Shown: piece after piece, positions 1 to 64,000 of the stretch
Position numbering within the stretch: position 1 is the first letter of the stretch
How the letters are laid out: each line of letters starts with the position of its first letter
NCBI GenBank assembly: GCA_945877575.1
Contig: CAMDUE010000003.1
Span: forward strand, 1-64,000
Length of the DNA: 64,000 nucleotides
Direction: 5' to 3'
Source of the DNA: Chitinophaga pinensis
GTDB taxonomy: Bacteria > Bacteroidota > Bacteroidia > NS11-12g > UBA955
Made by a program: the position numbers and the translations under genes
The notes under the pieces: model-generated
What the model saw: the letters and a program-made list of their open reading frames with translations, nothing else
What the model was told of the DNA's origin: nothing
The model's database searches: none

Positions 1-1379
1 TAAGGCATCGCACCACTAAAGTTGTTTTGAATAAACTCCATGTCTTGATACATTTGAGAATCATGGGGAATATCATCAACCATAAATGCTAACGGCCTTA
101 ATCGTGCAAGAAACACGACACCTAGAATGGATAGGACAGAAAACCAATAGAAAATTCTTCTTTTTCTTTTGAAAATTATATTCTGAACAGACAATAACAA
201 CTTACTAATTGATGTATTATCAAGGTGTTTAATTTGCTTTTGAGAAGGAGTTGGCAGATACGAGTACAGTATAGGAATACCAATAATATTTAAGAAAAAC
301 ACGATATTAATGGTAATAAATGATAGAACTCCAAAATGCTCTAAGATGACAGTATCTGTGAAATAGAATGTCCCAAAACCAACAGCGGTGGTGAAATTTA
401 TGAGAAATGTTGCAACACCCACATGCGATATTATTCGGAGTAAAGCTTTTGCTTGATTACCATGTCTCCTGTACTGATCATGGTATTGGTTGATAAGATA
501 AATGGTATTCTGAACGCCAATTACAACAAGTAATGGAGGTAATGTACCTGTTAAAACATTGAGTTTATAGCCTAACATCCCTGCAACGCCAAACATTACA
601 AGCACTCCCATTACAATAAACAACAATGAAATTAACAACGTTGACCAACTTCTAAACAGAATGAAGATCAGTATGGCCGTTACCAAAAAAGCACAAATTG
701 TAAAAAGTAAAATTTCATCTTTTACAATGGTTGCATTAATATATCGTACATAAGGTAGACCACTCAGATGCACCTCTCTATCCGTATTCTTACTAAACCT
801 ATCGAGAATTTTTGATGCTTTTTCAATCAATCGAATTCTCACCGGTGTATTCATGATGGAATCTTCAATTGAAACTACAATCAACGAAACTTTATTTTTT
901 GAGTTATACAACAGACCGTCGTAAAACTTAAGTGAATAAAAAATCTCGGAAATAGAATCTAATTCGTTTTGGTTTTCTGCTGGGCGATCAAGCAGCGGGG
1001 TCATTTTCAAGATTTCCGCTGAGTCTTTATCTAAGACCAAATCTAACTTGGTTAAATTGGTAGGTGATATTAAACTACTAACTCCCTCAATAGCCTTGAT
1101 GCTGTCACAAGTTTTCCGAAACTCATTATAAAACTTCAATTCAAATAAATCAGGTGTTTCAAGCGCAATAATTAGCTTGTTACCATCTTCACCGAATTTC
1201 TTTTTGAAATTTTCGTATACAACTGCATCAGGATCATCGGAAGGAACCAAACGATGCATGGTGTATTCTAGTTCCACTTTTGAAGCGTAAAAACCCATTA
1301 CGCCTAAAAAAGTTAAAATGCCAATTACGAACCAAGTTCTATTTTTTAAAATAGTGGTAGCGATGCGAGTCCAGATCAT
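1..1379 (-). CDS. RND/MMPL superfamily exporter, 5' part only (3' end outside window)
   Basis: I read this minus-strand frame open from an ATG at 1379 to the window edge, 459 codons without a stop. The product starts with a membrane helix (residues about 13-30), then a periplasmic loop of roughly 180 residues, then a run of hydrophobic helices from about residue 215. The helix block contains GTLPPLLVVIGVQNTIYLIN and, after a soluble stretch, a further helix opening the second half. This is the layout of hydrophobe/amphiphile RND proteins (HAE-3, MMPL type), which use the proton gradient to move lipids or amphiphiles across the inner membrane. Family members are usually about 750-850 residues, so roughly 40% is missing. 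Substrate is unknown. It lies downstream of the rpsF-rpsR-rplI terminator on the same strand and probably has its own promoter. Confidence 0.8.
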   Translation of the reverse strand, partial: MIWTRIATTILKNRTWFVIGILTFLGVMGFYASKVELEYTMHRLVPSDDPDAVVYENFKKKFGEDGNKLIIALETPDLFELKFYNEFRKTCDSIKAIEGVSSLISPTNLTKLDLVLDKDSAEILKMTPLLDRPAENQNELDSISEIFYSLKFYDGLLYNSKNKVSLIVVSIEDSIMNTPVRIRLIEKASKILDRFSKNTDREVHLSGLPYVRYINATIVKDEILLFTICAFLVTAILIFILFRSWSTLLISLLFIVMGVLVMFGVAGMLGYKLNVLTGTLPPLLVVIGVQNTIYLINQYHDQYRRHGNQAKALLRIISHVGVATFLINFTTAVGFGTFYFTDTVILEHFGVLSFITINIVFFLNIIGIPILYSYLPTPSQKQIKHLDNTSISKLLLSVQNIIFKRKRRIFYWFSVLSILGVVFLARLRPLAFMVDDIPHDSQMYQDMEFIQNNFSGAMP

Positions 1380-1396
1380 TGATCGACAAAGTTAAA

Positions 1397-1431
1397 CAAA
1401 AAAAATGGCTGAGGTAATACCTCAGCCATTT
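1397..1431 (-). terminator. Rho-independent terminator of the rpsF-rpsR-rplI operon
   Basis: A perfect 12-bp stem (AATGGCTGAGGT, 1404-1415, with ACCTCAGCCATT, 1419-1430) has a 3-nt loop. On the minus strand it is followed by a T run (the A run at 1397-1405). It lies about 20 bases after the rplI stop. Confidence 0.9.
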
Positions 1432-1453
1432 CACAACAACAATAACCAAACAA

Positions 1454-1894
1454 TTATTCAGTCACTACATCAACGGTGATGGTAGCACTGATGTCTTTGA
1501 ATAGGTTCACAACCGCAGAGTAGGTTCCAATTGCCTTGATATCATCAAGAACAATCTTACGACGATCAACGTCAAAGCCTTTCTCTTTCAATACATTAGC
1601 TACTTGAAGGCTCGTAACAGAACCGAAGATTTTACCACTAGCACCAGCTTTAGTAGAAACTGTAACGGTTGCACCGTTCAACTTCTCAGCCATTGCATCA
1701 GCATCTTTTTTGATTTTGTCAAGTTTGAATTCACGCTGGCGAAGGTCTTCAGCCAACATTTTCAAAGCGCTTTCAGTTGCTAACTTAGCCTTACCTTGTG
1801 GAATCAAGAAATTTCTACCGTAACCGTCTTTTACGATTACCACGTCATCCTTGTACCCTAAGTTTTTAATGTCTTCTCTCAATATTAATTTCAT
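1454..1894 (-). CDS. rplI: 50S ribosomal protein bL9
   Basis: The 146-residue product matches bL9 in length and layout. The N-terminal domain carries LILREDIKNLGYKDDVVIVK and the conserved GYGRNFLIPQGKA segment, followed by a long charged connecting helix (about residues 42-75) and a C-terminal domain with GKIFGSVTS. bL9 binds 23S rRNA near the L1 stalk and helps keep the reading frame. It is the last gene of the rpsF-rpsR-rplI operon, 14 bases after rpsR, and is followed by a strong terminator. Confidence 0.97.
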   Translation of the reverse strand: MKLILREDIKNLGYKDDVVIVKDGYGRNFLIPQGKAKLATESALKMLAEDLRQREFKLDKIKKDADAMAEKLNGATVTVSTKAGASGKIFGSVTSLQVANVLKEKGFDVDRRKIVLDDIKAIGTYSAVVNLFKDISATITVDVVTE

Positions 1895-1908
1895 GGTAGG
1901 CCTCCTTT

Positions 1909-2172
1909 TTATTTCAATCCATCAGCTACGAAAGGCAACAACGAAAGGTGTCTTGCTCTTTTCACGGCAACAGAAATTTTACGTTGGAATTTCAAAGATG
2001 TACCCGTGATACGACGAGGTAAAATTTTACCTTGCTCGTTGATGAACTTCAACAAGAAATCTTTGTCTTTGTAATCAATATGCTTAATACCGTGCTTCTT
2101 GAAGCGGCAGTATTTCTTCTTTTGAACCACCTGAGGGGTTTGGTTGAAGATAAAATTGGTTTCTTTACTCAT
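1909..2172 (-). CDS. rpsR: 30S ribosomal protein bS18
   Basis: The 87-residue product has the bS18 core: a basic N-terminal part ([20 protein letters not shown]), then [19 protein letters not shown], then the C-terminal [16 protein letters not shown] helix. bS18 forms a heterodimer with bS6 on the platform of the small subunit, which fits its position 17 bases after rpsF. It is translated from the rpsF promoter as the middle gene of a three-gene operon. Confidence 0.97.
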
Positions 2173-2189
2173 TTTACTGTTCCTCCTGA

Positions 2190-2594
2190 TTAATCTTCTT
2201 CATCTAATTCAACAACAGCATTGTTTGCTGCTTTTTTCTCTTTAGCAGTTGATGAACTCTTAATTTCACCGCTGCGTTTCTTCAAGTTGAATTCAATTGC
2301 CCATCTGTCTAACGACAATGTTAAGTAACGCATGATGCGTTCGTCACGACGGAAAGTCAACTCCCAAGCTTTGATAAACTCAGGGCTTGCTTTGAACTCA
2401 AACAAGTGGTAAAAACCCGTACCTTTTTTGTCAATGGGATAAGCTAATTTGGTGAGACCCCAGTTTTCTTCATGGACGATCTCCCCACCATTGTCTGTGA
2501 TCAACCCTCTGTAGCCAGCCACAGCATCTTTCATCTGCTGCTCAGAGAGCACGGGTGTTAAAATGATCACAGTTTCATACTGTTTTAAACTCAT
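2190..2594 (-). CDS. rpsF: 30S ribosomal protein bS6
   Basis: The 134-residue product begins with the bS6 fold ([20 protein letters not shown]) and has the conserved [19 protein letters not shown] and the YHLFEF strand. A short acidic tail ends ELDEED, as is common in bS6. bS6 pairs with bS18 on 16S rRNA. It is the first gene of the operon; a TTTG-N19-TATATTTG promoter ends 21 bases before the ATG. Confidence 0.97.
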
Positions 2595-2615
2595 AATTCT
2601 TTAATTTTGGGGGTG

Positions 2616-2646
2616 CAAATATACAAAACTTTATAAACAAATCAAA
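2616..2646 (-). promoter_or_regulatory. Bacteroidota-type promoter for rpsF-rpsR-rplI
   Basis: On the minus strand TTTG (2646-2643) is followed after exactly 19 bases by TATATTTG (2623-2616), an exact match to the -33/-7 consensus of the phylum (TTTG, TAnnTTTG). The predicted transcript start is near 2610, about 15 bases before the rpsF ATG. Confidence 0.85.
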
Positions 2647-2665
2647 TACCCCAAACAACAATCAA

Positions 2666-2875
2666 ATGAATAGACTCGCAATTTGGTTCATAAAATTCTA
2701 TCAAGCAGCACTTTCGCCCTATTTACCCAACAGCTGCAGGTACACTCCCACCTGCTCTCAGTACGGCGTTGAAGCCTTCAAAAAATACCCTTTTTTCAAG
2801 GCCCTAAAGCTGACCTTCAAGAGAATTTCCAGCTGCGGACCCTGGGGCGGCAGCGGCTATGACCCGCTCCCTTAA
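2666..2875 (+). CDS. yidD: Membrane protein insertion efficiency factor YidD
   Basis: The 69-residue product has the full YidD signature: an amphipathic N-terminal helix ([20 protein letters not shown]), the [16 protein letters not shown] cysteine motif and the [13 protein letters not shown] ending. YidD is a small peripheral inner-membrane protein thought to help YidC insert proteins. In most genomes it lies directly after rnpA on the same strand. Here it is convergent with rnpA and its last 72 bases are also the antisense of the rnpA 3' end. The ATG at 2666 gives the usual family length. Its promoter must lie in the short gap shared with rpsF. Confidence 0.95.
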
Positions 2876-3304
2876 ACTCCTGCGCACTTTATCAAACACC
2901 TTTTCAACATCCCAATAGGTCATTTCCGAATTGCCTACGTATATCAGTCCTATAGCAGCAAATTGCCCAGCACCCGCTAAATCAGCATAGATTTGGTGCT
3001 TCTTGTGCCTGTAAATTTCCCTGAGAATTCGCTTCATTCTATTTCGAACAACCGCCCTTTTCAATCGTTTTTTTGAAGCGTTTATGCTGATTTGAGCCCT
3101 AAGCTCAATTATACCCTTATACTTAGTTCCGGTTGGAGAACCCAACGTCAATAATTGATTGAACTCCTCTTCAGTCAGCAATAGAACATTTAATCTGAGA
3201 GGATATTTTGAAATAACAAAGCCCGACTCATAGAGCCGGGCTAATATTTTTTCGCTGCACAGCCGCTCTTCCTTGGAAAAAGTATAATTTAAAGACTTTT
3301 CCAT
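2804..3304 (-). CDS. rnpA: Ribonuclease P protein component
   Basis: The product carries the RnpA core: [19 protein letters not shown] near the N-terminus, a basic segment, and the RNA-binding [17 protein letters not shown] motif, ending the fold with [27 protein letters not shown]. It binds RNase P RNA to mature tRNA 5' ends. I chose the ATG at 3304 (166 residues) over an in-frame TTG two codons upstream. It is longer than most RnpA proteins (about 115-135); the C-terminal extra part is the stretch that overlaps convergent yidD. It follows rpmH by 32 bases, the usual rpmH-rnpA pair, and probably uses the rpmH promoter. Confidence 0.95.
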
Positions 3305-3336
3305 GAGCAACTGTCAACTATTCTGATTGGAAAGGC

Positions 3337-3495
3337 TTATTTATGCGCCTTCTCGTCAGATACAGTCAATTTCTTACGACCACGTGCACGGCGCGCTGCC
3401 AAAACACGGCGACCGTTTGATGTAGCCATACGCTCACGGAATCCGTGACGGTTTTTTCTCTTTCTGTTCGAAGGTTGGTATGTGCGCTTAGTCAT
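3337..3495 (-). CDS. rpmH: 50S ribosomal protein bL34
   Basis: I found this 52-codon gene by translating the minus strand between rnpA and the promoter. The product starts [20 protein letters not shown] and continues with [20 protein letters not shown], the unmistakable bL34 sequence, with a short acidic-basic tail ending EKAHK. bL34 is a very basic protein buried in 23S rRNA. The ATG at 3495 lies 22 bases after an exact TTTG-N19-TAACTTTG promoter. It is co-transcribed with rnpA. Confidence 0.97.
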
Positions 3496-3517
3496 GGCGA
3501 TTTCTTTTTAAGGGCTG

Positions 3518-3548
3518 CAAAGTTAAGAATCATTCTCGCAAAAACAAA
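3518..3548 (-). promoter_or_regulatory. Bacteroidota-type promoter for rpmH-rnpA
   Basis: On the minus strand TTTG (3548-3545), 19 bases, then TAACTTTG (3525-3518): an exact -33/-7 consensus with the same 19-base spacer as the rpsF promoter. The rpmH ATG is 22 bases downstream of the -7 box. Confidence 0.85.
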
Positions 3549-3556
3549 ATTATCTG

Positions 3557-3564
3557 TACATTTG
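3557..3564 (+). promoter_or_regulatory. Putative -7 box, almost touching the next start codon
   Basis: TACATTTG matches TAnnTTTG exactly and ends three bases before the ATG at 3568. No good -33 element is seen at 19 bases upstream. If used, the transcript would start at or next to the ATG, giving a leaderless message. Confidence 0.45.
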
Positions 3565-3567
3565 ATC

Positions 3568-4050
3568 ATGAAAATTTCTCAAACTCATAGAATGTCCCTC
3601 GTTTTCTGGATTGCCTTGCCTACCCTATTGGTTGTTTTGGGAATTACCTTCTATCTACAGAATCAAAATCTAAACTCATTTATTAACATAGAATCTCTTC
3701 CGCCGTTTTTTATAATAATTCTAGTTTTAGGCCTTCTTTGGACTATAAAACTTCAGTGGACTTTAGATCAAAAACAATTCAGCTTTATTTACAGACCCTT
3801 TATATGGAAAAGAAAAACATACGCTCTTTCTGACATTCAAAAGATTGAAATCTCAAAAATCAATCCTTTGAAGGATTTCGGTGGATGGGGACTGCGGTAT
3901 TCAACTAAACTAGGAAAGGCCTACACAACCCAAGGAAATACGGTTTTAAGAATTCACTTGAACAATCAAAAAATATTGAATTTCACCGCCCAAATTTCTC
4001 CCGAATTGACAGAACTCGTAGAATCTCTTTCAAAGAAAACTCAAGATTAA
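3568..4050 (+). CDS. Small membrane protein with PH-like domain
   Basis: I do not recognise a named gene. From the ATG at 3568 the product is 160 residues. Two hydrophobic helices (about residues 11-29 and 42-60) are followed by a soluble part of about 95 residues with YRPFIWKRKTYALSDIQKIE, the GGWGLRYS stretch and TVLRIHLNNQKILNF. That pattern (two helices, then a beta-rich region with a GGWG(I/L)R turn) is seen in bacterial PH-domain membrane proteins of unknown role. A longer reading upstream to 3445 would run antisense through rpmH and its promoter, so it is not credible. metG follows 13 bases later on the same strand. Confidence 0.75.
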   Translation: MKISQTHRMSLVFWIALPTLLVVLGITFYLQNQNLNSFINIESLPPFFIIILVLGLLWTIKLQWTLDQKQFSFIYRPFIWKRKTYALSDIQKIEISKINPLKDFGGWGLRYSTKLGKAYTTQGNTVLRIHLNNQKILNFTAQISPELTELVESLSKKTQD

Positions 4051-4059
4051 GTACCTTTG
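4028..4059 (+). promoter_or_regulatory. Putative metG promoter with near-leaderless spacing
   Basis: TACCTTTG (4052-4059) is an exact TAnnTTTG box four bases before the metG ATG. TTTC at 4028-4031 is a weak -33 candidate at a 20-base spacer. It overlaps the 3' end of the preceding gene. Confidence 0.45.
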
Positions 4060-4063
4060 CGGC

Positions 4064-6109
4064 ATGTCTAAGACCACCATCACTGCCGCTCTTCCCTACG
4101 CCAACGGCCCCGTTCATATTGGGCACCTTGCTGGAGTATATATCCCCGCTGATATCTACGCCCGCTTTTGTCGTTTGCAAGGTAAGGAAACTCTTTTTGT
4201 CTGCGGAAGTGATGAACACGGTGTACCCATTACTTTAAGAGCTCGAAAAGAAGGAATCACTCCTCAAGATGTGGTTGATAGATATCACGGTATCATCAAA
4301 GATTCTTTTGAGCGCTTGGGAATTCAATTTGACATTTACAGCAGAACCAGCAACGCTACTCATAAAGAAACGGCTCAAGAATTCTTCAAAGACCTTCTTG
4401 ATAAAGGTGCCTTCAGAGAAATTATTTCAGAGCAGTTTTTTGACCCTGAAGCCAATCAGTTTTTAGCCGATCGATACATCACCGGCGATTGTCCGAAATG
4501 CAACAACCCCGGTGCTTACGGTGATCAATGTGAAAAATGTGGCTCGACTTTAAGTCCCTCGGAACTAAAAAATCCTAAATCAGCGCTATCGGGAGCAGTA
4601 CCGGTTTTGAAAGAAACCAAAAACTGGTATTTACCCTTAGACGAACTTCAAGAATCGTTTTTGAACGAATACATACATTCTCAAACATCTTGGAAGTCAA
4701 ACGTTTTAGGACAATGCAAGAGCTGGCTGAACGACGGCTTAAAGGAACGCGCCATGACCCGCGATTTGGATTGGGGAATTCCCGTTCCGGTGGAAAACGC
4801 CGAAGGGAAAGTGCTCTATGTATGGTTTGAAGCCCCCATTGGGTACATTTCGGCAACCAAAGAAGCTCGTCCGAATGATTGGCAAGATTGGTGGACAGGC
4901 GATTCGCAGTTGATTCATTTCATTGGAAAAGACAATATCGTGTTTCACTGCATCATTTTCCCTGCCATGTTGCATTTGAGGGGAAACGGTTATGTAGTTC
5001 CAGCTCAAGTGCCTGCCAATGAATTTTTGAATTTGGAGGGACAAAAAATCTCTACCTCTCGCAATTGGGCGGTTTGGCTCAATGAATACTTAGATGAATT
5101 GCCTGGCCGGGAAGACGAATTGAGGTATGTACTCAATTCTATTGCTCCAGAGACCAAAGATTCCGAATTCACTTGGAAAGATTATCAAACCCGAATCAAC
5201 AGTGAATTGGTGGGTATCTATGGAAATTTCGCCAACAGAGTATTGGTTCTTATGAACAAATTTTACGATGGCGCCATTCCTTCAAAAGCCCACAACTTTG
5301 AAAGTGGACAGCTAGCCACAGAATATATTCAGCCCATTTTAGACAAATTACAGCAGTATAAATTCAGAGATGCTCAAGTAGCATTGATGGAATTGGCTCG
5401 TTTCGGAAATAAATATTTGGCAGACCACGAGCCTTGGAAACTCATCAAAACCGATGCTCATAAAACGGCAGAAATCATGCAATTTGCCTATGAAGTTTTG
5501 TGTAATTTGTGTTTAGCTTCTGAAATTTTCTTACCCAATACTTTTAAAAAGTTGCAAATCCAATTGGGTATTGAATTCAACGATGCGCAAAAAGCATCAT
5601 TTTGGCAAAAAGCTGAGTGGTTTTCGCCAGCATCAGGCGGCAAAATTGGCGAATTGAGCTTGTTGTTTGCTAAAATGGAAGACGACATTATTGAAGGCCA
5701 AATCACAAAGTTGCAAACTTCACTTCCCCAAGAAACAACACCTGCAGCTTTAGAATCTAAAGAAGAAGTTGTCATAGAAAAACCACTGATTCAATACGAT
5801 GATTTCGCAAAACTTGACCTTAGAATTGCCACGGTTGTAAAGTGTGAAAAAGTAGAAAAGGCTGATAAACTTCTCAATTTAACCTTAAGCCTCGGCAACG
5901 AAGAACGCACCGTTTTGTCTGGCATTGCTATGCATTTCACACCCGAAGAATGCGTGGGGCAGCAAGTTCTGTATTTGGCAAATCTATCGCCCAGAAAGAT
6001 GAGAGGCATTGAAAGTCATGGAATGATTCTAATGGCTGAAGACAGTCATGGGAAACTGCATTTCGTACGCCCTAGCACTGAAATCAACGCTGGCGCGGGA
6101 GTTGCTTGA
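4064..6109 (+). CDS. metG: Methionyl-tRNA synthetase
   Basis: This 681-residue class I synthetase charges tRNA-Met. The HIGH motif is at residues 18-21 (GPVHIGH). A zinc-binding insert has CPKCNNPGAYGDQCEKCG at about 144-162. The second ATP motif reads KISTS (328-332), a variant of KMSKS. The anticodon-binding helical domain follows. The C-terminal 110 residues (from YDDFAKLDLRIATVVKCEKV) form the tRNA-binding OB-fold domain used for dimerisation. Its last 26 bases overlap the convergent DUF4175 gene. An exact -7 box sits four bases before its ATG. Confidence 0.97.
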   Translation: MSKTTITAALPYANGPVHIGHLAGVYIPADIYARFCRLQGKETLFVCGSDEHGVPITLRARKEGITPQDVVDRYHGIIKDSFERLGIQFDIYSRTSNATHKETAQEFFKDLLDKGAFREIISEQFFDPEANQFLADRYITGDCPKCNNPGAYGDQCEKCGSTLSPSELKNPKSALSGAVPVLKETKNWYLPLDELQESFLNEYIHSQTSWKSNVLGQCKSWLNDGLKERAMTRDLDWGIPVPVENAEGKVLYVWFEAPIGYISATKEARPNDWQDWWTGDSQLIHFIGKDNIVFHCIIFPAMLHLRGNGYVVPAQVPANEFLNLEGQKISTSRNWAVWLNEYLDELPGREDELRYVLNSIAPETKDSEFTWKDYQTRINSELVGIYGNFANRVLVLMNKFYDGAIPSKAHNFESGQLATEYIQPILDKLQQYKFRDAQVALMELARFGNKYLADHEPWKLIKTDAHKTAEIMQFAYEVLCNLCLASEIFLPNTFKKLQIQLGIEFNDAQKASFWQKAEWFSPASGGKIGELSLLFAKMEDDIIEGQITKLQTSLPQETTPAALESKEEVVIEKPLIQYDDFAKLDLRIATVVKCEKVEKADKLLNLTLSLGNEERTVLSGIAMHFTPEECVGQQVLYLANLSPRKMRGIESHGMILMAEDSHGKLHFVRPSTEINAGAGVA

Positions 6110-9100
6110 TTTTTTCTTCGTAGTACGGGTTCAACGCCGGCGGAATTCTCTGTAATTGCTCCTTTTGCTTGACGCGTTTTTGCGTCTCTAATCGAATTTC
6201 ATCAGGTACCAACAAATCTTTGGGTTTACCTTGTTGGCTTTCCCTGTTATCTTCTTCACCCTGCTTTCGTTCGGCTTTTTCATGTTCTAGCAATCGAGTC
6301 ATGATTTCTTTTTGACGTTGAATACTCTTTTCGTCTAGGGTTTTATTCACCAGGTTTTTCTCTTGCTCTTCCATCAACTCTTCCAATTTGTGGAGGTTGG
6401 CTGCATCACCGGTGTTGCCGTTTTTCAAAGCTTCTTTGCGTAATTCTTGGATTTGGCGGCGGAACTGTTCTTGCAATAAGGCCATTTCAACCAGATCTTG
6501 CTCTAAACTGCGACCTGCTTCCTTGCCGCCTGACTTATTCCCCTGTTGACCTTGCTTTGAATCATTTCCCTTGCCTGATTTTGGTTCGCCTGTGGTTCCA
6601 GATTTGTCTCCTTTTTGCCCCTGCTGGCCTTGTTGTTGTCCTTGCTGTTGGCCCTGTTGTTGGCCTTGTTGCATTTTCTGAAGTTGTTCTCCCAACTGTT
6701 TTTGTGCTTCAGACAACTTCGAACCCTTACCCATTTTACTTTTTCCAGAATTTCCAGATTTATTGGGATTGCTGCAAGATTGACCACTCTTTGATTGGGA
6801 TTTTTGATTTTGTTGTGACATCTTTTGCTGCACATTCTTCAAACTCTCCATCAGCATGACTGCTAAATCGTTAAATCCAGTCATCACAAACTGCTGATTG
6901 GCTGCGGCCCTTTTAACATCTCTGTTTTTCAAGTCGGTCAACGATGATTCTAAATAATCATTGATTTTGTTTAATTCTCTGGTTACCCTTTCAGATACCA
7001 TAGGCTGTCGCTTGGCCAAGGCTCTTAGACTATCTTCTAGATTCAAAGCCATTTCCTTTACCAAAACCTGATTTCTATTCAAGACCAATACCCGTGGATT
7101 ATCACTTTTCAGCCCTTTTAATTCGGTGAAAATGGATTCTTGTCTGTGTGAAACTTCAATCAATCCTTCCAAAAGAGAGCGCAAAGTGGCCATATCTTCA
7201 GAAAGTCGTTCTTTCTGAGATTGTTCCATGCTTTCTTCCATCTCTTTTTGGGCCTTATCCATTTCATCGGCTGATTTTTTCTGATCTTCAGCACTTTTAT
7301 CGTCTTGCTTCTTTTGAATTTCTTGCTTCGCTTTTTCGAGCGATTCCTGAGCCTTCTCCATTGATTTGTCGCCCGTTTTAAGGTTCATGGGCGATTCTAA
7401 TTCTTTGTTTTGCTTTTGGATATCGGCTGCTTTTTCTTTCAGGGATTGTAATTCGCTTTTTTGCTCATTGAGTTGTTTTTCAATTTCGGCTCTTTTCGCT
7501 TCGTCTTTTTTATTCAGGTTTTCCGTGTTCTTGGCAATTTCCTTCATTTTGTCAGACCAATTCTTCATTTGCTCGATCTGATTTTTAACAGATTCTTCCA
7601 AACGAAGTTCCTTGAGCTGTTCCATATTATTTTCTAATTGCTGTTCCTGATTTTTGACTTGCTGATTGATGTCTCGCATCTTTTTTTCCACCTGTTCTTG
7701 AGGCGCATTCTTTTGCAATAATTCATTCAATTCTTGAAGCAATTTTTCGAGCTCCGGGTTTTTCATCTCCTTGATTTTCTCGCTGATTTCTTCCCGTCTT
7801 TCTTTCAATTCCGGATCTTGAGATTTTAAATTTTGCTCTTGTTGCTTCAATTTTTCTTGAATCTTCTCAGCTTGTTTCAGTCTTTCTTCTTGTTTTTTTG
7901 CCCAATCTTCTATCTTTTCTTTTGTATCGAAAGACATTGATTGTGAAGACTTTAAACCCTCTTGTAATTTTTCAGATTCTTTTCGAAGGTTTTGTGCTTG
8001 CTTTTGCACAGAACCTAGAGATTTCTCCAATTCAATTTTTTGCTGATTGGTGATTTTCTCCAATTCTGTTTTGGATGGTGCTTTTATTTTCTGAGGGACG
8101 CTGTATCGTACTTTACCTTTGCGTAGGGCGTCATTATCACGAACGGCAAATCGGATTTCAACTTGCTGATCTTGATTCAACTGATAAGCCCAATCTGTTC
8201 CAAAAACTTTACTAACTCCTGGATTAGAGAAGGTATTTACCTTTTGAAAATCATCCGTTTCCGAATTTCGAATTTCAACCCATGCATCTTTGATTCCGTA
8301 ATCATCATTGGCCAAAATTGAAAAGAAGTGTTGGAATGGATTCAACTCAGAAGTTTTAGACTCGACAAAAAGTTCTGGGAATTCATCTTTTATGCAAGTC
8401 ACAAAAAATCCAACAGAATCGGAAGAGTTTTGTTTCTCTAAAGTACCTCTAAAATGGGCATCATTTAGAATTACTGTTTTAATTGTGGTTTGTTTTTTAG
8501 CTTCTTTCGAAGAAAAAATCTGCTGAATGTTGTTTTGACGCCAGTGTATAGTTTTGGTATTTTCGGTTTGTAAATGAATATGTAAAACCGTTCCTTCGGG
8601 GACTTGAAATTGCTCAAAATTATCAATCTCAGCATTCTTCCATCCGGTGTATGCCGGATAATCAGCTTTAATTGAGATGCCCTTCCATTTTGGAAGTTTA
8701 ATCAGATGCAGGTTAAATTCCTTGCTAGAAAACTTGCCTGATAGAAACTTGAATTTAACAGAATGTTTCAAGAATTTTAGACTGAAGGTGAACTCCTGAT
8801 TATTTCCTTTATTCATGGGCAGTGCAACCCCATCATTGATTTGAATCTCTGCACCTGTGGGAAGGACTTTTCCTTCAAACTTCAATTTAATTTCTGCTGA
8901 GCCTCCTTCGGATACGAATTGATGAGTATCTAATCGCACAAAGTCAAAAGGCGCATGTTGTATAAACTCTTTATCAAAATTAAACCACCGTTGTGAAGCA
9001 GCAGAAATATTCTGTGCGTCATAAACTCCCCACACAGACATCACCAAAATAATAGCTCCAAAACGCATGGCTTGCCTTCTGAATTGTTGCCATTCTAGGG

Positions 9101-9524
9101 CTTGCAGAAAAGAGAATTTATTTAAATCTTGTGTTTTTTGTTGGATACTTTTCTCTAGAAGGGGCCAATCTTGCTGCCTATTCATATCCTCCAATTGCAA
9201 AAGATTAAGCAAGCGATCTTGAACTTCCGGAAAGTACTTACCAATGATCACGGCCGCATCGGTTTGAGACAACCCATTCCGAAGTCCCAAAAGTTGAAGC
9301 AGGGGTTTTCCCAATTGCCAAATAAAAAGCGTCAGCAACAATATCCACCAGAAAAAAAAGAGACCCTTTCTCCCGGCCGAGCTCAACCATAAAAAGTGTT
9401 CGGTGTAATTGATGCCGTAGAAGAGCACGAGCGATTCAAGTAAAACCAACAAAAGTGCACCCAAAAATTGCTTCTTGTGATAAGAGCGAATGAACGAAAA
9501 TAGTTGCGCACGAATAGGACTCAC
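6084..9524 (-). CDS. DUF4175 family membrane protein with long coiled coil
   Basis: The 1146-residue product starts with two membrane helices (about 20-38 and 56-73) and a FPEVQDRLLNLLQLED segment typical of DUF4175 proteins of Bacteroidota. A periplasmic beta-rich part follows to about residue 470 (including YPAYTGWKNAEI and DDYGIKDAWVEIRN). Residues about 480-800 are an almost unbroken charged coiled coil rich in Glu, Lys and Gln. Near residue 930-1040 lies a Gly/Gln/Ser/Lys-rich low-complexity stretch with GQQQ repeats, then a helical C-terminus. The function is unknown; it is probably an envelope protein. Its last 26 bases overlap metG in the opposite direction. The TrmH-like gene lies upstream on the same strand, 41 bases away, so co-transcription is likely. 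Confidence 0.88.
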   Translation of the reverse strand: MSPIRAQLFSFIRSYHKKQFLGALLLVLLESLVLFYGINYTEHFLWLSSAGRKGLFFFWWILLLTLFIWQLGKPLLQLLGLRNGLSQTDAAVIIGKYFPEVQDRLLNLLQLEDMNRQQDWPLLEKSIQQKTQDLNKFSFLQALEWQQFRRQAMRFGAIILVMSVWGVYDAQNISAASQRWFNFDKEFIQHAPFDFVRLDTHQFVSEGGSAEIKLKFEGKVLPTGAEIQINDGVALPMNKGNNQEFTFSLKFLKHSVKFKFLSGKFSSKEFNLHLIKLPKWKGISIKADYPAYTGWKNAEIDNFEQFQVPEGTVLHIHLQTENTKTIHWRQNNIQQIFSSKEAKKQTTIKTVILNDAHFRGTLEKQNSSDSVGFFVTCIKDEFPELFVESKTSELNPFQHFFSILANDDYGIKDAWVEIRNSETDDFQKVNTFSNPGVSKVFGTDWAYQLNQDQQVEIRFAVRDNDALRKGKVRYSVPQKIKAPSKTELEKITNQQKIELEKSLGSVQKQAQNLRKESEKLQEGLKSSQSMSFDTKEKIEDWAKKQEERLKQAEKIQEKLKQQEQNLKSQDPELKERREEISEKIKEMKNPELEKLLQELNELLQKNAPQEQVEKKMRDINQQVKNQEQQLENNMEQLKELRLEESVKNQIEQMKNWSDKMKEIAKNTENLNKKDEAKRAEIEKQLNEQKSELQSLKEKAADIQKQNKELESPMNLKTGDKSMEKAQESLEKAKQEIQKKQDDKSAEDQKKSADEMDKAQKEMEESMEQSQKERLSEDMATLRSLLEGLIEVSHRQESIFTELKGLKSDNPRVLVLNRNQVLVKEMALNLEDSLRALAKRQPMVSERVTRELNKINDYLESSLTDLKNRDVKRAAANQQFVMTGFNDLAVMLMESLKNVQQKMSQQNQKSQSKSGQSCSNPNKSGNSGKSKMGKGSKLSEAQKQLGEQLQKMQQGQQQGQQQGQQQGQQGQKGDKSGTTGEPKSGKGNDSKQGQQGNKSGGKEAGRSLEQDLVEMALLQEQFRRQIQELRKEALKNGNTGDAANLHKLEELMEEQEKNLVNKTLDEKSIQRQKEIMTRLLEHEKAERKQGEEDNRESQQGKPKDLLVPDEIRLETQKRVKQKEQLQRIPPALNPYYEEKIKQLPRQR
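6618..6671. repeat. Low-complexity tandem repeat encoding GQQQ units
   Basis: An imperfect repeat of about 12 bases, rich in TTG, TGT and CC(T/C), encodes QQGQQQGQQQGQQQGQQG in the DUF4175 protein on the minus strand. Such repeats can slip and change length between strains. Confidence 0.7.
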
Positions 9525-9565
9525 AGCAAATTTTGGATAAATATCAAATATAACAAATCCGAAGG

Positions 9566-10312
9566 TTATTTGCCCAAAAATCGGTCAAGCAATATACCAG
9601 TGGCGACAGACGCATTCAAAGATTCAGCACCGCCAATACGCGGTATGGTTACCGGGTGATTGATGAGAGCCATCAAATTTTCTCTAATGCCGTGTGATTC
9701 AGAGCCAATGACCAACGCTTGCGGCAATTCCACATCATCTATTCTTGATGAAGCTTCGTAAATGGATTGCCCATTGAGCAGTGCCCCGTAAACCGTTGAA
9801 ATACCAGATAAAAATTGCCCTAAATCTAAGCGGATGCATTTGACTCTTGTGAACGAACCCATACTTGCCGTAACACACTTCAAGTTATACTCATCGGTGC
9901 AGTCTTGAGAAAGGATGACCTGAGACAATCCATACCAATCGGCAATTCTCAGAATTGCACCCAAGTTACTGGGGTCAGAAATGCCGTCTAAAACCAAATA
10001 GAAAGGCGCTGATGAGGGTTTTGAGAAAGCCGGAGGAATTTCCATCCAAGCTAGGATACCTGGAGGCGTATCCATCTGGCTCATTCTATCCATTTCTTTC
10101 TCTGAAACTTGTTCAATTAGATTTTCAGCACAATTAGGCTTCCCAAATTTGGTTAAGTAGGTAGCCGTGAGTAGTATTTTGACTACTTTTAGGTTACTGT
10201 GGAATACTTCATCTACCCCTTTTCGACCTTCTACCACAAATTGACCATATTTTTGTCTGAATTTGGGGTACCTCAAAGAAGCAATTTGTTTTATTTCAGC
10301 CAATGACGCCAT
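9566..10312 (-). CDS. SpoU/TrmH-family RNA 2'-O-methyltransferase
   Basis: From the ATG at 10312 the product is 248 residues. The N-terminal substrate-binding region has IKQIASLRYPKFRQKYGQFVVEG. The SPOUT catalytic domain has the three family motifs: LVLDGISDPSNLGAILRIAD, then LVIGSESHGI, then IPRIGGAESLNASVATGILL. It should methylate a ribose in rRNA or tRNA with S-adenosylmethionine; the target base cannot be told. The start codon overlaps that of the divergent tamL: the two ATGs lie within 10303-10312, so each promoter must sit in the other gene. A CATATTTG near-match to the -7 box lies 10 bases upstream, inside tamL. A longer start at 10333 would only add residues outside the family core. 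Confidence 0.92.
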   Translation of the reverse strand: MASLAEIKQIASLRYPKFRQKYGQFVVEGRKGVDEVFHSNLKVVKILLTATYLTKFGKPNCAENLIEQVSEKEMDRMSQMDTPPGILAWMEIPPAFSKPSSAPFYLVLDGISDPSNLGAILRIADWYGLSQVILSQDCTDEYNLKCVTASMGSFTRVKCIRLDLGQFLSGISTVYGALLNGQSIYEASSRIDDVELPQALVIGSESHGIRENLMALINHPVTIPRIGGAESLNASVATGILLDRFLGK

Positions 10313-12675
10313 TTTTCCGCAGCAAATATGCATTTTTTTCAGCGATTCTCTTTGGAGTGGCCGTTACAATTATGCATACAGGTTGTGGAGTGCGAAAAAT
10401 CATTCCTGAAAACGAACATTTACTCAAGAAAAACACGGTATTGGTCATCAACAATGACAAAGACATTGGTGAAGTCAATGCTCAAATACTGCATAGAACA
10501 AATAAACGGGTCTTATTTAACCGATTGCCCATTTTTCTGTGGATTTATGCTTTGGGCACAAACAATAAAAATCCTGAACTATCTGACTCGGTAGGATGGC
10601 GAAGAAAATTCAGACGCGAATTGGGGGAAGAACCTGTTTTTTTTAATCCTCAACTAGCAAGGATTTCAGCCGACAACATAAAATACTACTTATTCAACCA
10701 AGGTTATTTTGATGCAACCTGTACATACAGTGTGAGCTTCAGCAAGAGAAAAGCAAAAGTTAAATATCTAGCTAATGCTGAAACACCATATAAGATTTCC
10801 GAGATCATGTATTCTACTCCTGATTCTGCTTTAGATGACCTATTGAAAAAATCAGTAAAAGGAATGCCTCAATTTAGAATGTGGTGGCCATGTAACTTAA
10901 ATCGCTTCCAAGACGCACAAGAAAAATTGAGTTCTGTTTTTAGAGACTCAGGATATTACAGCGTTTCTGCCCAGTTGTTTCACTATGAAATTGACACCAA
11001 TCAAATTCGCAAAGAGGCAAAGGTTAAAATTATACTCGACCCACCAGGCAGTCAAAAGACTCATAAAAAGTTTGTTATTGATAAGGTGAATGTTACCATC
11101 AATACCTCGCCTCAATATTTACAAAATAACAAACCCAAATTTGCCTCGTTCCCAGGAATCGATATCACCTTGAATCAATATCCATTCAATCCTTCAATTC
11201 TTAACCAAGTTATTACCATTGATTCAGGAGATCACTTTTCTCAAACTCGTTGGACAGAATCTTATCGAAGATTGATTGATTTGGGTATTTTTAGCCAAGT
11301 AGACATCCAACAGAACATTGATACTCAAACCTTCCGCATCAGCCCAAGTATAACGCTTAAAACCGCACCCAGAATGCGTTTAGAAGCAGAACCGCAATTC
11401 TTGTATTCTCCTCAAGGAAGCTCAGGTTTGAACTTTCAAACTTCAACCCAGCGCAGTTTTGGTTTGGCGGGAATTCTATCTTTTTCCAACCGAAACACCT
11501 TCGGAAATGGTGAATATTTTAAATTGTCTTCTATAACTTCTTATGAAGCCATTTTTAAACGAAACGATATCACTGATCTATTTACTGGTTTGCAACAAGC
11601 GGTGGTGGCTTCATTGAAGTTGCCTCGTTTTGGATTCATTTCAAAAGTGAAAGGGCTCAACGAATATGAGCAGCAGAATACTCTATTGAACATCAGTTAT
11701 CAATATGAGCAGAATCCTAATTTCACTCGAAGTTCATTGCCCGCTTCTCTGTCTCTTCAATTCTTGAAAAACAAATTGAGTTGGTATTACACTCCTTTTG
11801 AGATTAGTTTCAACCGAAATCAAATCAGTGCAGAATTTCTGCCTCAACTTCCAAAGTTGGATCAAGAATTTGTTAGAAGGGTTTTTACTGACCAAATCAT
11901 CACCCCAACCAAACTCGGAATGGTTTATTCAAACAATACCAAAAAACCTGGTCAAACTTCTACCTTTCTTAGATTGGGTATAGAAACATCGGGTAACTGG
12001 CATAGACTCTATCGTTACTTATTTGAAGAAAATCACCGTCCCGACTCCAGCTACAAATTACTTGGAGTAAATTACTTTCAGTATACCAAATTAGAAGCTG
12101 AGCTTAGACTCAAGCAGAACATTGATGAACTCAACTCGGTGGCCATGAAAGTCAATTGGGGCATGGCCATACCCTACTGGAACAGCAATTTAGTTCCCTA
12201 TGACAAACGTTATTTTATTGGAGGAAGCAACTCATTGAGAGCTTGGAAACCCCGCGGATTAGGCCCAGGAAATACCCCTAGGAGCACCTCCACCCTTATT
12301 GACAGGTCGGGTGAGTTCTTGTTGGAAGCCAGTATTGAGTATCGTTTTACTTTAATCCGGAAACTATTAGAAACTGCATTATTTATGGATGCAGGAAATA
12401 TTTGGAATTTATCAAAGCAATCTTCATCAAATCCAACTTACGGAGTACTTAATAGACAAACGTTTTTGAGTGAAATTGCTCTGAACACTGGCATAGGTTT
12501 GCGTTGGGATTTGAGCGTGTTCATGTTTAGAATGGACTGGGGTATTCCACTAAGGGACCCATCATTGGCACTGAATCAGCGTTGGATTCTATCCGAAAGT
12601 ATTAACAACAGAAGCTTCGGCAGTTTCTTGTTGAACGAAACTGCCGTTGCTATTGGAATTGGTTATCCGTTTTGA
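10303..12675 (+). CDS. tamL: Omp85-family outer-membrane lipoprotein, TamL type
   Basis: The 790-residue product has a lipoprotein signal: a basic start, a hydrophobic stretch (9-24) and MHTGC with lipidated Cys28. POTRA-like repeats fill residues about 40-370. The C-terminal half is a beta-barrel with the L6-loop motif RYFIGGSNSLRAWKPRGLGPG split across 640-665 and a final phenylalanine. Bacteroidota carry such lipidated BamA-like proteins (TamL), which are thought to work with TamB in envelope biogenesis, unlike BamA itself, which is not a lipoprotein. The ATG at 10303 is the only start before the signal peptide. It overlaps the divergent methyltransferase start by 10 bases and the convergent clpC by 13. 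Confidence 0.87.
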   Translation: MTPFFRSKYAFFSAILFGVAVTIMHTGCGVRKIIPENEHLLKKNTVLVINNDKDIGEVNAQILHRTNKRVLFNRLPIFLWIYALGTNNKNPELSDSVGWRRKFRRELGEEPVFFNPQLARISADNIKYYLFNQGYFDATCTYSVSFSKRKAKVKYLANAETPYKISEIMYSTPDSALDDLLKKSVKGMPQFRMWWPCNLNRFQDAQEKLSSVFRDSGYYSVSAQLFHYEIDTNQIRKEAKVKIILDPPGSQKTHKKFVIDKVNVTINTSPQYLQNNKPKFASFPGIDITLNQYPFNPSILNQVITIDSGDHFSQTRWTESYRRLIDLGIFSQVDIQQNIDTQTFRISPSITLKTAPRMRLEAEPQFLYSPQGSSGLNFQTSTQRSFGLAGILSFSNRNTFGNGEYFKLSSITSYEAIFKRNDITDLFTGLQQAVVASLKLPRFGFISKVKGLNEYEQQNTLLNISYQYEQNPNFTRSSLPASLSLQFLKNKLSWYYTPFEISFNRNQISAEFLPQLPKLDQEFVRRVFTDQIITPTKLGMVYSNNTKKPGQTSTFLRLGIETSGNWHRLYRYLFEENHRPDSSYKLLGVNYFQYTKLEAELRLKQNIDELNSVAMKVNWGMAIPYWNSNLVPYDKRYFIGGSNSLRAWKPRGLGPGNTPRSTSTLIDRSGEFLLEASIEYRFTLIRKLLETALFMDAGNIWNLSKQSSSNPTYGVLNRQTFLSEIALNTGIGLRWDLSVFMFRMDWGIPLRDPSLALNQRWILSESINNRSFGSFLLNETAVAIGIGYPF

Positions 12676-15263
12676 TCTGATTTTTTGGGTCTACCTTTAG
12701 TCTTAGGTGCCTCTTGAGGTTGAATTATTTCATCTAAATTTTGAGGACCCTCACTTAAACTGAGTTGATTTGCTACGGTAATGCTCAAATCTTCTGCACC
12801 TTCAGTGTAGTCAACCACCATAGTATCGCCCTCTTTAAGGATACCCTGCAAAACCTTCTCAGCCATAGTTTCTTCTAGGTGTTTCTGCAAGGCTCTTTGC
12901 AAAGGACGCGCTCCAAAATCAGCGTCAAACCCTTTGTCTGCCAAAAAGCTCTTTGCTGAATCAGTAATGGTAATTTTATAGCCTAAGTCTTCAATTCGCT
13001 TGAGCATTCTCGCCATTCTGATATCCAATATTTTGATGATATCGTTTTTCTCCAAAGAGTTGAACACAATGATATCGTCTATTCTATTCAAAAATTCAGG
13101 AGAGAAAAACTTCTTCAATTGGGTTTCAACCACCCCTTTAGTGTCGCGATCTTTATTTGCTTCACGGGCATGAGTTCCAAATCCAACTCCGGTTCCAAAA
13201 TCTTTCAATTGTCTTGAACCTATGTTTGACGTCATGATGATGACAGAATTTCTGAAATCAATTTTACGTCCACCAGAATCAGTCATATATCCTTCATCGA
13301 GGGCCTGTAACAATAGGTTAAATACGTCTGGGTGAGCTTTTTCCACTTCATCAAACAAAATGACGCTGTAGGGTTTACGACGCACTTTTTCGGTAAGCAA
13401 ACCGCCTTCTTCATATCCCACATAACCTGGAGGCGCTCCAACCAAACGGCTTACCGCAAATTTCTCCATGTACTCACTCATATCCATCCTGATCAAAGCA
13501 TCGTCAGCATCAAACAAGAATTCAGACAGGGCCTTCGCCAATTCTGTTTTACCTACGCCTGTAGGTCCCAAGAAAATAAATGACCCAATGGGACGATTAG
13601 GTTCTTTGAAACCAGCGCGGGTTCTTTGAATGGTTTTAGATAATTTCTCTACGGCTTTGTCTTGGCCCACCACTCTTTTCTTGATGGTTTCTGCCATGTT
13701 CAGCAAACGTCTGCTCTCGTCTTCGGCCATTCTTTTCACGGGGATACCGGTGATCATGCTTATTACTGCCGCTATATCATCTTCGGTTACCGCATATCGT
13801 TCGTCTTTGGCTTGACTTTCCCAAAGTGCTTTGGCGGCATCTAAATTCTCCAATAGACGCTTTTCACTGTCTCTTAATCGAGCCGCTTCTTCAAAATTTT
13901 GGCTTTTAACAACCCTATTTTTCTCTACTTTGATCTCTTCAATTTTTGATTCTAAATCCAAAATCTCGGTAGGTACGTGAATGTTTGAGATGTGCACACG
14001 GGCGCCTGCTTCATCTAATATATCAATGGCTTTATCAGGCAAGTGTCTATCGCTCATGTAGCGTTCGCTTAAATCTACACAGGCTTTGATGGCCTCAGGC
14101 ATATACGTAACACTATGGTGGTCTTCGTATTTGCCTTTGATATTTTTCAATATTTCGATGGTTTCTTCGGGGGATGCTGGCTGAATCAACACCATTTGGA
14201 AACGACGTTCTAATGCGCCGTCTTTCTCAATATACTGTCGATATTCATCAAGGGTGGTAGCTCCAATGCATTGAATTTCACCTCTTGCTAAAGCGGGTTT
14301 AAACATATTGCTCGCATCCAATGAACCCGACGCTCCACCAGCTCCTACAATAGTATGTATCTCATCGATGAACAAAATGACATCTTCCGCTTTTTCCAAT
14401 TCCATCATCAGCGCTTTCATACGCTCTTCAAATTGGCCGCGATATTTTGTACCTGCCACCATGCTGGCAATGTCTAAACTCACAACGCGCTTATTGAAAA
14501 GAACTCTGGAAACTTTGCGTTGCACTATTCGAAGTGCAAGTCCTTCAGCAATGGCTGTTTTACCTACTCCAGGCTCACCAATAAGTACCGGATTGTTCTT
14601 TTTTCTTCTCGATAGGATTTGACTTACGCGTTCAATTTCTTTCTCTCTTCCAACAATGGGATCTAATTTTCCTTCTTCCGCAGCCTTGGTCAAATCTCTA
14701 CCGAAGTTATCAAGCACCGGTGTTTTGGTTTTTGCTTTCGACTTGGATGCGGCTTGCGCCTTTTGCTCTTCCCTGTAAAACTCCTCGGGGGAATCACCAT
14801 CATCATTGGGCAATTCACTTTTAATGATGTCAATTCCTTCTTCTAAAGACGATTTAAAAACATCGTAGGTAATTCCAAAGTTCAACAACACTTTCGATGC
14901 GACATTGTCTTCGTCCCTTAAAATAGACAACAACAAATGCTCTGTTCCAATCAAATCAGTTTTGAAAATTTTAGCTTCAAGATACGTGATTTTCAAGGCC
15001 TTTTCGGCCTGTTTTGTGAGTGGAATATTACCGAGGTTAGACGTTTTACTTGCCGTACCACGGATAGTATCTTCAATGTTCTTTTTCAGTCGAAGTGCGT
15101 CAACATCTAAAATTACCAGCGTTTGAAATGCTTTGCCTTCGCCTTCGCGAATGATGCCCAGCAACAGATGCTCACAACCAATATAGTCATGTCCCAAACG
15201 AATGGCTTCTTCCCTGCTGTATTGTATTACTTCTTTAACCCTTGGCGAAAATTTGGCTTCCAT
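12663..15263 (-). CDS. clpC: ATP-dependent Clp protease ATPase subunit ClpC
   Basis: This 866-residue AAA+ unfoldase feeds substrates to ClpP. It has two N-terminal Clp repeats ([17 protein letters not shown] and a second from about residue 80), the first ATPase with GEPGVGKT and [13 protein letters not shown], a UVR-like linker ([20 protein letters not shown], near 440) and a second ATPase with [15 protein letters not shown]. The UVR-containing middle domain marks ClpC rather than ClpA or ClpB. The C-terminus ends in a charged tail ([13 protein letters not shown]). Its 3' end overlaps convergent tamL by 13 bases. A TATCTTTG box lies 13 bases before the ATG. Confidence 0.95.
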
Positions 15264-15276
15264 AAATCGATAATTT

Positions 15277-15284
15277 CAAAGATA
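15277..15284 (-). promoter_or_regulatory. Putative clpC -7 box
   Basis: TATCTTTG on the minus strand is an exact TAnnTTTG match, 13 bases before the clpC ATG, in the 184-base divergent clpC/dnaB gap. No clear -33 element is seen at the usual spacing. The rest of this gap must hold the dnaB promoter, for which only a one-mismatch box (TTACTTTG, 15433-15440) is visible. Confidence 0.5.
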
Positions 15285-15447
15285 ACATTCAAATCAGAGT
15301 TTTGCTTGCAGAATCGACAGTTGACCACAAAATCAGACGGATTCATCAACAATAGTTTTCAACCTCTTGTTCACGAAGGTCTGTGAAAAACTATTTATAG
15401 GGCAAAAGCATCATTTAAAGGTTGCTTTGTTTTTACTTTGAAAGACT

Positions 15448-17106
15448 ATGGACAAATCAATTCGTTCAACAAAAAGACGAGATGTAACTACACCGGCAAG
15501 TTTTTTCAAAGACCGGGAGGGGCGCATGCCTCCCAATGCGGTAGATTTGGAAGAAGCGGTTCTCGGAGCCATGATGTTGGAACGCGATAAAATCCACCAA
15601 GTTATTGATATTCTATCCCCTGACCATTTTTACAACCCTCAAAATCGCTATGTTTTCATGGCCGTTCAAGAGCTCTATCAAAGTGCCAATATGGCTATTG
15701 ACCTGCTCACGGTTTCATCGTATTTAAGAGATCATGATAAATTAGAGCTGGCTGGAGGAAATGCCTATTTGGCTCAACTCACCAATAAAGTATCTTCTGC
15801 TGCGAATATTGAATTTCACTCTCGCATTTTAACCCAAAAATTCATCCAAAGAAAACTGATTGAGGTTACGGGCGATATTCAATTCAATGCCTACGATGAT
15901 TCACAAGATTCATTCAAGCTTTTAGATGATTCGGAAGCTAAACTGTATGAAATAAAAAATGCCGGACTAAAACGAAACTTTCAGGAGATTTCCATGTTGA
16001 TCAACAGTTCATTAAAGGAAATTGAAGGCAGAATGTCCAGCGAAAACAATGGTATAACTGGAGTGGCGTCTGGTTTTACAGACATAGATAGAATCAATGG
16101 CGGTTGGCAACCTTCTGACTTGGTGATTTTGGCTGCACGACCTGCAATGGGTAAAACGGCATTCGCCTTAAGCTTGGTTAGGAATGCTGCTGTAGACCAC
16201 AACAAAAGCGTTATGATTTTCTCCTTAGAAATGGCCGACGTTCAGCTGGTAAATCGTTTGATATCGGCCGAGGCCATGGTACAAGGTGAAAAAATTAAAA
16301 AGAGTAACCTTTCAAAAGAGGAATGGGCAAGACTACAAACTGAGACCGCGCGATTGGGCTCAGCGAAGATATTCATTGATGACACGCCGCAGTTGAGCAT
16401 TTTCGATCTCAATGCGAAATGCCGAAGAGTACACTCTCAACACGGATTGGATTTGGTTGTGGTGGATTATCTTCAGTTGTTGAGATACGAACTTAAGGGA
16501 CAAGGAAACAGGGAACAAGAAATTGCGGCTATTTCTAGATCTCTAAAGGCACTAGCAAAAGAATTGAGCATACCAGTAATTGCCCTTGCGCAGTTGAGTC
16601 GTGAAGTAGAAAAAAGAAATAACAAAAGACCTCAGTTGTCTGACTTGCGTGAATCTGGATCAATTGAGCAAGACGCCGATATGGTCATGTTCCTATACCG
16701 TAATGATTACTACGAACGCATGGGAATGGATGTTCAAGACGGATCAGGCAATGAAGATGATTTAAGTTTCGGCATTAAAGATCTCACTGAGGTAATCATT
16801 GCTAAGAACAGACACGGTTCAGTGGGTTCGGCGTACTGTAAATTTGTGGGTGAATTTTCAAAATTCGCAGACTTGGAAGGATTTGAACGAGAGATGATTC
16901 GTCAAAAGAAACCTGATTACAACAGCACCCCCATGAGTTCATTCAGTACACAAGTGTATAGTTCTAAACTCAACGTGGAAGAAGATATTTACAATCAGAC
17001 AGATAACCGCCCGTCACCGTTTGGAGAAACATCTGACGGGGGTAATTCTTGGAGTGCGGGATTTTCTCGTCCCGCAGCAGATCCAAACATCTTTGAGGAG
17101 GATTAA
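15448..17106 (+). CDS. dnaB: Replicative DNA helicase
   Basis: The 552-residue product is a DnaB helicase, the ring-shaped motor that unwinds DNA at the replication fork. The N-terminal domain has the typical NAVDLEEAVLGAMMLERDK. The RecA-like domain has Walker A (AARPAMGKTAF, near 230-240), FSLEMADVQLVNRL, Walker B VVVDYLQLL and the SDLRESGSIEQDADMV motif. A low-complexity C-terminal tail of about 60 residues ends NIFEED. Its stop codon directly abuts that of the convergent HtrA gene. Confidence 0.97.
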   Translation: MDKSIRSTKRRDVTTPASFFKDREGRMPPNAVDLEEAVLGAMMLERDKIHQVIDILSPDHFYNPQNRYVFMAVQELYQSANMAIDLLTVSSYLRDHDKLELAGGNAYLAQLTNKVSSAANIEFHSRILTQKFIQRKLIEVTGDIQFNAYDDSQDSFKLLDDSEAKLYEIKNAGLKRNFQEISMLINSSLKEIEGRMSSENNGITGVASGFTDIDRINGGWQPSDLVILAARPAMGKTAFALSLVRNAAVDHNKSVMIFSLEMADVQLVNRLISAEAMVQGEKIKKSNLSKEEWARLQTETARLGSAKIFIDDTPQLSIFDLNAKCRRVHSQHGLDLVVVDYLQLLRYELKGQGNREQEIAAISRSLKALAKELSIPVIALAQLSREVEKRNNKRPQLSDLRESGSIEQDADMVMFLYRNDYYERMGMDVQDGSGNEDDLSFGIKDLTEVIIAKNRHGSVGSAYCKFVGEFSKFADLEGFEREMIRQKKPDYNSTPMSSFSTQVYSSKLNVEEDIYNQTDNRPSPFGETSDGGNSWSAGFSRPAADPNIFEED

Positions 17107-18642
17107 TTATTCTCCTCTTTCGTTGCTTTTGACGGGCAGTTTTACAGCAAAGATCTTCTCTTCACCACCGGGCATCACTCCCTCAACCACAATGCTTCCT
17201 GAAAGGGCTTCCAATACAGAAATGGCCCCTCTCACCGAATACACTCTTTCGTTATTGATGTGGGTGATGATGAAACCTTTAGGGATTCCAGCCTTTTTAA
17301 AGGCTCCATCTTGCATGGCTTCTACTTTGATGCCTGATTTTAAGCCCAATTTTTCACGGTCTGCTTGAGACGTATTGCCAAGGCTCATACCTAAAAATTC
17401 TGAGGTATTATTTGCCTTAGCGGTGGTCAATTTGGCTTCACCTTCCTTGCTCAATAACACGGTTTCAATCTCTCTGATTTTTCCGTCTCTATTCACGGTA
17501 AGTGTTACTTTATCACCGGGTCTGTACTCTCCTATTTTTTCTTGAAGTCTGCTAGAACTGTTGACTTCTTCTCCTTCTATTTTTAAAACAACATCTCCTT
17601 TTTTTACGCCGGCTTTTTGAGCAGCACCGCCTTCAACAACATCTGCTATGTATACTCCTTTGAGGCTTCCAAGCTTTTTGTCTTCGGCGAGTTCTTGTGT
17701 GATTTCTTGGATTGAAACTCCCAAAATTGCCCTTTGAACTTGGCCGTATTTCATGAAGTCATTCACTACTTTTTTCATCAAATTAACGGGAATTGCAAAG
17801 CCATATCCCGCATAAGAACCCGTTTGCGATGCAATAGCGGTATTTATACCAACCAATTCACCTTCCGTGTTCACAAGTGCTCCTCCTGAATTTCCTGGAT
17901 TGATGGCAGCATCTGTTTGAATGAAATTTTCAATGGCGTATTGATTTCCTTTGGACCTAATCAAATCTATGTTTCTACCCATAGCAGATACTATTCCCAA
18001 TGTAACAGTACTGTTCAAATTGAATGGATTACCAACAGCCACAACCCACTGACCTACTTTTACTTGATCTGAATTTCCCAGTTTCAAAAAGGGCAAACTA
18101 TTCTCCCCGATGCGCAACAAAGCCAAATCTGTGTTTTTATCTGCCCCAACCAATTCTGCGATGTAAGTGCGTTTATCGTTGAGCACCACTTCAATTTTGT
18201 TGGCATTGTCAATTACGTGGTTGTTGGTGACAATATATCCGTCATCAGAAATGATGACTCCCGAACCGGTTGCCATTTGAGGACCTGGTTGCTCAAACCT
18301 GAATTCGGGTCCCCCGGGTCCCCCGAAAAAATCAAACGGGTTGAAAGGCATATCTTGAGGCATGCTCTTAGACCCAGACCCACCGCTCATGGTAGTTTTG
18401 ATGTGGACCACCGCGGGATTAGCAATTTCAGAAACACCGGTAAAATCAAATCCAATTTGAGTATTCAAACTCGCATAACGAGCCAATTGCTTCGAAGAAG
18501 ACTGAAGATCTTCTATGTTGTTGGCTCTGAATACATTGGGAGCAAAAGCATACATTCCAACCAAAGTAACAACTCCACCCATTACACCGGCGAAAACCGC
18601 GGTAGCAATTTTGTAATTTTCAAAAATCTTTCTCATATTCAT
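17107..18642 (-). CDS. degP: DegP/HtrA-type periplasmic serine protease with two PDZ domains
   Basis: With the ATG at 18642 the product is 511 residues; an ATG two codons later at 18636 is also possible. A membrane/signal helix spans about 12-33. The trypsin-like domain shows His142 (VTNNHVIDNA), Asp (KNTDLALLRIG) and Ser252 (INPGNSGGALV). A Gly/Pro/Phe-rich loop (residues about 85-115) precedes it, as in DegP LA loops. Two PDZ domains follow (from about 300 and 410). It degrades or refolds damaged periplasmic proteins. It is divergent from the ECF sigma gene and convergent with dnaB, with no base between the stops. Confidence 0.93.
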   Translation of the reverse strand: MNMRKIFENYKIATAVFAGVMGGVVTLVGMYAFAPNVFRANNIEDLQSSSKQLARYASLNTQIGFDFTGVSEIANPAVVHIKTTMSGGSGSKSMPQDMPFNPFDFFGGPGGPEFRFEQPGPQMATGSGVIISDDGYIVTNNHVIDNANKIEVVLNDKRTYIAELVGADKNTDLALLRIGENSLPFLKLGNSDQVKVGQWVVAVGNPFNLNSTVTLGIVSAMGRNIDLIRSKGNQYAIENFIQTDAAINPGNSGGALVNTEGELVGINTAIASQTGSYAGYGFAIPVNLMKKVVNDFMKYGQVQRAILGVSIQEITQELAEDKKLGSLKGVYIADVVEGGAAQKAGVKKGDVVLKIEGEEVNSSSRLQEKIGEYRPGDKVTLTVNRDGKIREIETVLLSKEGEAKLTTAKANNTSEFLGMSLGNTSQADREKLGLKSGIKVEAMQDGAFKKAGIPKGFIITHINNERVYSVRGAISVLEALSGSIVVEGVMPGGEEKIFAVKLPVKSNERGE

Positions 18643-18740
18643 CAATGTTTGTAAAATTCAAGTGTAACCTAACGCAAAAATGCAATACTTGATTTATTTT
18701 GCACAAGAATTCGTTTACCTTTTTCGATAAAATCGTATTC

Positions 18741-19319
18741 ATGGTCCGTGAAATGCAATTAAACAACACCTTAAATGATGAAATCATTGATCGTCTCCAA
18801 AAAGGAGATCGTGAAGTGTTGATTGATTTATACAAAGAACATGAAGATATGATTAAGAAATTTGTGAGAGAAAACAACGGTAAAGACGAAGACGCCGAAG
18901 ATCTTCTTCAAGATGCATTGGTGGTTCTTTGGCAGAATTCTCGTAAGCCAGATTTTAAGTTAGAATCTAAGCCATCAACGTATATTTACGCTGTGGTAAA
19001 AAACCTTTGGCTCAAACAACTTGACAAAAGAAAGCGCGTGGTTTCCGAAGAATACATCAAGCCACATCAGCACTCAGAAACGCCCATCAACAATGACATG
19101 GATTTAGCTTTGGTTCGAAACATGCTTGGAGAAATGGGAGAAATTTGTCAGCAAATTTTACTGATGTTTTATTTCGATGGATTTGATATGAAAACCATCG
19201 CAAAAGCAAATAATTTAGCCAATTCAGATGTTGCAAAATCTAAGAAACATCAATGTTTAAAGGAACTGGCATCTAAAGTAAAATCAAAATTCACCTCTAC
19301 AGATTTTTATGGAGTTTGA
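18741..19319 (+). CDS. ECF-type RNA polymerase sigma factor
   Basis: From the ATG at 18741 the product is 192 residues; a second ATG lies four codons later. Region 2 is clear (LIDLYKEHEDMIKKFVREN, then DAEDLLQDALVVLWQN), and region 4 has EICQQILLMFYFDGFDMKTI followed by a recognition-helix-like SDVAKSKKHQCLKELAS. It should direct RNA polymerase to a small stress or envelope regulon. It overlaps the next gene by 11 bases, the classic arrangement of a sigma factor with its membrane regulator, and faces an HtrA-type protease gene across a 98-base divergent gap. Confidence 0.9.
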   Translation: MVREMQLNNTLNDEIIDRLQKGDREVLIDLYKEHEDMIKKFVRENNGKDEDAEDLLQDALVVLWQNSRKPDFKLESKPSTYIYAVVKNLWLKQLDKRKRVVSEEYIKPHQHSETPINNDMDLALVRNMLGEMGEICQQILLMFYFDGFDMKTIAKANNLANSDVAKSKKHQCLKELASKVKSKFTSTDFYGV

Positions 19320-20364
19320 CCCAAGAATAGAGCGGTATTTTGACTTTGAACTTTCAGAAATTGAGAGGGAAGAATTTTTGCGCGAATTAGAGTTGAACTC
19401 AGAACTTAAAACTCAGTTTGACCTTTATAGTTTAGTCATTGAAGGCATTCGTTCTGAGGGACGAGAAGAGCTTAAAGAATACATCAAATCTAGAGTTGAC
19501 GAGCAAAGCACAACAACTCAAACCAATTTGTGGTTTTATGCAGCAGCATCAGTTACTGTTCTCTTGCTCGGTTATTTCGCCATCTATAAATACGTTGAAA
19601 CCGGCAGTTTCAAAGAATCGGCTGATTACATAACCCTAAAAGACGAAAAGTCAGACCGCGTAAAATTCTGGAAAAATAAAAAACTGGGAAAGAGAATTCT
19701 TCCCGGTATTCTCTTTGGTGATAAAAGCGATTCTACCAATGCCGAAAACCATTGGACAGATAGTCTTTTGGCCGTCTACAGTGAACCCAACGTAGAAACC
19801 CAAACAGGAGTTGACGCTGATGGCACGGATATCGAAACCACCAACCCAGATTATGAAGTAGCCTTAGATGATCAAGCTAAGGGTACATACGAAATGAACT
19901 CTCGAATGTCGGTTTCAGAGGGTGAGTCGGCTGCCCCAGTGATGGCAAGGCCCGGTGCTTCACGCGAAAAATCAAAAAAGAGTTTGGCCTCTGATACCGT
20001 TGAATTAACTAGACGTACAATCAGTACTTCTCGCGTCGTGGCCATTCATTTGCCCGGTTTGTCTGAGAATGTTGCAACTCCTGAAAAGAGCATGCCCTCT
20101 AGCACTCAAAAGTCTAATCCTGCTAGATTCACCATCATTCAGCAAGAAGCACGCAATGAAAAACCTGCAATTGAATGCCAGGGCAATAACATTTTCTTGA
20201 TAAATATGGGCAGTGAAAGCCCACTTATGTATGAAATCGACGGGAACTTTTACTTAGAATTAGGCCCCAAAAATATTATAAGTATAAAGTTAAGTGTGGC
20301 GAGAGTTGAAAAACCCAAACCCATTACCGACAAAAAAATCATAGATAAGATTCAACCGAAATGA
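19309..20364 (+). CDS. Single-pass membrane protein, putative anti-sigma regulator
   Basis: This 351-residue product has no family I can name. An acidic N-terminal part of about 75 residues (IERYFDFELSEIEREEFLRE) resembles the short helical zinc-less anti-sigma N-terminal regions of Bacteroidota. One membrane helix lies at about 77-95 (LWFYAAASVTVLLLGYFAIY). The remaining 255 residues would be periplasmic and include a disordered Ser/Thr/Glu-rich region. The 11-base overlap with the ECF sigma gene suggests that it holds the sigma factor at the membrane; this is inference from context. It overlaps dapF by four bases (ATGA), so the three genes are translationally linked. Confidence 0.7.
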   Translation: MEFDPRIERYFDFELSEIEREEFLRELELNSELKTQFDLYSLVIEGIRSEGREELKEYIKSRVDEQSTTTQTNLWFYAAASVTVLLLGYFAIYKYVETGSFKESADYITLKDEKSDRVKFWKNKKLGKRILPGILFGDKSDSTNAENHWTDSLLAVYSEPNVETQTGVDADGTDIETTNPDYEVALDDQAKGTYEMNSRMSVSEGESAAPVMARPGASREKSKKSLASDTVELTRRTISTSRVVAIHLPGLSENVATPEKSMPSSTQKSNPARFTIIQQEARNEKPAIECQGNNIFLINMGSESPLMYEIDGNFYLELGPKNIISIKLSVARVEKPKPITDKKIIDKIQPK

Positions 20365-21158
20365 TCATAAATTCGGAAAAAATTCCCTTTGTCAAATACC
20401 AAGGAACGGGGAATGACTTCATTTTAATTGACGGTAGATATACAGAATATACACTTGATGTAGCAAAAATGTGCGACAGACGGTTTGGTATTGGAGCAGA
20501 CGGTTTGATGATTCTAAAACATACAGAATCTTATGATTTTGAGATGATCTACTATAACTCTGATGGCAATTTAAGCAGCATGTGCGGCAACGGTGGAAGA
20601 TGCATTGCGCATTGGGCTCATACATTGGGACTAGGAAACCGGGGAAGGTTATCGTTTTGTGCACCGGATGGTCCGCATGAAGCCATTGTAGAAGATAATT
20701 GGGTAAAGCTAAAGATGATAGATGTGAGTGATTGGGAAATCAAATCTCAGGAGGTCATTTGCATGAACACAGGATCACCACACTACGTAAAATTCAATTC
20801 ATCTCCATCAATTGAGCCTTTGAAGGATTTTGACTTAGTAACTTGGGCTAAAGACATTCGATATTCTGACGAGTATAAAGAAGTTGGTATCAATGTAAAT
20901 AGAGTTGAAATAAGTGCTGAAGACTCATTAAACATGCGTACTTATGAGCGTGGCGTAGAAGATGAAACTTATAGCTGCGGAACGGGTGTTACAGCGGCTG
21001 TGCTTTCTTATGCCATAAATAAGAATATGGAAATCGGTGAAGTGTTTGTTTCTACTCGTGGAGGAAATCTCTCTGTAAATTTTGAACATAAAAAAAGCGG
21101 GTTCGTCAACATTTGGTTGAACGGACCCGCTGAATTTGTTTTTAACGGAATTTACTAA
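20361..21158 (+). CDS. dapF: Diaminopimelate epimerase
   Basis: The 265-residue enzyme interconverts LL- and meso-diaminopimelate, the last step before lysine and the cross-linking residue of peptidoglycan. Both catalytic cysteines are visible: SSMCGNGGRCIAHWA near residue 75 and YSCGTGVTAAVLSYA near 215. The N-terminal VKYQGTGNDFILIDGR is also typical. It starts inside the stop of the preceding putative anti-sigma gene (ATGA). Its last 70 bases double, on the other strand, as a hairpin terminator for the next gene. Confidence 0.95.
   Translation: MIINSEKIPFVKYQGTGNDFILIDGRYTEYTLDVAKMCDRRFGIGADGLMILKHTESYDFEMIYYNSDGNLSSMCGNGGRCIAHWAHTLGLGNRGRLSFCAPDGPHEAIVEDNWVKLKMIDVSDWEIKSQEVICMNTGSPHYVKFNSSPSIEPLKDFDLVTWAKDIRYSDEYKEVGINVNRVEISAEDSLNMRTYERGVEDETYSCGTGVTAAVLSYAINKNMEIGEVFVSTRGGNLSVNFEHKKSGFVNIWLNGPAEFVFNGIY
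21090..21131 (-). terminator. Terminator of the T9SS cargo gene, embedded in dapF
   Basis: A long hairpin pairs AGCGGGTTCGTCAAC (21096-21110) with GTTGAACGGACCCGCT (21116-21131), with one G-U pair and one bulge. On the minus strand it is followed by seven T (21090-21096). It lies 30-70 bases past the stop of the 21161-23782 gene but inside the coding end of dapF. In the plus direction the following T run is weaker. Confidence 0.75.
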
Positions 21159-21160
21159 CG

Positions 21161-23782
21161 TTATTGAACCATCAATTTCTGTGTAGTGCTTGCGCCGTTT
21201 GCCAACACAACTTGAACGAAATAGTATCCTGATTTCAAGTTTGACACATCCAAGCGTGTTTGATTATCTCCTACTTGGGCATTTATGTTTTGATTGATTA
21301 CAGTTTTACCTTCCATGCTTACCACTTTAATTGTTGCTTTTCCTCCGTTAGAACGGAAGCTAACATTTGCGAATTCTTTAGATGGATTTGGAGAAAGTGT
21401 CATTTCAAAAGCGCTCTTTGCTATTTTCTTTGTTGAAGTCAACAAGTTTGAACTCTGGTAATATCCACGACCGTGAGTACCGATGTACAAACGCATTCCT
21501 TCCCAAGGCTTCCACTCGTAACCACGAATTTCGAATACAGGCACACGAGCCATACCGTCGTTAGCCTCTTCCCATTTGGTACCACCGTTTTCAGTTACCC
21601 AAACACCTAAGTCTGTTCCTAAGATGATTCTATCTGGATCATCAACGTCAATCACTGCATCGTATACAGGCATGCTTGGCAAATTGCCAGTGATGTTTTT
21701 CCAAGTTGGAGCATCATCTAACGCATTTTCTGTTTCATAAACATATGTTGAGTTTCCGTATCCACCCAAAGTAATTACAACGTGATTGGAGTTCTCAGGA
21801 TTCACATTCACTGAAGTAACTGTTCTTCCTGCAGCGCCACCCAAACTCAATTGCTTCTGCGAAATACCAGCCGGAACTTGAGTTGCTACGGGATTTGCAT
21901 CTAATGTGTAAGTAGCGTCATTTAAACCGTCTAAACGGAACAATGCTCCCGCCTTTGCGATAAATAAATGATTACCGTCTGTGGTATAATCCATTTCAAT
22001 GATTCGGCTGTTACCTAAAGCATCACCCACCAAAAACCAATTTACAGGATTTGCAAAATCTGTTGGGTTGGTAGCCATCCAAACTTGGTTGTTTTTAGCC
22101 AAGTACAATCTTGATTCTTTTTCATTCTTTTCCCAAAGGTTATAAGTAGTATTAAAGTCAGTTTGTACAGTACCTGCTTGACGATCATCCCAGAATGTAG
22201 AAGATGATTGACCAGAATTGTTTGATCTAACAACAGTACCATAATAAATAGACATAAAAACTACACTTGGGTCATATTTACTGAATTCAACATCAAATCC
22301 ATCACCACCGTAGATGGAAATGGCTGTTTTAGAAGGAATGCCATTGAATGAGTTCCCAGAGAAGTTGATCAATTGAGTACCATTATCTTGTGAGCCACCC
22401 ACAATATGTCCGAGTGAGTTTGCCGCGACATTATATAGTTGTAATGTTGTAAAACCACGATTCAAGGGTGTCCAAGTTTGGTAATCTTGGCTAGCGAACA
22501 ACCCACCGTCACAACCAACAATACAAGTTGCTGGTTTGGTATTCATGTTCCAAGTAATCATGTGCTTATCGGCATGAACATACTCAGAGTTCCAAGGTGC
22601 ACCGAAAGTTGATGCGAATTCGCGATATCCGTTTGTTTTATCCCATTTTGCCAAAGTTACACCCCCTAAAATCACTTCGTCTTTCTTACCAGGAACAACA
22701 CCAATCACGTTATCATACCAACCTTGGTTGTTTGATGAGAAGATGTTGTTGTTTGAGTTTCCTACAATGATTTGCTCCCAGGTTGTTCCTCCATCGGTAG
22801 TGCGATATACACCTACCAAGCGGCCGTAATTTGCTCCGGCACCGCCGGCTCCCATGGTGTACACATAATTATCATCATCTGGAGAAATTGCGATTGCGGT
22901 TCTTCCGCCAGAGCTGTAACCTTGGTTAACAATTTTAATGGCTTGTCCATCTTCTTTCTTATAAACAGAACCATTAGAAGTGGTTGCCCAAATCACTCCT
23001 TTTTTATCTAATTTAACCTCTTTCACCGAACCAGCGGTTAAACGAGTAATTTTCGCAGTTGCTCCAGTCATATCAAACTCGTAAAGTCCGCTTTCAGAAG
23101 CTACGTAAAATTTATTTTGATCGGGATGTGAAGCCATTCCGTTGCATTCAAAGAAACGGTTGTCTTTGGCTTCGTTCATCAAAGAAAAGGCAGTACCTTT
23201 TTCGTCTGAGCTTACGTAGATACCATTTCCGTAAAATGCGGGCGAACCATTTCTAGTACCACCAAGGTTGGTAAATCCACCCTCACCTGTTCCGTAATAA
23301 ATTTTACCGTCTGGAGTTTGAGCTATACAAGTAACGTTTAAGTTTTCTTGCATGTCGTTAATAGGTGACCAGCTCTGACCTGAAGTACTTGAACGGAACA
23401 TACCGCCACTCACACCGCCAGCAAACCAAACCTTTTGATCTTTATTTGAAACCAAAAATGCACGAATTCTTCCTCCTACGTTGTCAGGACCCATATTTGT
23501 CCAATCAATCTTTTTGTTCAATCGTTTTGCGATAGATTTAAGATTGTCAGCTTGTTGAACTGCATCAGCCATCCATTGGGGATTCAAATCGCCAGTTTTT
23601 TCATTGAAACGAAGACTGTAAATCGATTCAATAGCACCACGAATGTGTTGCTCGGCGCCCGAAGCTTCATTTTTCAATTCAGCATTTTTAAAACCGGGAA
23701 GTCCTTGTTTTAACCCACCAACAGCAACTACGGCAAGCAGTCCCGCTGATAAGGTAAATGGTATAATTCTATTCATTCTCAT
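21161..23782 (-). CDS. T9SS-secreted beta-propeller protein (BNR/sortilin-like repeats)
   Basis: The 873-residue product starts with a signal peptide (hydrophobic 8-23). The middle has propeller blades with Asp-box-like turns (STSGQSWSPI, TTDGGTTWEQI, ENGGTKWEEA) at about 125-750, as in exo-alpha-sialidase/sortilin folds; a glycan-degrading activity is not shown. The last 75 residues are a type A Por sorting domain: LSPNPSKEFANVSF, then VVSMEGKTVI, then LKSGYYFVQVVL, ending KLMVQ. Such a domain is cut off when the protein leaves by the type IX system. So the organism should have a working T9SS elsewhere. A terminator follows inside dapF. Confidence 0.88.
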   Translation of the reverse strand: MRMNRIIPFTLSAGLLAVVAVGGLKQGLPGFKNAELKNEASGAEQHIRGAIESIYSLRFNEKTGDLNPQWMADAVQQADNLKSIAKRLNKKIDWTNMGPDNVGGRIRAFLVSNKDQKVWFAGGVSGGMFRSSTSGQSWSPINDMQENLNVTCIAQTPDGKIYYGTGEGGFTNLGGTRNGSPAFYGNGIYVSSDEKGTAFSLMNEAKDNRFFECNGMASHPDQNKFYVASESGLYEFDMTGATAKITRLTAGSVKEVKLDKKGVIWATTSNGSVYKKEDGQAIKIVNQGYSSGGRTAIAISPDDDNYVYTMGAGGAGANYGRLVGVYRTTDGGTTWEQIIVGNSNNNIFSSNNQGWYDNVIGVVPGKKDEVILGGVTLAKWDKTNGYREFASTFGAPWNSEYVHADKHMITWNMNTKPATCIVGCDGGLFASQDYQTWTPLNRGFTTLQLYNVAANSLGHIVGGSQDNGTQLINFSGNSFNGIPSKTAISIYGGDGFDVEFSKYDPSVVFMSIYYGTVVRSNNSGQSSSTFWDDRQAGTVQTDFNTTYNLWEKNEKESRLYLAKNNQVWMATNPTDFANPVNWFLVGDALGNSRIIEMDYTTDGNHLFIAKAGALFRLDGLNDATYTLDANPVATQVPAGISQKQLSLGGAAGRTVTSVNVNPENSNHVVITLGGYGNSTYVYETENALDDAPTWKNITGNLPSMPVYDAVIDVDDPDRIILGTDLGVWVTENGGTKWEEANDGMARVPVFEIRGYEWKPWEGMRLYIGTHGRGYYQSSNLLTSTKKIAKSAFEMTLSPNPSKEFANVSFRSNGGKATIKVVSMEGKTVINQNINAQVGDNQTRLDVSNLKSGYYFVQVVLANGASTTQKLMVQ

Positions 23783-23904
23783 TTTTCTGAATGTGGTTTA
23801 AACTCTATATTATGCAAATAAAACGAAATGTATGCGGTTTTGCAAAGAACCACTCGTATTCTGTATCATTTTTGTGTCAAGCGTGACCTTGACCTAAATG
23901 AGGC

Positions 23905-24780
23905 TTAGTGTATGTGCTTTTCAGCGTGATAAGAACTTCTCACCAACGGGCCACTTTCCACGAATCTAAATCCCAAAGATAGGCCGTATTCTTCCCAAAA
24001 TTTGAATTTATCAGGGTGAATATAATCGGCTACGGGTAAATGCATTTTAGTTGGTTGAAGATATTGGCCAAGAGTCAAAACATCACACCCGTGATCTCTC
24101 AAATCATTGATCAATTTCTTCACTTGATCATCTGTTTCACCGCAACCCAACATAGCACCACTTTTGGTGCGCATTCCGTATTCTTTGGTGCGCTTAATTT
24201 GCTCTAAACTGCGTTGATACTTGGCTTGTGGACGCACCAATCTATACAGTTCTTCAACGGTTTCCATGTTATGACTAACCACATCTGGTCGAGCATCTAA
24301 AACCATGTATAAAAGATCCCATTCTGATTTAAAATCAGGAATAAGGGTTTCTATGGTTGTTTCTGGGGATTCTTTTTTGACTTCGCGGATGGTTTCTGCC
24401 CAAACAGTTGCGCCTTTATCTCGCAATTCGTCTCTATTTACCGAAGTAATTACACAGTGCTGAACTCCCATGAGTTTTACCGCTTCTGCGACTCTGCGCG
24501 GTTCGTCAGTATCATAACTGCCAGGCCTTCCGGTGGCTACAGCGCAAAACGAACAACTGCGGGTGCATACATTTCCCAGAATCATGAACGTAGCAGTACC
24601 CGCTCCCCAACATTCTCCCATATTTGGACAACGGCCATCTTCGCAAATGGTATGGAGTTTATGCTCTTTTACAATTCGTTTAACACGCGTATAATTTTCG
24701 CCAATGGGGATGTCAATTTTTAGCCACTTCGGCTTTTGTGCCGAGGGACGTTCTTTCTTTACTATAGGTAATTCAATCAC
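23905..24780 (-). CDS. lipA: Lipoyl synthase
   Basis: This 291-residue radical SAM enzyme inserts two sulfur atoms into octanoyl chains bound to lipoyl domains. Both iron-sulfur motifs are complete: Cys46-X4-Cys51-X5-Cys57 for the auxiliary cluster and Cys72-X3-Cys76-X2-Cys79 for the radical SAM cluster. The conserved RSSYHAE ending is present. The only start before the core is a GTG at 24780. One plausible client, the 2-oxoglutarate dehydrogenase E2 subunit, is at 51555-52841. The gene lies 11 bases after the outer-membrane-like gene on the same strand and may share its transcript. Confidence 0.96.
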
Positions 24781-24791
24781 GTTGCAAAAAG

Positions 24792-25520
24792 TTAAGGGAT
24801 GTATCCAACCGCAAATTTAATGAATACTGCCGGATAGAACTGCAGATTGACATTATTGGAGTGCATTATTGGTATTTCTTTAACAAAATACTCTGTGCTC
24901 ACTCCAAAGCTTAGCTCATTGCTTAAGCTTCTGTAGTTACCCCATTCAAGAGACAACCCTGCATGAACTCCAACTCCTGGAATAATACTTCCATCTTTTA
25001 TACCGCGAGAAAAGGATGCATTTCCCCCAATGTATTGTGGTTCATGTATGCTCGGGTCATACCTTTCGTCTGAATATCCGTCAAAAGGAACATTTCCTTG
25101 GTAAAGCCACACATATACAGGCCAGGAATACACTATAGGAATTTGAAATCCCCCGAAAACACTAAGCCCCATCTCAAACCTCGATGTGCGCTTAGCTAGT
25201 GGATAACTATAGGTCACTTTGGGCCTAAAAACCCATGCATAATTTACTTTATCAATTTTAAAAATCCTGCTACCGGGCAAACCTGAATTCAACACGAACA
25301 CTTCTTTAGGATGTACTAAAGATCCAATCTGAAATCCAATTTCTCTTTGGATAGGATGGTTGAATTTGGCTGTACTTCGATAAAATCCAAAATCGTAACC
25401 GTAGTTTCTCAGTTGAACTTCGCCGTAATAAGAATGTTGAATTTGCGCAAACATGTATGTCTGAGCATTGCTCGAGAACATAAATAAGACCAGCAATAAA
25501 TGTGGAAACCTTGCTTGCAT
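24792..25520 (-). CDS. Hypothetical outer-membrane beta-barrel-like protein
   Basis: I do not recognise a named family. The 242-residue product has a short hydrophobic N-terminal signal (about 5-18, SNAQ cut region) and then alternating aromatic/hydrophobic strands rich in Tyr, Phe, Gly and Trp, such as [16 protein letters not shown] and [15 protein letters not shown]. This looks like a small barrel of about 10-12 strands. The last residues ([10 protein letters not shown]) do not end in the usual aromatic residue. An exact TAAATTTG box lies five bases before the ATG. lipA follows closely on the same strand. Confidence 0.7.
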
Positions 25521-25525
25521 TCAAT

Positions 25526-25556
25526 CAAATTTAAGATTTCCCACCGAGAATCCGAA
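25526..25556 (-). promoter_or_regulatory. Putative near-leaderless promoter for the 25520 gene
   Basis: On the minus strand TTCG (25556-25553), 19 bases, then TAAATTTG (25533-25526), an exact -7 box with a one-mismatch -33 element. The ATG begins five bases later. Confidence 0.55.
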
Positions 25557-25609
25557 ACGGAAAAATCAGCGTTTAAAATACCCACTTTCTCCCACAAGCT
25601 TCAAAACCC

Positions 25610-25639
25610 TTGTTTTTCAAGGAATTTATTCTATTTTTG
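25610..25639 (+). promoter_or_regulatory. Promoter of the division and cell wall cluster
   Basis: TTG (25610-25612), a 19-base spacer, then TATTTTTG (25632-25639): an exact TAnnTTTG box with a -33 TTG. The predicted transcript start is near 25645, about 145 bases before mraZ and upstream of the MraZ operator. It is the only promoter I see for the 15-kb cluster. Confidence 0.7.
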
Positions 25640-25691
25640 CCTCCCCCTCCTAACGACTCAATTGTCCAAAAACTGCGAAAAACCTCAATTT

Positions 25692-25747
25692 GTGGAGATA
25701 TGTGGAAAAGTGGTGGCTAAAATTGGTAAATTGTGGGAAAAAGTGGG
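25692..25747 (+). promoter_or_regulatory. MraZ operator, six phased GTGG-type repeats
   Basis: Six pentamers lie at helical spacing: GTGGA at 25692 and 25702, GTGGC at 25713, TTGGT at 25723, GTGGG at 25733 and 25743 (steps of 10, 11, 10, 10, 10 bases). In other bacteria MraZ binds direct TGGGN-type repeats with a 10-base period just after its own promoter. Here they lie between the predicted promoter and the mraZ start, so binding should repress the cluster. Most described operators have three or four copies. Confidence 0.75.
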
Positions 25748-25788
25748 AGAATCTGTAGTTATTTAGCAGTCAGAAACCAGCAAGAAAA

Positions 25789-26253
25789 ATGTCCGGATTA
25801 ATCGGTGAGTACTATTGCAAGCTTGACACCAAGGGGCGCCTATCGCTTCCTTCGCGTCTTCGTTCTCAGTTTTCTGAGGCGGCAGGCAATACATTGGTTA
25901 TCAACCGGGGATTTGAAAAGTGCCTCGTTCTGTACACCAAAGAAGATTGGTTAAAAGAAACCGAAAAGCTCAATGCCGTTGACGACTTTATGAGTCCCGA
26001 AATTCGCCGATTCAAGCGTATTTTCACCAACGGTGCGAACATTCTTCCAATTGATAATGCACAACGCATTCTGCTCCCTAAAAAGTTGCTAGAATACGCC
26101 GCATTAGAAGATGAAGTTGTTTTGAGTGCCTTCGGTAACAAGGTGGAAATTTGGAGCAAAGAGCTTTACGAGTCTGAACTAGATGTTCAGTCTGATGAGT
26201 TGAGCGAATTGGCTAAGAACTTCCATCAACACCGATCCAATCCTGGAGCATAG
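25789..26253 (+). CDS. mraZ: Transcriptional regulator MraZ
   Basis: The 154-residue product has the two SpoVT/AbrB-like halves of MraZ: GEYYCKLDTKGRLSLPSRLR at the N-terminus and NILPIDNAQRILLPKKLLEYAAL in the second half, with the DxKGR turn of the family. MraZ forms a ring that binds repeated DNA sites and controls its own cluster. It is the first gene of the dcw cluster. Six matching repeats lie 42-97 bases upstream. Confidence 0.96.
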   Translation: MSGLIGEYYCKLDTKGRLSLPSRLRSQFSEAAGNTLVINRGFEKCLVLYTKEDWLKETEKLNAVDDFMSPEIRRFKRIFTNGANILPIDNAQRILLPKKLLEYAALEDEVVLSAFGNKVEIWSKELYESELDVQSDELSELAKNFHQHRSNPGA

Positions 26254-26287
26254 AAAGTGGTTCATCCTGCTGGCAAAATGATTGCCA

Positions 26288-27196
26288 ATGAACACTGCAT
26301 ACCACATACCCGTATTACTAAAGCCAAGCGTTGACGCCTTGGTCACAAACCCAAATGGGGTTTATGTGGATGTTACCTTTGGTGGTGGCGGACACTCGCG
26401 CGAAATCCTATCTAGACTGGGCACAACCGGGAAATTGTACTCTTTTGATAAAGATCAACACGCTGTACAAAACGCAAATGCCATCAACGATGATCGATTC
26501 ACCCTTATCAATCACAACTTCAGATACATAAAATCCTTCATCAGCCAATTAGAACCCAACGGCATCGATGGAATATTAGGCGATTTGGGGATTTCTTCTT
26601 TCCAAATTGACCACAATGACCGTGGATTTGCGCACCGCGCGGATGGTCCTCTCGATATGAGAATGGATCAACAGTCGGGCAAAACAGCGGCTGAAATCCT
26701 CAAAAAATACAGCGAAAAAGAATTGCTCTACGTATTCAATAACTACGGAGAAATTAAAAACGCTTACAAATTGGTGAAAACTATAAAGGCTTACAATGGC
26801 CCATTAAACACCGTAGACGATTTTAAACATTCTATAGAAATATGCATCCCCAAAGGTGAACCTGCAAAATACCTGTCGCAAGTTTTCCAAGCACTTAGAA
26901 TTGAAGTAAACCAAGAAATGAAAGACCTTCAAACCCTTCTTCTTGATTCAGAGCACATCATCAATGCAGGGGGGAAATTGGTGCTAATTTCTTATCATTC
27001 ACTGGAAGATAGATTGGTAAAAAACTATCTAAACAGCGGAAATTTAGAGGGAAAAAAACAGACCGACATGTATGGATGGAGCAGTCAACCTTTTGATTGT
27101 AAACCATCTAAAGCAATCACCCCAAATGAAGAGGAATTACAACTAAACAAACGTTCTAGAAGCGCCAAAATGAGAATAGGAGTTAGAAAATCATGA
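26288..27196 (+). CDS. rsmH: 16S rRNA m4C1402 methyltransferase
   Basis: The product (302 residues from the ATG at 26288) has AYHIPVLLKPSVDALV, the SAM-binding VDVTFGGGGHSREIL, GDLGISSFQID and the DRGFAHRADGPLDMRM motif of RsmH (MraW). It adds the N4-methyl group to C1402 in the ribosomal P site. A reading from the TTG at 26282 would add two residues. Its stop overlaps the ftsL-like start (ATGA). Second gene of the cluster. Confidence 0.96.
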   Translation: MNTAYHIPVLLKPSVDALVTNPNGVYVDVTFGGGGHSREILSRLGTTGKLYSFDKDQHAVQNANAINDDRFTLINHNFRYIKSFISQLEPNGIDGILGDLGISSFQIDHNDRGFAHRADGPLDMRMDQQSGKTAAEILKKYSEKELLYVFNNYGEIKNAYKLVKTIKAYNGPLNTVDDFKHSIEICIPKGEPAKYLSQVFQALRIEVNQEMKDLQTLLLDSEHIINAGGKLVLISYHSLEDRLVKNYLNSGNLEGKKQTDMYGWSSQPFDCKPSKAITPNEEELQLNKRSRSAKMRIGVRKS

Positions 27197-27513
27197 CCGA
27201 AGAAACTCAAAATATCCCACAGTCAGAGAACCAAGACAATCCCATTACCACTTGGAAATTGGTAAAATGGATGATCTATCTTTTCCCTTTTTTGGTGTTT
27301 TACATCTACAATTCTCTGCACACAACTAAAGCTATTAAAAAGAAAGATGAGTTGAGTAAGCAGCTAAAAGAACTTCATAGTGAGAGAATCAGCTTGGAAA
27401 GTGAAATAACTCAATCTAGCAAACAGTCTGAAATCGCTGAAAAGTTAAAAGAAACAGGCCTTAAGGAATTATCAGATCCTCCAATTAAAATAGTTAGAGA
27501 GAAAAAGGATTAA
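27193..27513 (+). CDS. ftsL: FtsL-like cell division protein
   Basis: The 106-residue product has a cytoplasmic N-terminus of about 25 residues, one membrane helix (about 29-44, KWMIYLFPFLVFYIY) and a periplasmic heptad-rich coiled coil (KKKDELSKQLKELHSERISL). This bitopic layout and its place between rsmH and ftsI identify it as the FtsL equivalent, which links FtsQ and the division transpeptidase. Sequence similarity of FtsL proteins is always low, so position weighs strongly. The ftsI start follows one base after its stop. Confidence 0.85.
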   Translation: MTEETQNIPQSENQDNPITTWKLVKWMIYLFPFLVFYIYNSLHTTKAIKKKDELSKQLKELHSERISLESEITQSSKQSEIAEKLKETGLKELSDPPIKIVREKKD

Positions 27514-27514
27514 T

Positions 27515-29632
27515 ATGGCAGAGACTCAAAAAGTAAATACTAGAAAACAGATATTGACTCGCTCACGGGTGGTATTTGCCTGCATTGCTGCCTTTGCATT
27601 GTTTCTGATAGTTTCTATTGTAAGACTTCAAAATGGATTCGAAGAAGAATTTTCATTAGAGCAACAAAAGAAAAATACCCGCATTAAAACCGCTTACGGA
27701 ATGCGCGGAAATATCTATGCGTATAATGGCAGTCTTCTAGCTACATCAGTTCCAACATACGATCTTATTTGGGATGCAAATGTGGCTGGTTTGACTAAGA
27801 GTGACTATGAATTGAAGATAGACAGCTTGTCACTCATGTTTTCCAAACATTTTGCTCCTTACAGCTTTGTTGCTTGGAAAAACAAGTTATCAAAACTTCG
27901 AAAAACTGGAAATCGATACGCTAAACTAGGTTCAGACTTGAATTTCGATCAAGTCAAAATGATCAAAAAATGGCCACTTATAAGAAAAGGTCGATTCAAA
28001 GCGGGCTTTTGGTTTGAAGAAAAAGGTAAACGCATGTATTTCATGGGTGAACTTGCAAAAAGAGCCATTGGATATACAAGAAACGGAAAAAGCATTGGCT
28101 TAGAAGGCGCATTCGATTCATTGTTGCGCGGAAAATCGGTCCAAATCATGGAACAGCGCATGCCTGGGAACATTTGGAGACCTGTTAGCATTGGCAATGG
28201 AGAAACCGCTGAAAACGGCAAGGACATTGTAACTACGCTTGACGTTGACATTCAAGATATTGCCCAATACGCATTAAATAAAGCCCTTATAAAACATTCC
28301 GCACATCATGGCTGCGCAATGGTTATGGAAGTACAAACAGGAGCTATTGTGGCTATGGCAAACTTGACCAAAGGTGGGAATGGCAAATATTTTGAAACCA
28401 TGAATTACGCTGTCGATGAATACAGCGAACCTGGGTCGACCTTCAAAATCATGTCGGCATTGGCACTTTTAGAAGATAAAAAGGTTCAGCCAACCGATTC
28501 TGTCCCTACAAAAAAGGGCAAAGTGAGATACTTTGACAAGGACTTCACAGATGATCTGCACGGTGGACCTCTACCCACTTATATAACTTTAAGTGAGTGC
28601 ATTTCTCGTTCATCCAATGTGGGGATTTCGCAATTCATTTACAATAATTATTCAAAAAAACCCGAAAATTACTTAGAACACATTCAAGAATTAGGGTTGC
28701 ACTTGAAACCCAATTTCGACATTCCCAGTTCCAATCACCCCACCATTCTTGAACCTGGAAGTTCTTCTTGGTCAGGCGTAACACTTCCATCAATGAGTAT
28801 TGGATATTCAACCCAAATATCTCCTTTACAAACCCTTATGCTTTACAATGCCATTGCCAATAGGGGTACTATGATGAATCCGTATTTGGTGAAGGAAATA
28901 AGACAAGATGGTAAAACATTGGAAACCATAGAACCTAAAGTAATCAACAAAAAGATTTGCAGTGAAAGAACTGTAATCGAGTTGCAAAAAATGCTCAGAA
29001 GCGTAGTGGCTGAGGGCACAGCTGAAAATACTTTTGACGATTGCCAATTTGCTGTTTCAGGAAAAACAGGTACAGCTAGAATTTCAGCTGGCAATAAATA
29101 CACCAATAAACACCGGGCTTCTTTTGTAGGATATTTTCCAGCTAATCAACCTCAATTTAGCATCATCGTAGTGATTAGCGAACCAGGCTCGGGTGATATC
29201 TATGGATCAAGCGTTGCCGCACCTGTTTTTAAAGAAATAGCCAACAAAATATACAGCACAAGATTAAAAACTCAACCAGAGTTCAAAGGCTTTTCAACTG
29301 ATGTAGTACCCTATGTTTTAAATGGAGACCTTGAACAAACCAAATTGGTTTTAAATGAACTAGGCATTTCATCACATAGCGATATCAGTGGTGGCCAACA
29401 GGTGGTAAAAGCCACAAAAAAGGAAAAATCTGTAGAATTGAAGGTTATCAATGGCGAAAATAACCGAGTACCTGATTTCCGAGGAATGGGAATCAAAGAT
29501 GCTATAGCACTTGCTAATACCTTCAATCTGAAAGTACGTTTTGAGGGTCATGGAAAAGTATCGCAACAGAGCATTTCCCCTAAAACCCGTTTCACTCAAC
29601 CTCTCACTATTTATCTAAAACTAAATCCATGA
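27515..29632 (+). CDS. ftsI: Division-specific penicillin-binding protein with PASTA domain
   Basis: The 705-residue class B transpeptidase has one membrane helix (about 18-38), a dimerisation domain and the catalytic motifs Ser308-Thr-Phe-Lys311, Ser366-Ser-Asn368 and Lys517-Thr-Gly519. The C-terminus carries a PASTA-like domain (VPDFRGMGIKDAIALANTFN onwards). It cross-links septal peptidoglycan and is the target of beta-lactams. PASTA domains are common in this protein in Bacteroidota. The stop overlaps the murE start (ATGA). Confidence 0.95.
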   Translation: MAETQKVNTRKQILTRSRVVFACIAAFALFLIVSIVRLQNGFEEEFSLEQQKKNTRIKTAYGMRGNIYAYNGSLLATSVPTYDLIWDANVAGLTKSDYELKIDSLSLMFSKHFAPYSFVAWKNKLSKLRKTGNRYAKLGSDLNFDQVKMIKKWPLIRKGRFKAGFWFEEKGKRMYFMGELAKRAIGYTRNGKSIGLEGAFDSLLRGKSVQIMEQRMPGNIWRPVSIGNGETAENGKDIVTTLDVDIQDIAQYALNKALIKHSAHHGCAMVMEVQTGAIVAMANLTKGGNGKYFETMNYAVDEYSEPGSTFKIMSALALLEDKKVQPTDSVPTKKGKVRYFDKDFTDDLHGGPLPTYITLSECISRSSNVGISQFIYNNYSKKPENYLEHIQELGLHLKPNFDIPSSNHPTILEPGSSSWSGVTLPSMSIGYSTQISPLQTLMLYNAIANRGTMMNPYLVKEIRQDGKTLETIEPKVINKKICSERTVIELQKMLRSVVAEGTAENTFDDCQFAVSGKTGTARISAGNKYTNKHRASFVGYFPANQPQFSIIVVISEPGSGDIYGSSVAAPVFKEIANKIYSTRLKTQPEFKGFSTDVVPYVLNGDLEQTKLVLNELGISSHSDISGGQQVVKATKKEKSVELKVINGENNRVPDFRGMGIKDAIALANTFNLKVRFEGHGKVSQQSISPKTRFTQPLTIYLKLNP

Positions 29633-31095
29633 TGAGTAAATCAATCAGTGAACTTTTAGAAAACGTAAAAACTCTGGAAATCAAGGGGTCGTTGGAAGCA
29701 TTGGTTTCAAACCTGAGCATTGATAGCAGAAACGTTGAAAAGAACACATTGTACTCTGCCATAAAAGGCACTCAGGTTGATGGACATCAATTCATTGATT
29801 CGGCCATTCAAAATGGGGCATCTGTAATATTATGTCAGAATTTACCATCATCGCTTAACGACGAAATTACTTACATCCAAGTTGAGAATACGACTGTTGC
29901 GCTTGGAAATATAGCTGTAAATTTCTTTGACCGGGTAATAGAAGACCTCATAGTTGTTGGATGCACAGGCACAAACGGCAAAACTACTGTAACTACCCTA
30001 TTGTTTGATTTATTTACCCATTTAGGATATAAATGTGGCCTCATATCTACAGTAGAATATCGAATTGGCTCAGAAGTTTATCCTAGCACGCATACCACCC
30101 CAGATGCAGTGAGCCTACACAGGTTGTTTGCTAAAATGTCGGCAGAAGGTTGCACCCATGTTTTTATGGAAGTAAGTTCTCACGCTCTTGACCAAGATAG
30201 AATTGCTGGAATACCTTTTGCCGGGGCTATTTTCACCAATATTACACATGATCATTTAGACTACCATATCACTTTTGACAATTACATCAAAGCAAAAAAG
30301 AAATTCTTTGATCAATTGCCTGAAGATGCATTCAGTGTAACTAATAAAGACGATAAGAACGGATTGGTGATGCTTCAAAACACCAAAAGCATCAGATATA
30401 CCTATAGTTTGAAGGGAACTGCCGATTTCAACGTCAAGATCATTGAAAGTGATTTTGGGGGAATGTTGTTGCGTATCGGCTCGTCTGATATTTGGACACC
30501 ATTGGTTGGAACATTCAATGCTGCAAACTTATTGGCCGTATATGCTACTGCCAAGCTACTTACACAAGGAGATGAAGATATTGAAGTAGCCATGAGTGCT
30601 TTGGGTAGAGTAAACGGTCGATTCGAAGCCATTGCTGGTCCAAATTCAAGAACGGCTATTGTTGATTATGCTCATACACCAGATGCGCTAGAGAACGTAA
30701 TTAAAACCATCCAAAACATCAGACAAGGACAAAGCAACATCATTACCGTGGTTGGATGTGGTGGAAACAGAGATGCCGCAAAGCGCCCTGAAATGGGCAA
30801 AATTGCCTCTCGTATGAGCGATAGATGTCTTTTCACCTCAGATAATCCGAGAAATGAAGAACCTACCCAAATCATTGAGGAAATGATGGTGGGGGTTTCT
30901 CCAGAAAATCTAAGAAAAGTATTAAAAATCACTGACCGATCTGAGGCCATAAGAACTGCTGTCTTATTGTCACAACCAGGTGATGTGATTTTAATTGCTG
31001 GTAAAGGACATGAAACATACCAAGAAATCAAAGGAGTAAAATACCCTTTTGATGACAGAATCATAATAACTGAAGAATTTAAACACATCAAATAA
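29629..31095 (+). CDS. murE: UDP-MurNAc-L-Ala-D-Glu:meso-diaminopimelate ligase
   Basis: The 488-residue Mur ligase has the ATP motif VVGCTGTNGKTTVTTLLF (about 105-122), the carbamylated-lysine region and the substrate motif DNPRNEEP near residue 405. The DNPR sequence marks ligases that add meso-diaminopimelate rather than lysine, in agreement with dapF in this window. Two ATGs in tandem (29629, 29632) could both serve; the first overlaps the ftsI stop. The mraY start overlaps its final base. Confidence 0.96.
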   Translation: MMSKSISELLENVKTLEIKGSLEALVSNLSIDSRNVEKNTLYSAIKGTQVDGHQFIDSAIQNGASVILCQNLPSSLNDEITYIQVENTTVALGNIAVNFFDRVIEDLIVVGCTGTNGKTTVTTLLFDLFTHLGYKCGLISTVEYRIGSEVYPSTHTTPDAVSLHRLFAKMSAEGCTHVFMEVSSHALDQDRIAGIPFAGAIFTNITHDHLDYHITFDNYIKAKKKFFDQLPEDAFSVTNKDDKNGLVMLQNTKSIRYTYSLKGTADFNVKIIESDFGGMLLRIGSSDIWTPLVGTFNAANLLAVYATAKLLTQGDEDIEVAMSALGRVNGRFEAIAGPNSRTAIVDYAHTPDALENVIKTIQNIRQGQSNIITVVGCGGNRDAAKRPEMGKIASRMSDRCLFTSDNPRNEEPTQIIEEMMVGVSPENLRKVLKITDRSEAIRTAVLLSQPGDVILIAGKGHETYQEIKGVKYPFDDRIIITEEFKHIK

Positions 31096-32228
31096 TGTTG
31101 TACTACCTATTTAAATACCTTGATGAAATGGGTTATTCCGGAGCCGGGGTATTCAATTTCATTTCCTTTAGAGCATCATTGGCGGGAATTGTAGCCTTGC
31201 TAATCGCATTAATAGCCGGAAAACAAATCATTTATTGGTTACAACGCCAACAAATTGGAGAAAGCATCAGAGACTTAGGACTTGAAGGACAAATGCAAAA
31301 AAAGGGGACTCCAACCATGGGTGGTATCATCATCATCATTGCCTTAATCATTCCTACCCTCTTGTTTGCACGCTTAGACAATATGTATGTGATCATAATG
31401 ATCATAGCCACCCTCTGGATGGGTGTAATTGGCGGTATTGATGATTACATCAAAGTTTTCAAGAAAGACAAAGAAGGCATGAAAGCCACAACCAAATTAA
31501 TTGGTCAATTGATGTTGGGTATCATCATTGCTATTGCGGTTGATTACACCCATTCTGTAAATCACTTTGCCCTTGAAACCAACCTTCCCATTACCAAAGA
31601 TCGTTTGAATTACAGTGATATTATTCCGGGGGACGGAAATGCGTGGTTAATATTCATTCCAGTTATCATTTTCATATCTATGGCCGTGACCAATGCCGTG
31701 AATCTAACGGATGGTATTGACGGACTAGCGGCTGGAACCACAGCCATTGTTGGTATTGGATTGGGATTCTTAGCTTACGCTACTGGAAATATAAAAATTG
31801 CTAAATACCTAAATATCATTTATGTGCCCAACAGCGGAGAAGTGGTTATTTTCTTAGCCGCTTTGATTGGTGCTTGTTTGGGATTTTTATGGTACAATGG
31901 ATTTCCAGCACAGGTATTTATGGGCGACACTGGCAGCATGGCTCTTGGAGGAGCAATTGCGGCTGTTTCTATTATCATTAAGATGGAACTATTGTTGCCC
32001 ATTCTCTGCGGAATCTTCTTTGCAGAAAGCTTAAGTGTAATACTTCAAGTTTCTTATTTTAAATATACCAAAAAGAAGTTTGGAGAAGGGAAACGCATCT
32101 TTTTGATGTCGCCTTTACACCATCATTACCAGAAAAAGGGCATTCCTGAAAGTAAAATCACCCTGCGATTTTGGTTAATCACCATCATACTCGTTTTAGC
32201 CACTATTGCATTAATCAAATTGAGATAA
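31095..32228 (+). CDS. mraY: Phospho-MurNAc-pentapeptide translocase
   Basis: The 377-residue product is a membrane enzyme with about ten helices that transfers phospho-MurNAc-pentapeptide to undecaprenyl phosphate, giving lipid I. Conserved parts are KKGTPTMGG, the metal-binding GIDDYIKVFKKDKEG, NAVNLTDGIDGLAAG and MSPLHHHYQKKGIPE near the C-terminus. It is followed by the TTG start of murD four bases later. Confidence 0.97.
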   Translation: MLYYLFKYLDEMGYSGAGVFNFISFRASLAGIVALLIALIAGKQIIYWLQRQQIGESIRDLGLEGQMQKKGTPTMGGIIIIIALIIPTLLFARLDNMYVIIMIIATLWMGVIGGIDDYIKVFKKDKEGMKATTKLIGQLMLGIIIAIAVDYTHSVNHFALETNLPITKDRLNYSDIIPGDGNAWLIFIPVIIFISMAVTNAVNLTDGIDGLAAGTTAIVGIGLGFLAYATGNIKIAKYLNIIYVPNSGEVVIFLAALIGACLGFLWYNGFPAQVFMGDTGSMALGGAIAAVSIIIKMELLLPILCGIFFAESLSVILQVSYFKYTKKKFGEGKRIFLMSPLHHHYQKKGIPESKITLRFWLITIILVLATIALIKLR

Positions 32229-32232
32229 AACC

Positions 32233-33570
32233 TTGAAAAAGAACTTAGTCATATTGGGTGCCGGTGAAAGCGGAACAGGTGCAGCCATTCTTGGAGTAAT
32301 TCAAGATTGGAATGTATTTGTGTCTGATTACAGTACTATTGACGAAGATTCTAAAACCGAACTAATTACCAGAGGCGTCTCTTGGGAAGAAGGCAAACAT
32401 ACTGAGGAAATTATACTGAAAGCAGATGTAGTAATTAAAAGCCCGGGCATATCTCCTAAAGTGGCCATTGTACAAAAATGCATCGCTGCCAATATTCCAG
32501 TAATATCAGAAATTGAATTTGGCAGCTGGTATACATCAGCAAAAATCATAGGTATAACAGGTACTAACGGCAAATCTACAACCACCATGCTCACCTACCA
32601 CCTGCTTAAAGAGGCCGGGTTAAACGTAGGATTAGGTGGAAATATCGGACAATCATTTGCTAGACAAGTTGCCGAAAACAACTTTGACATCTATGTTTTA
32701 GAGCTGAGCAGCTTCCAACTCGATGACTGCCATAAACTCAAACTTCAAATAGGTTGTGTCACAAACATAACCGAAGATCATTTAGATAGATACGATTACA
32801 AATTATCGAATTACATCAACAGCAAAATGCGAATCGGGCAAAATCAATCTCCAGAGGAGTTTTTGGTTTACTGCGTTGATGACCATTTAATAAAAGAGGG
32901 ATTCCAAAACATCCCCCAAAAAGCAACACTCATTCCTTTTTCCTTGAATCAAGAATTAGAATTTGGTGCTTGGTACAAGGAAGGCAACATTCACATTAAA
33001 TTAAAAAACACCCAATACACAATAGATATGATTAACGTAAATTTAAGAGGCAAGCACAACACCTACAACACGATGGCAGCTGCCGTTATGGCAAGTTTGA
33101 TTGATGTTCGTAAAGAGAGTATCCGCGAAAGTCTGAGTAATTTCAACAACCTTGAACACCGCTTAGAATTTGTGGCTCGAGTTAATGGAGTTGAATACAT
33201 CAATGACAGCAAAGCTACAAACGTAAATTCTGCGTGGTACGCTTTAGAAAGCATGGATAAGCCAGTTATTTGGATTGCCGGTGGAGTTGACAAAGGAAAT
33301 GACTACACCGATTTAATTCCATTGGTTAAGAATAAAGTCAAGATGATTATTTGCCTTGGATTGGATAATATCAAAATTCATAAAGCATTCCAAAACAGTG
33401 TAGATATGATTATTAACACGCAGAGCGCAAAAGAGGCGGTTTATGTTGCATCCAAAATGTCAGAATCAGGTGATGCTGTATTATTATCTCCTGCTTGTGC
33501 GAGTTTTGATTTGTTCGAAAACTACGAAGAGCGCGGCAGACTGTTTAAACAAGCCGTTAAAAACTTGTAA
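32233..33570 (+). CDS. murD: UDP-MurNAc-L-alanine:D-glutamate ligase
   Basis: The 445-residue ligase adds D-glutamate to UDP-MurNAc-L-alanine. It has the N-terminal KKNLVILGAGESGTGAA nucleotide-binding fold, ATP motif GITGTNGKSTTTML and NDSKATNVNSAWYAL. It starts with TTG at 32233: the family's first residues follow directly, and no ATG or GTG in frame lies between the mraY stop and the core. A weak start may keep its level low. ftsW follows 14 bases later. Confidence 0.95.
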   Translation: MKKNLVILGAGESGTGAAILGVIQDWNVFVSDYSTIDEDSKTELITRGVSWEEGKHTEEIILKADVVIKSPGISPKVAIVQKCIAANIPVISEIEFGSWYTSAKIIGITGTNGKSTTTMLTYHLLKEAGLNVGLGGNIGQSFARQVAENNFDIYVLELSSFQLDDCHKLKLQIGCVTNITEDHLDRYDYKLSNYINSKMRIGQNQSPEEFLVYCVDDHLIKEGFQNIPQKATLIPFSLNQELEFGAWYKEGNIHIKLKNTQYTIDMINVNLRGKHNTYNTMAAAVMASLIDVRKESIRESLSNFNNLEHRLEFVARVNGVEYINDSKATNVNSAWYALESMDKPVIWIAGGVDKGNDYTDLIPLVKNKVKMIICLGLDNIKIHKAFQNSVDMIINTQSAKEAVYVASKMSESGDAVLLSPACASFDLFENYEERGRLFKQAVKNL

Positions 33571-33584
33571 TCTCATACAGGGAT

Positions 33585-34778
33585 ATGTCGTTGATTGAAA
33601 AATTGAAGAAATCGAACCACCTAAAAGGCGACCCTTATATCTGGGGAATTGTCTTTGTATTGGGCTTCATTGGTGTACTTGCTGTATACAGTTCTACTGG
33701 AACCTTGGCATTTGCCAAGCAGCAAGGAAATACAGAATTTTATCTGTTTAGACATTTAGGCTTTTTAGTGGTTGGATTTTTCACCATGTATACAATTCAC
33801 AACATCTCCTTTAAATATTACGCCAAAACATCCATATTCTTGATGTGGATTTCAGTCATTTTATTGATTGTGGCTTTGACTTTTGGACTGAACATAAACA
33901 ACGCAAATCGAGTAATTCCCATTTTCGGCTTTACCCTGCAACCCTCTGATATGACCAAGGTTTTTATCATGGTATTCATTGCCAAGTTTTTAAGTAAAAA
34001 TCAAGAAGAAGTAGACAACAAAAAGGTCTTTTTTAAAGCAATGGGGCCAGTACTTATTGCAGCAGGACTTATTATTCCAGAAAACCTGAGTACGGCCTTG
34101 GTTCTAATAACCTCGTGTACTTTATTGCTTTACATAGGAAGAATCAAAACTCGTTTCATTCTCACCTTTGCAGGTGGTGGCCTTTTACTGATTAGCCTAT
34201 TTGTGATTTTTCTTTTAAATGTAGACGTTGACAAATGGTCTGGCACGCGTTTGCCCACTTGGAAGGCGAGAATTGAATCATATGCTGGGGTCGGTGAATC
34301 TGGCAGCGATTATCAAAAAACGCAAGCAAAAATTGCCATTGCAACAGGTGGATTAACAGGTAAAGGCCCGGGTCATTCTACGCAACGCAATTTCCTTCCC
34401 CACCCCTACTCTGACTTTATCTTTGCCATTATTGTAGAAGAATATGGACTCCTAGGAGGACTAATTCTAATTGCTGCATTTATTGTTCTTCTGTTGCGAA
34501 GTTTCAAAATGGTAGTAGAAGCCCAAAAATCGTTTGCAGCCCTTGTAGTTCTGGGAATATCATTCTCCATGAGTCTGCAAGCATTCATTCACATGGGTGT
34601 TAACGTAGGACGCTTACCCGTAACCGGACTAACCTTACCCTTGGTAAGCATGGGTGGAACTAGTATCATATTTAACAGCATTGCCTTTGGAATTATTTTA
34701 GGCACAAGCAGACATATACGAGAAGAAAAACTAAAAGCGAGCACCCAAGGAGCAGGCGCTGTGCCTGAAACAATATGA
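33585..34778 (+). CDS. ftsW: Septal peptidoglycan polymerase FtsW
   Basis: The 397-residue SEDS-family membrane protein has about ten helices and the motifs GDPYIWGIVFVLGFIGVLAV near the start, GLTGKGPGHSTQRNFLPHPYSDFIFAIIVEEYG and the MGVNVGRLPVTGLTLPLVSMGG loop. It polymerises lipid II at the septum together with FtsI. Its stop overlaps the murG start (ATGA). Confidence 0.96.
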   Translation: MSLIEKLKKSNHLKGDPYIWGIVFVLGFIGVLAVYSSTGTLAFAKQQGNTEFYLFRHLGFLVVGFFTMYTIHNISFKYYAKTSIFLMWISVILLIVALTFGLNINNANRVIPIFGFTLQPSDMTKVFIMVFIAKFLSKNQEEVDNKKVFFKAMGPVLIAAGLIIPENLSTALVLITSCTLLLYIGRIKTRFILTFAGGGLLLISLFVIFLLNVDVDKWSGTRLPTWKARIESYAGVGESGSDYQKTQAKIAIATGGLTGKGPGHSTQRNFLPHPYSDFIFAIIVEEYGLLGGLILIAAFIVLLLRSFKMVVEAQKSFAALVVLGISFSMSLQAFIHMGVNVGRLPVTGLTLPLVSMGGTSIIFNSIAFGIILGTSRHIREEKLKASTQGAGAVPETI

Positions 34779-35860
34779 GTAAACCCTTGAAGCTTATTTT
34801 CAGTGGTGGTGGGACCGGTGGACATATATTCCCTGCGGTGGCCATTGCCCGTGAATTTCAGAACAGATTTAGCCAAGTAGAGATTTTATTTGTAGGTGCT
34901 TTGGGCAAAATGGAAATGGAAAAAGTACCCGCCGAAGGATTCAATATCGTTGGTCTGCCCGTTGAGGGGCTAATAAGAAGCACTTCGGTGAAAAACATCA
35001 AAATCATTTTCAAAGCCATCAGCAGTTACCTAAAGGCAAAAAAAATCATCGAAGATTTTAGGCCAGACGCTGTAATTGGAACCGGCGGCTTTGCCAGCTT
35101 GCCCATTACCATTGCTGCAACCCGTTTAGGGGTTCCTGTTTTTGCGTGGGAAGGAAATGGTTTCGCCGGACTCACCAATAAATTATTGAAAAAAACTGCC
35201 AAGCGAATTTTCTGCGGATTCGATGGTATGGACTTCCAATTCCCATACAACAATTGGATACACTCAGGCAATCCCATAAGACAAGAGATTCTAGAGAAAA
35301 CAGATAAAAATTCTGCAGTTGAATTTTTTGGATTGGATGCTACGCGGCCCATTGTTTTTGTTACCGGGGGAAGTTTGGGCGCTAGAAGCATCAATGAGGC
35401 CGTAGAATCTTCAATGGAAATTTGGCAAAAAGAAGGAATTCAAGTCATTTGGCAAACAGGTAAAAATTATCAATATACTCAATCATCAACGGGTATTTGG
35501 GTATCGGCTTTTTTAAAAGAAATGCACCTTGCTTACAGCTGTGCAGATTTGGTAGTTTCTAGATCTGGCGCTACCAGTGTATCAGAAATTATGGCCGTAG
35601 GTGTACCGGCTATTTTTGTTCCATCGCCCAATGTCACCGATGATCATCAAACAAAAAATGCCGAGAAAGCCACTCAATACGGAGGAGGCATCTTGATAAA
35701 GGATACTGAAATAAAATCGAAATTAGCAAACCAAGTCGTTGATATGCTGAAAAATAACGACGAACTCAAAAACATGAGGACACAGTTGTTGAATCATGCA
35801 AAACCAAAAGCCACGCAAGAAATTGTAAACCAAATTCTAAAAGATTTAAATCGTGAATAA
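34775..35860 (+). CDS. murG: Lipid II-forming GlcNAc transferase MurG
   Basis: The 361-residue GT28 enzyme adds GlcNAc to lipid I at the inner face of the membrane. It has the N-terminal FSGGGTGGHIFPAVAIA loop, VIGTGGFASLPI, TGGSLGARSINEAV and the C-terminal VVSRSGATSVSEIMAVGVPA with DDHQTKNAE. It overlaps ftsW by four bases and murC by eight. Confidence 0.97.
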   Translation: MSKPLKLIFSGGGTGGHIFPAVAIAREFQNRFSQVEILFVGALGKMEMEKVPAEGFNIVGLPVEGLIRSTSVKNIKIIFKAISSYLKAKKIIEDFRPDAVIGTGGFASLPITIAATRLGVPVFAWEGNGFAGLTNKLLKKTAKRIFCGFDGMDFQFPYNNWIHSGNPIRQEILEKTDKNSAVEFFGLDATRPIVFVTGGSLGARSINEAVESSMEIWQKEGIQVIWQTGKNYQYTQSSTGIWVSAFLKEMHLAYSCADLVVSRSGATSVSEIMAVGVPAIFVPSPNVTDDHQTKNAEKATQYGGGILIKDTEIKSKLANQVVDMLKNNDELKNMRTQLLNHAKPKATQEIVNQILKDLNRE

Positions 35861-37229
35861 GTCGTTTCAAAGAGCATATTTTATTGGCATTGGCGGCATT
35901 GGAATGAGTGCCATTTGCAGGTATTTATTGGAGCAAAACATATCGGTTTCGGGCTATGATAAAACCCGCACAGATCTCACCCTTGAACTAGAAAGCCTAG
36001 GTGTAATTATAACTTATGATGACGCTGTGGAAGCCTTGCCAGCCCAAGTAAAATCTGACCTCAATAACACCCTATTCGTATACACACCAGCCATACCAAA
36101 AGATCACCCTCAATGGATTTGGCTACAAGAACAAGGCATTGCGTTGCACAAAAGATCACAGATCTTAGGACTGCTTACTCAAGATAAAATTTGTTTAGCG
36201 GTGGCAGGTACTCACGGAAAAACGACTACTTCCACTTTGCTTGCTCATTTATTGAAAACCTGCAATGTGAATTTCAGTGCTTTTTTAGGTGGAATATCAA
36301 GCAATTACCAATCAAATTACATCAGCCATACCAGCGGCATTCAGATATTCGATAAAGATATTGTAGTTGTTGAGGCCGATGAATTTGACCGCAGTTTTCA
36401 TCAGCTGCGTCCTGATGCAGCCATTATCACAGCCATTGATGCTGACCATTTGGATATTTACGGAGATTCAAAATCGTTCTTTGAAGCTTTCGAAGTTTTC
36501 GCCGAGTTAATATCCCCAGAAAGAATGGGAGATCTTTACTTGGAAGAACGCATTCAAATGAATATTCCTGAACACGTAAAACTGCATGTTTACGGGAATC
36601 ACGGTGAAAGCCCTTTTCACTATAAAAATGTGCGTATAGAGAACCACCAATACGTATTTGAATTGAATGGCCAACATTTTATATGTGGACTTCCGGGACA
36701 TCATAATGTATCTAATGCAACGGCTGCAATAGCTCTTTGCTTAAACTCACTAAAGCTTTCTGCTAAGCAAATTGCCGAAGGCGTAATGAGTTTCAAAGGG
36801 GTAAAACGTCGATTTGAATTCCTTAAAAACAGTCCCGAACAGGTGATTATAGATGACTATGCGCATCACCCCGAAGAAATAAAAGCCATAATAAGATCAG
36901 TGAGAACATTGTACCCCGAAAGAAAAATTACAGGTATTTTTCAGCCGCATCTTTTTAGCAGAACCCGAGACTTTGCTCAAGAATTCGCACAAAGTTTATC
37001 AGAAGTTGATGAGTTGATTTTGATGGATATTTATCCAGCTAGAGAAAAACCAATCGAGGGCATAACATCTGAGTGGCTATTGAGCCTAATTAAAAATCAA
37101 AATAAGTCGTTGATGAACCAAGAACAGATCCTTGAAAAAATCAAATTGGAATCGCCTGAGTTGGTTCTAATCATGGGTGCCGGCGACATAGATAGATTAA
37201 GCGCAAAATTAAAACACCATGAAAGATAA
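35853..37229 (+). CDS. murC: UDP-MurNAc:L-alanine ligase
   Basis: The 458-residue ligase makes the first peptide bond of the stem. It has AYFIGIGGIGMSAICRYLL at the N-terminus, ATP motif VAGTHGKTTTSTLLAHLL and the DDYAHHPEEIKA motif of the C-terminal domain. It starts with GTG at 35853, inside the end of murG; the family's first residues follow at once. The ftsQ start lies 11 bases before its end. MurB and Ddl, which often follow MurC in other phyla, are not here. Confidence 0.96.
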   Translation: MNKSFQRAYFIGIGGIGMSAICRYLLEQNISVSGYDKTRTDLTLELESLGVIITYDDAVEALPAQVKSDLNNTLFVYTPAIPKDHPQWIWLQEQGIALHKRSQILGLLTQDKICLAVAGTHGKTTTSTLLAHLLKTCNVNFSAFLGGISSNYQSNYISHTSGIQIFDKDIVVVEADEFDRSFHQLRPDAAIITAIDADHLDIYGDSKSFFEAFEVFAELISPERMGDLYLEERIQMNIPEHVKLHVYGNHGESPFHYKNVRIENHQYVFELNGQHFICGLPGHHNVSNATAAIALCLNSLKLSAKQIAEGVMSFKGVKRRFEFLKNSPEQVIIDDYAHHPEEIKAIIRSVRTLYPERKITGIFQPHLFSRTRDFAQEFAQSLSEVDELILMDIYPAREKPIEGITSEWLLSLIKNQNKSLMNQEQILEKIKLESPELVLIMGAGDIDRLSAKLKHHER

Positions 37230-38013
37230 GATTCGATTGGCATTTAGCAGAAGACAATGGATGATCACCATTGCCGCGATTGTGGTCATGATCTTACTTT
37301 TCGCATGGTCTAAATTGAGTTTCGCTGGCAAAAACAGAATCATCGGAAACTTAGAGGTTGAAATTGATGCCTCAAAATCGGGCTACAACTTCTTAACCAA
37401 GCAAGCAGTTGTAAATTGGGTTCAACAACATTTTGATAATCCTGTTGGCAAGCCTGCCTCTGAAGTTGAACTTACCAAAATGGAAATTGAACTCCAGAAA
37501 GTACCTTATGTATTTAAGGGAATTATTTATGTGGCCTTTGATGGTACTTTAAAGATTCGGGTAAAAGAAAGAGAGCCCATTGCATTGATAAAGAACAATC
37601 AGGATTCCTTCTTTTTCATTGATACCGGAGGTTATATGATTCCAAAACGCGGAATTCAAACGCCTGTTGTTTGGGTTATCAATGGAAATGTGAAGCAAAA
37701 ATTCGAGTCGGGCAAGCGCGCCGGCTCACCACAAATGGTAGAATTAGTCAATCTGAGCAAGTACATAAGGTCTAACGAGCTGTGGAACGCGCAATTTGAA
37801 CAGTGCTATGTAGATAAGTTTGGGAGGTATTTGTTGATTCCCCGAGTAGGAAAGCATAGCATTGTTTTGGATAACACAACGAACATGGAAAAAAAGTTTG
37901 AAAACCTGCGTCTTTTCTACGAAAAAGGCCTTCCACAAGTGGGCTGGAATACCTATCGAGAAATCGATATTTCGTATGAAGATCAGATTGTAGGAAGAAG
38001 AACTGAACAATAA
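37219..38013 (+). CDS. ftsQ: Cell division protein FtsQ
   Basis: The 264-residue bitopic protein has a short basic N-terminus, one membrane helix (about 15-33) and a periplasmic part with a POTRA-like domain followed by the FtsQ region (KVPYVFKGIIYVAFDGTLKI, then FFIDTGGYMIPK). It connects early and late divisome proteins. Similarity is weak, as is usual for FtsQ, but position between murC and ftsA is decisive. A 49-base gap separates it from ftsA. Confidence 0.9.
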   Translation: MKDKIRLAFSRRQWMITIAAIVVMILLFAWSKLSFAGKNRIIGNLEVEIDASKSGYNFLTKQAVVNWVQQHFDNPVGKPASEVELTKMEIELQKVPYVFKGIIYVAFDGTLKIRVKEREPIALIKNNQDSFFFIDTGGYMIPKRGIQTPVVWVINGNVKQKFESGKRAGSPQMVELVNLSKYIRSNELWNAQFEQCYVDKFGRYLLIPRVGKHSIVLDNTTNMEKKFENLRLFYEKGLPQVGWNTYREIDISYEDQIVGRRTEQ

Positions 38014-38062
38014 AGTATACAATAAACCAAAATCACTGTCTAATAAGCCAAACATAAATAGT

Positions 38063-39445
38063 ATGACGCCAACGAACAATAACATCATTGCAGGACTGGA
38101 CATCGGAACCACAAAAATTTGTGTGATTGTATCACAACTTTCCGACAATGGAAAGATCAACATCTTGGGGGTGGGAAAAGCATCATCACAAGGTGGAGTT
38201 TCTCGTGGAATGGTAGCCAACGTGAGCAGAGTAGTCACTGCCATTGAAGAAGCTGTCAAACAAGCTGAGAAACTGAGTAGAGTAAAAATCAATACCGTTT
38301 ACGTAGGTATTGCAGGTCACCACATAAAAAGTTTGCAGCATCGTGGCACTTTGACTCGCAGAAATGGTGAAGAAGAAATCACTAAGGATGAACTGAATAG
38401 TCTTACCACAGAAATGGAGAACTTGGCGTTATCTCCTGGCTTGGAAATTCTACATGTTTTACCTCAGGAGTATAGAATTGATGGCGAAGACGGAATCAGA
38501 GATCCAGAAGGACGTATAGGTACTCGCGTTGAATGCAATTTCCATATTATTACCGGCGAGACCAGTCGTGCACGCACCATTGGTAAGGCTGTAATGAAAG
38601 CGGGTTTGCACTTGGCAGACCTTGTGGTTGAACCAGTTGCATCTGCACAAGCTATTTTATCTGAGCAAGAGATGGAAGCCGGCGTTGCATTGGTAGATAT
38701 TGGCGGTGGTACCACTGATATTTGTATTTTCGATTCAGGGAAAATAGTTCACACAGCAATTATACCAATTGGTGGAGACCGCATTACCCAAGACTTACAA
38801 GAAGCCTTTGGTATTCTTAAAGATCAAGCCGAAGAAGTGAAAGTAAAATACGGAAGCTGCTTTAGCCTAGAGAATATGAAGAATGAAGTTGTGGTAATTC
38901 CAGGACTTCCAGGAAGATCTCCTCGCGAAATTTCAGTTTATGCTATTTCACAAGTTATCAAAGCCCGAATGGAAGACATAGTTCAAAAAGTAGATTTTGA
39001 AATTCAACTTTCAGGAATACAACACCGATTAAACGGAGGTATTGTATTGACCGGCGGCGGATCTAGCTTGAAAGACATCAACCAATTTTTCAGTTATAAT
39101 ACCGGACTTGATGTACACTTAAACAGCCCTGGCCAACATTTAGGCAAAGGTATGATTGAAGAAGTTCGCAATCCCATGTATTCTACGGCCATTGGTTTAG
39201 TCATGAAGGGAATTGAAACCGAACAACTTAAACCCGGAAATCATCCTAACGTTCATGTGGAAGAAATTGTACAACCTAAATCAACGCCACAACCTGAACC
39301 TGTAATGGTTGATGAGGAAATTCAAGATATCTCTCAGAACAAAAAGAAGGGCATTTCTTGGAAGAGTTTATATCCAGGCAATGGTATTTTCAAAAACTTC
39401 ATCAGTGATTGGATTTCTGATGATGCAGATGATTTCCATCCATAA
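38063..39445 (+). CDS. ftsA: Cell division protein FtsA
   Basis: The 460-residue actin-like ATPase has phosphate loop 1 (IIAGLDIGTTKICVIV), the adenosine-binding VALVDIGGGTTDICIFDSG and VLTGGGSSLKDINQFF. An end segment with alternating hydrophobic and charged residues (KSLYPGNGIFKNFISDWISD) fits a membrane-targeting amphipathic helix. It tethers FtsZ to the membrane. The linker before that helix is Pro/Glu-rich. ftsZ follows 15 bases later. Confidence 0.97.
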   Translation: MTPTNNNIIAGLDIGTTKICVIVSQLSDNGKINILGVGKASSQGGVSRGMVANVSRVVTAIEEAVKQAEKLSRVKINTVYVGIAGHHIKSLQHRGTLTRRNGEEEITKDELNSLTTEMENLALSPGLEILHVLPQEYRIDGEDGIRDPEGRIGTRVECNFHIITGETSRARTIGKAVMKAGLHLADLVVEPVASAQAILSEQEMEAGVALVDIGGGTTDICIFDSGKIVHTAIIPIGGDRITQDLQEAFGILKDQAEEVKVKYGSCFSLENMKNEVVVIPGLPGRSPREISVYAISQVIKARMEDIVQKVDFEIQLSGIQHRLNGGIVLTGGGSSLKDINQFFSYNTGLDVHLNSPGQHLGKGMIEEVRNPMYSTAIGLVMKGIETEQLKPGNHPNVHVEEIVQPKSTPQPEPVMVDEEIQDISQNKKKGISWKSLYPGNGIFKNFISDWISDDADDFHP

Positions 39446-39460
39446 CAAAAATCTTAAATT

Positions 39461-40921
39461 ATGTTTCAACCAGATTTTCATTCTGAACCTAATCAACCGA
39501 ATAAATTGAATAACATCATTAAAGTCATTGGAGTAGGCGGCGGCGGAGGTAACGCGGTCAACCATATGTACCGTGAAGGTATTGAAGGTGTAGATTTCTT
39601 CATTTGCAATACAGACAACCAGGCTCTCAGGCATAGCCCAGTTCCAAACAAAATACAACTTGGAAATGAGCTTACTGCAGGACTTGGTGCTGGATCTGAC
39701 CCCAATATGGGGGCGAAAGCAGCAGAAGAAAGCAAAGCCGATATTCAACGAATGTTGGGTGATGGTACCCGAATGATATTCTTGACTGCCGGTATGGGTG
39801 GTGGAACAGGTACAGGAGCGGTTCCAATCATTGCAAAATTTGCAAAAGAAATGGGTATTTTAACCGTGGGTATTGTGACCATTCCTTTCTCAGATGAAGG
39901 TCCAGTCAGAATCAAACAAGCACAACAAGGAATTGCTGATTTGAAGCCTCACGTAGATGCTCTTATATCCATTTCCAATGACCGTATAGTAGACATGTTT
40001 GGTGATTTGTCCTTCTTAGAGGCATTCTCCAAAGCCGATGATGTGCTTTGCACTGCTGCTCGAGGAATTGCAGAAATCATATTCAAAACCGGACACTTGA
40101 ACGTTGACTTCAACGATGTTAAAACCGCCATGCAAGGTTCTGGTCAAGCCCTAATGGGTACTGGAACTGCTGCGGGTGAGAATCGTGCTGAGTTAGCTGT
40201 TAGAGCTGCGTTAAATAGCCCCTTGCTTGATAGCACTAGAATTTTAGGTGCAAAACACCTGTTGATTAATCTAACCTATGGAACGAAGGCTCCAACCATG
40301 TCTGAAACCCGAATCATTACCTCTTATCTCCAAGAAGAGGCGGGTAATAATGCATTGCTCAAAATGGGTATCACCCTAGAACCCGCATTAGAAGATAAAA
40401 TCAGTGTTACAGTTATCGCAACTGGTTTTGAAGAAGTAACAGCGGTTCAAAAAGAAACCTCAACAAGTCAACTGATGGAAGAAGTTGTACAGACTCAGTC
40501 TTTTGTACCCACAGATCTTCCCTTAGAAATAGAAGACGCCAGTTTTGAAACCCCTGTTAATGAACCTGTGGTTTCTAAGCCAGAACCAATAATGGAGTCT
40601 AAGCCAACTGCAGTTTCTGAGCCTATTGCAACTCCAAGCCTAGAAGATTTATTCAAAACTCAAAGCAGCCGCAATTCACAATTACACTTAAACTACCAAC
40701 AACCACCCGTTCAGTCGTTAAGTCGCGAAAACAAAGCAAGCATCCACGACAATGACATGGATATTCCAGCGTATTTAAGAAGAAATGTGGAATTGGTTTC
40801 AGCCCCCCCAAGCAGCGCAGTAGAGGTGAGTCGATTAACTATACAGGGAACAGAAACCCAATCTAAAGACAATAATTTTACCGTGCAACCCAACAGAATG
40901 TTGCATGACAACGTAGATTAA
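39461..40921 (+). CDS. ftsZ: Cell division protein FtsZ
   Basis: The 486-residue tubulin homologue has IIKVIGVGGGGGNAVNHM, the GTP signature TAGMGGGTGTGAVPII and the T7 loop HLNVDFNDVKTAM. The globular part ends near residue 330; a long acidic linker follows. The FtsA-binding peptide DMDIPAYLRRN lies near residue 431 and is followed by about 45 more residues ending MLHDNVD, so it is not at the very C-terminus as in proteobacteria. The stop shares bases with the convergent glycosyltransferase stop (TTAA). Confidence 0.97.
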   Translation: MFQPDFHSEPNQPNKLNNIIKVIGVGGGGGNAVNHMYREGIEGVDFFICNTDNQALRHSPVPNKIQLGNELTAGLGAGSDPNMGAKAAEESKADIQRMLGDGTRMIFLTAGMGGGTGTGAVPIIAKFAKEMGILTVGIVTIPFSDEGPVRIKQAQQGIADLKPHVDALISISNDRIVDMFGDLSFLEAFSKADDVLCTAARGIAEIIFKTGHLNVDFNDVKTAMQGSGQALMGTGTAAGENRAELAVRAALNSPLLDSTRILGAKHLLINLTYGTKAPTMSETRIITSYLQEEAGNNALLKMGITLEPALEDKISVTVIATGFEEVTAVQKETSTSQLMEEVVQTQSFVPTDLPLEIEDASFETPVNEPVVSKPEPIMESKPTAVSEPIATPSLEDLFKTQSSRNSQLHLNYQQPPVQSLSRENKASIHDNDMDIPAYLRRNVELVSAPPSSAVEVSRLTIQGTETQSKDNNFTVQPNRMLHDNVD

Positions 40922-42192
40922 AGTTCTTTATAGACCGTAATGATTTGATTTACAATCACTTTTGTATCGTATGTGTTTAATGTTTTCAGTCGGGCTTGAT
41001 TTCTAAAATCGGCCCGATTGTTTTTTAAGAAGGCTCCAACTTTTTGTGTCAGGTTTGATACATCACCAGACTCAACCAAAAAGCCATTGATTCCATCTTC
41101 AACCATCTCCGGTATACCGCCTACCCTAAACCCAGCTACTGGAGTACCCATAGATAAACTCTCTATGATTGTTGTGGGTAGATTATCTTGCACAGAGGTA
41201 ATCACATATAAATCGCTCAATTGAAAAGCCAATTTCACCTTTTCTATATCTGTAACGTATCCCCAATGGGTACATTTAAATGGAAACGGACCCAGTTCCT
41301 CTTGCTTATTATCACCTAAAACCAATACCTCAAACTCCACTTTCTGTTGGCAAAGTATCTCACACATCTCAATGAAATGAAAAAAACCTTTTGCTGGATT
41401 CTGTAAATATGCCGCGGAAAACATCAATAACGGCTTTTCGAAACCGTAAACCTTACTCAACTTTTGGCGAACATCTTCCTCCAAAGGTTGAAACTTCTCA
41501 GTATCTATGGGATTCGGAATCACGGTCATAATTTGATTATTCTTCATAACAGCACTCATATTGGCTTGTTGGGCAAGCCAATTACTTGGGGTCACAAACT
41601 TAATTTGATTGTTTCCCCAAAGCTCCATCTTACGTTTTATCAAAGAACTTGATAAATCAAATTCTGACGGATGTTTCAAGTACTTACAGTTTCCGCAAGA
41701 AACTTGATGATTCTCGCAACCCCAAGTGTAATAACAACCTCCAGTTACAGGCCACAAATCGTGACAGGTCCAAATAAACTTCTTCCCAGGAACTAATAGA
41801 AGTTTTTCCAAAGTTTCAAAAGATTGAAATCCTTTGTGTACCCAATGCAAGTGAACAATGTCTGCCCATTGCACCAAATCATGATTGGAGATGTCAATTC
41901 CTTGGCTCGCATGACTAAATTGAAACCTGACCTTCTTTGAGGCCTCAAATCGCAAAAAACTAAGCTTATCTAAGGCATGTTTAAAAAAGGCAAATACTTT
42001 TTTAGGAAAAGAATCAGCCCACAAAGTGTAAGTCGAACTATTTTGGCTTGGGCTTAAGTGGCCAGAAAATACCAAATGTTTGGATTCAACATCTAAACTA
42101 AAACGATTCAATCCTTCGTTCAGTCGCTGGGCTACCACTGAAGCTCCACCCTCAGAAGATGCGTTAATATGGAGTACTTTAATCTTTGACAA
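40918..42192 (-). CDS. GT4-family glycosyltransferase
   Basis: The 424-residue product is a GT-B enzyme. The N-terminal half has VLHINASSEGGASVVAQRLN and a cysteine-rich piece (CHDLWPVTGGCYYTWGCENH, then CGNCKYL) seen in a subgroup of GT4 enzymes. The donor-binding half has AAYLQNPAKGFFHFIEMCE and ESLSMGTPVAGFRVGGIPEM. It probably adds a sugar to a surface polysaccharide or glycolipid; donor and acceptor are unknown. It starts with TTG inside the MFS gene (14-base overlap) and ends in a TTAA shared with ftsZ. It is the last gene of the operon that begins at 44736. Confidence 0.88.
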   Translation of the reverse strand: MSKIKVLHINASSEGGASVVAQRLNEGLNRFSLDVESKHLVFSGHLSPSQNSSTYTLWADSFPKKVFAFFKHALDKLSFLRFEASKKVRFQFSHASQGIDISNHDLVQWADIVHLHWVHKGFQSFETLEKLLLVPGKKFIWTCHDLWPVTGGCYYTWGCENHQVSCGNCKYLKHPSEFDLSSSLIKRKMELWGNNQIKFVTPSNWLAQQANMSAVMKNNQIMTVIPNPIDTEKFQPLEEDVRQKLSKVYGFEKPLLMFSAAYLQNPAKGFFHFIEMCEILCQQKVEFEVLVLGDNKQEELGPFPFKCTHWGYVTDIEKVKLAFQLSDLYVITSVQDNLPTTIIESLSMGTPVAGFRVGGIPEMVEDGINGFLVESGDVSNLTQKVGAFLKNNRADFRNQARLKTLNTYDTKVIVNQIITVYKEL

Positions 42193-43453
42193 CTTCCTGA
42201 GGTGATTGATTTAATTGTTTTGCTAATATAAGTGCTAAACCAAAATTGATCATCATCAAAATTCCGCCTGCCAAGTATGGGAGCATGTAAAACTGAGCAT
42301 ATAAAAGTCCACTAAGCAATGGCCCCACAGCTCTTGCTAATGAACCAAGCGATTGCATGATGCCCAACATTTGACCTTGAGCATTTGCAGGGGCATTTAA
42401 TGAAACTAAGCTATTGATGGCCGGCATCAACAACCCGTTAGCCAATGCAAGGCAAAAGATGGCAAAAAATTGAACGGCATAAAACCATTCTTTCGATGGC
42501 AGGGGAATCAATGAAAGTCCAATTCCAGCAATTGGAGCACCCCAAATAAGCATCTTTCGCAAGCCCAATTTCTTTTGAAAAACTCCTATAAGTCCACCCT
42601 GAACAACTGCACTAAAAACTCCGATTACTCCAAAAATATTTCCAATGGCCACAGGGTTTAAATCATATTTTTCTTTCCAAAGTACGCTGGCGTTTATTTG
42701 CATCATTGAGAATGCAGCGATGTAAATAAAATTGATCAACATAAGCTCACTGATTACAGGTATTTTTCGAGCTTCTAACATTCCAGTGAAGGTTTCTGTA
42801 GGACTTCTTTTTACGGTTGATTTTTGGGTATTGCTTTCAGGAAGAAACCTCCAAGCCAACACAAAATTCAAAAGGCAAAGCAACGCAGTAAATAACCCTA
42901 CAATAAAAAGTGAATGATTTGCTGATTCATGAATATGAAACAACTGCTTTACATCAAATCCGAACAATGTTTCGGAACCGTATAGCCATCCTCCGAGAGG
43001 AGGACCAAAAACAAATCCCAATCCAAAAGCAGCACCAATGATGCCCATTTTCTTGGCCCTATCTTCATAGCTGGTGATATCGGCAATGTAAGCTTGAGCC
43101 GCCGAAATGTTGGCACTTCCAAAACCTGAAATAATTCTTGCTAAAATCAAGACCCAGAATGACTGCGACAAACCAAACAGAACGTATCCGAAGGCATTCA
43201 CCAAAATAGAGCCCAAAATAATGGGTCTCCGGCCAATTCTATCAGATAAGCTTCCAAATAACGGGGCAAAGATGAACTGAATGATGGAAAACACTGCAGC
43301 AATGAGTCCAACAGCTACATCGGGATTGATGGTTGTGCCTGACTCAACAGATAGTTCCTTGGCCAAATTGGGGAGAATGGGAATGACGATTCCAAATCCC
43401 AAAAGATCAATAAAAATGGTTAAAAACAGAATTGCTATTCGGCGATCTTTCAT
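42179..43453 (-). CDS. MFS transporter, TetA-like drug:proton antiporter family
   Basis: The 424-residue product has twelve predicted helices. The first has the TetA-type sequence LTIFIDLLGFGIVIPILPNL, and the loop 2-3 motif A reads GSLSDRIGRRPIIL. IIGAAFGLGFVFGPPLGGWL is the motif C region of antiporters. It resembles class B/G tetracycline-type exporters, but housekeeping members of the same group are common in Bacteroidota and no resistance can be claimed. It lies six bases after the small conserved gene. Confidence 0.9.
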   Translation of the reverse strand: MKDRRIAILFLTIFIDLLGFGIVIPILPNLAKELSVESGTTINPDVAVGLIAAVFSIIQFIFAPLFGSLSDRIGRRPIILGSILVNAFGYVLFGLSQSFWVLILARIISGFGSANISAAQAYIADITSYEDRAKKMGIIGAAFGLGFVFGPPLGGWLYGSETLFGFDVKQLFHIHESANHSLFIVGLFTALLCLLNFVLAWRFLPESNTQKSTVKRSPTETFTGMLEARKIPVISELMLINFIYIAAFSMMQINASVLWKEKYDLNPVAIGNIFGVIGVFSAVVQGGLIGVFQKKLGLRKMLIWGAPIAGIGLSLIPLPSKEWFYAVQFFAIFCLALANGLLMPAINSLVSLNAPANAQGQMLGIMQSLGSLARAVGPLLSGLLYAQFYMLPYLAGGILMMINFGLALILAKQLNQSPQEVVKD

Positions 43454-43459
43454 TATTTT

Positions 43460-43945
43460 TTATTTAAGTCCAAGTTTAGGTGCGGCCCATGATTCATTCA
43501 AAGGAATGTACATAGATTCTCTGGCCTGAATCAACTGAGTAATTAATGGATTTAAAATCAAAGTGTTACTCTTGAGTCGACCAGATTCAAGAGCCTGTTT
43601 GGCAGTATCGATGGTATAAATTTCAGTGGTATTACAGAAGGCTTCCCAGATTAATGTTCTTTGGAAGAAATCAACACCGGTTTGACTTTGAAAATCTTTG
43701 AGTAATTGAAAAACCTTATCTATGCTGCAACCCGTTGGTGGTGCAACTGACTCATCTACACCAACAATGAGAATGGCTTCGTGTTGAATGGAATAATCAG
43801 CAGAAAGTTGGGCTCCATGAGCCTTCCATGAGGACACAAAAGCTGACATTGCCTGATTTAACACTTCTATTTCATGCTCACTTAAAATGCGATGAGCGCC
43901 AAAAAACCAAAGTCGAGAATGCGCGGGTAAATTTGCTAATAGCAC
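43460..43945 (-). CDS. Small conserved Bacteroidota protein of unknown function
   Basis: The 161-residue product has SRLWFFGAHRILSEHEIEVLNQ at the start, HEAILIVGVDESVAPPTGCSIDKV in the middle and a C-terminal region with ITQLIQARESMYIPL. I believe relatives in the phylum are often labelled 'ABC transporter ATPase', yet there is no Walker A, signature or Walker B motif here, so that name has no support. The GTG at 43945 is the only start that keeps the N-terminal core. It lies 11 bases after the CCG protein gene and just before the MFS gene. Confidence 0.75.
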   Translation of the reverse strand: MLLANLPAHSRLWFFGAHRILSEHEIEVLNQAMSAFVSSWKAHGAQLSADYSIQHEAILIVGVDESVAPPTGCSIDKVFQLLKDFQSQTGVDFFQRTLIWEAFCNTTEIYTIDTAKQALESGRLKSNTLILNPLITQLIQARESMYIPLNESWAAPKLGLK

Positions 43946-43956
43946 AGAGCTTTAGA

Positions 43957-44736
43957 TTAATTGAGGTGCTTGTTAACTAATTCGGCAATATCTAGAACTT
44001 CTACTTGATCTTCTTTTTCGAAGTGTTTGGTTCCGTCTTTCATCATGGTCATGCAGAACGGACAATTGACTGCAATGATTTCAGCTTGGGTATTCAAAGC
44101 TTCTTCTGCTCTTTCAATATTGATTTCTTTATCGCCATTTTCAGCTTCCTTAAACATCTGTGCCCCTCCGGCACCGCAGCACAAACCATTGGTTCTGCAA
44201 CGTTTCATTTCGGTCAAATCTGCATCTAAACGCTCAATGACCATTCTTGGAGCTTCATAAATTCCGTTAGACCTCCCCAAATAGCAACTATCGTGGTACG
44301 TGATTTTCTTTCCTTTGTATGGACCACCTTCAATAGATAACTTACCAGACTCCAGCAACTCGTTAATAAGTTGGGTGTGATGTACTACTTGATAGTTTCC
44401 ACCTAGCGAAGGATATTCATTTTTTAGGGTATTGAAACAATGCGGGCAAGCAGTAACAATTCGTTGAATTCCATATCCATTGAGAACCTCAATGTTTTGC
44501 ATGGCTTGCATTTGAAAAAGAAACTCATTTCCGGCACGTTTTGCTGGATCACCGGTACAACCTTCCTCAACTCCCAAAATTGCAAATTTCACATCGGCTT
44601 TTTGCAGAATCTCTGAAAATGCACGGCTTACCCTTTGGGCGCGTTCATCAAAGCTTCCGGCACATCCCACCCAAAAAAGAATTTCAGGGGATTCTCCGGC
44701 CGATAAATAATCTTGAACAGTACGAATTGGCTGCAT
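43957..44736 (-). CDS. CCG-domain iron-sulfur protein (LutA/HdrB-like)
   Basis: The 259-residue product has two cysteine-rich CCG domains: the first with GCAGSFDERAQRVSRAF, GCTGDPAKRAGNEF and ACPHCFNTLKNEYP, the second with HDSCYLGRSNGIYEAP, GLCCGAGGAQMFKE and NCPFCMTMMKDG. Such domains bind an iron-sulfur cluster in subunits of heterodisulfide reductases, lactate oxidation (LutA) and glycolate oxidase complexes. A partner with ferredoxin domains is usual; none is beside it. It is the first gene of the minus-strand run that continues through the small protein, the MFS transporter and the glycosyltransferase. Confidence 0.9.
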   Translation of the reverse strand: MQPIRTVQDYLSAGESPEILFWVGCAGSFDERAQRVSRAFSEILQKADVKFAILGVEEGCTGDPAKRAGNEFLFQMQAMQNIEVLNGYGIQRIVTACPHCFNTLKNEYPSLGGNYQVVHHTQLINELLESGKLSIEGGPYKGKKITYHDSCYLGRSNGIYEAPRMVIERLDADLTEMKRCRTNGLCCGAGGAQMFKEAENGDKEINIERAEEALNTQAEIIAVNCPFCMTMMKDGTKHFEKEDQVEVLDIAELVNKHLN

Positions 44737-44783
44737 AACGTTGCAATTTCGCTAACTATCATGAATACTGCAACAGTAGAATT

Positions 44784-44808
44784 AAAAAAGGGCCGCTTTT
44801 AGCGACCC
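44784..44808 (-). terminator. Rho-independent terminator after the stress-protein-like gene
   Basis: On the minus strand GGGTCGC, loop TAAAA, GCGGCCC (44808-44790) is a 7-bp stem with one mismatch, followed by TTTTTT (44789-44784). It lies 54 bases after the stop of the 44862-45623 gene and just ahead of the 44736 gene. Confidence 0.85.
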
Positions 44809-44861
44809 CAAGGTGTTTTTCGACAAAAAAATACTCTTTTTAGATACAGATAGATACAGAT

Positions 44862-45623
44862 TTAGTACCCAACGGAACCAGTACCCACTACTTCTTGGTA
44901 TGGTGAAATCAAAATCGGAACTTTCGCTTGTTCACAGACTGCTTGAAAAGCACTCGTTTTAAAAGCACCATCTGAGTTACTCACAGCTGCAATCCAACAA
45001 TTTGGCAAATCATTGGATTTTGCAAGCACCGCCTCAGCAAAGTTTTTATTCTGAACTTCCTCCAATTTAACATTGATCTTGCGCTCTTCCATGTAAATCT
45101 TCGCTTGAAGAGCATACATGTGCGAATACTTTTGATCTTCTTTGTCTTTTGGATTGGAAACTCCCAAAACAGTGACTAAACTAAAATAACTCTTCGCCCA
45201 ATCGGAAGTTGCGAACAACTTTTGTCTGGTTTCCGAATTCCCATCAATGGGCAACAATATGTTGCGCGGCTCTACCCAATTTTGATTTTGATTGAGGTAA
45301 ACAATGCGACATTTGTCAAAACTCTTGACAACTGCCGACATCCCTCCACCCAATAACCCACCTTTCTGATAGGGAGCAGAAATCAAAACCATTTTTACTC
45401 CTTTTTCTTCTGCAACCTTTGCCAATCCTTTCCAAAGCGTTGAAGCTATTCTCAAAACTTCAAACACCCCAGATTGTCCTTCAACTGCAAGAGACTCATC
45501 GGTTTGAACATAGGTTATCTTTGCGTGAGTTTTTCTTGCTAAGGATTTAACAGCCGTTAGGGCCGGTTCTAGTTGGTAGTTTTTGTCGATTGTAAATAAA
45601 ATGCTTGTATTTTTTTCATCCAT
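44862..45623 (-). CDS. Universal-stress-protein-like hypothetical protein
   Basis: The 253-residue product appears to hold two Rossmann-like halves. The first runs from SILFTIDKNYQLEPALTAVK to MVLISAPYQKGGLLGGGMSAV; the second from NILLPIDGNSETRQKLFATS to a C-terminal PILISPYQEV. The ILLPIDGN/TRQK start and the hydrophobic-strand pattern recall tandem UspA-type proteins, but the ATP-binding Gly-rich motif is not clear, so the assignment is tentative. It is transcribed alone and followed by a clear terminator. Confidence 0.6.
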   Translation of the reverse strand: MDEKNTSILFTIDKNYQLEPALTAVKSLARKTHAKITYVQTDESLAVEGQSGVFEVLRIASTLWKGLAKVAEEKGVKMVLISAPYQKGGLLGGGMSAVVKSFDKCRIVYLNQNQNWVEPRNILLPIDGNSETRQKLFATSDWAKSYFSLVTVLGVSNPKDKEDQKYSHMYALQAKIYMEERKINVKLEEVQNKNFAEAVLAKSNDLPNCWIAAVSNSDGAFKTSAFQAVCEQAKVPILISPYQEVVGTGSVGY

Positions 45624-45672
45624 AGGCAGATATGATTTGTAACAAAATAACTAAATTCCGTGCAACTTCACA

Positions 45673-46854
45673 ATGAATATTTACAATATTTTCAAAAACT
45701 TAACATACAGCCAATCATCACGTATTCAATTAGTTTGCAGAAATAAGTGTTTTATTGACACCCATCTGAAATTGAGCGCAATTCTATTTGCAATTTTCAT
45801 TTCAAATTTCAATTTTTTAGAAGCACAATCCTATCGCGGACTGCACGTATTATCTGATTCTGTTGTTTGGGTTTCTGGTTCTAAAGGACAGATATTTCGT
45901 TTGGGAAATTCCATGCAATGGCTGAATTCCTCTCCCCTTGGTTTTGAAAGAAAAGATTTTCGAGACATACATGCATGGAGCCATTCAGAAGCCCTCGCAA
46001 TGAGCGCTGGCGATTCAGGTGTACTATTAAGAACCACGAATGGTGGCAAAACCTGGACCGAAGTTTTCAAAGATTATCGACGAAATGTATTCTTTGATGC
46101 TATTGATTTTGAAGGTTCTTGTGGCGTCTTGTTTGGTGATCCAATTGATTCAACCCATCTGTATACTTACCTTACCCAAGATAATGGTAAGACATGGTTT
46201 AAAATCCCCGATGGGAAATGGAACTCCATCTCTGCCAAATTAAGCTCAATGTACGCTGCGAGTGGGAGCTCAGTAAATATTGAATTTTGGACCAACCATA
46301 ATAAAAATATTGACTTAGGCTTGGTAATTGGTGGCGGAGGTGAAAAAGGTGCCTCAATAAGAAGAGCATCACTAAAATTAGCCATTGATGATACAAAAAC
46401 GGAACTCGTTTTACTCGAAGAGAATTTTACAGACATTTCCATTCCGCTTCCCGAAGGAGCCGGCTGGGGAATATATGCCATGTCTGAAATACCTTCTGCA
46501 AATCTTGTGACTCCTCGCCAAGAAAAGTTTGCCAATATCAAACATTTTAAAGAATATTTCTTGGGCGGTGGACATTGGCAATATCCATTTGCTGATACAC
46601 AAACTGTTTGGAAGTTAACCCATGACAACAAATTAATTCCCATGAATTACAAAGGTTACGTTAGCGGCATTTTATCAACCGGCAATGAGAGTTTTGCTGC
46701 TGTTGGAACCAATAAAATTCAGTCAGGGCTGCCTTCAGATATGCCTGTTAGCAATTCCATTCAAAAATCTAAAAATTATTTGTGGGTTGTCGGAAAACAA
46801 AAACTGTTTTATCCAATCAAGCGAAAAGATTATATTTTAGAATACAATAAATAG
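45673..46854 (+). CDS. Secreted BNR-repeat protein, no T9SS domain
   Basis: The 393-residue product has two Asp-box turns ([12 protein letters not shown] near 117 and [11 protein letters not shown] near 168) and a propeller-like strand pattern. Relatives in the phylum are often called 'oxidoreductase' or compared with Ycf48, without proof. The signal-like stretch ([17 protein letters not shown]) lies unusually far in, at about residues 36-52. No ATG lies between it and the first ATG, so either the N-terminal part is long or a TTG near residue 33 is the true start. No sorting domain is present at the C-terminus. Its last 38 bases overlap the convergent GT2 gene. Confidence 0.72.
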
Positions 46855-47530
46855 CTCTAAACCCGTCTTTCCATCCAATTTTCTTGCCTTCTTCGAACGT
46901 TCTTCCGTAGTAAGAAATACCCACTTCGTATATTCTTATTTTGGGAACTCGAGCCATTTTTGCAGTCACTTCAGGTTCGAATCCAAATCTCTTTTCCTTC
47001 AGATTTAGCTGTTGTATTACATCTGTTCTGAACATCTTGTAGCATGTTTCCATATCTGTCAAATTGAGATTGGTGAACATGTTACTCAAAAAGGTCAAGA
47101 ATTTATTGCCAATGCTGTGCCAGAAGAATAATATTCTGTGCGGATTTCCACCCATAAATCGAGATCCGTAAACCACGTCAGCTACATCCCTAACAATGGG
47201 GTCTAACAACAAATTAAATTCATGCGGATCGTATTCTAAATCAGCATCTTGAATCACAGTAACCTCTCCCGTTGCCTTCTGAATACCTGTATGCAAGGCC
47301 GCTCCCTTGCCTTGGTTTGCAGGATGCTGAAAGAGTTGCAAATTTTGCTCGGGATACTGCTTTTGATACTCGTTTAAAACCTTCCACGTATCGTCTTTCG
47401 AAGCATCATCAACAACAATAACCTCTTTTGCCATTCCTCCTAACAACTGCACTTTAGCTACCTTATTTAAAATCAAATGAATGGTTGCTGCTTCATTGTA
47501 GGCCGGAATTACGATAGATAAGGTTTTCAT
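46817..47530 (-). CDS. GT2-family glycosyltransferase, polyprenol-phosphate sugar type
   Basis: From the ATG at 47530 the product is 237 residues. It has [31 protein letters not shown] and the metal-binding [11 protein letters not shown], all typical of DPM1-like enzymes that move a sugar onto a polyprenyl phosphate. There is no C-terminal membrane domain. GSRFMGG and CYKMFRTDV also fit the family. It lies 21 bases after the SprT-like gene and overlaps the convergent BNR gene by 38 bases. Five extra N-terminal codons are possible from 47545 but are outside the family core. Confidence 0.92.
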
Positions 47531-47551
47531 AAAGTCAAGAAGCAAAGATAA

Positions 47552-48163
47552 TTAAACCAACTCTACTTCCATTAAACCCGGAACAAGGTATATTTTGGCT
47601 GTTTTCACCTCAATACAGCGATATCTACTTCTCAACTTCTCCACTTTCCTGAAAATACGTCCATCTTTGGTTCTGAAATTACCCTCCATCGGCACTTCTT
47701 CCACCATCAATTTATTGTCTTGCTGAAGATCATACTTCTTTAATGTTCGGAATAATTTAGGGTCTGTACAACTACTGGCTTTAGGGTTGCTTAAATATCC
47801 ATCCAGCGCGTACAACACTGGTTCTGGTAAAAACTCTTTGTTCAAAACTGGAGTGGCAATCTCTCTAAACTCCAATTTCCACTCCTTCCCATGCGGCTTA
47901 ATATTGTGTCTTCCCCGCTTTTCAAAGTTCACTAAATGAGCTGCTTCATGTAAAAAAGTCACCAAAAAAGCATAAGGATTTAAATTATTATTGACGCTAA
48001 TTCTGTGTGGTTCGCCGGGCCTGGGATATCTATAATCTCCAAATTTAGTAGTACGAGGCTTCTTGATATGCAGCTGAATTCCATACTTCCACAGTAAATC
48101 ATGGGCATAATCTACACTGCCCGTGGGTAAATATTTGCCTAAAACATCTTTTAGATTCCCCAT
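47552..48163 (-). CDS. SprT-like zinc metalloprotein
   Basis: The 203-residue product has the HExxH zinc motif in TFLHEAAHLVNFEKRG (about residues 68-80) and, 15-20 residues on, HNIKPHGKEWK with a likely third histidine ligand. This is the SprT-like fold, whose eukaryotic member SPRTN cuts DNA-protein crosslinks; the role of bacterial members is unclear. The C-terminal part (FRTKDGRIFRKVEKLRSRYR) is basic and could bind nucleic acid. It overlaps lhgO by 13 bases and is followed by the GT2 gene. Confidence 0.85.
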   Translation of the reverse strand: MGNLKDVLGKYLPTGSVDYAHDLLWKYGIQLHIKKPRTTKFGDYRYPRPGEPHRISVNNNLNPYAFLVTFLHEAAHLVNFEKRGRHNIKPHGKEWKLEFREIATPVLNKEFLPEPVLYALDGYLSNPKASSCTDPKLFRTLKKYDLQQDNKLMVEEVPMEGNFRTKDGRIFRKVEKLRSRYRCIEVKTAKIYLVPGLMEVELV

Positions 48164-49365
48164 TTTTCTCGGGCTCTATCAGAAATATGCATTCCAATTG
48201 ACAACGATGACGTTGCCGCTGGACTAGGAGCATTCAACACATGTATAAACTGCTCAGACTCTTGGATATAGAAATCATCAATCAAATTCCCTTGCTTGTC
48301 ACAAGCTTGAGCTCTAACCCCAGCACCAGCCGGCTCCAAATCGTTCATTGTAACGGCAGGTACCAACTTTTGAAGAGCCTTTGTGAATGCTCTTTTCGAA
48401 AACGACCTGTAGTACTCACCAATACCGGTTTGCCAATATTTGAAGGCCACCTTTTGGAATCCACGCCAAAATATACTCTCTAAAAATTCACTCGCACTAA
48501 AATCCGTCTTTTTATATCCTTCTCTTTTAAATGCAAAAACAGCATTAGGACCAGCCTCAATTTCGCCTGTAATTCGGCGGGTAAAATGCACCCCTAAAAA
48601 CGGAAAATTCGAATCTGGCACCGGATAAATCAAATTCTTGATAATATGCGCCCTCTCTGGCTTCACCGTAAAATATTCACCCCTAAATGGAATGATCTTC
48701 ACATTCAATTTCTCACCCGAAAGCTCAGCTATTTTATCGCAGTAAAGCCCAGCACAATTGATGGCATAATCAACTTGAATATTTTTTCTCCCTTCTGGGG
48801 ACGTGTAAGCAATATTAACCCTTGAATCGCTGTAACTAATTGCATTCACTTTTGATGATAATAGTATACTAGCTCTCGAGTTTTGAAGCACCTCTTCTGC
48901 TAGTTTCTCTGTCACCAGTTTGTAATCTACAATTCCAGTTTGTGGAACAAAAACCCCTTTTACTCCCGTACATTCCGGTTCAATTTCCTTGATTTCTTGG
49001 GATGTTAAATACTTCAAGCCTTTTAGCCCATGCTCATTTCCACGATCATACAATTTCTCTAAAGCCGAAATTTCATGTTTGTTGATGGCAACTATCACTT
49101 TACCACAGAGTTCATAATCAATGTTATGCTTTTTGCAAAAATCAATGAGAAAATCATACCCCCTAAGACAATTCTTGGCTTTTAAGCTGCCCGGTTTATA
49201 ATAAATACCCGAATGTATCACTCCGCTATTATTGCCTGTTTGATGGGCTGCCACTCTGTTCTCTTTTTCTAAAAGAATGATCTCACAATCCGAAGTTTCA
49301 TTCAACAATTGGTACGCTGTTGCAACACCCACAATTCCCCCTCCAATAATGGCGATTTTTTTCAT
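48151..49365 (-). CDS. lhgO: L-2-hydroxyglutarate oxidase
   Basis: The 404-residue FAD enzyme has the dinucleotide-binding IAIIGGGIVGVATAYQLL, then HQTGNNSGVIHSGIYYKPGS and NCAGLYCDKIAEL, and the C-terminal GAGVRAQACDKQGNLIDDF. It oxidises L-2-hydroxyglutarate to 2-oxoglutarate, a metabolite-repair step. It is the head of a run with sprT-like and GT2 genes. An exact TAAATTTG box lies eight bases before the ATG. Confidence 0.94.
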   Translation of the reverse strand: MKKIAIIGGGIVGVATAYQLLNETSDCEIILLEKENRVAAHQTGNNSGVIHSGIYYKPGSLKAKNCLRGYDFLIDFCKKHNIDYELCGKVIVAINKHEISALEKLYDRGNEHGLKGLKYLTSQEIKEIEPECTGVKGVFVPQTGIVDYKLVTEKLAEEVLQNSRASILLSSKVNAISYSDSRVNIAYTSPEGRKNIQVDYAINCAGLYCDKIAELSGEKLNVKIIPFRGEYFTVKPERAHIIKNLIYPVPDSNFPFLGVHFTRRITGEIEAGPNAVFAFKREGYKKTDFSASEFLESIFWRGFQKVAFKYWQTGIGEYYRSFSKRAFTKALQKLVPAVTMNDLEPAGAGVRAQACDKQGNLIDDFYIQESEQFIHVLNAPSPAATSSLSIGMHISDRAREKWGI

Positions 49366-49373
49366 GATTTCTA

Positions 49374-49381
49374 CAAATTTA
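49374..49381 (-). promoter_or_regulatory. Putative lhgO -7 box
   Basis: TAAATTTG on the minus strand is an exact -7 match eight bases before the ATG at 49365. A clear -33 element is not seen at 19 bases. The box lies in the 32-base gap after the DUF2851 gene. Confidence 0.45.
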
Positions 49382-49397
49382 AGTCCAAAATATCAGT

Positions 49398-50654
49398 TTA
49401 TAAGTTCCATATTGATTTCCCAATTTCACAATTGCTGCATTTTTTTACGCTGCACCAATTCTGCCACATCGAAATCTGTGAGAAACTATCAAAAGCATTC
49501 AAAGGTGCACCATCAATCTTTCTGTATTTCTTTACAATACCATTAACCTCAGGCTTCCATCCCTTCAATAATTCCAAAATCTGATTTTCACTCAAGGACT
49601 CATCTCTACGTTCTTTATAAATCAAAAACAACGGTAACCAAGCATTTGCCGCCATACGAAAAATCTGATCACCTGCGAATTTAGAAAACCCAAATTTATA
49701 ATCTATCACCTTTTGACTTTTATTCAAATTAACCCAAGAACCTTCATTCTCAAGCAATACCGTTAAATCTCCATCCCAAGAAGAAACAAACGATAAATAC
49801 TGAATGAATTTCACCAACGGATAGTTTTGATACCGAACCTTTCCATGGTACCAAGGCAGCTGCTCACACTTTTCCTTCATTTGCTCCTCCAAATACGAAA
49901 GCTTATTTTGAACCAACGGAATTATTTGTCGGAAAATAGGCAAATCAGGAGTTGCTTCAAACAATCCAAACCGATACAAAATCTCAACCAACACCTCCTC
50001 CCAATTACCTCTTTTCATCTTATTCAATGAAATATTCCTAAAAACCCTTTCAGCCGATAATCTATTCTGCGGATCCACGCAATATGAACCCAGCCAAATC
50101 CAAGCCGTTTGCTCCCAATCATGTTGGGTAAATTCTAATATTTCTTGAATTTTCGTTTTCTGAATATCCAATTTCTTAAATACCGCCCTCTTTTTTTGAT
50201 TATCAATTATTTCACCTATCCCATCTAAATCTCTTCTCTCGCAGATTTTGTTCTCGCACATCAAATCAACAGGCGTTGCAATTTGTAATTTTTGCAAATC
50301 TTTTTTCGTAAAATACCTCGACAGTTCCAAGGTAGGCAGGATTTGTCCCTCTTTGTTGCGTAAAGGCTCCAGTTTTAAATCATCTTCCCATACCACATGC
50401 AAAACCACATTATCATACTTAGAATCAGACGAATGTTGGTGTTTCAGCCAGTCGCTTGACAACCAATGCATCTCCATGAAACCGGCTAAAAGCTGCCCAT
50501 CTATTCTCGCACTAAACCCATGAATATCAGGCCCTTGAAGTAGATTAACTTCGCCAAAACTTTGAATCTCTAAAACTTGATTGTTGACTAATTTAAAAAC
50601 ATTTTGCCCCAAATGCTTTGGGTGCCAAAATTGGTGCAATACTTCTTCTTTCAT
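49398..50654 (-). CDS. DUF2851 family protein
   Basis: From the ATG at 50654 the product is 418 residues (a GTG one codon upstream also reads in frame). Characteristic pieces are EEVLHQFWHPKHLG, LLQGPDIHGFSARIDGQLLAG, EMHWLSSDWLKHQHSSD and YDNVVLHVVWEDD at the N-terminus, and a CSNCEIGKSIW motif at the C-terminus. The family is spread through Bacteroidota and has no proven role; the H/D/N-rich N-terminal block might form a metal-dependent active site. It stands 32 bases before lhgO on the same strand. Confidence 0.9.
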   Translation of the reverse strand: MKEEVLHQFWHPKHLGQNVFKLVNNQVLEIQSFGEVNLLQGPDIHGFSARIDGQLLAGFMEMHWLSSDWLKHQHSSDSKYDNVVLHVVWEDDLKLEPLRNKEGQILPTLELSRYFTKKDLQKLQIATPVDLMCENKICERRDLDGIGEIIDNQKKRAVFKKLDIQKTKIQEILEFTQHDWEQTAWIWLGSYCVDPQNRLSAERVFRNISLNKMKRGNWEEVLVEILYRFGLFEATPDLPIFRQIIPLVQNKLSYLEEQMKEKCEQLPWYHGKVRYQNYPLVKFIQYLSFVSSWDGDLTVLLENEGSWVNLNKSQKVIDYKFGFSKFAGDQIFRMAANAWLPLFLIYKERRDESLSENQILELLKGWKPEVNGIVKKYRKIDGAPLNAFDSFSQISMWQNWCSVKKCSNCEIGKSIWNL

Positions 50655-50694
50655 CACTTATCTTTTTCACGAAAGAGAAGTTAATGAAATTCCT

Positions 50695-51555
50695 TTATAC
50701 CAACAATGTCTCTAAAGTAGTATGTTGAATCCTGTGTCTTTTCAAAATTTCTCGAACCTGACCTTTGATACTTTCAATCTCTTGAGATTTAACAAGGTCT
50801 ATTTCCAAAGTAGCTGTAAAAGCACTTCGTGTGGTACTAATGGCCCAAATGTGCATATTTTCAATTCTCCGCAGTCCTGGAATAGCTAAAAGTTCGTCTG
50901 AAACCGTTTTAATATCCAGTCCTTCTGGTACCCCATCCAAACTCAGTCTCAAACTACTGCTAAACAATTTCAAGGTTCCCCATAGAATCACCAAACAAAT
51001 GACTAAACCGAGTGCTGGATCAATCCATTCCGGTGCGCCCAATGACATGAACCAACCACCTAGCACCACCGCTACCGATACCAGAGCGTCAGCTGCCATA
51101 TGCAAAAATGCCGCCCTATTGTTCAATTCATTGCTGCTCATAAATAGCAAAGCGGTAACCGTATTGACAACAACACCCATTCCAGCCACCCACATAATGG
51201 TGCTTGTTTCAACTGAATGAGGATTACCAAACCGGTGAATAGCCTCAGCACCCATCACATAAACTGCAATAAATAACAACACGCAATTGGCCAACGATGC
51301 CAAAATTGTTCCTTTCGAATAACCGTAGGTATAATTTTCTGTTGGTTTCTTGGTGGCCATTCTGAATGCCACCCAACTAATGATGAGGCCAGCCACATCT
51401 GACAAGTTATGCCAAGCATCAGCAAAAAGTGAAATAGATTGAACTTTCCATCCATAGAAAAACTCAACCAAAACAAAAGAAAAATTCAGCACGACACCAA
51501 TAAGAAACTTCCTACCCATCTCAAGATGATGGTCGTGGTGATCGTGATTATGCAT
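50695..51555 (-). CDS. Cation diffusion facilitator (CzcD/ZitB type)
   Basis: The 286-residue product has a His-rich N-terminus (HNHDHHDHH), six helices and the two zinc-binding helix motifs SLFADAWHNLSDVAGLII and FLHMAADALVSVAVVLGG. A C-terminal cytoplasmic domain follows. It exports zinc or related divalent cations in exchange for protons. Its ATG overlaps the stop of the odhB gene by one base (TAATG), so the two are translated together, an unusual pairing of metal export and central metabolism. Confidence 0.93.
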   Translation of the reverse strand: MHNHDHHDHHLEMGRKFLIGVVLNFSFVLVEFFYGWKVQSISLFADAWHNLSDVAGLIISWVAFRMATKKPTENYTYGYSKGTILASLANCVLLFIAVYVMGAEAIHRFGNPHSVETSTIMWVAGMGVVVNTVTALLFMSSNELNNRAAFLHMAADALVSVAVVLGGWFMSLGAPEWIDPALGLVICLVILWGTLKLFSSSLRLSLDGVPEGLDIKTVSDELLAIPGLRRIENMHIWAISTTRSAFTATLEIDLVKSQEIESIKGQVREILKRHRIQHTTLETLLV

Positions 51556-52841
51556 TACAATCCCAATACGCGTTCTTCGGGGCGTTTACCGTCGAAGAGC
51601 ATCTCAGGGTTCTCAAGAAGGTTCTTAACCCTCACAAGGAAACTTACGCTTTCACGTCCATCAATGATTCTGTGATCGTAACTCAAAGCAAGATACATGA
51701 TTGGTCTAATCACAATTTGTCCGTTTTCAACCACGGGTCTTTCAACGATATTGTGCATGCCCAAAATACCACTTTGAGGAGAATTGATGATTGGAGTACT
51801 CATCATGGAACCAAAAACACCTCCGTTGGTGATGGTAAAGGTACCTCCTGACATTTCATCGATCGTCAATTTATTATCACGAGCTTTAGTTGCCAATCGC
51901 TTCACTTCTTTTTCAATGCCTTCAAGGCTCAAAGTTTCAGCACTTCTAATAACCGGCACCACCAAACCCTTAGGAGCACTCACCGCAATTGAGATATCGC
52001 AATAGTCATGGTATACTATTTCTTCGCCTTCAATACTTGCATTTACTGCAGGCCAATCTTTCAAAGCAATACAAACCGCTCTTGTAAAGAAACTCATGAA
52101 ACCCAAGTTCACACCAAACTCATCTTTGAATTTGTCTTTATACTGAGCTCTCAAGTCCATCACTGGCTTCATATTAACCTCATTGAACGTGGTCAACATA
52201 GCAGTTTCATTCTTAGCTGCCACCAATCTTCTGGCCACCGTTTTACGTAAATTCGACATTTTTTCGCGTCGAGGTTCGCGATTGGTTTGCGAGTAATTAT
52301 TGGTATCCGCCTTTTTGCTGCCACCCAATTTCACGATGGCTTCAAGGGCATCAATTTTAGTGATTTTCCCATTTGACCCTGTTCCTTGGACCTGACTTGC
52401 GTTGATACCATATTCATTCAGCAACTGCAACGCTATAGGCGATGCATTTACATCAGAGCTGTTTTCGGGGGACGTTTTAACCGCCGAAGAAGATTCAGAT
52501 TTCGCGCTTTCAACTTTAGCACTTGGCGTTGGAGCTGCAACAGGGGCTGCATCCGACTTCGAAGCTACAGGAGCCGCAGGCGTTGCATTTTCTGGTCTTG
52601 CAGCTTCTGTATTGATCAAAGCAATAACCGTATTTACATTGATTGTATCACCAACATTGCCAATCAGCTTTTCCACTACACCGGCTTTTTCTGCATTTAC
52701 CTCAAAGGTTGCTTTGTCACTTTCAAATTCTGCGAGTGGCGCGTCCATTTCAACCCAATCGCCTTCTTTTACTAACCAATTGGCGATGGTAACTTCACTA
52801 ACAGATTCTCCGGGAGCTGGAACAATGATTTCTATGGCCAT
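51555..52841 (-). CDS. odhB: 2-oxoglutarate dehydrogenase E2, dihydrolipoyl succinyltransferase
   Basis: The 428-residue protein has one lipoyl domain (lipoylated Lys43 in [11 protein letters not shown]), an Ala/Pro/Ser/Glu-rich linker, a peripheral-subunit-binding domain ([20 protein letters not shown]) and the catalytic domain with [37 protein letters not shown] and [20 protein letters not shown] point to succinyl rather than acetyl transfer. The E1 partner (odhA), which usually lies just upstream, is not here; upstream are a terminator and the unrelated 52927 gene. A TAAATTTG box lies 22 bases before the ATG. Confidence 0.94.
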
Positions 52842-52863
52842 GATATTGCACTAAAATTTCAGC

Positions 52864-52871
52864 AAATTTAG
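52864..52871 (-). promoter_or_regulatory. Putative odhB -7 box
   Basis: TAAATTTG on the minus strand, an exact -7 match 22 bases before the odhB ATG and just downstream of the preceding terminator. No clear -33 element is seen. Confidence 0.5.
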
Positions 52872-52896
52872 GGGATTTATTGGTGATTTCATCAAT

Positions 52897-52922
52897 AAAA
52901 AAGGCTCCCTTGGGAGCCTTTT
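52897..52922 (-). terminator. Terminator of the GldLM-like operon
   Basis: A perfect 9-bp stem (AAGGCTCCC, 52901-52909, with GGGAGCCTT, 52912-52920) and a two-base loop, flanked by A on the left and T on the right, so it can act in both directions. It lies five bases after the stop of the 52927 gene and separates the operon from odhB. Confidence 0.9.
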
Positions 52923-52926
52923 CATA

Positions 52927-55170
52927 TTAGTTCTTTTTTGATTCTTTTTCTTTCAGAGTTTCAATCTTAGGATTCTTGTCTTCCTTGCTCAACAGTCTGT
53001 AAGACAGTCCCATATGCAATTGATAGTACCAATCGTTTAATCCGTCAGTAGAGCGGGCTGCGGTAGATGCTATTTTTCTAGGAGTTTCCGAACCACCTGA
53101 AACTTTATAGAGTTTCGCCAAAGGTTGATTTAGATTCCCATCAGCCCAAAATGTTTGGTCTTCGCTGAAATATGGATTATCTTTAATTGACTGCATCCAC
53201 TGATCATAATCACCACCGTACCAAAGTCCTGGACCAAAATCATCCAAATAATCAGTGAATGTATAAACTGCCTTCATCTCACCTTTGAATGCCCAACGTT
53301 TTCTGATGTATGACAATTGCCAAGAAAAACCGGTATTCATTGAAACTTTACTGTAAGGTTTTGAGTTTTCTAGAAAATTTTGACCTTCTAAACCCAATTC
53401 TCTTAAATTAATTCTTTCCTCACTCCAAAGTCTAGCTTTATAAGCAGAACTAGACTCGTCATTCCTTTGATTCCTGTATGCTATTCTGTAGGGAGTATAT
53501 GTAAAAACACCCACACTTACTCCAATACTATTAACAAACTTACCCTTTTGGCCTGGTTTCAAATTGTATTTTCCAATATGCCAAACTCCCTCAACATCCA
53601 AAATAGTCATAGGCGTCACAAACATCATTGGCCAAGTATTTCCATACGGCCTAAATTTATTTCCAGCGGTATCTGTTACTTCTGGAACTACACCACCAGA
53701 TAGCAAACCCGTTGCCCAAAGGTTGTGCATTGAAATGGTTGATCTATAGATATTTGACTTTAATGAAAATGCATTAGTAATATTGTACTGCGCATAACCA
53801 CCTCCACTAATCTCCAAAGTACTCGGTGGACCTGGCATAAACCCACCATTGACATTATCAAATGGGAAAAATTTGTGCTTGATATCACCTCCACCATAGA
53901 TAGATCCACCGCCCCAAAAACCAAATTCCCAAGTTTTTAATTTAACAATCTCCTTAGGTTTATGGAACATTGGAATAATTACCATGAATCCAACTTTTGC
54001 TTTCAAAGTTGTGTCAGGCCATTCTGGACTGATTAACGTAGTGTCTACACGTCGGTATATTGGTGGAGGCAATTGAGCCGCAGTTAACTTTGGCACGTTG
54101 TATTTCAATCCATTTTGCAAGGTTAAAGTTGCAGGATTCCCTTCCAGATAGGTTGCAATCAGGCTGTCGCCAGCGAGGTTTTGATTGATGAAAACCGCTC
54201 TTCCAAAAGAATCTTTCATTTCAACAATTTTCGGTTGCCCTACCACTTCTAATGCTAAACGTCCAAATTTATGAGTTGCACCCGTGATGAATATTTCATC
54301 TCCTCCCTTTTCTTTAAGGTTGGACGTCTCTGTTGCACCAATTTTGGGTAAACGTGGATCTCGACGATTATCGAAAATAACTTGTGTACTAGATACATTA
54401 GAGAATATCTTTCCCGATGGAATATTCACCGGAACACCAGAACCGCCACTCACTGAAAGTCCTATATTATTGTCACCCGCTTTATTATTTACAAAAGTCA
54501 AATTTCCCAAAGAAACCTGATCGGAAATTACAGTATGTGCAAAATCTAAATGAAGAATTCCCATTGAAGCATTGTCACCCTTCAACGTATTATCATTGAA
54601 TGTTAGGTTATCCAATGTATACTTAATGCCTAATGAACCGACCTTTTCAAGAATAACGTTCCCGGAATTGTTGAAGAAACGAGAATTGGTGATTTGAAAA
54701 TCAATATTCTTATTATCTCTCAAATCCAAAAGTGGCGAAGATGCATAAATCAAAGGCTCACGAGAATCTATACTTGAAAAATTTACATTGTTGATTTGCA
54801 CAGACTTTCTGTACCAAAAAGGATCAAATCGAAGAGCCTGAACCAATCCAGAAACCTCAGCATTCTCAACTATAACTTCCTGATTTCTAGATTTATTGTC
54901 AGCAATTACAATACCCAACCCCGGGGTTTCAGCGTTGCGAGACGTAATTTTGACTGGGTTATCTTGAGTACCCTTTATAATTAGGCCACCAAACACCAAC
55001 AAACGTGCTCCGTCCTCAAATACTAAGGTTTGACCAGACTTTACGCTAAAAGTTTCAGAAGAATCTACCACCCTTGTGCCAGATATAACCACTTCGCTAG
55101 ACTGCGCTTTAAGCATCGAAAACGATGCCAAGGCTAAAATAGTTGAAAAGGTATGAAATATATTTCTCAT
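52927..55170 (-). CDS. Beta-helix plus outer-membrane barrel protein of the GldLM-like operon
   Basis: I do not know a named family for the whole protein. The 747-residue product has a signal peptide (about 4-22, ending LKAQS). Residues about 25-270 show short beta repeats with stacked asparagines (QINNVNFSSID, FQITNSRFFNNSGN, DNLTFNDNTLKGDN, GNLTFVNNKAGDNN), the look of a right-handed parallel beta-helix. From about 400 on it shows strands with Gly and aromatic residues (WEFGFWGGGSIYGGGDIKH, EISGGGYAQYNITNAF) and YTFTDYLDDFGPGLWYGGDY, which resembles DUF6089-type outer-membrane barrels. The end (EKESKKN) is a soluble tail. It is the last gene of an operon with a GldL-like and two GldM-like proteins, and I infer that it is the outer-membrane partner of that motor. 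Confidence 0.75.
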   Translation of the reverse strand: MRNIFHTFSTILALASFSMLKAQSSEVVISGTRVVDSSETFSVKSGQTLVFEDGARLLVFGGLIIKGTQDNPVKITSRNAETPGLGIVIADNKSRNQEVIVENAEVSGLVQALRFDPFWYRKSVQINNVNFSSIDSREPLIYASSPLLDLRDNKNIDFQITNSRFFNNSGNVILEKVGSLGIKYTLDNLTFNDNTLKGDNASMGILHLDFAHTVISDQVSLGNLTFVNNKAGDNNIGLSVSGGSGVPVNIPSGKIFSNVSSTQVIFDNRRDPRLPKIGATETSNLKEKGGDEIFITGATHKFGRLALEVVGQPKIVEMKDSFGRAVFINQNLAGDSLIATYLEGNPATLTLQNGLKYNVPKLTAAQLPPPIYRRVDTTLISPEWPDTTLKAKVGFMVIIPMFHKPKEIVKLKTWEFGFWGGGSIYGGGDIKHKFFPFDNVNGGFMPGPPSTLEISGGGYAQYNITNAFSLKSNIYRSTISMHNLWATGLLSGGVVPEVTDTAGNKFRPYGNTWPMMFVTPMTILDVEGVWHIGKYNLKPGQKGKFVNSIGVSVGVFTYTPYRIAYRNQRNDESSSAYKARLWSEERINLRELGLEGQNFLENSKPYSKVSMNTGFSWQLSYIRKRWAFKGEMKAVYTFTDYLDDFGPGLWYGGDYDQWMQSIKDNPYFSEDQTFWADGNLNQPLAKLYKVSGGSETPRKIASTAARSTDGLNDWYYQLHMGLSYRLLSKEDKNPKIETLKEKESKKN

Positions 55171-55176
55171 TGTTGA

Positions 55177-56547
55177 TTACTTAATTTGAATTACTAATGG
55201 CTTCTCAAAAACCATGCCCTTTGAACCAGTATTAATATCTGCGCCTTGAACCACTATGTATTTCACTTTATCAACTTGATCTGCTGATAAGGAAATCTTG
55301 TTGCCGGTAGAGTTCATTACCTCGTTTGTTGCACCAACTAAACGATATTTAATGTTAGATAATGAATATTTAAACTTCTGCAAATCAGGATGTGTACCAT
55401 AAATATTCACAAATCCATCTGCTTTTAAACGAGTTCTAGACATTATACCACCGCTGGTTCCCTCTGCATAAAGAAAGGGCTCAGGAATCTTTTGAACGTA
55501 AATAGAATCCCTCAAAAGTGCTTTACCATCTTTATTGTTAATGATAAAACTGCACCAACCTGCCTTTTGAGGAGTAAAGGTAACTTTGTTACTGCTTCTG
55601 TTCATTGCAATGTTAGGATCGCAATCACAGCTAATTCCGGCTGGGTTTAATAAGTTCACGTAATGCAATTCCGCTGGTTTGCCTTCGTAAAAAATATTAT
55701 ACTTATTGTCTTTTTCGCGCTCAAACGTCTTAGCAATAGAAGTTACTTTTAACGTCTCTTCAACCCCATTCTTTTTGAAGCTCAAATTGTAAATACCTAC
55801 ATATTTGGGCACAAAAAACAAGGTATCTCCATGCCAATCGGTCAAGTCAAATACTTTATCGTTCTCGGTAGCATTAACTTGCATTTCCTCGTGATTAAAT
55901 ACTACAATTCTAACTGTGTCACCAGGGCGCACAGCTTCCATGTTGTAGGCCATAAGCACTAAATAATCGTCATTTTGTTCCTCTTTAAGAATGATTCCAC
56001 CATTTAAAAGCTTCATTCTGAGTTTCAAATCAGCCAACCAAGTTACAACTACTCCAGCAGGAACGTGCTTGAATTTCCATTCTACCCATAGTGTTGCTTT
56101 TTCAGATTCCAAACCATTTTTCAAATCGTCAGCAAACAACTTTTTAAATTCGGCCTTCTTGGGATTGTTATCTGGGAGTGCTAAATGATACTTTTTCAAT
56201 TCGACCAATTTTTCGAAGAGATTGTATCCTTTCTTCCAACGGATAAAATACATATCTGTACCGCTGTAACTGTCAGGATCTTTGTAAATCTTCTTATCCA
56301 TATCGTATCCAACTTCCTTGTAGAACTCTTTTTCAATACTCTCAACCTCATTGTAAACCGCTAAAATTTGTTTGTTATCCATTTCAACAGATGTCGAGTT
56401 ATTAATGTATTGTGATATATTGATGTTGGTTCTCAACCAATCAATGGGTATTTGCAAAATTGACAATGAAATGAACAATAAGTACATGACGCTTATCAAT
56501 TGAAATCGTAGAACCTTGGCTTTTTTTACTCTAACAAAATTTCCCAT
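55177..56547 (-). CDS. GldM-like periplasmic shaft protein, second copy
   Basis: The 456-residue product has a short basic N-terminus with Arg14, one membrane helix (about 15-33) and then about 420 periplasmic residues. A helical first part (about 55-185) is followed by beta-rich domains ending VFEKPLVIQIK. This is the layout of GldM/PorM, which form a dimeric shaft standing in a GldL ring. Primary sequence is divergent: the usual RQKMINLMYLV start appears only as RFQLISVMYLLF. A Cys-Asp-Cys pair (ISCDCDPN) lies near residue 305. It is only distantly like the neighbouring GldM-like protein but shares start, size and domain order, so the two look like diverged duplicates. Confidence 0.75.
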   Translation of the reverse strand: MGNFVRVKKAKVLRFQLISVMYLLFISLSILQIPIDWLRTNINISQYINNSTSVEMDNKQILAVYNEVESIEKEFYKEVGYDMDKKIYKDPDSYSGTDMYFIRWKKGYNLFEKLVELKKYHLALPDNNPKKAEFKKLFADDLKNGLESEKATLWVEWKFKHVPAGVVVTWLADLKLRMKLLNGGIILKEEQNDDYLVLMAYNMEAVRPGDTVRIVVFNHEEMQVNATENDKVFDLTDWHGDTLFFVPKYVGIYNLSFKKNGVEETLKVTSIAKTFEREKDNKYNIFYEGKPAELHYVNLLNPAGISCDCDPNIAMNRSSNKVTFTPQKAGWCSFIINNKDGKALLRDSIYVQKIPEPFLYAEGTSGGIMSRTRLKADGFVNIYGTHPDLQKFKYSLSNIKYRLVGATNEVMNSTGNKISLSADQVDKVKYIVVQGADINTGSKGMVFEKPLVIQIK

Positions 56548-56548
56548 G

Positions 56549-57958
56549 TTACTTTATAATTATTACCGGCCTACCCTTTGTAACCACACCATCAGTTTGA
56601 CCCACCAAGCGAATATTATCAAAAATCAGCACGCTGCCTGTTGGAGCTGAGGATTCTAATTCTCTTAGGTCATTACGCAAGAAACGAGTTGAACTATGAG
56701 TTCTCTTTGAAAATCCATTGGGATGAGTAACACTCATATCAAAATCCACCACTTGCCAAAACGTATTTTTTGCTTCTAATTTGTTTGCTTGACTCAGATC
56801 AACTGAATTACCGCTCACATCCATTAAAACTACTTCTTCTTCAGGCTTAACCGTTGCGACAAAGTCAGATTCATCAATGAACTTACCATTGTCGAACATT
56901 TGAACACTAAAAATCCCCTCTCGATCTGGAGTAATTATAAGCTTCCAGCCTTTTCTCTCTATTTTCGCTACTTTAGATGAGAAGGTAATATTGCGTCCTC
57001 TTGGGACATATCCGCTATCTAAAGTTACATACAATGCATCACCCACAAAGCCAGAAACAGAACTCGCCGAGTTGATAAATCTAAATGAAGGAGGCACTAC
57101 CTTGAACGATGCAAACAATCTTTTGTCGTTTGACATTACTTCCAAAGCGTAATCACCTACAGCCGGGGGTAAAAAATACATTTTAAAATCATTAGACCTC
57201 AAAGAATCAACTTTGATTGGAGAACCATTAATCTTAACTGTTGGTCTTTTTCCGATTTCTTTTGGACGAATGATCAAATCAAGGGGTTCACCCAAAATTA
57301 AATTCTTCTTGAATTTCTGAATGAAATCAGTCTCGTCTAAGGTTAAAATCTCAAACTTTGGCAGTTCAGATTCTTTCTTTTTCATTGCCAAAATGGAATG
57401 ATAAAGCATCACTGTTTTAAAGTGTTCAACCACTGAAGGGATTACACCGTTGGGTGTGCCCTTAAAAAAGTAATACAACCCCTCATACTCAACACCCTTG
57501 CTATCTTTCAATGAAACAAACTCCTCTTTTAGGTTTTGGTTACCAACAGTGTTGTAGGTCTTGATGAAATTGCTTAGCGTTTTTTCAATGATTGGCCCCC
57601 ATTTACCGTTTCTAACTTCCTGTTCAGCAAATTTACTTTCTCTGAGTCGGTCACCTGAAATACTCGCTTCTTTCTCGTAAGCATAGTAAGCTTTTTTTAC
57701 ATCTTCCAATGAAGCTAAACACTGCAATGTGGCTTTCTTAAGCTCTACATGCTCAGGTACTTGTGGTTTAAATACGTTCAACTCAGACAGCAAACGCTCG
57801 TTAACCATTTTCTGTGACTCCTGAACATCTGGAAACTGCAGAACATACATTCCAGGAGAGGTAAAGAAGATTTGTACAATGAAAATCAAGTAAAACAAAG
57901 ACAACCTCATGAACGAGATGTTCTTTGCCTTCGAGATTTTTACGGTCAGTTTTCCCAT
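56549..57958 (-). CDS. GldM-like periplasmic shaft protein, first copy
   Basis: The 469-residue product starts MGKLTVKISKAKNISFMRLS with Arg18 next to a single membrane helix (about 17-35). A helical region (about 45-205, VNERLLSELNVFKPQVPEHV and on) is followed by three or so beta-sandwich-like domains, ending KGRPVIIIK. It fits the GldM/PorM plan of one helix plus a four-domain periplasmic shaft, though shorter than canonical GldM (about 510). It is eight bases after the GldL-like gene, the same order as gldL-gldM in T9SS clusters. It is followed one base later by a second, different GldM-like gene. Confidence 0.78.
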   Translation of the reverse strand: MGKLTVKISKAKNISFMRLSLFYLIFIVQIFFTSPGMYVLQFPDVQESQKMVNERLLSELNVFKPQVPEHVELKKATLQCLASLEDVKKAYYAYEKEASISGDRLRESKFAEQEVRNGKWGPIIEKTLSNFIKTYNTVGNQNLKEEFVSLKDSKGVEYEGLYYFFKGTPNGVIPSVVEHFKTVMLYHSILAMKKKESELPKFEILTLDETDFIQKFKKNLILGEPLDLIIRPKEIGKRPTVKINGSPIKVDSLRSNDFKMYFLPPAVGDYALEVMSNDKRLFASFKVVPPSFRFINSASSVSGFVGDALYVTLDSGYVPRGRNITFSSKVAKIERKGWKLIITPDREGIFSVQMFDNGKFIDESDFVATVKPEEEVVLMDVSGNSVDLSQANKLEAKNTFWQVVDFDMSVTHPNGFSKRTHSSTRFLRNDLRELESSAPTGSVLIFDNIRLVGQTDGVVTKGRPVIIIK

Positions 57959-57966
57959 GAAGGATA

Positions 57967-58464
57967 TTACTTATTCAAAAGCTGATTGTATTGGTCGTTG
58001 ATTTTCTTCAGATTATCATTGTAGTTGGTCATCAAACTATTGAATTCAGTCATTGACTGTTTCATTTGGTTTGATTGATCTGCATTTGTGCGCATCTCAG
58101 ATTTGATATCATTAACGGCAGAGGTCATTTCTTTCAAACCCTCATTCAACTGAGCCAAGGTTTGGCTAAATTGCTGCATAGCCGATTGATAACCTGTAGT
58201 ATCTACAGATGTGCTATTGCCTTCATTATCCAACTGCGGAAATACTTGCTCCCACTGATATTCTTTTTCTGTAACCTTTCTTTCAAACGCAGATATTAAA
58301 AATACGATTGCTTCTACAGTCAAACCAATGATAAACATTTCATTGGCAAAGTTCCAACCCAAGAATTTGAACATCGCTCCAACCAATACGATGGCTGCAC
58401 CGACTCCATAGACAAAGGTTACTGCATCTAGTTTACCCTTTTGTTCTTTTTGTGTATTACTCAT
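57967..58464 (-). CDS. GldL-like inner-membrane motor protein
   Basis: The 165-residue product has two membrane helices (about 15-34 and 42-60) that match GldL closely: VYGVGAAIVLVGAMFKFLGW and MFIIGLTVEAIVFLISAFE. Glu51 in the second helix matches the glutamate of GldL thought to carry protons through the motor. The following YQWEQVFPQL also matches GldL (YEWEKVYPEL type). A coiled-coil tail of about 90 residues follows. It is shorter than canonical GldL, which has over 200 residues. GldL forms a pentamer around the GldM helices and powers T9SS and gliding; here no gldK or gldN lies nearby. It follows the coiled-coil gene by six bases. Confidence 0.9.
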   Translation of the reverse strand: MSNTQKEQKGKLDAVTFVYGVGAAIVLVGAMFKFLGWNFANEMFIIGLTVEAIVFLISAFERKVTEKEYQWEQVFPQLDNEGNSTSVDTTGYQSAMQQFSQTLAQLNEGLKEMTSAVNDIKSEMRTNADQSNQMKQSMTEFNSLMTNYNDNLKKINDQYNQLLNK

Positions 58465-58470
58465 ATTGTT

Positions 58471-58950
58471 TTATTTTTTTAATAGGTGTTCTTGGAAGTT
58501 ATTCCAATTTGCAACATTTTGCTTTAACGCTTTCTTCGTTGCAGCATTATTCAATACCAAGAAGATGATGATCACAACAAGTATGCCAATAATCATAATT
58601 ATTAACTGTTGATCAATTTTACGACCCAATTCATCTTGTACTCCTTGTACCACTTTATTTTGATCTTCGAATTTTTTGGTAAATCCATCTAATGCCAAGT
58701 TCATTGCTCTTTCGTTTTGAGCTTGTAACTCCTGAGATCTACGAATTTCAGCTTGAACATCCGCTTTGGTAGACTCAACGTCTGACTTCAGTCTAAAATT
58801 AGCATCTTCAAGTTCACTAATTCTTTTATTTAATACATTATTTTTTGCTTCCAATTGACGAACAGCCGTTTGCAGATCACCTGATTTATCAGACTGCCCA
58901 TAAGAAACAAAAGGCATAGCTATTAAAACGATCAGCGCAAATATTCTCAT
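58471..58950 (-). CDS. Exported coiled-coil protein with C-terminal membrane helix
   Basis: I do not recognise the family. From the ATG at 58950 the product is 159 residues: a signal peptide (IFALIVLIAMPFVSYGQ), a coiled coil of about 95 residues (LQTAVRQLEAKNNVLNKRIS and on), then one very hydrophobic helix (LIIMIIGILVVIIIFLVLNN, about 113-132) and a short basic tail. The coil would lie in the periplasm, anchored by the C-terminal helix. A reading from 59010 would hide the signal peptide behind 20 residues. It is the first gene of the GldL/GldM-like operon, and has an exact -7 box 23 bases upstream. It may be a stator or adaptor of the motor; this is inference. Confidence 0.75.
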   Translation of the reverse strand: MRIFALIVLIAMPFVSYGQSDKSGDLQTAVRQLEAKNNVLNKRISELEDANFRLKSDVESTKADVQAEIRRSQELQAQNERAMNLALDGFTKKFEDQNKVVQGVQDELGRKIDQQLIIMIIGILVVIIIFLVLNNAATKKALKQNVANWNNFQEHLLKK

Positions 58951-58973
58951 AGATTTATAGTTAAATTTTAAAA

Positions 58974-58981
58974 CAAATATA
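58974..58981 (-). promoter_or_regulatory. Putative -7 box of the GldLM-like operon
   Basis: TATATTTG on the minus strand, an exact TAnnTTTG match 23 bases before the ATG at 58950. The -33 position reads GTTA, so that element is weak, which may point to a regulated promoter. Confidence 0.55.
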
Positions 58982-59081
58982 CAAGTAATTCTCAATTTTG
59001 TAACTTTCATTCATTAACAATAATGTTCCATTTACAATGTTAATTATTTCATAATTTACCTGTATTGAAAATAAAAGGGTT

Positions 59082-59089
59082 ATTTTTGG
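59082..59089 (+). promoter_or_regulatory. Putative -7 box of the DUF5686 gene
   Basis: TATTTTTG on the plus strand, an exact TAnnTTTG match 13 bases before the ATG at 59103. A TTG at 59066-59068 is only 13 bases upstream, closer than the usual 19. Confidence 0.45.
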
Positions 59090-59102
59090 GGGTAATACCT
59101 CT

Positions 59103-61631
59103 ATGCCATTCAGTAATTACCTGAAAATTGTCGCTTTAGTTTTTCTAAATAATTTCTATATTTTATCCTCGCAAACTCAGGCTAAAAAAAATATTACCAT
59201 TCATATTTACGAGGCCGAAACCCAAGAACCAATACCTTTCGCGTCGGTTTATTGGCAAGGTACTACCTCAGGATTTCAAACTGATTTTGAGGGTAAAATA
59301 TCCACTACTGTTGCACGATTTCAATCAGATTCCCTGAAAATTGTTTTTGGAGGACTTCAAACAAAAATCATCAAAATTGATACCCATCAAACAAGTATAA
59401 ATCTAAATATACTTTTAGATAGAGAAATCATTAAATCGGAAGCCGTTACCATCAATCTTGGCATCAATCCAGCTATCAAATGGATTGACTTAGCCATTGA
59501 TAAACGAAACCAAAATAATTTTGACGAATCTGTTAACTATCAATGCGAAGTTTTCTCCAAAACCGTTCTATCTGTAAATAACCTATCCAAAAAAATTGAG
59601 CGTCTGAAAGTTGGAAAACAAATCAATGCTTTATTTGATACTCTAGAATTCATAACCGGTGATACAGAAAAGGCCGTTTTACCCGTTTTCCTGTCGAACA
59701 CCATTAGTACCTATGGGCATCAAAAAGGCGGAACCCTTGAACGCGAAGACATCCATGCCAGCAGAGTTCACGGCGTTGGAATTACAGATGGCTCTACCAT
59801 TTCACAACTTACTGGTAGCTCTTTTGCCCGCTATAACATTTATAACTCCAGATTACAAATTTTAGGAAAAGGCATTATATCCCCAATAGCGCCGCAAGCC
59901 AAGCTATTCTATAATTATAAACTCATTGACGTAGATAAAACGCATTCCTTAAGATGGTTCGTGGTAAAAGTGTCCCCAAAAAATCCAAAAGATATTTTAT
60001 TCAATGGACTAATTTGGATAGAAGAACAAACCGGTGCTATTACACGTTTGCATCTTGAAATCAATGAAGCGTCTCAAATTAACTTTTTAGAACGACTCAG
60101 AATTACTCAAGAATTTAACCCGTCCAATTTCACCACTCCACCTTATGCCTTGGCTAATTCTCGTTCGTTGGTGGATGTTTCTGAGTTCACAGAAAACACC
60201 ATTGGGTTTCTCGCTACCAATTTATTGACTTTCCGAAAATATGAACTCATTGATGAGTTTCCAACGGGCTATTTTGACCAATCCTTGGTTATGGAAGAAT
60301 CTGCTCTCAAGCGAAGCGATTCTTTTTGGACAGAAGTTGCTCCCATCAAGGCAAGCCCATTTGAAGAAAAAGTCATTAATAAAATTGAAGCGGTTCGTGA
60401 AATACCCACCATTGACAGAGCTTCGAAAGCACTCAATTTTCTGGTTAATGGATACCTTACTGGAAACAAATGGCCCGTAGATATTGGACCTTACTATTAC
60501 CTCGCGCTTTTAAATCCTTTGGAAGGATTTCGGACCCGATGGGGATTCAGGACTTCCAATTATTTATCTAAAAAATGGCAATTTGAAGGATTCGGAGCAT
60601 ACGGTTTCAAAGATCAGAGATTCAAATACGGATTGAAACTCGCTTGGTATCCAAATCTAAAAAAGGGAACCATTATTAAAATCAGTCACACCGAAGACAC
60701 CGAATTGTTGGGATTTGTAGACAACGAAAATGTGACCAGCGGTGATGCTTTGATATTAGCATTGAATATGTTTTCGTCAAACAGTTTAGTCTACAGTCAA
60801 AATAGCTACTTTTCCTTTGAGCAAGACATTGTAAGAGGACTCAGCTTTCAGGTAAAGTTGAATCACCGTATTTACGATTTGCCAGAGTCCCAAAAAATCA
60901 AACTAGGTTGGTTTGAGAACCCCGATTCAGAGAACATTTCTACGCATTTAAACAATAGCACCATCAATTTAAAGCTGACTTATGAGCCAAGAGTTTTTTA
61001 TGTAGTCAATGACTATCGCAGAACCAATTGGGCTCAGCCTGGACCTAAATACTCAATTTCATTTCAAAAGGCTCTTCCTGAAATCCTAGGTAGCACATAT
61101 GATTACGCTAAATTGAGTTTCTTATACAATTACAACCATATTTGGGCAGGCATTGGAAGAACACAAATGAAAATCACCGCCAATAAATTGTTTGGCGATG
61201 TTCCCTTTCCCTTATTAAACATTCCATTGGGAAATCAAGCCATCGTGTATAACACTAGAGCATTCAATCAGATGAACTTATTTGAATTTGTAACTGATCA
61301 AAATATTGAAGCTATCGTTGAACATCATTTCAATGGATTGTTCTTTAATCGAATTCCTTTGTTGAATAAGTTGGGTTGGCGCGAAATCATTAACGCAAAA
61401 CTCATTGAAGGTTCACTTAGCGCTTCTAATCGTTCTTTGATACCCACTGAAATTCAAATCAAAAACAACATTACACCCATAAAATCATTCAATTACGCCC
61501 CATATATTGAAGTTGGTTTTGGAGTAGAAAATATATTCAAATTCCTTAGAGTGGATGCTGTTTGGCGTTTAACTCACCGAAATAACCAAAATAATTTTGG
61601 CATTAAATTATCATCTTACATAGATTTTTAA
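59103..61631 (+). CDS. DUF5686 and carboxypeptidase-regulatory-like domain protein
   Basis: The 842-residue product has a signal peptide (about 7-23), a carboxypeptidase-regulatory-like beta domain at about 30-110 (ITIHIYEAETQEPIPFASVY, then TDFEGKI), and a long DUF5686 region with VLPVFLSNTISTYGHQKGG and GAITRLHLEINEASQINFLE. The C-terminal 400 residues look like an outer-membrane barrel, ending IKLSSYIDF with a terminal Phe. Such proteins are common in Bacteroidota and have no proven role. It is divergent from the GldLM-like operon across a 152-base gap, so the two may be co-regulated. Its stop shares bases with the convergent DUF423 gene (TTAA). Confidence 0.87.
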   Translation: MPFSNYLKIVALVFLNNFYILSSQTQAKKNITIHIYEAETQEPIPFASVYWQGTTSGFQTDFEGKISTTVARFQSDSLKIVFGGLQTKIIKIDTHQTSINLNILLDREIIKSEAVTINLGINPAIKWIDLAIDKRNQNNFDESVNYQCEVFSKTVLSVNNLSKKIERLKVGKQINALFDTLEFITGDTEKAVLPVFLSNTISTYGHQKGGTLEREDIHASRVHGVGITDGSTISQLTGSSFARYNIYNSRLQILGKGIISPIAPQAKLFYNYKLIDVDKTHSLRWFVVKVSPKNPKDILFNGLIWIEEQTGAITRLHLEINEASQINFLERLRITQEFNPSNFTTPPYALANSRSLVDVSEFTENTIGFLATNLLTFRKYELIDEFPTGYFDQSLVMEESALKRSDSFWTEVAPIKASPFEEKVINKIEAVREIPTIDRASKALNFLVNGYLTGNKWPVDIGPYYYLALLNPLEGFRTRWGFRTSNYLSKKWQFEGFGAYGFKDQRFKYGLKLAWYPNLKKGTIIKISHTEDTELLGFVDNENVTSGDALILALNMFSSNSLVYSQNSYFSFEQDIVRGLSFQVKLNHRIYDLPESQKIKLGWFENPDSENISTHLNNSTINLKLTYEPRVFYVVNDYRRTNWAQPGPKYSISFQKALPEILGSTYDYAKLSFLYNYNHIWAGIGRTQMKITANKLFGDVPFPLLNIPLGNQAIVYNTRAFNQMNLFEFVTDQNIEAIVEHHFNGLFFNRIPLLNKLGWREIINAKLIEGSLSASNRSLIPTEIQIKNNITPIKSFNYAPYIEVGFGVENIFKFLRVDAVWRLTHRNNQNNFGIKLSSYIDF

Positions 61632-62071
61632 CGATTCATCTTCCAGATTCTATAGCCGGTTATACTGAATCCAGCAATCATCAATACTCCGCCGATGGGC
61701 GTAATCATTCCCAATTTTCTTAATAATGGCCAAGTTAAATTGGATGTAGCCACCAACCATAATGTACCTGAAAATAGAATCGCTCCTAACAAAAGCAAAA
61801 CCAAAGAACCACTGAACAAACGACCCTTTTCACCTAGTATTTTAAGTCTAACTTCTTCTCTGGCTTCTAAATGATCCGCTCCTTTATTCTGTATAAATCC
61901 AACAACACCCAAAACTGCCAATGCCACATATACCCAATAAGTAGTGGCCTTATCCCAAGTGTGCATATCGTGGTCATTTAATTTATTCTCCAAGCCATGA
62001 GCACCAAATGCCCCTAGGGCAACCGCGATAGCCATCATAAACAAGGCAATTGCCACATAATTCCTTCTCAT
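61628..62071 (-). CDS. DUF423 family membrane protein
   Basis: The 147-residue product has four membrane helices and the family signature VALGAFGAHGLENKL, then THYWVYVALAV-like and LFSGTLWLVATS stretches and a closing TPIGGVLMIAGFSI. DUF423 (YwdK-type) proteins are small integral inner-membrane proteins of unknown function. Compared with most family members (about 125 residues) there is a short charged insert (EAREEVRLKILGEK) in the middle. It lies seven bases after the TonB-dependent receptor gene on the same strand. Confidence 0.92.
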   Translation of the reverse strand: MRRNYVAIALFMMAIAVALGAFGAHGLENKLNDHDMHTWDKATTYWVYVALAVLGVVGFIQNKGADHLEAREEVRLKILGEKGRLFSGSLVLLLLGAILFSGTLWLVATSNLTWPLLRKLGMITPIGGVLMIAGFSITGYRIWKMNR

Positions 62072-62078
62072 AGATAAT

Positions 62079-63950
62079 TTAAATATTAACCTTAAAACCT
62101 AAATAAACCCACCTCGGCATCATGGGAACCGTTTGAATTTCTCGATATTGAACATTTCCCAAATTATTAAAATTCAAATAAATATCTGCATTTTTCAACT
62201 GATAGTTTATTCTAGCATCAACTATCTGATAGGCATCATTATTGATTCTCTCAATATGCCTTAAAGCCAAACTGGTGTTAAAATTCTTTGTCCATTGAAC
62301 ATTCAAACTTGAAACTATCTGCAACTTCACAAAATTCAACGCCAACTTCGAAAATTGATTAACCCCTTCATTCATAATCCCACTCATGTAGGTGGCATTG
62401 GTATTCCAACTTATTTTTTGACCAATGGGAAGATTGATATTTGCTTCTAAACCGTTGATCATTTGAGTGCCTAGATTCTCAGGAAACCACGGCTGATTGA
62501 TGCTATCTCTGAACCAATCAATCATTCGGTAAACATCTTTTCTAAACATACTCACCTGAAAACGGGAACCATAAATCTTACCTTTCAAACCAACCTCCAC
62601 AGACTGGGCATTTTCAGACTTCAATAGCGGATTACCGCGGTTTCCTTTATCGGTGTAATACAAATCAGTGAAGGTAGGTAGTCGTTGTCCTACGCCCCAA
62701 CATCCCCAAAAATCTAAAGATTTATTTAGAGAATAGCGTACATCCAAACCCGGAAAAAGGTCAAACTTATTGGTGGTTACACCACTCCCCCACATAGCGT
62801 AAATACCAGCAGTTGCATGAAATTTTGAACCTAACTTAGGCGAAAACTCTGCAAAACTGCCGGTAAACTGCCTCAAGTGATTCCCAAGATTATTGCTCTC
62901 AATTTGCTCCTGACGGTTTTCTACCCCAAAACTATAATCCATCCACTTCGATTTTCCCACCAAATTCAACTCCAACATATTCACAACATTGGTATGCTTG
63001 TTTTGATAAAGTTCTGGCTTGGGCTTATAATAAATGTAGTGATCAAAATTATTTCTATTGCTCAAAACCGCATTTAAAGAGAGGTTTTGAGATAGTTTAT
63101 AACCATATTTTGCCGAAAGCAATCTCGTTCTTACAAATTCCTTGGCAGAATGATCATTGGGTGCAGCATAAAAATAACTGGCGCCGAAATCATTGTTAAC
63201 CAACGATGCCATGACATTCACATAGTGCTTTTTGGATGCCCATGTGTATCCCAAAAAATTTCTAAAAAATTCAAATTCCGTATTGGGCCTATAGCCATTA
63301 CCCATCATTCCTTCAGTAGAATACCAAAGGTTATGTTGCTTTTTGTGGATACTTATTCCAGCTCTATATCCCCAAGCCGAATAACGCACCGAATCATTTT
63401 GAGCAGGTGCTCCGGCCCAAGTTTCTTGGTTAGCGTGAATTCCATCAGGATGACTTATAGAACCTTCACTTTTCAAAACCACATTGATCACACCGCTTAA
63501 CGCATTTAAACCATATCTGCGCGCCATGGGCCCCTTAATGACTTCTATTCTTTCGATTAAATCTAAAGGAATGGGAAGATTCAATTGATGATGACCGGTT
63601 TGTGGGTCACTCATTCTAACCCCATTTACCAAAACCAATATTTGATCTGAACCAGATCCGCGAATACCCAAATCAGCCTGAATTCCTACAGGGCCTCTTT
63701 GCCTTAAATCAATGCCACTGACATAGGTTAAGACTTCATTCAAACTTTGAACTGGGTACTTTTTTCGGAAGGACTTCATATCTATCACCTCCACATTCAA
63801 ACCCGTTTGATTCAAGTTCTGAGTTAATCGATTGGAATGCAAATTCAGTTCATCCAATTTCAATAAATCGACTGAATTTATTGAATCCAACTGTGCGAAA
63901 ACCAAAGAGTTCACACTCAATAAGAGCGCAGTTAAAAATATTTTTCGCAT
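62079..63950 (-). CDS. TonB-dependent receptor, BtuB-like
   Basis: The 623-residue product has a signal peptide (about 3-19, ending VFAQ), a plug domain (about 50-165, with GIDLRQRGPVGIQADLGIRG and ERIEVIKGPMARRYGLNALS) and a C-terminal barrel ending YLGFKVNI. It has no N-terminal carboxypeptidase-like domain, so it is not a SusC protein. The size and plug resemble BtuB/vitamin B12 or siderophore receptors, but the ligand cannot be told: the 50 bases before the start that remain in the window show no cobalamin riboswitch, which might lie outside. DUF423 follows seven bases later. Confidence 0.92.
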   Translation of the reverse strand: MRKIFLTALLLSVNSLVFAQLDSINSVDLLKLDELNLHSNRLTQNLNQTGLNVEVIDMKSFRKKYPVQSLNEVLTYVSGIDLRQRGPVGIQADLGIRGSGSDQILVLVNGVRMSDPQTGHHQLNLPIPLDLIERIEVIKGPMARRYGLNALSGVINVVLKSEGSISHPDGIHANQETWAGAPAQNDSVRYSAWGYRAGISIHKKQHNLWYSTEGMMGNGYRPNTEFEFFRNFLGYTWASKKHYVNVMASLVNNDFGASYFYAAPNDHSAKEFVRTRLLSAKYGYKLSQNLSLNAVLSNRNNFDHYIYYKPKPELYQNKHTNVVNMLELNLVGKSKWMDYSFGVENRQEQIESNNLGNHLRQFTGSFAEFSPKLGSKFHATAGIYAMWGSGVTTNKFDLFPGLDVRYSLNKSLDFWGCWGVGQRLPTFTDLYYTDKGNRGNPLLKSENAQSVEVGLKGKIYGSRFQVSMFRKDVYRMIDWFRDSINQPWFPENLGTQMINGLEANINLPIGQKISWNTNATYMSGIMNEGVNQFSKLALNFVKLQIVSSLNVQWTKNFNTSLALRHIERINNDAYQIVDARINYQLKNADIYLNFNNLGNVQYREIQTVPMMPRWVYLGFKVNI

Positions 63951-64000
63951 GTTCGTTTAATTGTCTAACCCACGCTCAATCAAAAATTGCAAATAACCAC

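Follow-up and report, generated by a model that had tools for sequence, protein, structure and literature searches.

The window analyzed here, a stretch of 64,000 nucleotides at the start of a Chitinophaga pinensis contig (CAMDUE010000003.1), carries five tightly spaced open reading frames on its minus strand, which run from 58950 to 52927 with intergenic gaps of 6, 8, 1, and 6 bases and are called g1 to g5 below. An earlier reading of this DNA, made from the sequence alone, had described a closely packed five-gene operon that ends in a perfect terminator and has neither gldK nor gldN, and each of these features was recovered (Table 1); no gldK or gldN adjoined the window operon or occurred in the related loci. 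The promoter-like box that the sequence-only reading had placed ahead of the first gene fared less well. The element TATATTTG does fit TAnnTTTG, the Bacteroidota -7 box consensus, but the match is weak, and a promoter scan found sigma-70-like sites at the level of shuffled sequence (21 observed versus 20.0), with no enrichment. Since the box lies downstream of the open reading frame start at 59010, g1 likely begins at the ATG at 58950; a start at 59010, above the -7-like box, is possible. A search of the window against Rfam gave no match. The divergent neighbor of g1 (59103-61631) encodes an outer-membrane-type protein of the DUF5686 family that includes a CarboxypepD_reg domain, and it adjoins the operon in several close relatives as well. 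A more distant gene of the window (21161-23782) encodes an 873-aa protein whose type-A T9SS sorting tail scored highest in the genome (57.9 bits).

Table 1. Genes and candidate expression signals of the five-gene locus (positions in the window)
Feature	Position	Strand	Description
g1	58471..58950	-	159 aa; signal peptide and periplasmic coiled coil, then a single membrane helix and a short tail in the cytoplasm
g2 (GldL2, short GldL paralogue)	57967..58464	-	165 aa; channel Glu51 (equivalent to F. johnsoniae E49), Glu61 (equivalent to E59)
g3 (GldM-like shaft A)	56549..57958	-	469 aa; Ser15 in place of the transmembrane Arg
g4 (GldM-like shaft B)	55177..56547	-	456 aa; transmembrane Arg kept (Arg14)
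g5	52927..55170	-	Signal peptide; beta-helix, ~26-240; beta-rich linker domain, ~294-360; 8-strand PorG-like outer-membrane barrel, ~410-725; no cysteine
Intrinsic terminator	52899..52922	-	Perfect 10-bp hairpin, then T run on the minus strand
TATATTTG, -7-box-like match	~58976..58983	-	Weak; no good -33 box; ~26 bases upstream of the ATG at 58950

Putative ring and shaft subunits

The g2 product matched both the Pfam model GldL_N (PF22827; 1.7e-25, 89.4 bits, cut-off 24) and the NCBI model TIGR03513 (91.0 bits, cut-off 68.3), and it matched the solved GldL/PorL chains at 1e-15. We assign it to the GldL family, in agreement with the sequence-only reading, which had called it a GldL-like protein with the channel glutamate Glu51. 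This residue was invariant in two alignments of 22 and 18 rows, and its equivalent in F. johnsoniae GldL, E49, is essential (PMC8986121). The equivalent of Glu61, E59, is required for adhesin movement and dispensable for secretion in F. johnsoniae (PMC8986121); at this position, Glu was kept throughout the family with the five-gene form, and Asp, Glu, or Gln was found in a sister family of the same order. GldL2 proteins are 163 to 174 aa long, compared to about 210 to 310 aa for canonical GldLs, whose open frames in the genomes examined spanned about 205 to 345 aa. A tree of 63 GldL sequences, built on 101 columns and with long branches that leave its finer branching and root unsettled, parted all 38 canonical GldLs from all GldL2 proteins by a branch with 100/100 support. 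This separation rules out an extra gldLM copy that arose by recent duplication.

The two GldM-like proteins named in the sequence-only reading were recognized by different routes. The g4 product matched Pfam GldM_1st (PF12081; 6.6e-8, 33.2 bits, cut-off 25), and a sequence search with it against the PDB found nothing. The g3 product gave no family match above the cut-off and was recognized as a paralogue of g4 (hhalign 97.5%, E value of 5e-12, 358 columns). In its predicted model, which is of modest to low confidence (pLDDT 57), a membrane helix is accompanied by one helical and three beta domains; the best matches of this model among solved structures were to PorM (6e-12) and then to GldM (7e-10), over approximately 510 columns. 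Both proteins also matched the GldM2 protein of the sister family at about 95% (hhalign). That protein clearly classifies as a GldM, with a match to PorM in the PDB at 1e-23, matches to Pfam GldM domains 1, 3, and 4, and a match to canonical GldM at 97.9%.

The two shaft proteins are, as judged from one residue, not equivalent copies of each other. Arg9 of GldM pairs with Glu49 of GldL, one shaft chain at a time (PMC12239597). The position that corresponds to F. johnsoniae R9 was occupied by Arg in 27 of 27 canonical GldM proteins, 10 of 10 GldM2 proteins, and 9 of 9 g4 proteins versus Ser or Thr in all 10 g3 proteins, with the register fixed by a conserved lysine-rich motif before this position and by Tyr-Leu after it. 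There is a basic residue in g3 (Arg/Lys18) three positions deeper than the lost Arg, and given this residue, the charge may have shifted instead of being lost. The g3 and g4 genes always occurred together wherever the contig extended far enough. This constant co-occurrence and the split between Arg and Ser/Thr suggest a g3:g4 heterodimeric shaft with one active arm; homodimers of g3 and of g4 are a possible alternative.

The first gene, g1, was confined to the version of the module with two GldM-like genes. It has two conserved blocks, QAQNE.(A)MN.ALD...KFE.QN and a C-terminal NW..FQ.H.LK. The earlier description of g1 as an exported coiled-coil protein held for the signal peptide and the periplasmic coiled coil, but the protein is not simply exported, as it also has a helix that spans the membrane and a short tail in the cytoplasm. 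The long cytoplasmic tail of GldL is its proposed anchor (PMC9389320), and since GldL2 is without such a tail, our guess is that g1, as a membrane-anchored coiled coil, may hold the GldL2 ring.

The putative outer-membrane partner and PorG

The last gene, g5, encodes the beta-helix/barrel protein of the sequence-only reading. Its predicted model, of modest confidence (pLDDT 69), has a signal peptide, an N-terminal beta-helix that matched a beta-helix lyase, and a C-terminal 8-strand barrel that matched OmpA/OmpW. A g5 profile found the PorG of its own genome at 1.5e-33. When scored with the PorG model NF052316, which has a cut-off of 130 bits, the window g5 reached 22.6 bits and the g5 proteins of the sister family reached 55 to 71 bits (maximum, 70.9) over nearly the whole model. 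PorG and SprF are disulfide bonded to the moving GldK track; through its C-tail cysteines, PorG is bonded to GldK of this track, which is needed for both secretion and gliding (PMC12635249). A cysteine was found within the last 30 residues of 52 of the 62 PorG-like barrels from the retrieved loci, compared to 1 of 17 g5 proteins, where it lies inside the last strand. The two PorGs of the window's own genome end in cysteine tails (TTCFQF and PLICR); their genes lie in tandem at G000:C2:265163-266963 (L092 and L093), with uppS and a BamA-like gene alongside, and the C-tail cysteine motifs of the two differ. Because g5 falls below the family cut-off and has no such hook, we class it as a relative of PorG and not as a PorG: the hook appears to have been lost and a predicted periplasmic beta-helix fused instead.

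Across 395 genomes of the phylum, the search for full-length g5 returned, outside the window's own order, only PorG-type barrels and unrelated beta-helices. One scan of genome contigs with g5 returned mostly PorGs and three true relatives. At two loci (L040:4337-7012 and G089:C37:1177-4215), the g5 frame extends through another PorG-like barrel, so that one protein combines a beta-helix with two barrels.

Distribution and the canonical system of the same genome

The sequence-only reading had taken the T9SS cargo in the window to imply a canonical system elsewhere, and a canonical porP-gldK-gldL-gldM-gldN cluster was found in the same genome at C1 63-69.5 kb. This genome also encodes GldJ, a single SprA, six PorP-type proteins, the two tandem PorGs, and 77 type-A cargo tails. 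The proposal that the five-gene locus encodes a second motor, separate from the T9SS, is supported by the presence of this canonical porP-gldKLMN together with SprA, GldJ, and PorG. It is supported as well by the position of GldL2 outside the canonical GldLs in the tree and by the recurrence of the five genes together in many genomes. Neither of the two results that the sequence-only reading had named as refuting its proposal was obtained. With no gldK or gldN and with a GldL that stands apart in the tree, the locus does not classify as a canonical gldKLMN module.

Among the 395 sampled genomes of the phylum, a second GldL was found in the window's own genome only, at the sensitivity used. Within the window's order, GldL2 was found in 24 of 108 genomes, nearly all of which also had a canonical GldL. 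The order g1-g2-g3-g4-g5 was kept in 11 loci, and three further loci run off contig ends. The sister family has just GldL2-GldM2-g5, in nine loci, which leads us to regard ring, shaft, and barrel as the minimal module, of which the five-gene form would be a version with two shaft genes for one, plus g1. GldL2 and full-length g5 occurred both in 19, singly in 5 and 3, and neither in 81 of the 108 genomes (p ~8e-14, a value that overstates the independence of these related genomes). Most of the single cases were at contig ends; the exceptions were two genomes of the sister family (G001 and G012) with GldL2-GldM2 and no adjoining g5. Pairs of this kind were seen at L050 and L056, the latter with a very diverged GldL2. 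Two further GldL-like matches (L059 and L060) were weak, lay outside any such module, and were set aside.

In one genome (G107), the five-gene operon is present in full twice, as diverged copies (L035 and L036) whose GldL2 proteins are 90% and 63% identical to that of the window. Another genome, placed in the sister family (G031), has a five-gene-type operon (L045) that is nested in the GldL tree among those of the first family, through either horizontal transfer or assembly contamination. The flanks of the module differ between families, and no conserved non-housekeeping neighbor pointing to a client was found at the related loci. The genes that flank it in the sister family (those for MurB, a pseudouridine synthase, glutamate-semialdehyde dehydrogenase, an AsmA-like protein, ribosomal protein L19, and LeuRS) were considered as parts of the module and rejected as housekeeping synteny. 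At L036, L043, and L044, the gene immediately upstream of g1, in the same orientation, encodes a protein of 950 to 1040 aa that bears a T9SS sorting tail, matches Sortilin/VPS10 weakly, and is a possible client.

Possible modes of action

We consider it probable, with some reserve, that the products of the locus form a further proton motor of the GldLM type, complete in itself, in which a shaft that is likely a g3:g4 heterodimer moves a barrel in the outer membrane and no GldK/N ring takes part. The short GldL2 ring would enclose the membrane helices of a GldM-type shaft, which in the window's lineage would most likely be the g3:g4 heterodimer. By pushing the periplasmic beta-helix of g5 with its far tip, this shaft would move the outer-membrane PorG-type barrel attached to that domain, and the beta-helix would stand in for both the GldK/N ring and the disulfide between PorG and GldK. 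Complex formation, the heterodimer, rotation, direct contact between shaft and beta-helix, and movement of the barrel are all steps that we infer. The direct drive of an outer-membrane partner, as proposed in the sequence-only reading, gains circumstantial support from the nature of g5, a PorG-type barrel with no C-tail cysteine hook and with a periplasmic beta-helix of its own. A point against a ring-free motor is that the canonical system might still supply its GldK/N ring as the partner. More tentatively, and leaning slightly against it ourselves, we suggest an obligate heterodimeric shaft in which one arm alone bears the Arg and which drives the barrel via the fused beta-helix, dispensing with ring, track, and disulfide. 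Such a motor would be a minimal case of direct drive at the outer membrane and a naturally one-armed form of the gliding motor. The purposes offered earlier, surface movement, export of one fixed client, or envelope remodelling, are guesses; moving or opening an outer-membrane client and adhesin-like movement are candidates as well.

The locus might instead encode an additional motor that serves the single canonical T9SS, in which GldL2 and GldM2 would also push the GldK/N track and g5 would be an alternative PorG for the same SprA translocon. The relatedness of g5 to PorG, the single SprA of the genome, the presence of a canonical gldL in almost every genome that bears the module, and the T9SS cargo gene directly upstream of g1 in three genomes all fit this explanation. 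We nevertheless consider it unlikely, as g5 has no C-tail cysteine of the kind that ties PorG to GldK, the GldM-like shafts are far from canonical GldM, and the module is patchy inside genera that all have a T9SS.

It is still less probable that the locus encodes an energizer similar to Ton or Tol, which would perform envelope work (outer-membrane tethering, constriction, or nutrient uptake) via g5 and in which rotation would only extend or pull the shaft. As in ExbBD-TonB and TolQR-TolA-Pal, an inner-membrane proton motor would act here on outer-membrane proteins. The general logic of 5:2 motors (PMC9389320) and the outer-membrane barrel encoded in the operon are consistent with such an energizer, and the asymmetry between g3 and g4 would suit a nonrotary cycle. 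However, the neighborhood shows no substrate and consists of housekeeping genes that differ between families, and family searches found no peptidoglycan-binding domain. Unlike in those systems, the GldM-type shafts themselves span the periplasm, and none of the five-gene proteins had a family match in searches with the ExbBD/TolQR models. Finally, a duplicate of the T9SS motor that is decaying or selfish and has no role of its own would fit the patchy presence and the few broken copies (L038 and L054) but is very improbable given the invariant channel glutamate, a gene order unchanged in widely diverged genomes (the g3 of L096 is 38% identical to that of the window), and dN/dS values of 0.02 to 0.07 in all five genes against two relatives where computable, which point to strong purifying selection.

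Compared to known systems, the putative second motor is closest in its parts to the GldLM/PorLM motor (PDB 6YS8, 7SAT, and 7SAU), with which it shares the GldL_N fold with two membrane helices and a channel glutamate, a GldM-type shaft with a membrane helix, a helical D1, and beta domains, and a gldL immediately before gldM. It differs in its shorter GldL, which falls outside the canonical GldLs, in having no adjoining gldK or gldN, in having its own outer-membrane partner, and in having two different GldMs, one of them without the key Arg. The C-terminal 8-strand barrel of g5 is of the same family as PorG, from which g5 differs in its score below the family cut-off, its lack of a C-tail cysteine, and its fused N-terminal beta-helix. 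The AglRQS system of Myxococcus gliding likewise has a single ring-type subunit and two distinct subunits of the shaft type, AglQ and AglS, whose heterodimer formation is unsettled (PMC9389320), but AglRQS belongs to the MotAB family, not to GldLM, and has other outer partners. In the open literature, with subscription papers outside our scope, we found no description of such a module or of GldLM motors outside the canonical T9SS core.

Taken together, these results suggest that the canonical T9SS core is not the only setting into which GldLM motors have been recruited. The locus bears on how GldLM torque reaches outer-membrane proteins. With the ring and the disulfide seemingly removed and a single chain uniting a PorG-type barrel with a periplasmic receptor domain, it would offer a small system for reconstituting force transfer. 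The residue that distinguishes g3 from g4 is the one proposed to engage the ring from one shaft chain at a time (PMC12239597), and the locus would therefore also allow a direct test of whether rotation needs both arms. The presence of a putative second motor that has no coupling ring and is tied to a barrel of its own suggests that motors of this type can push an outer-membrane protein directly.
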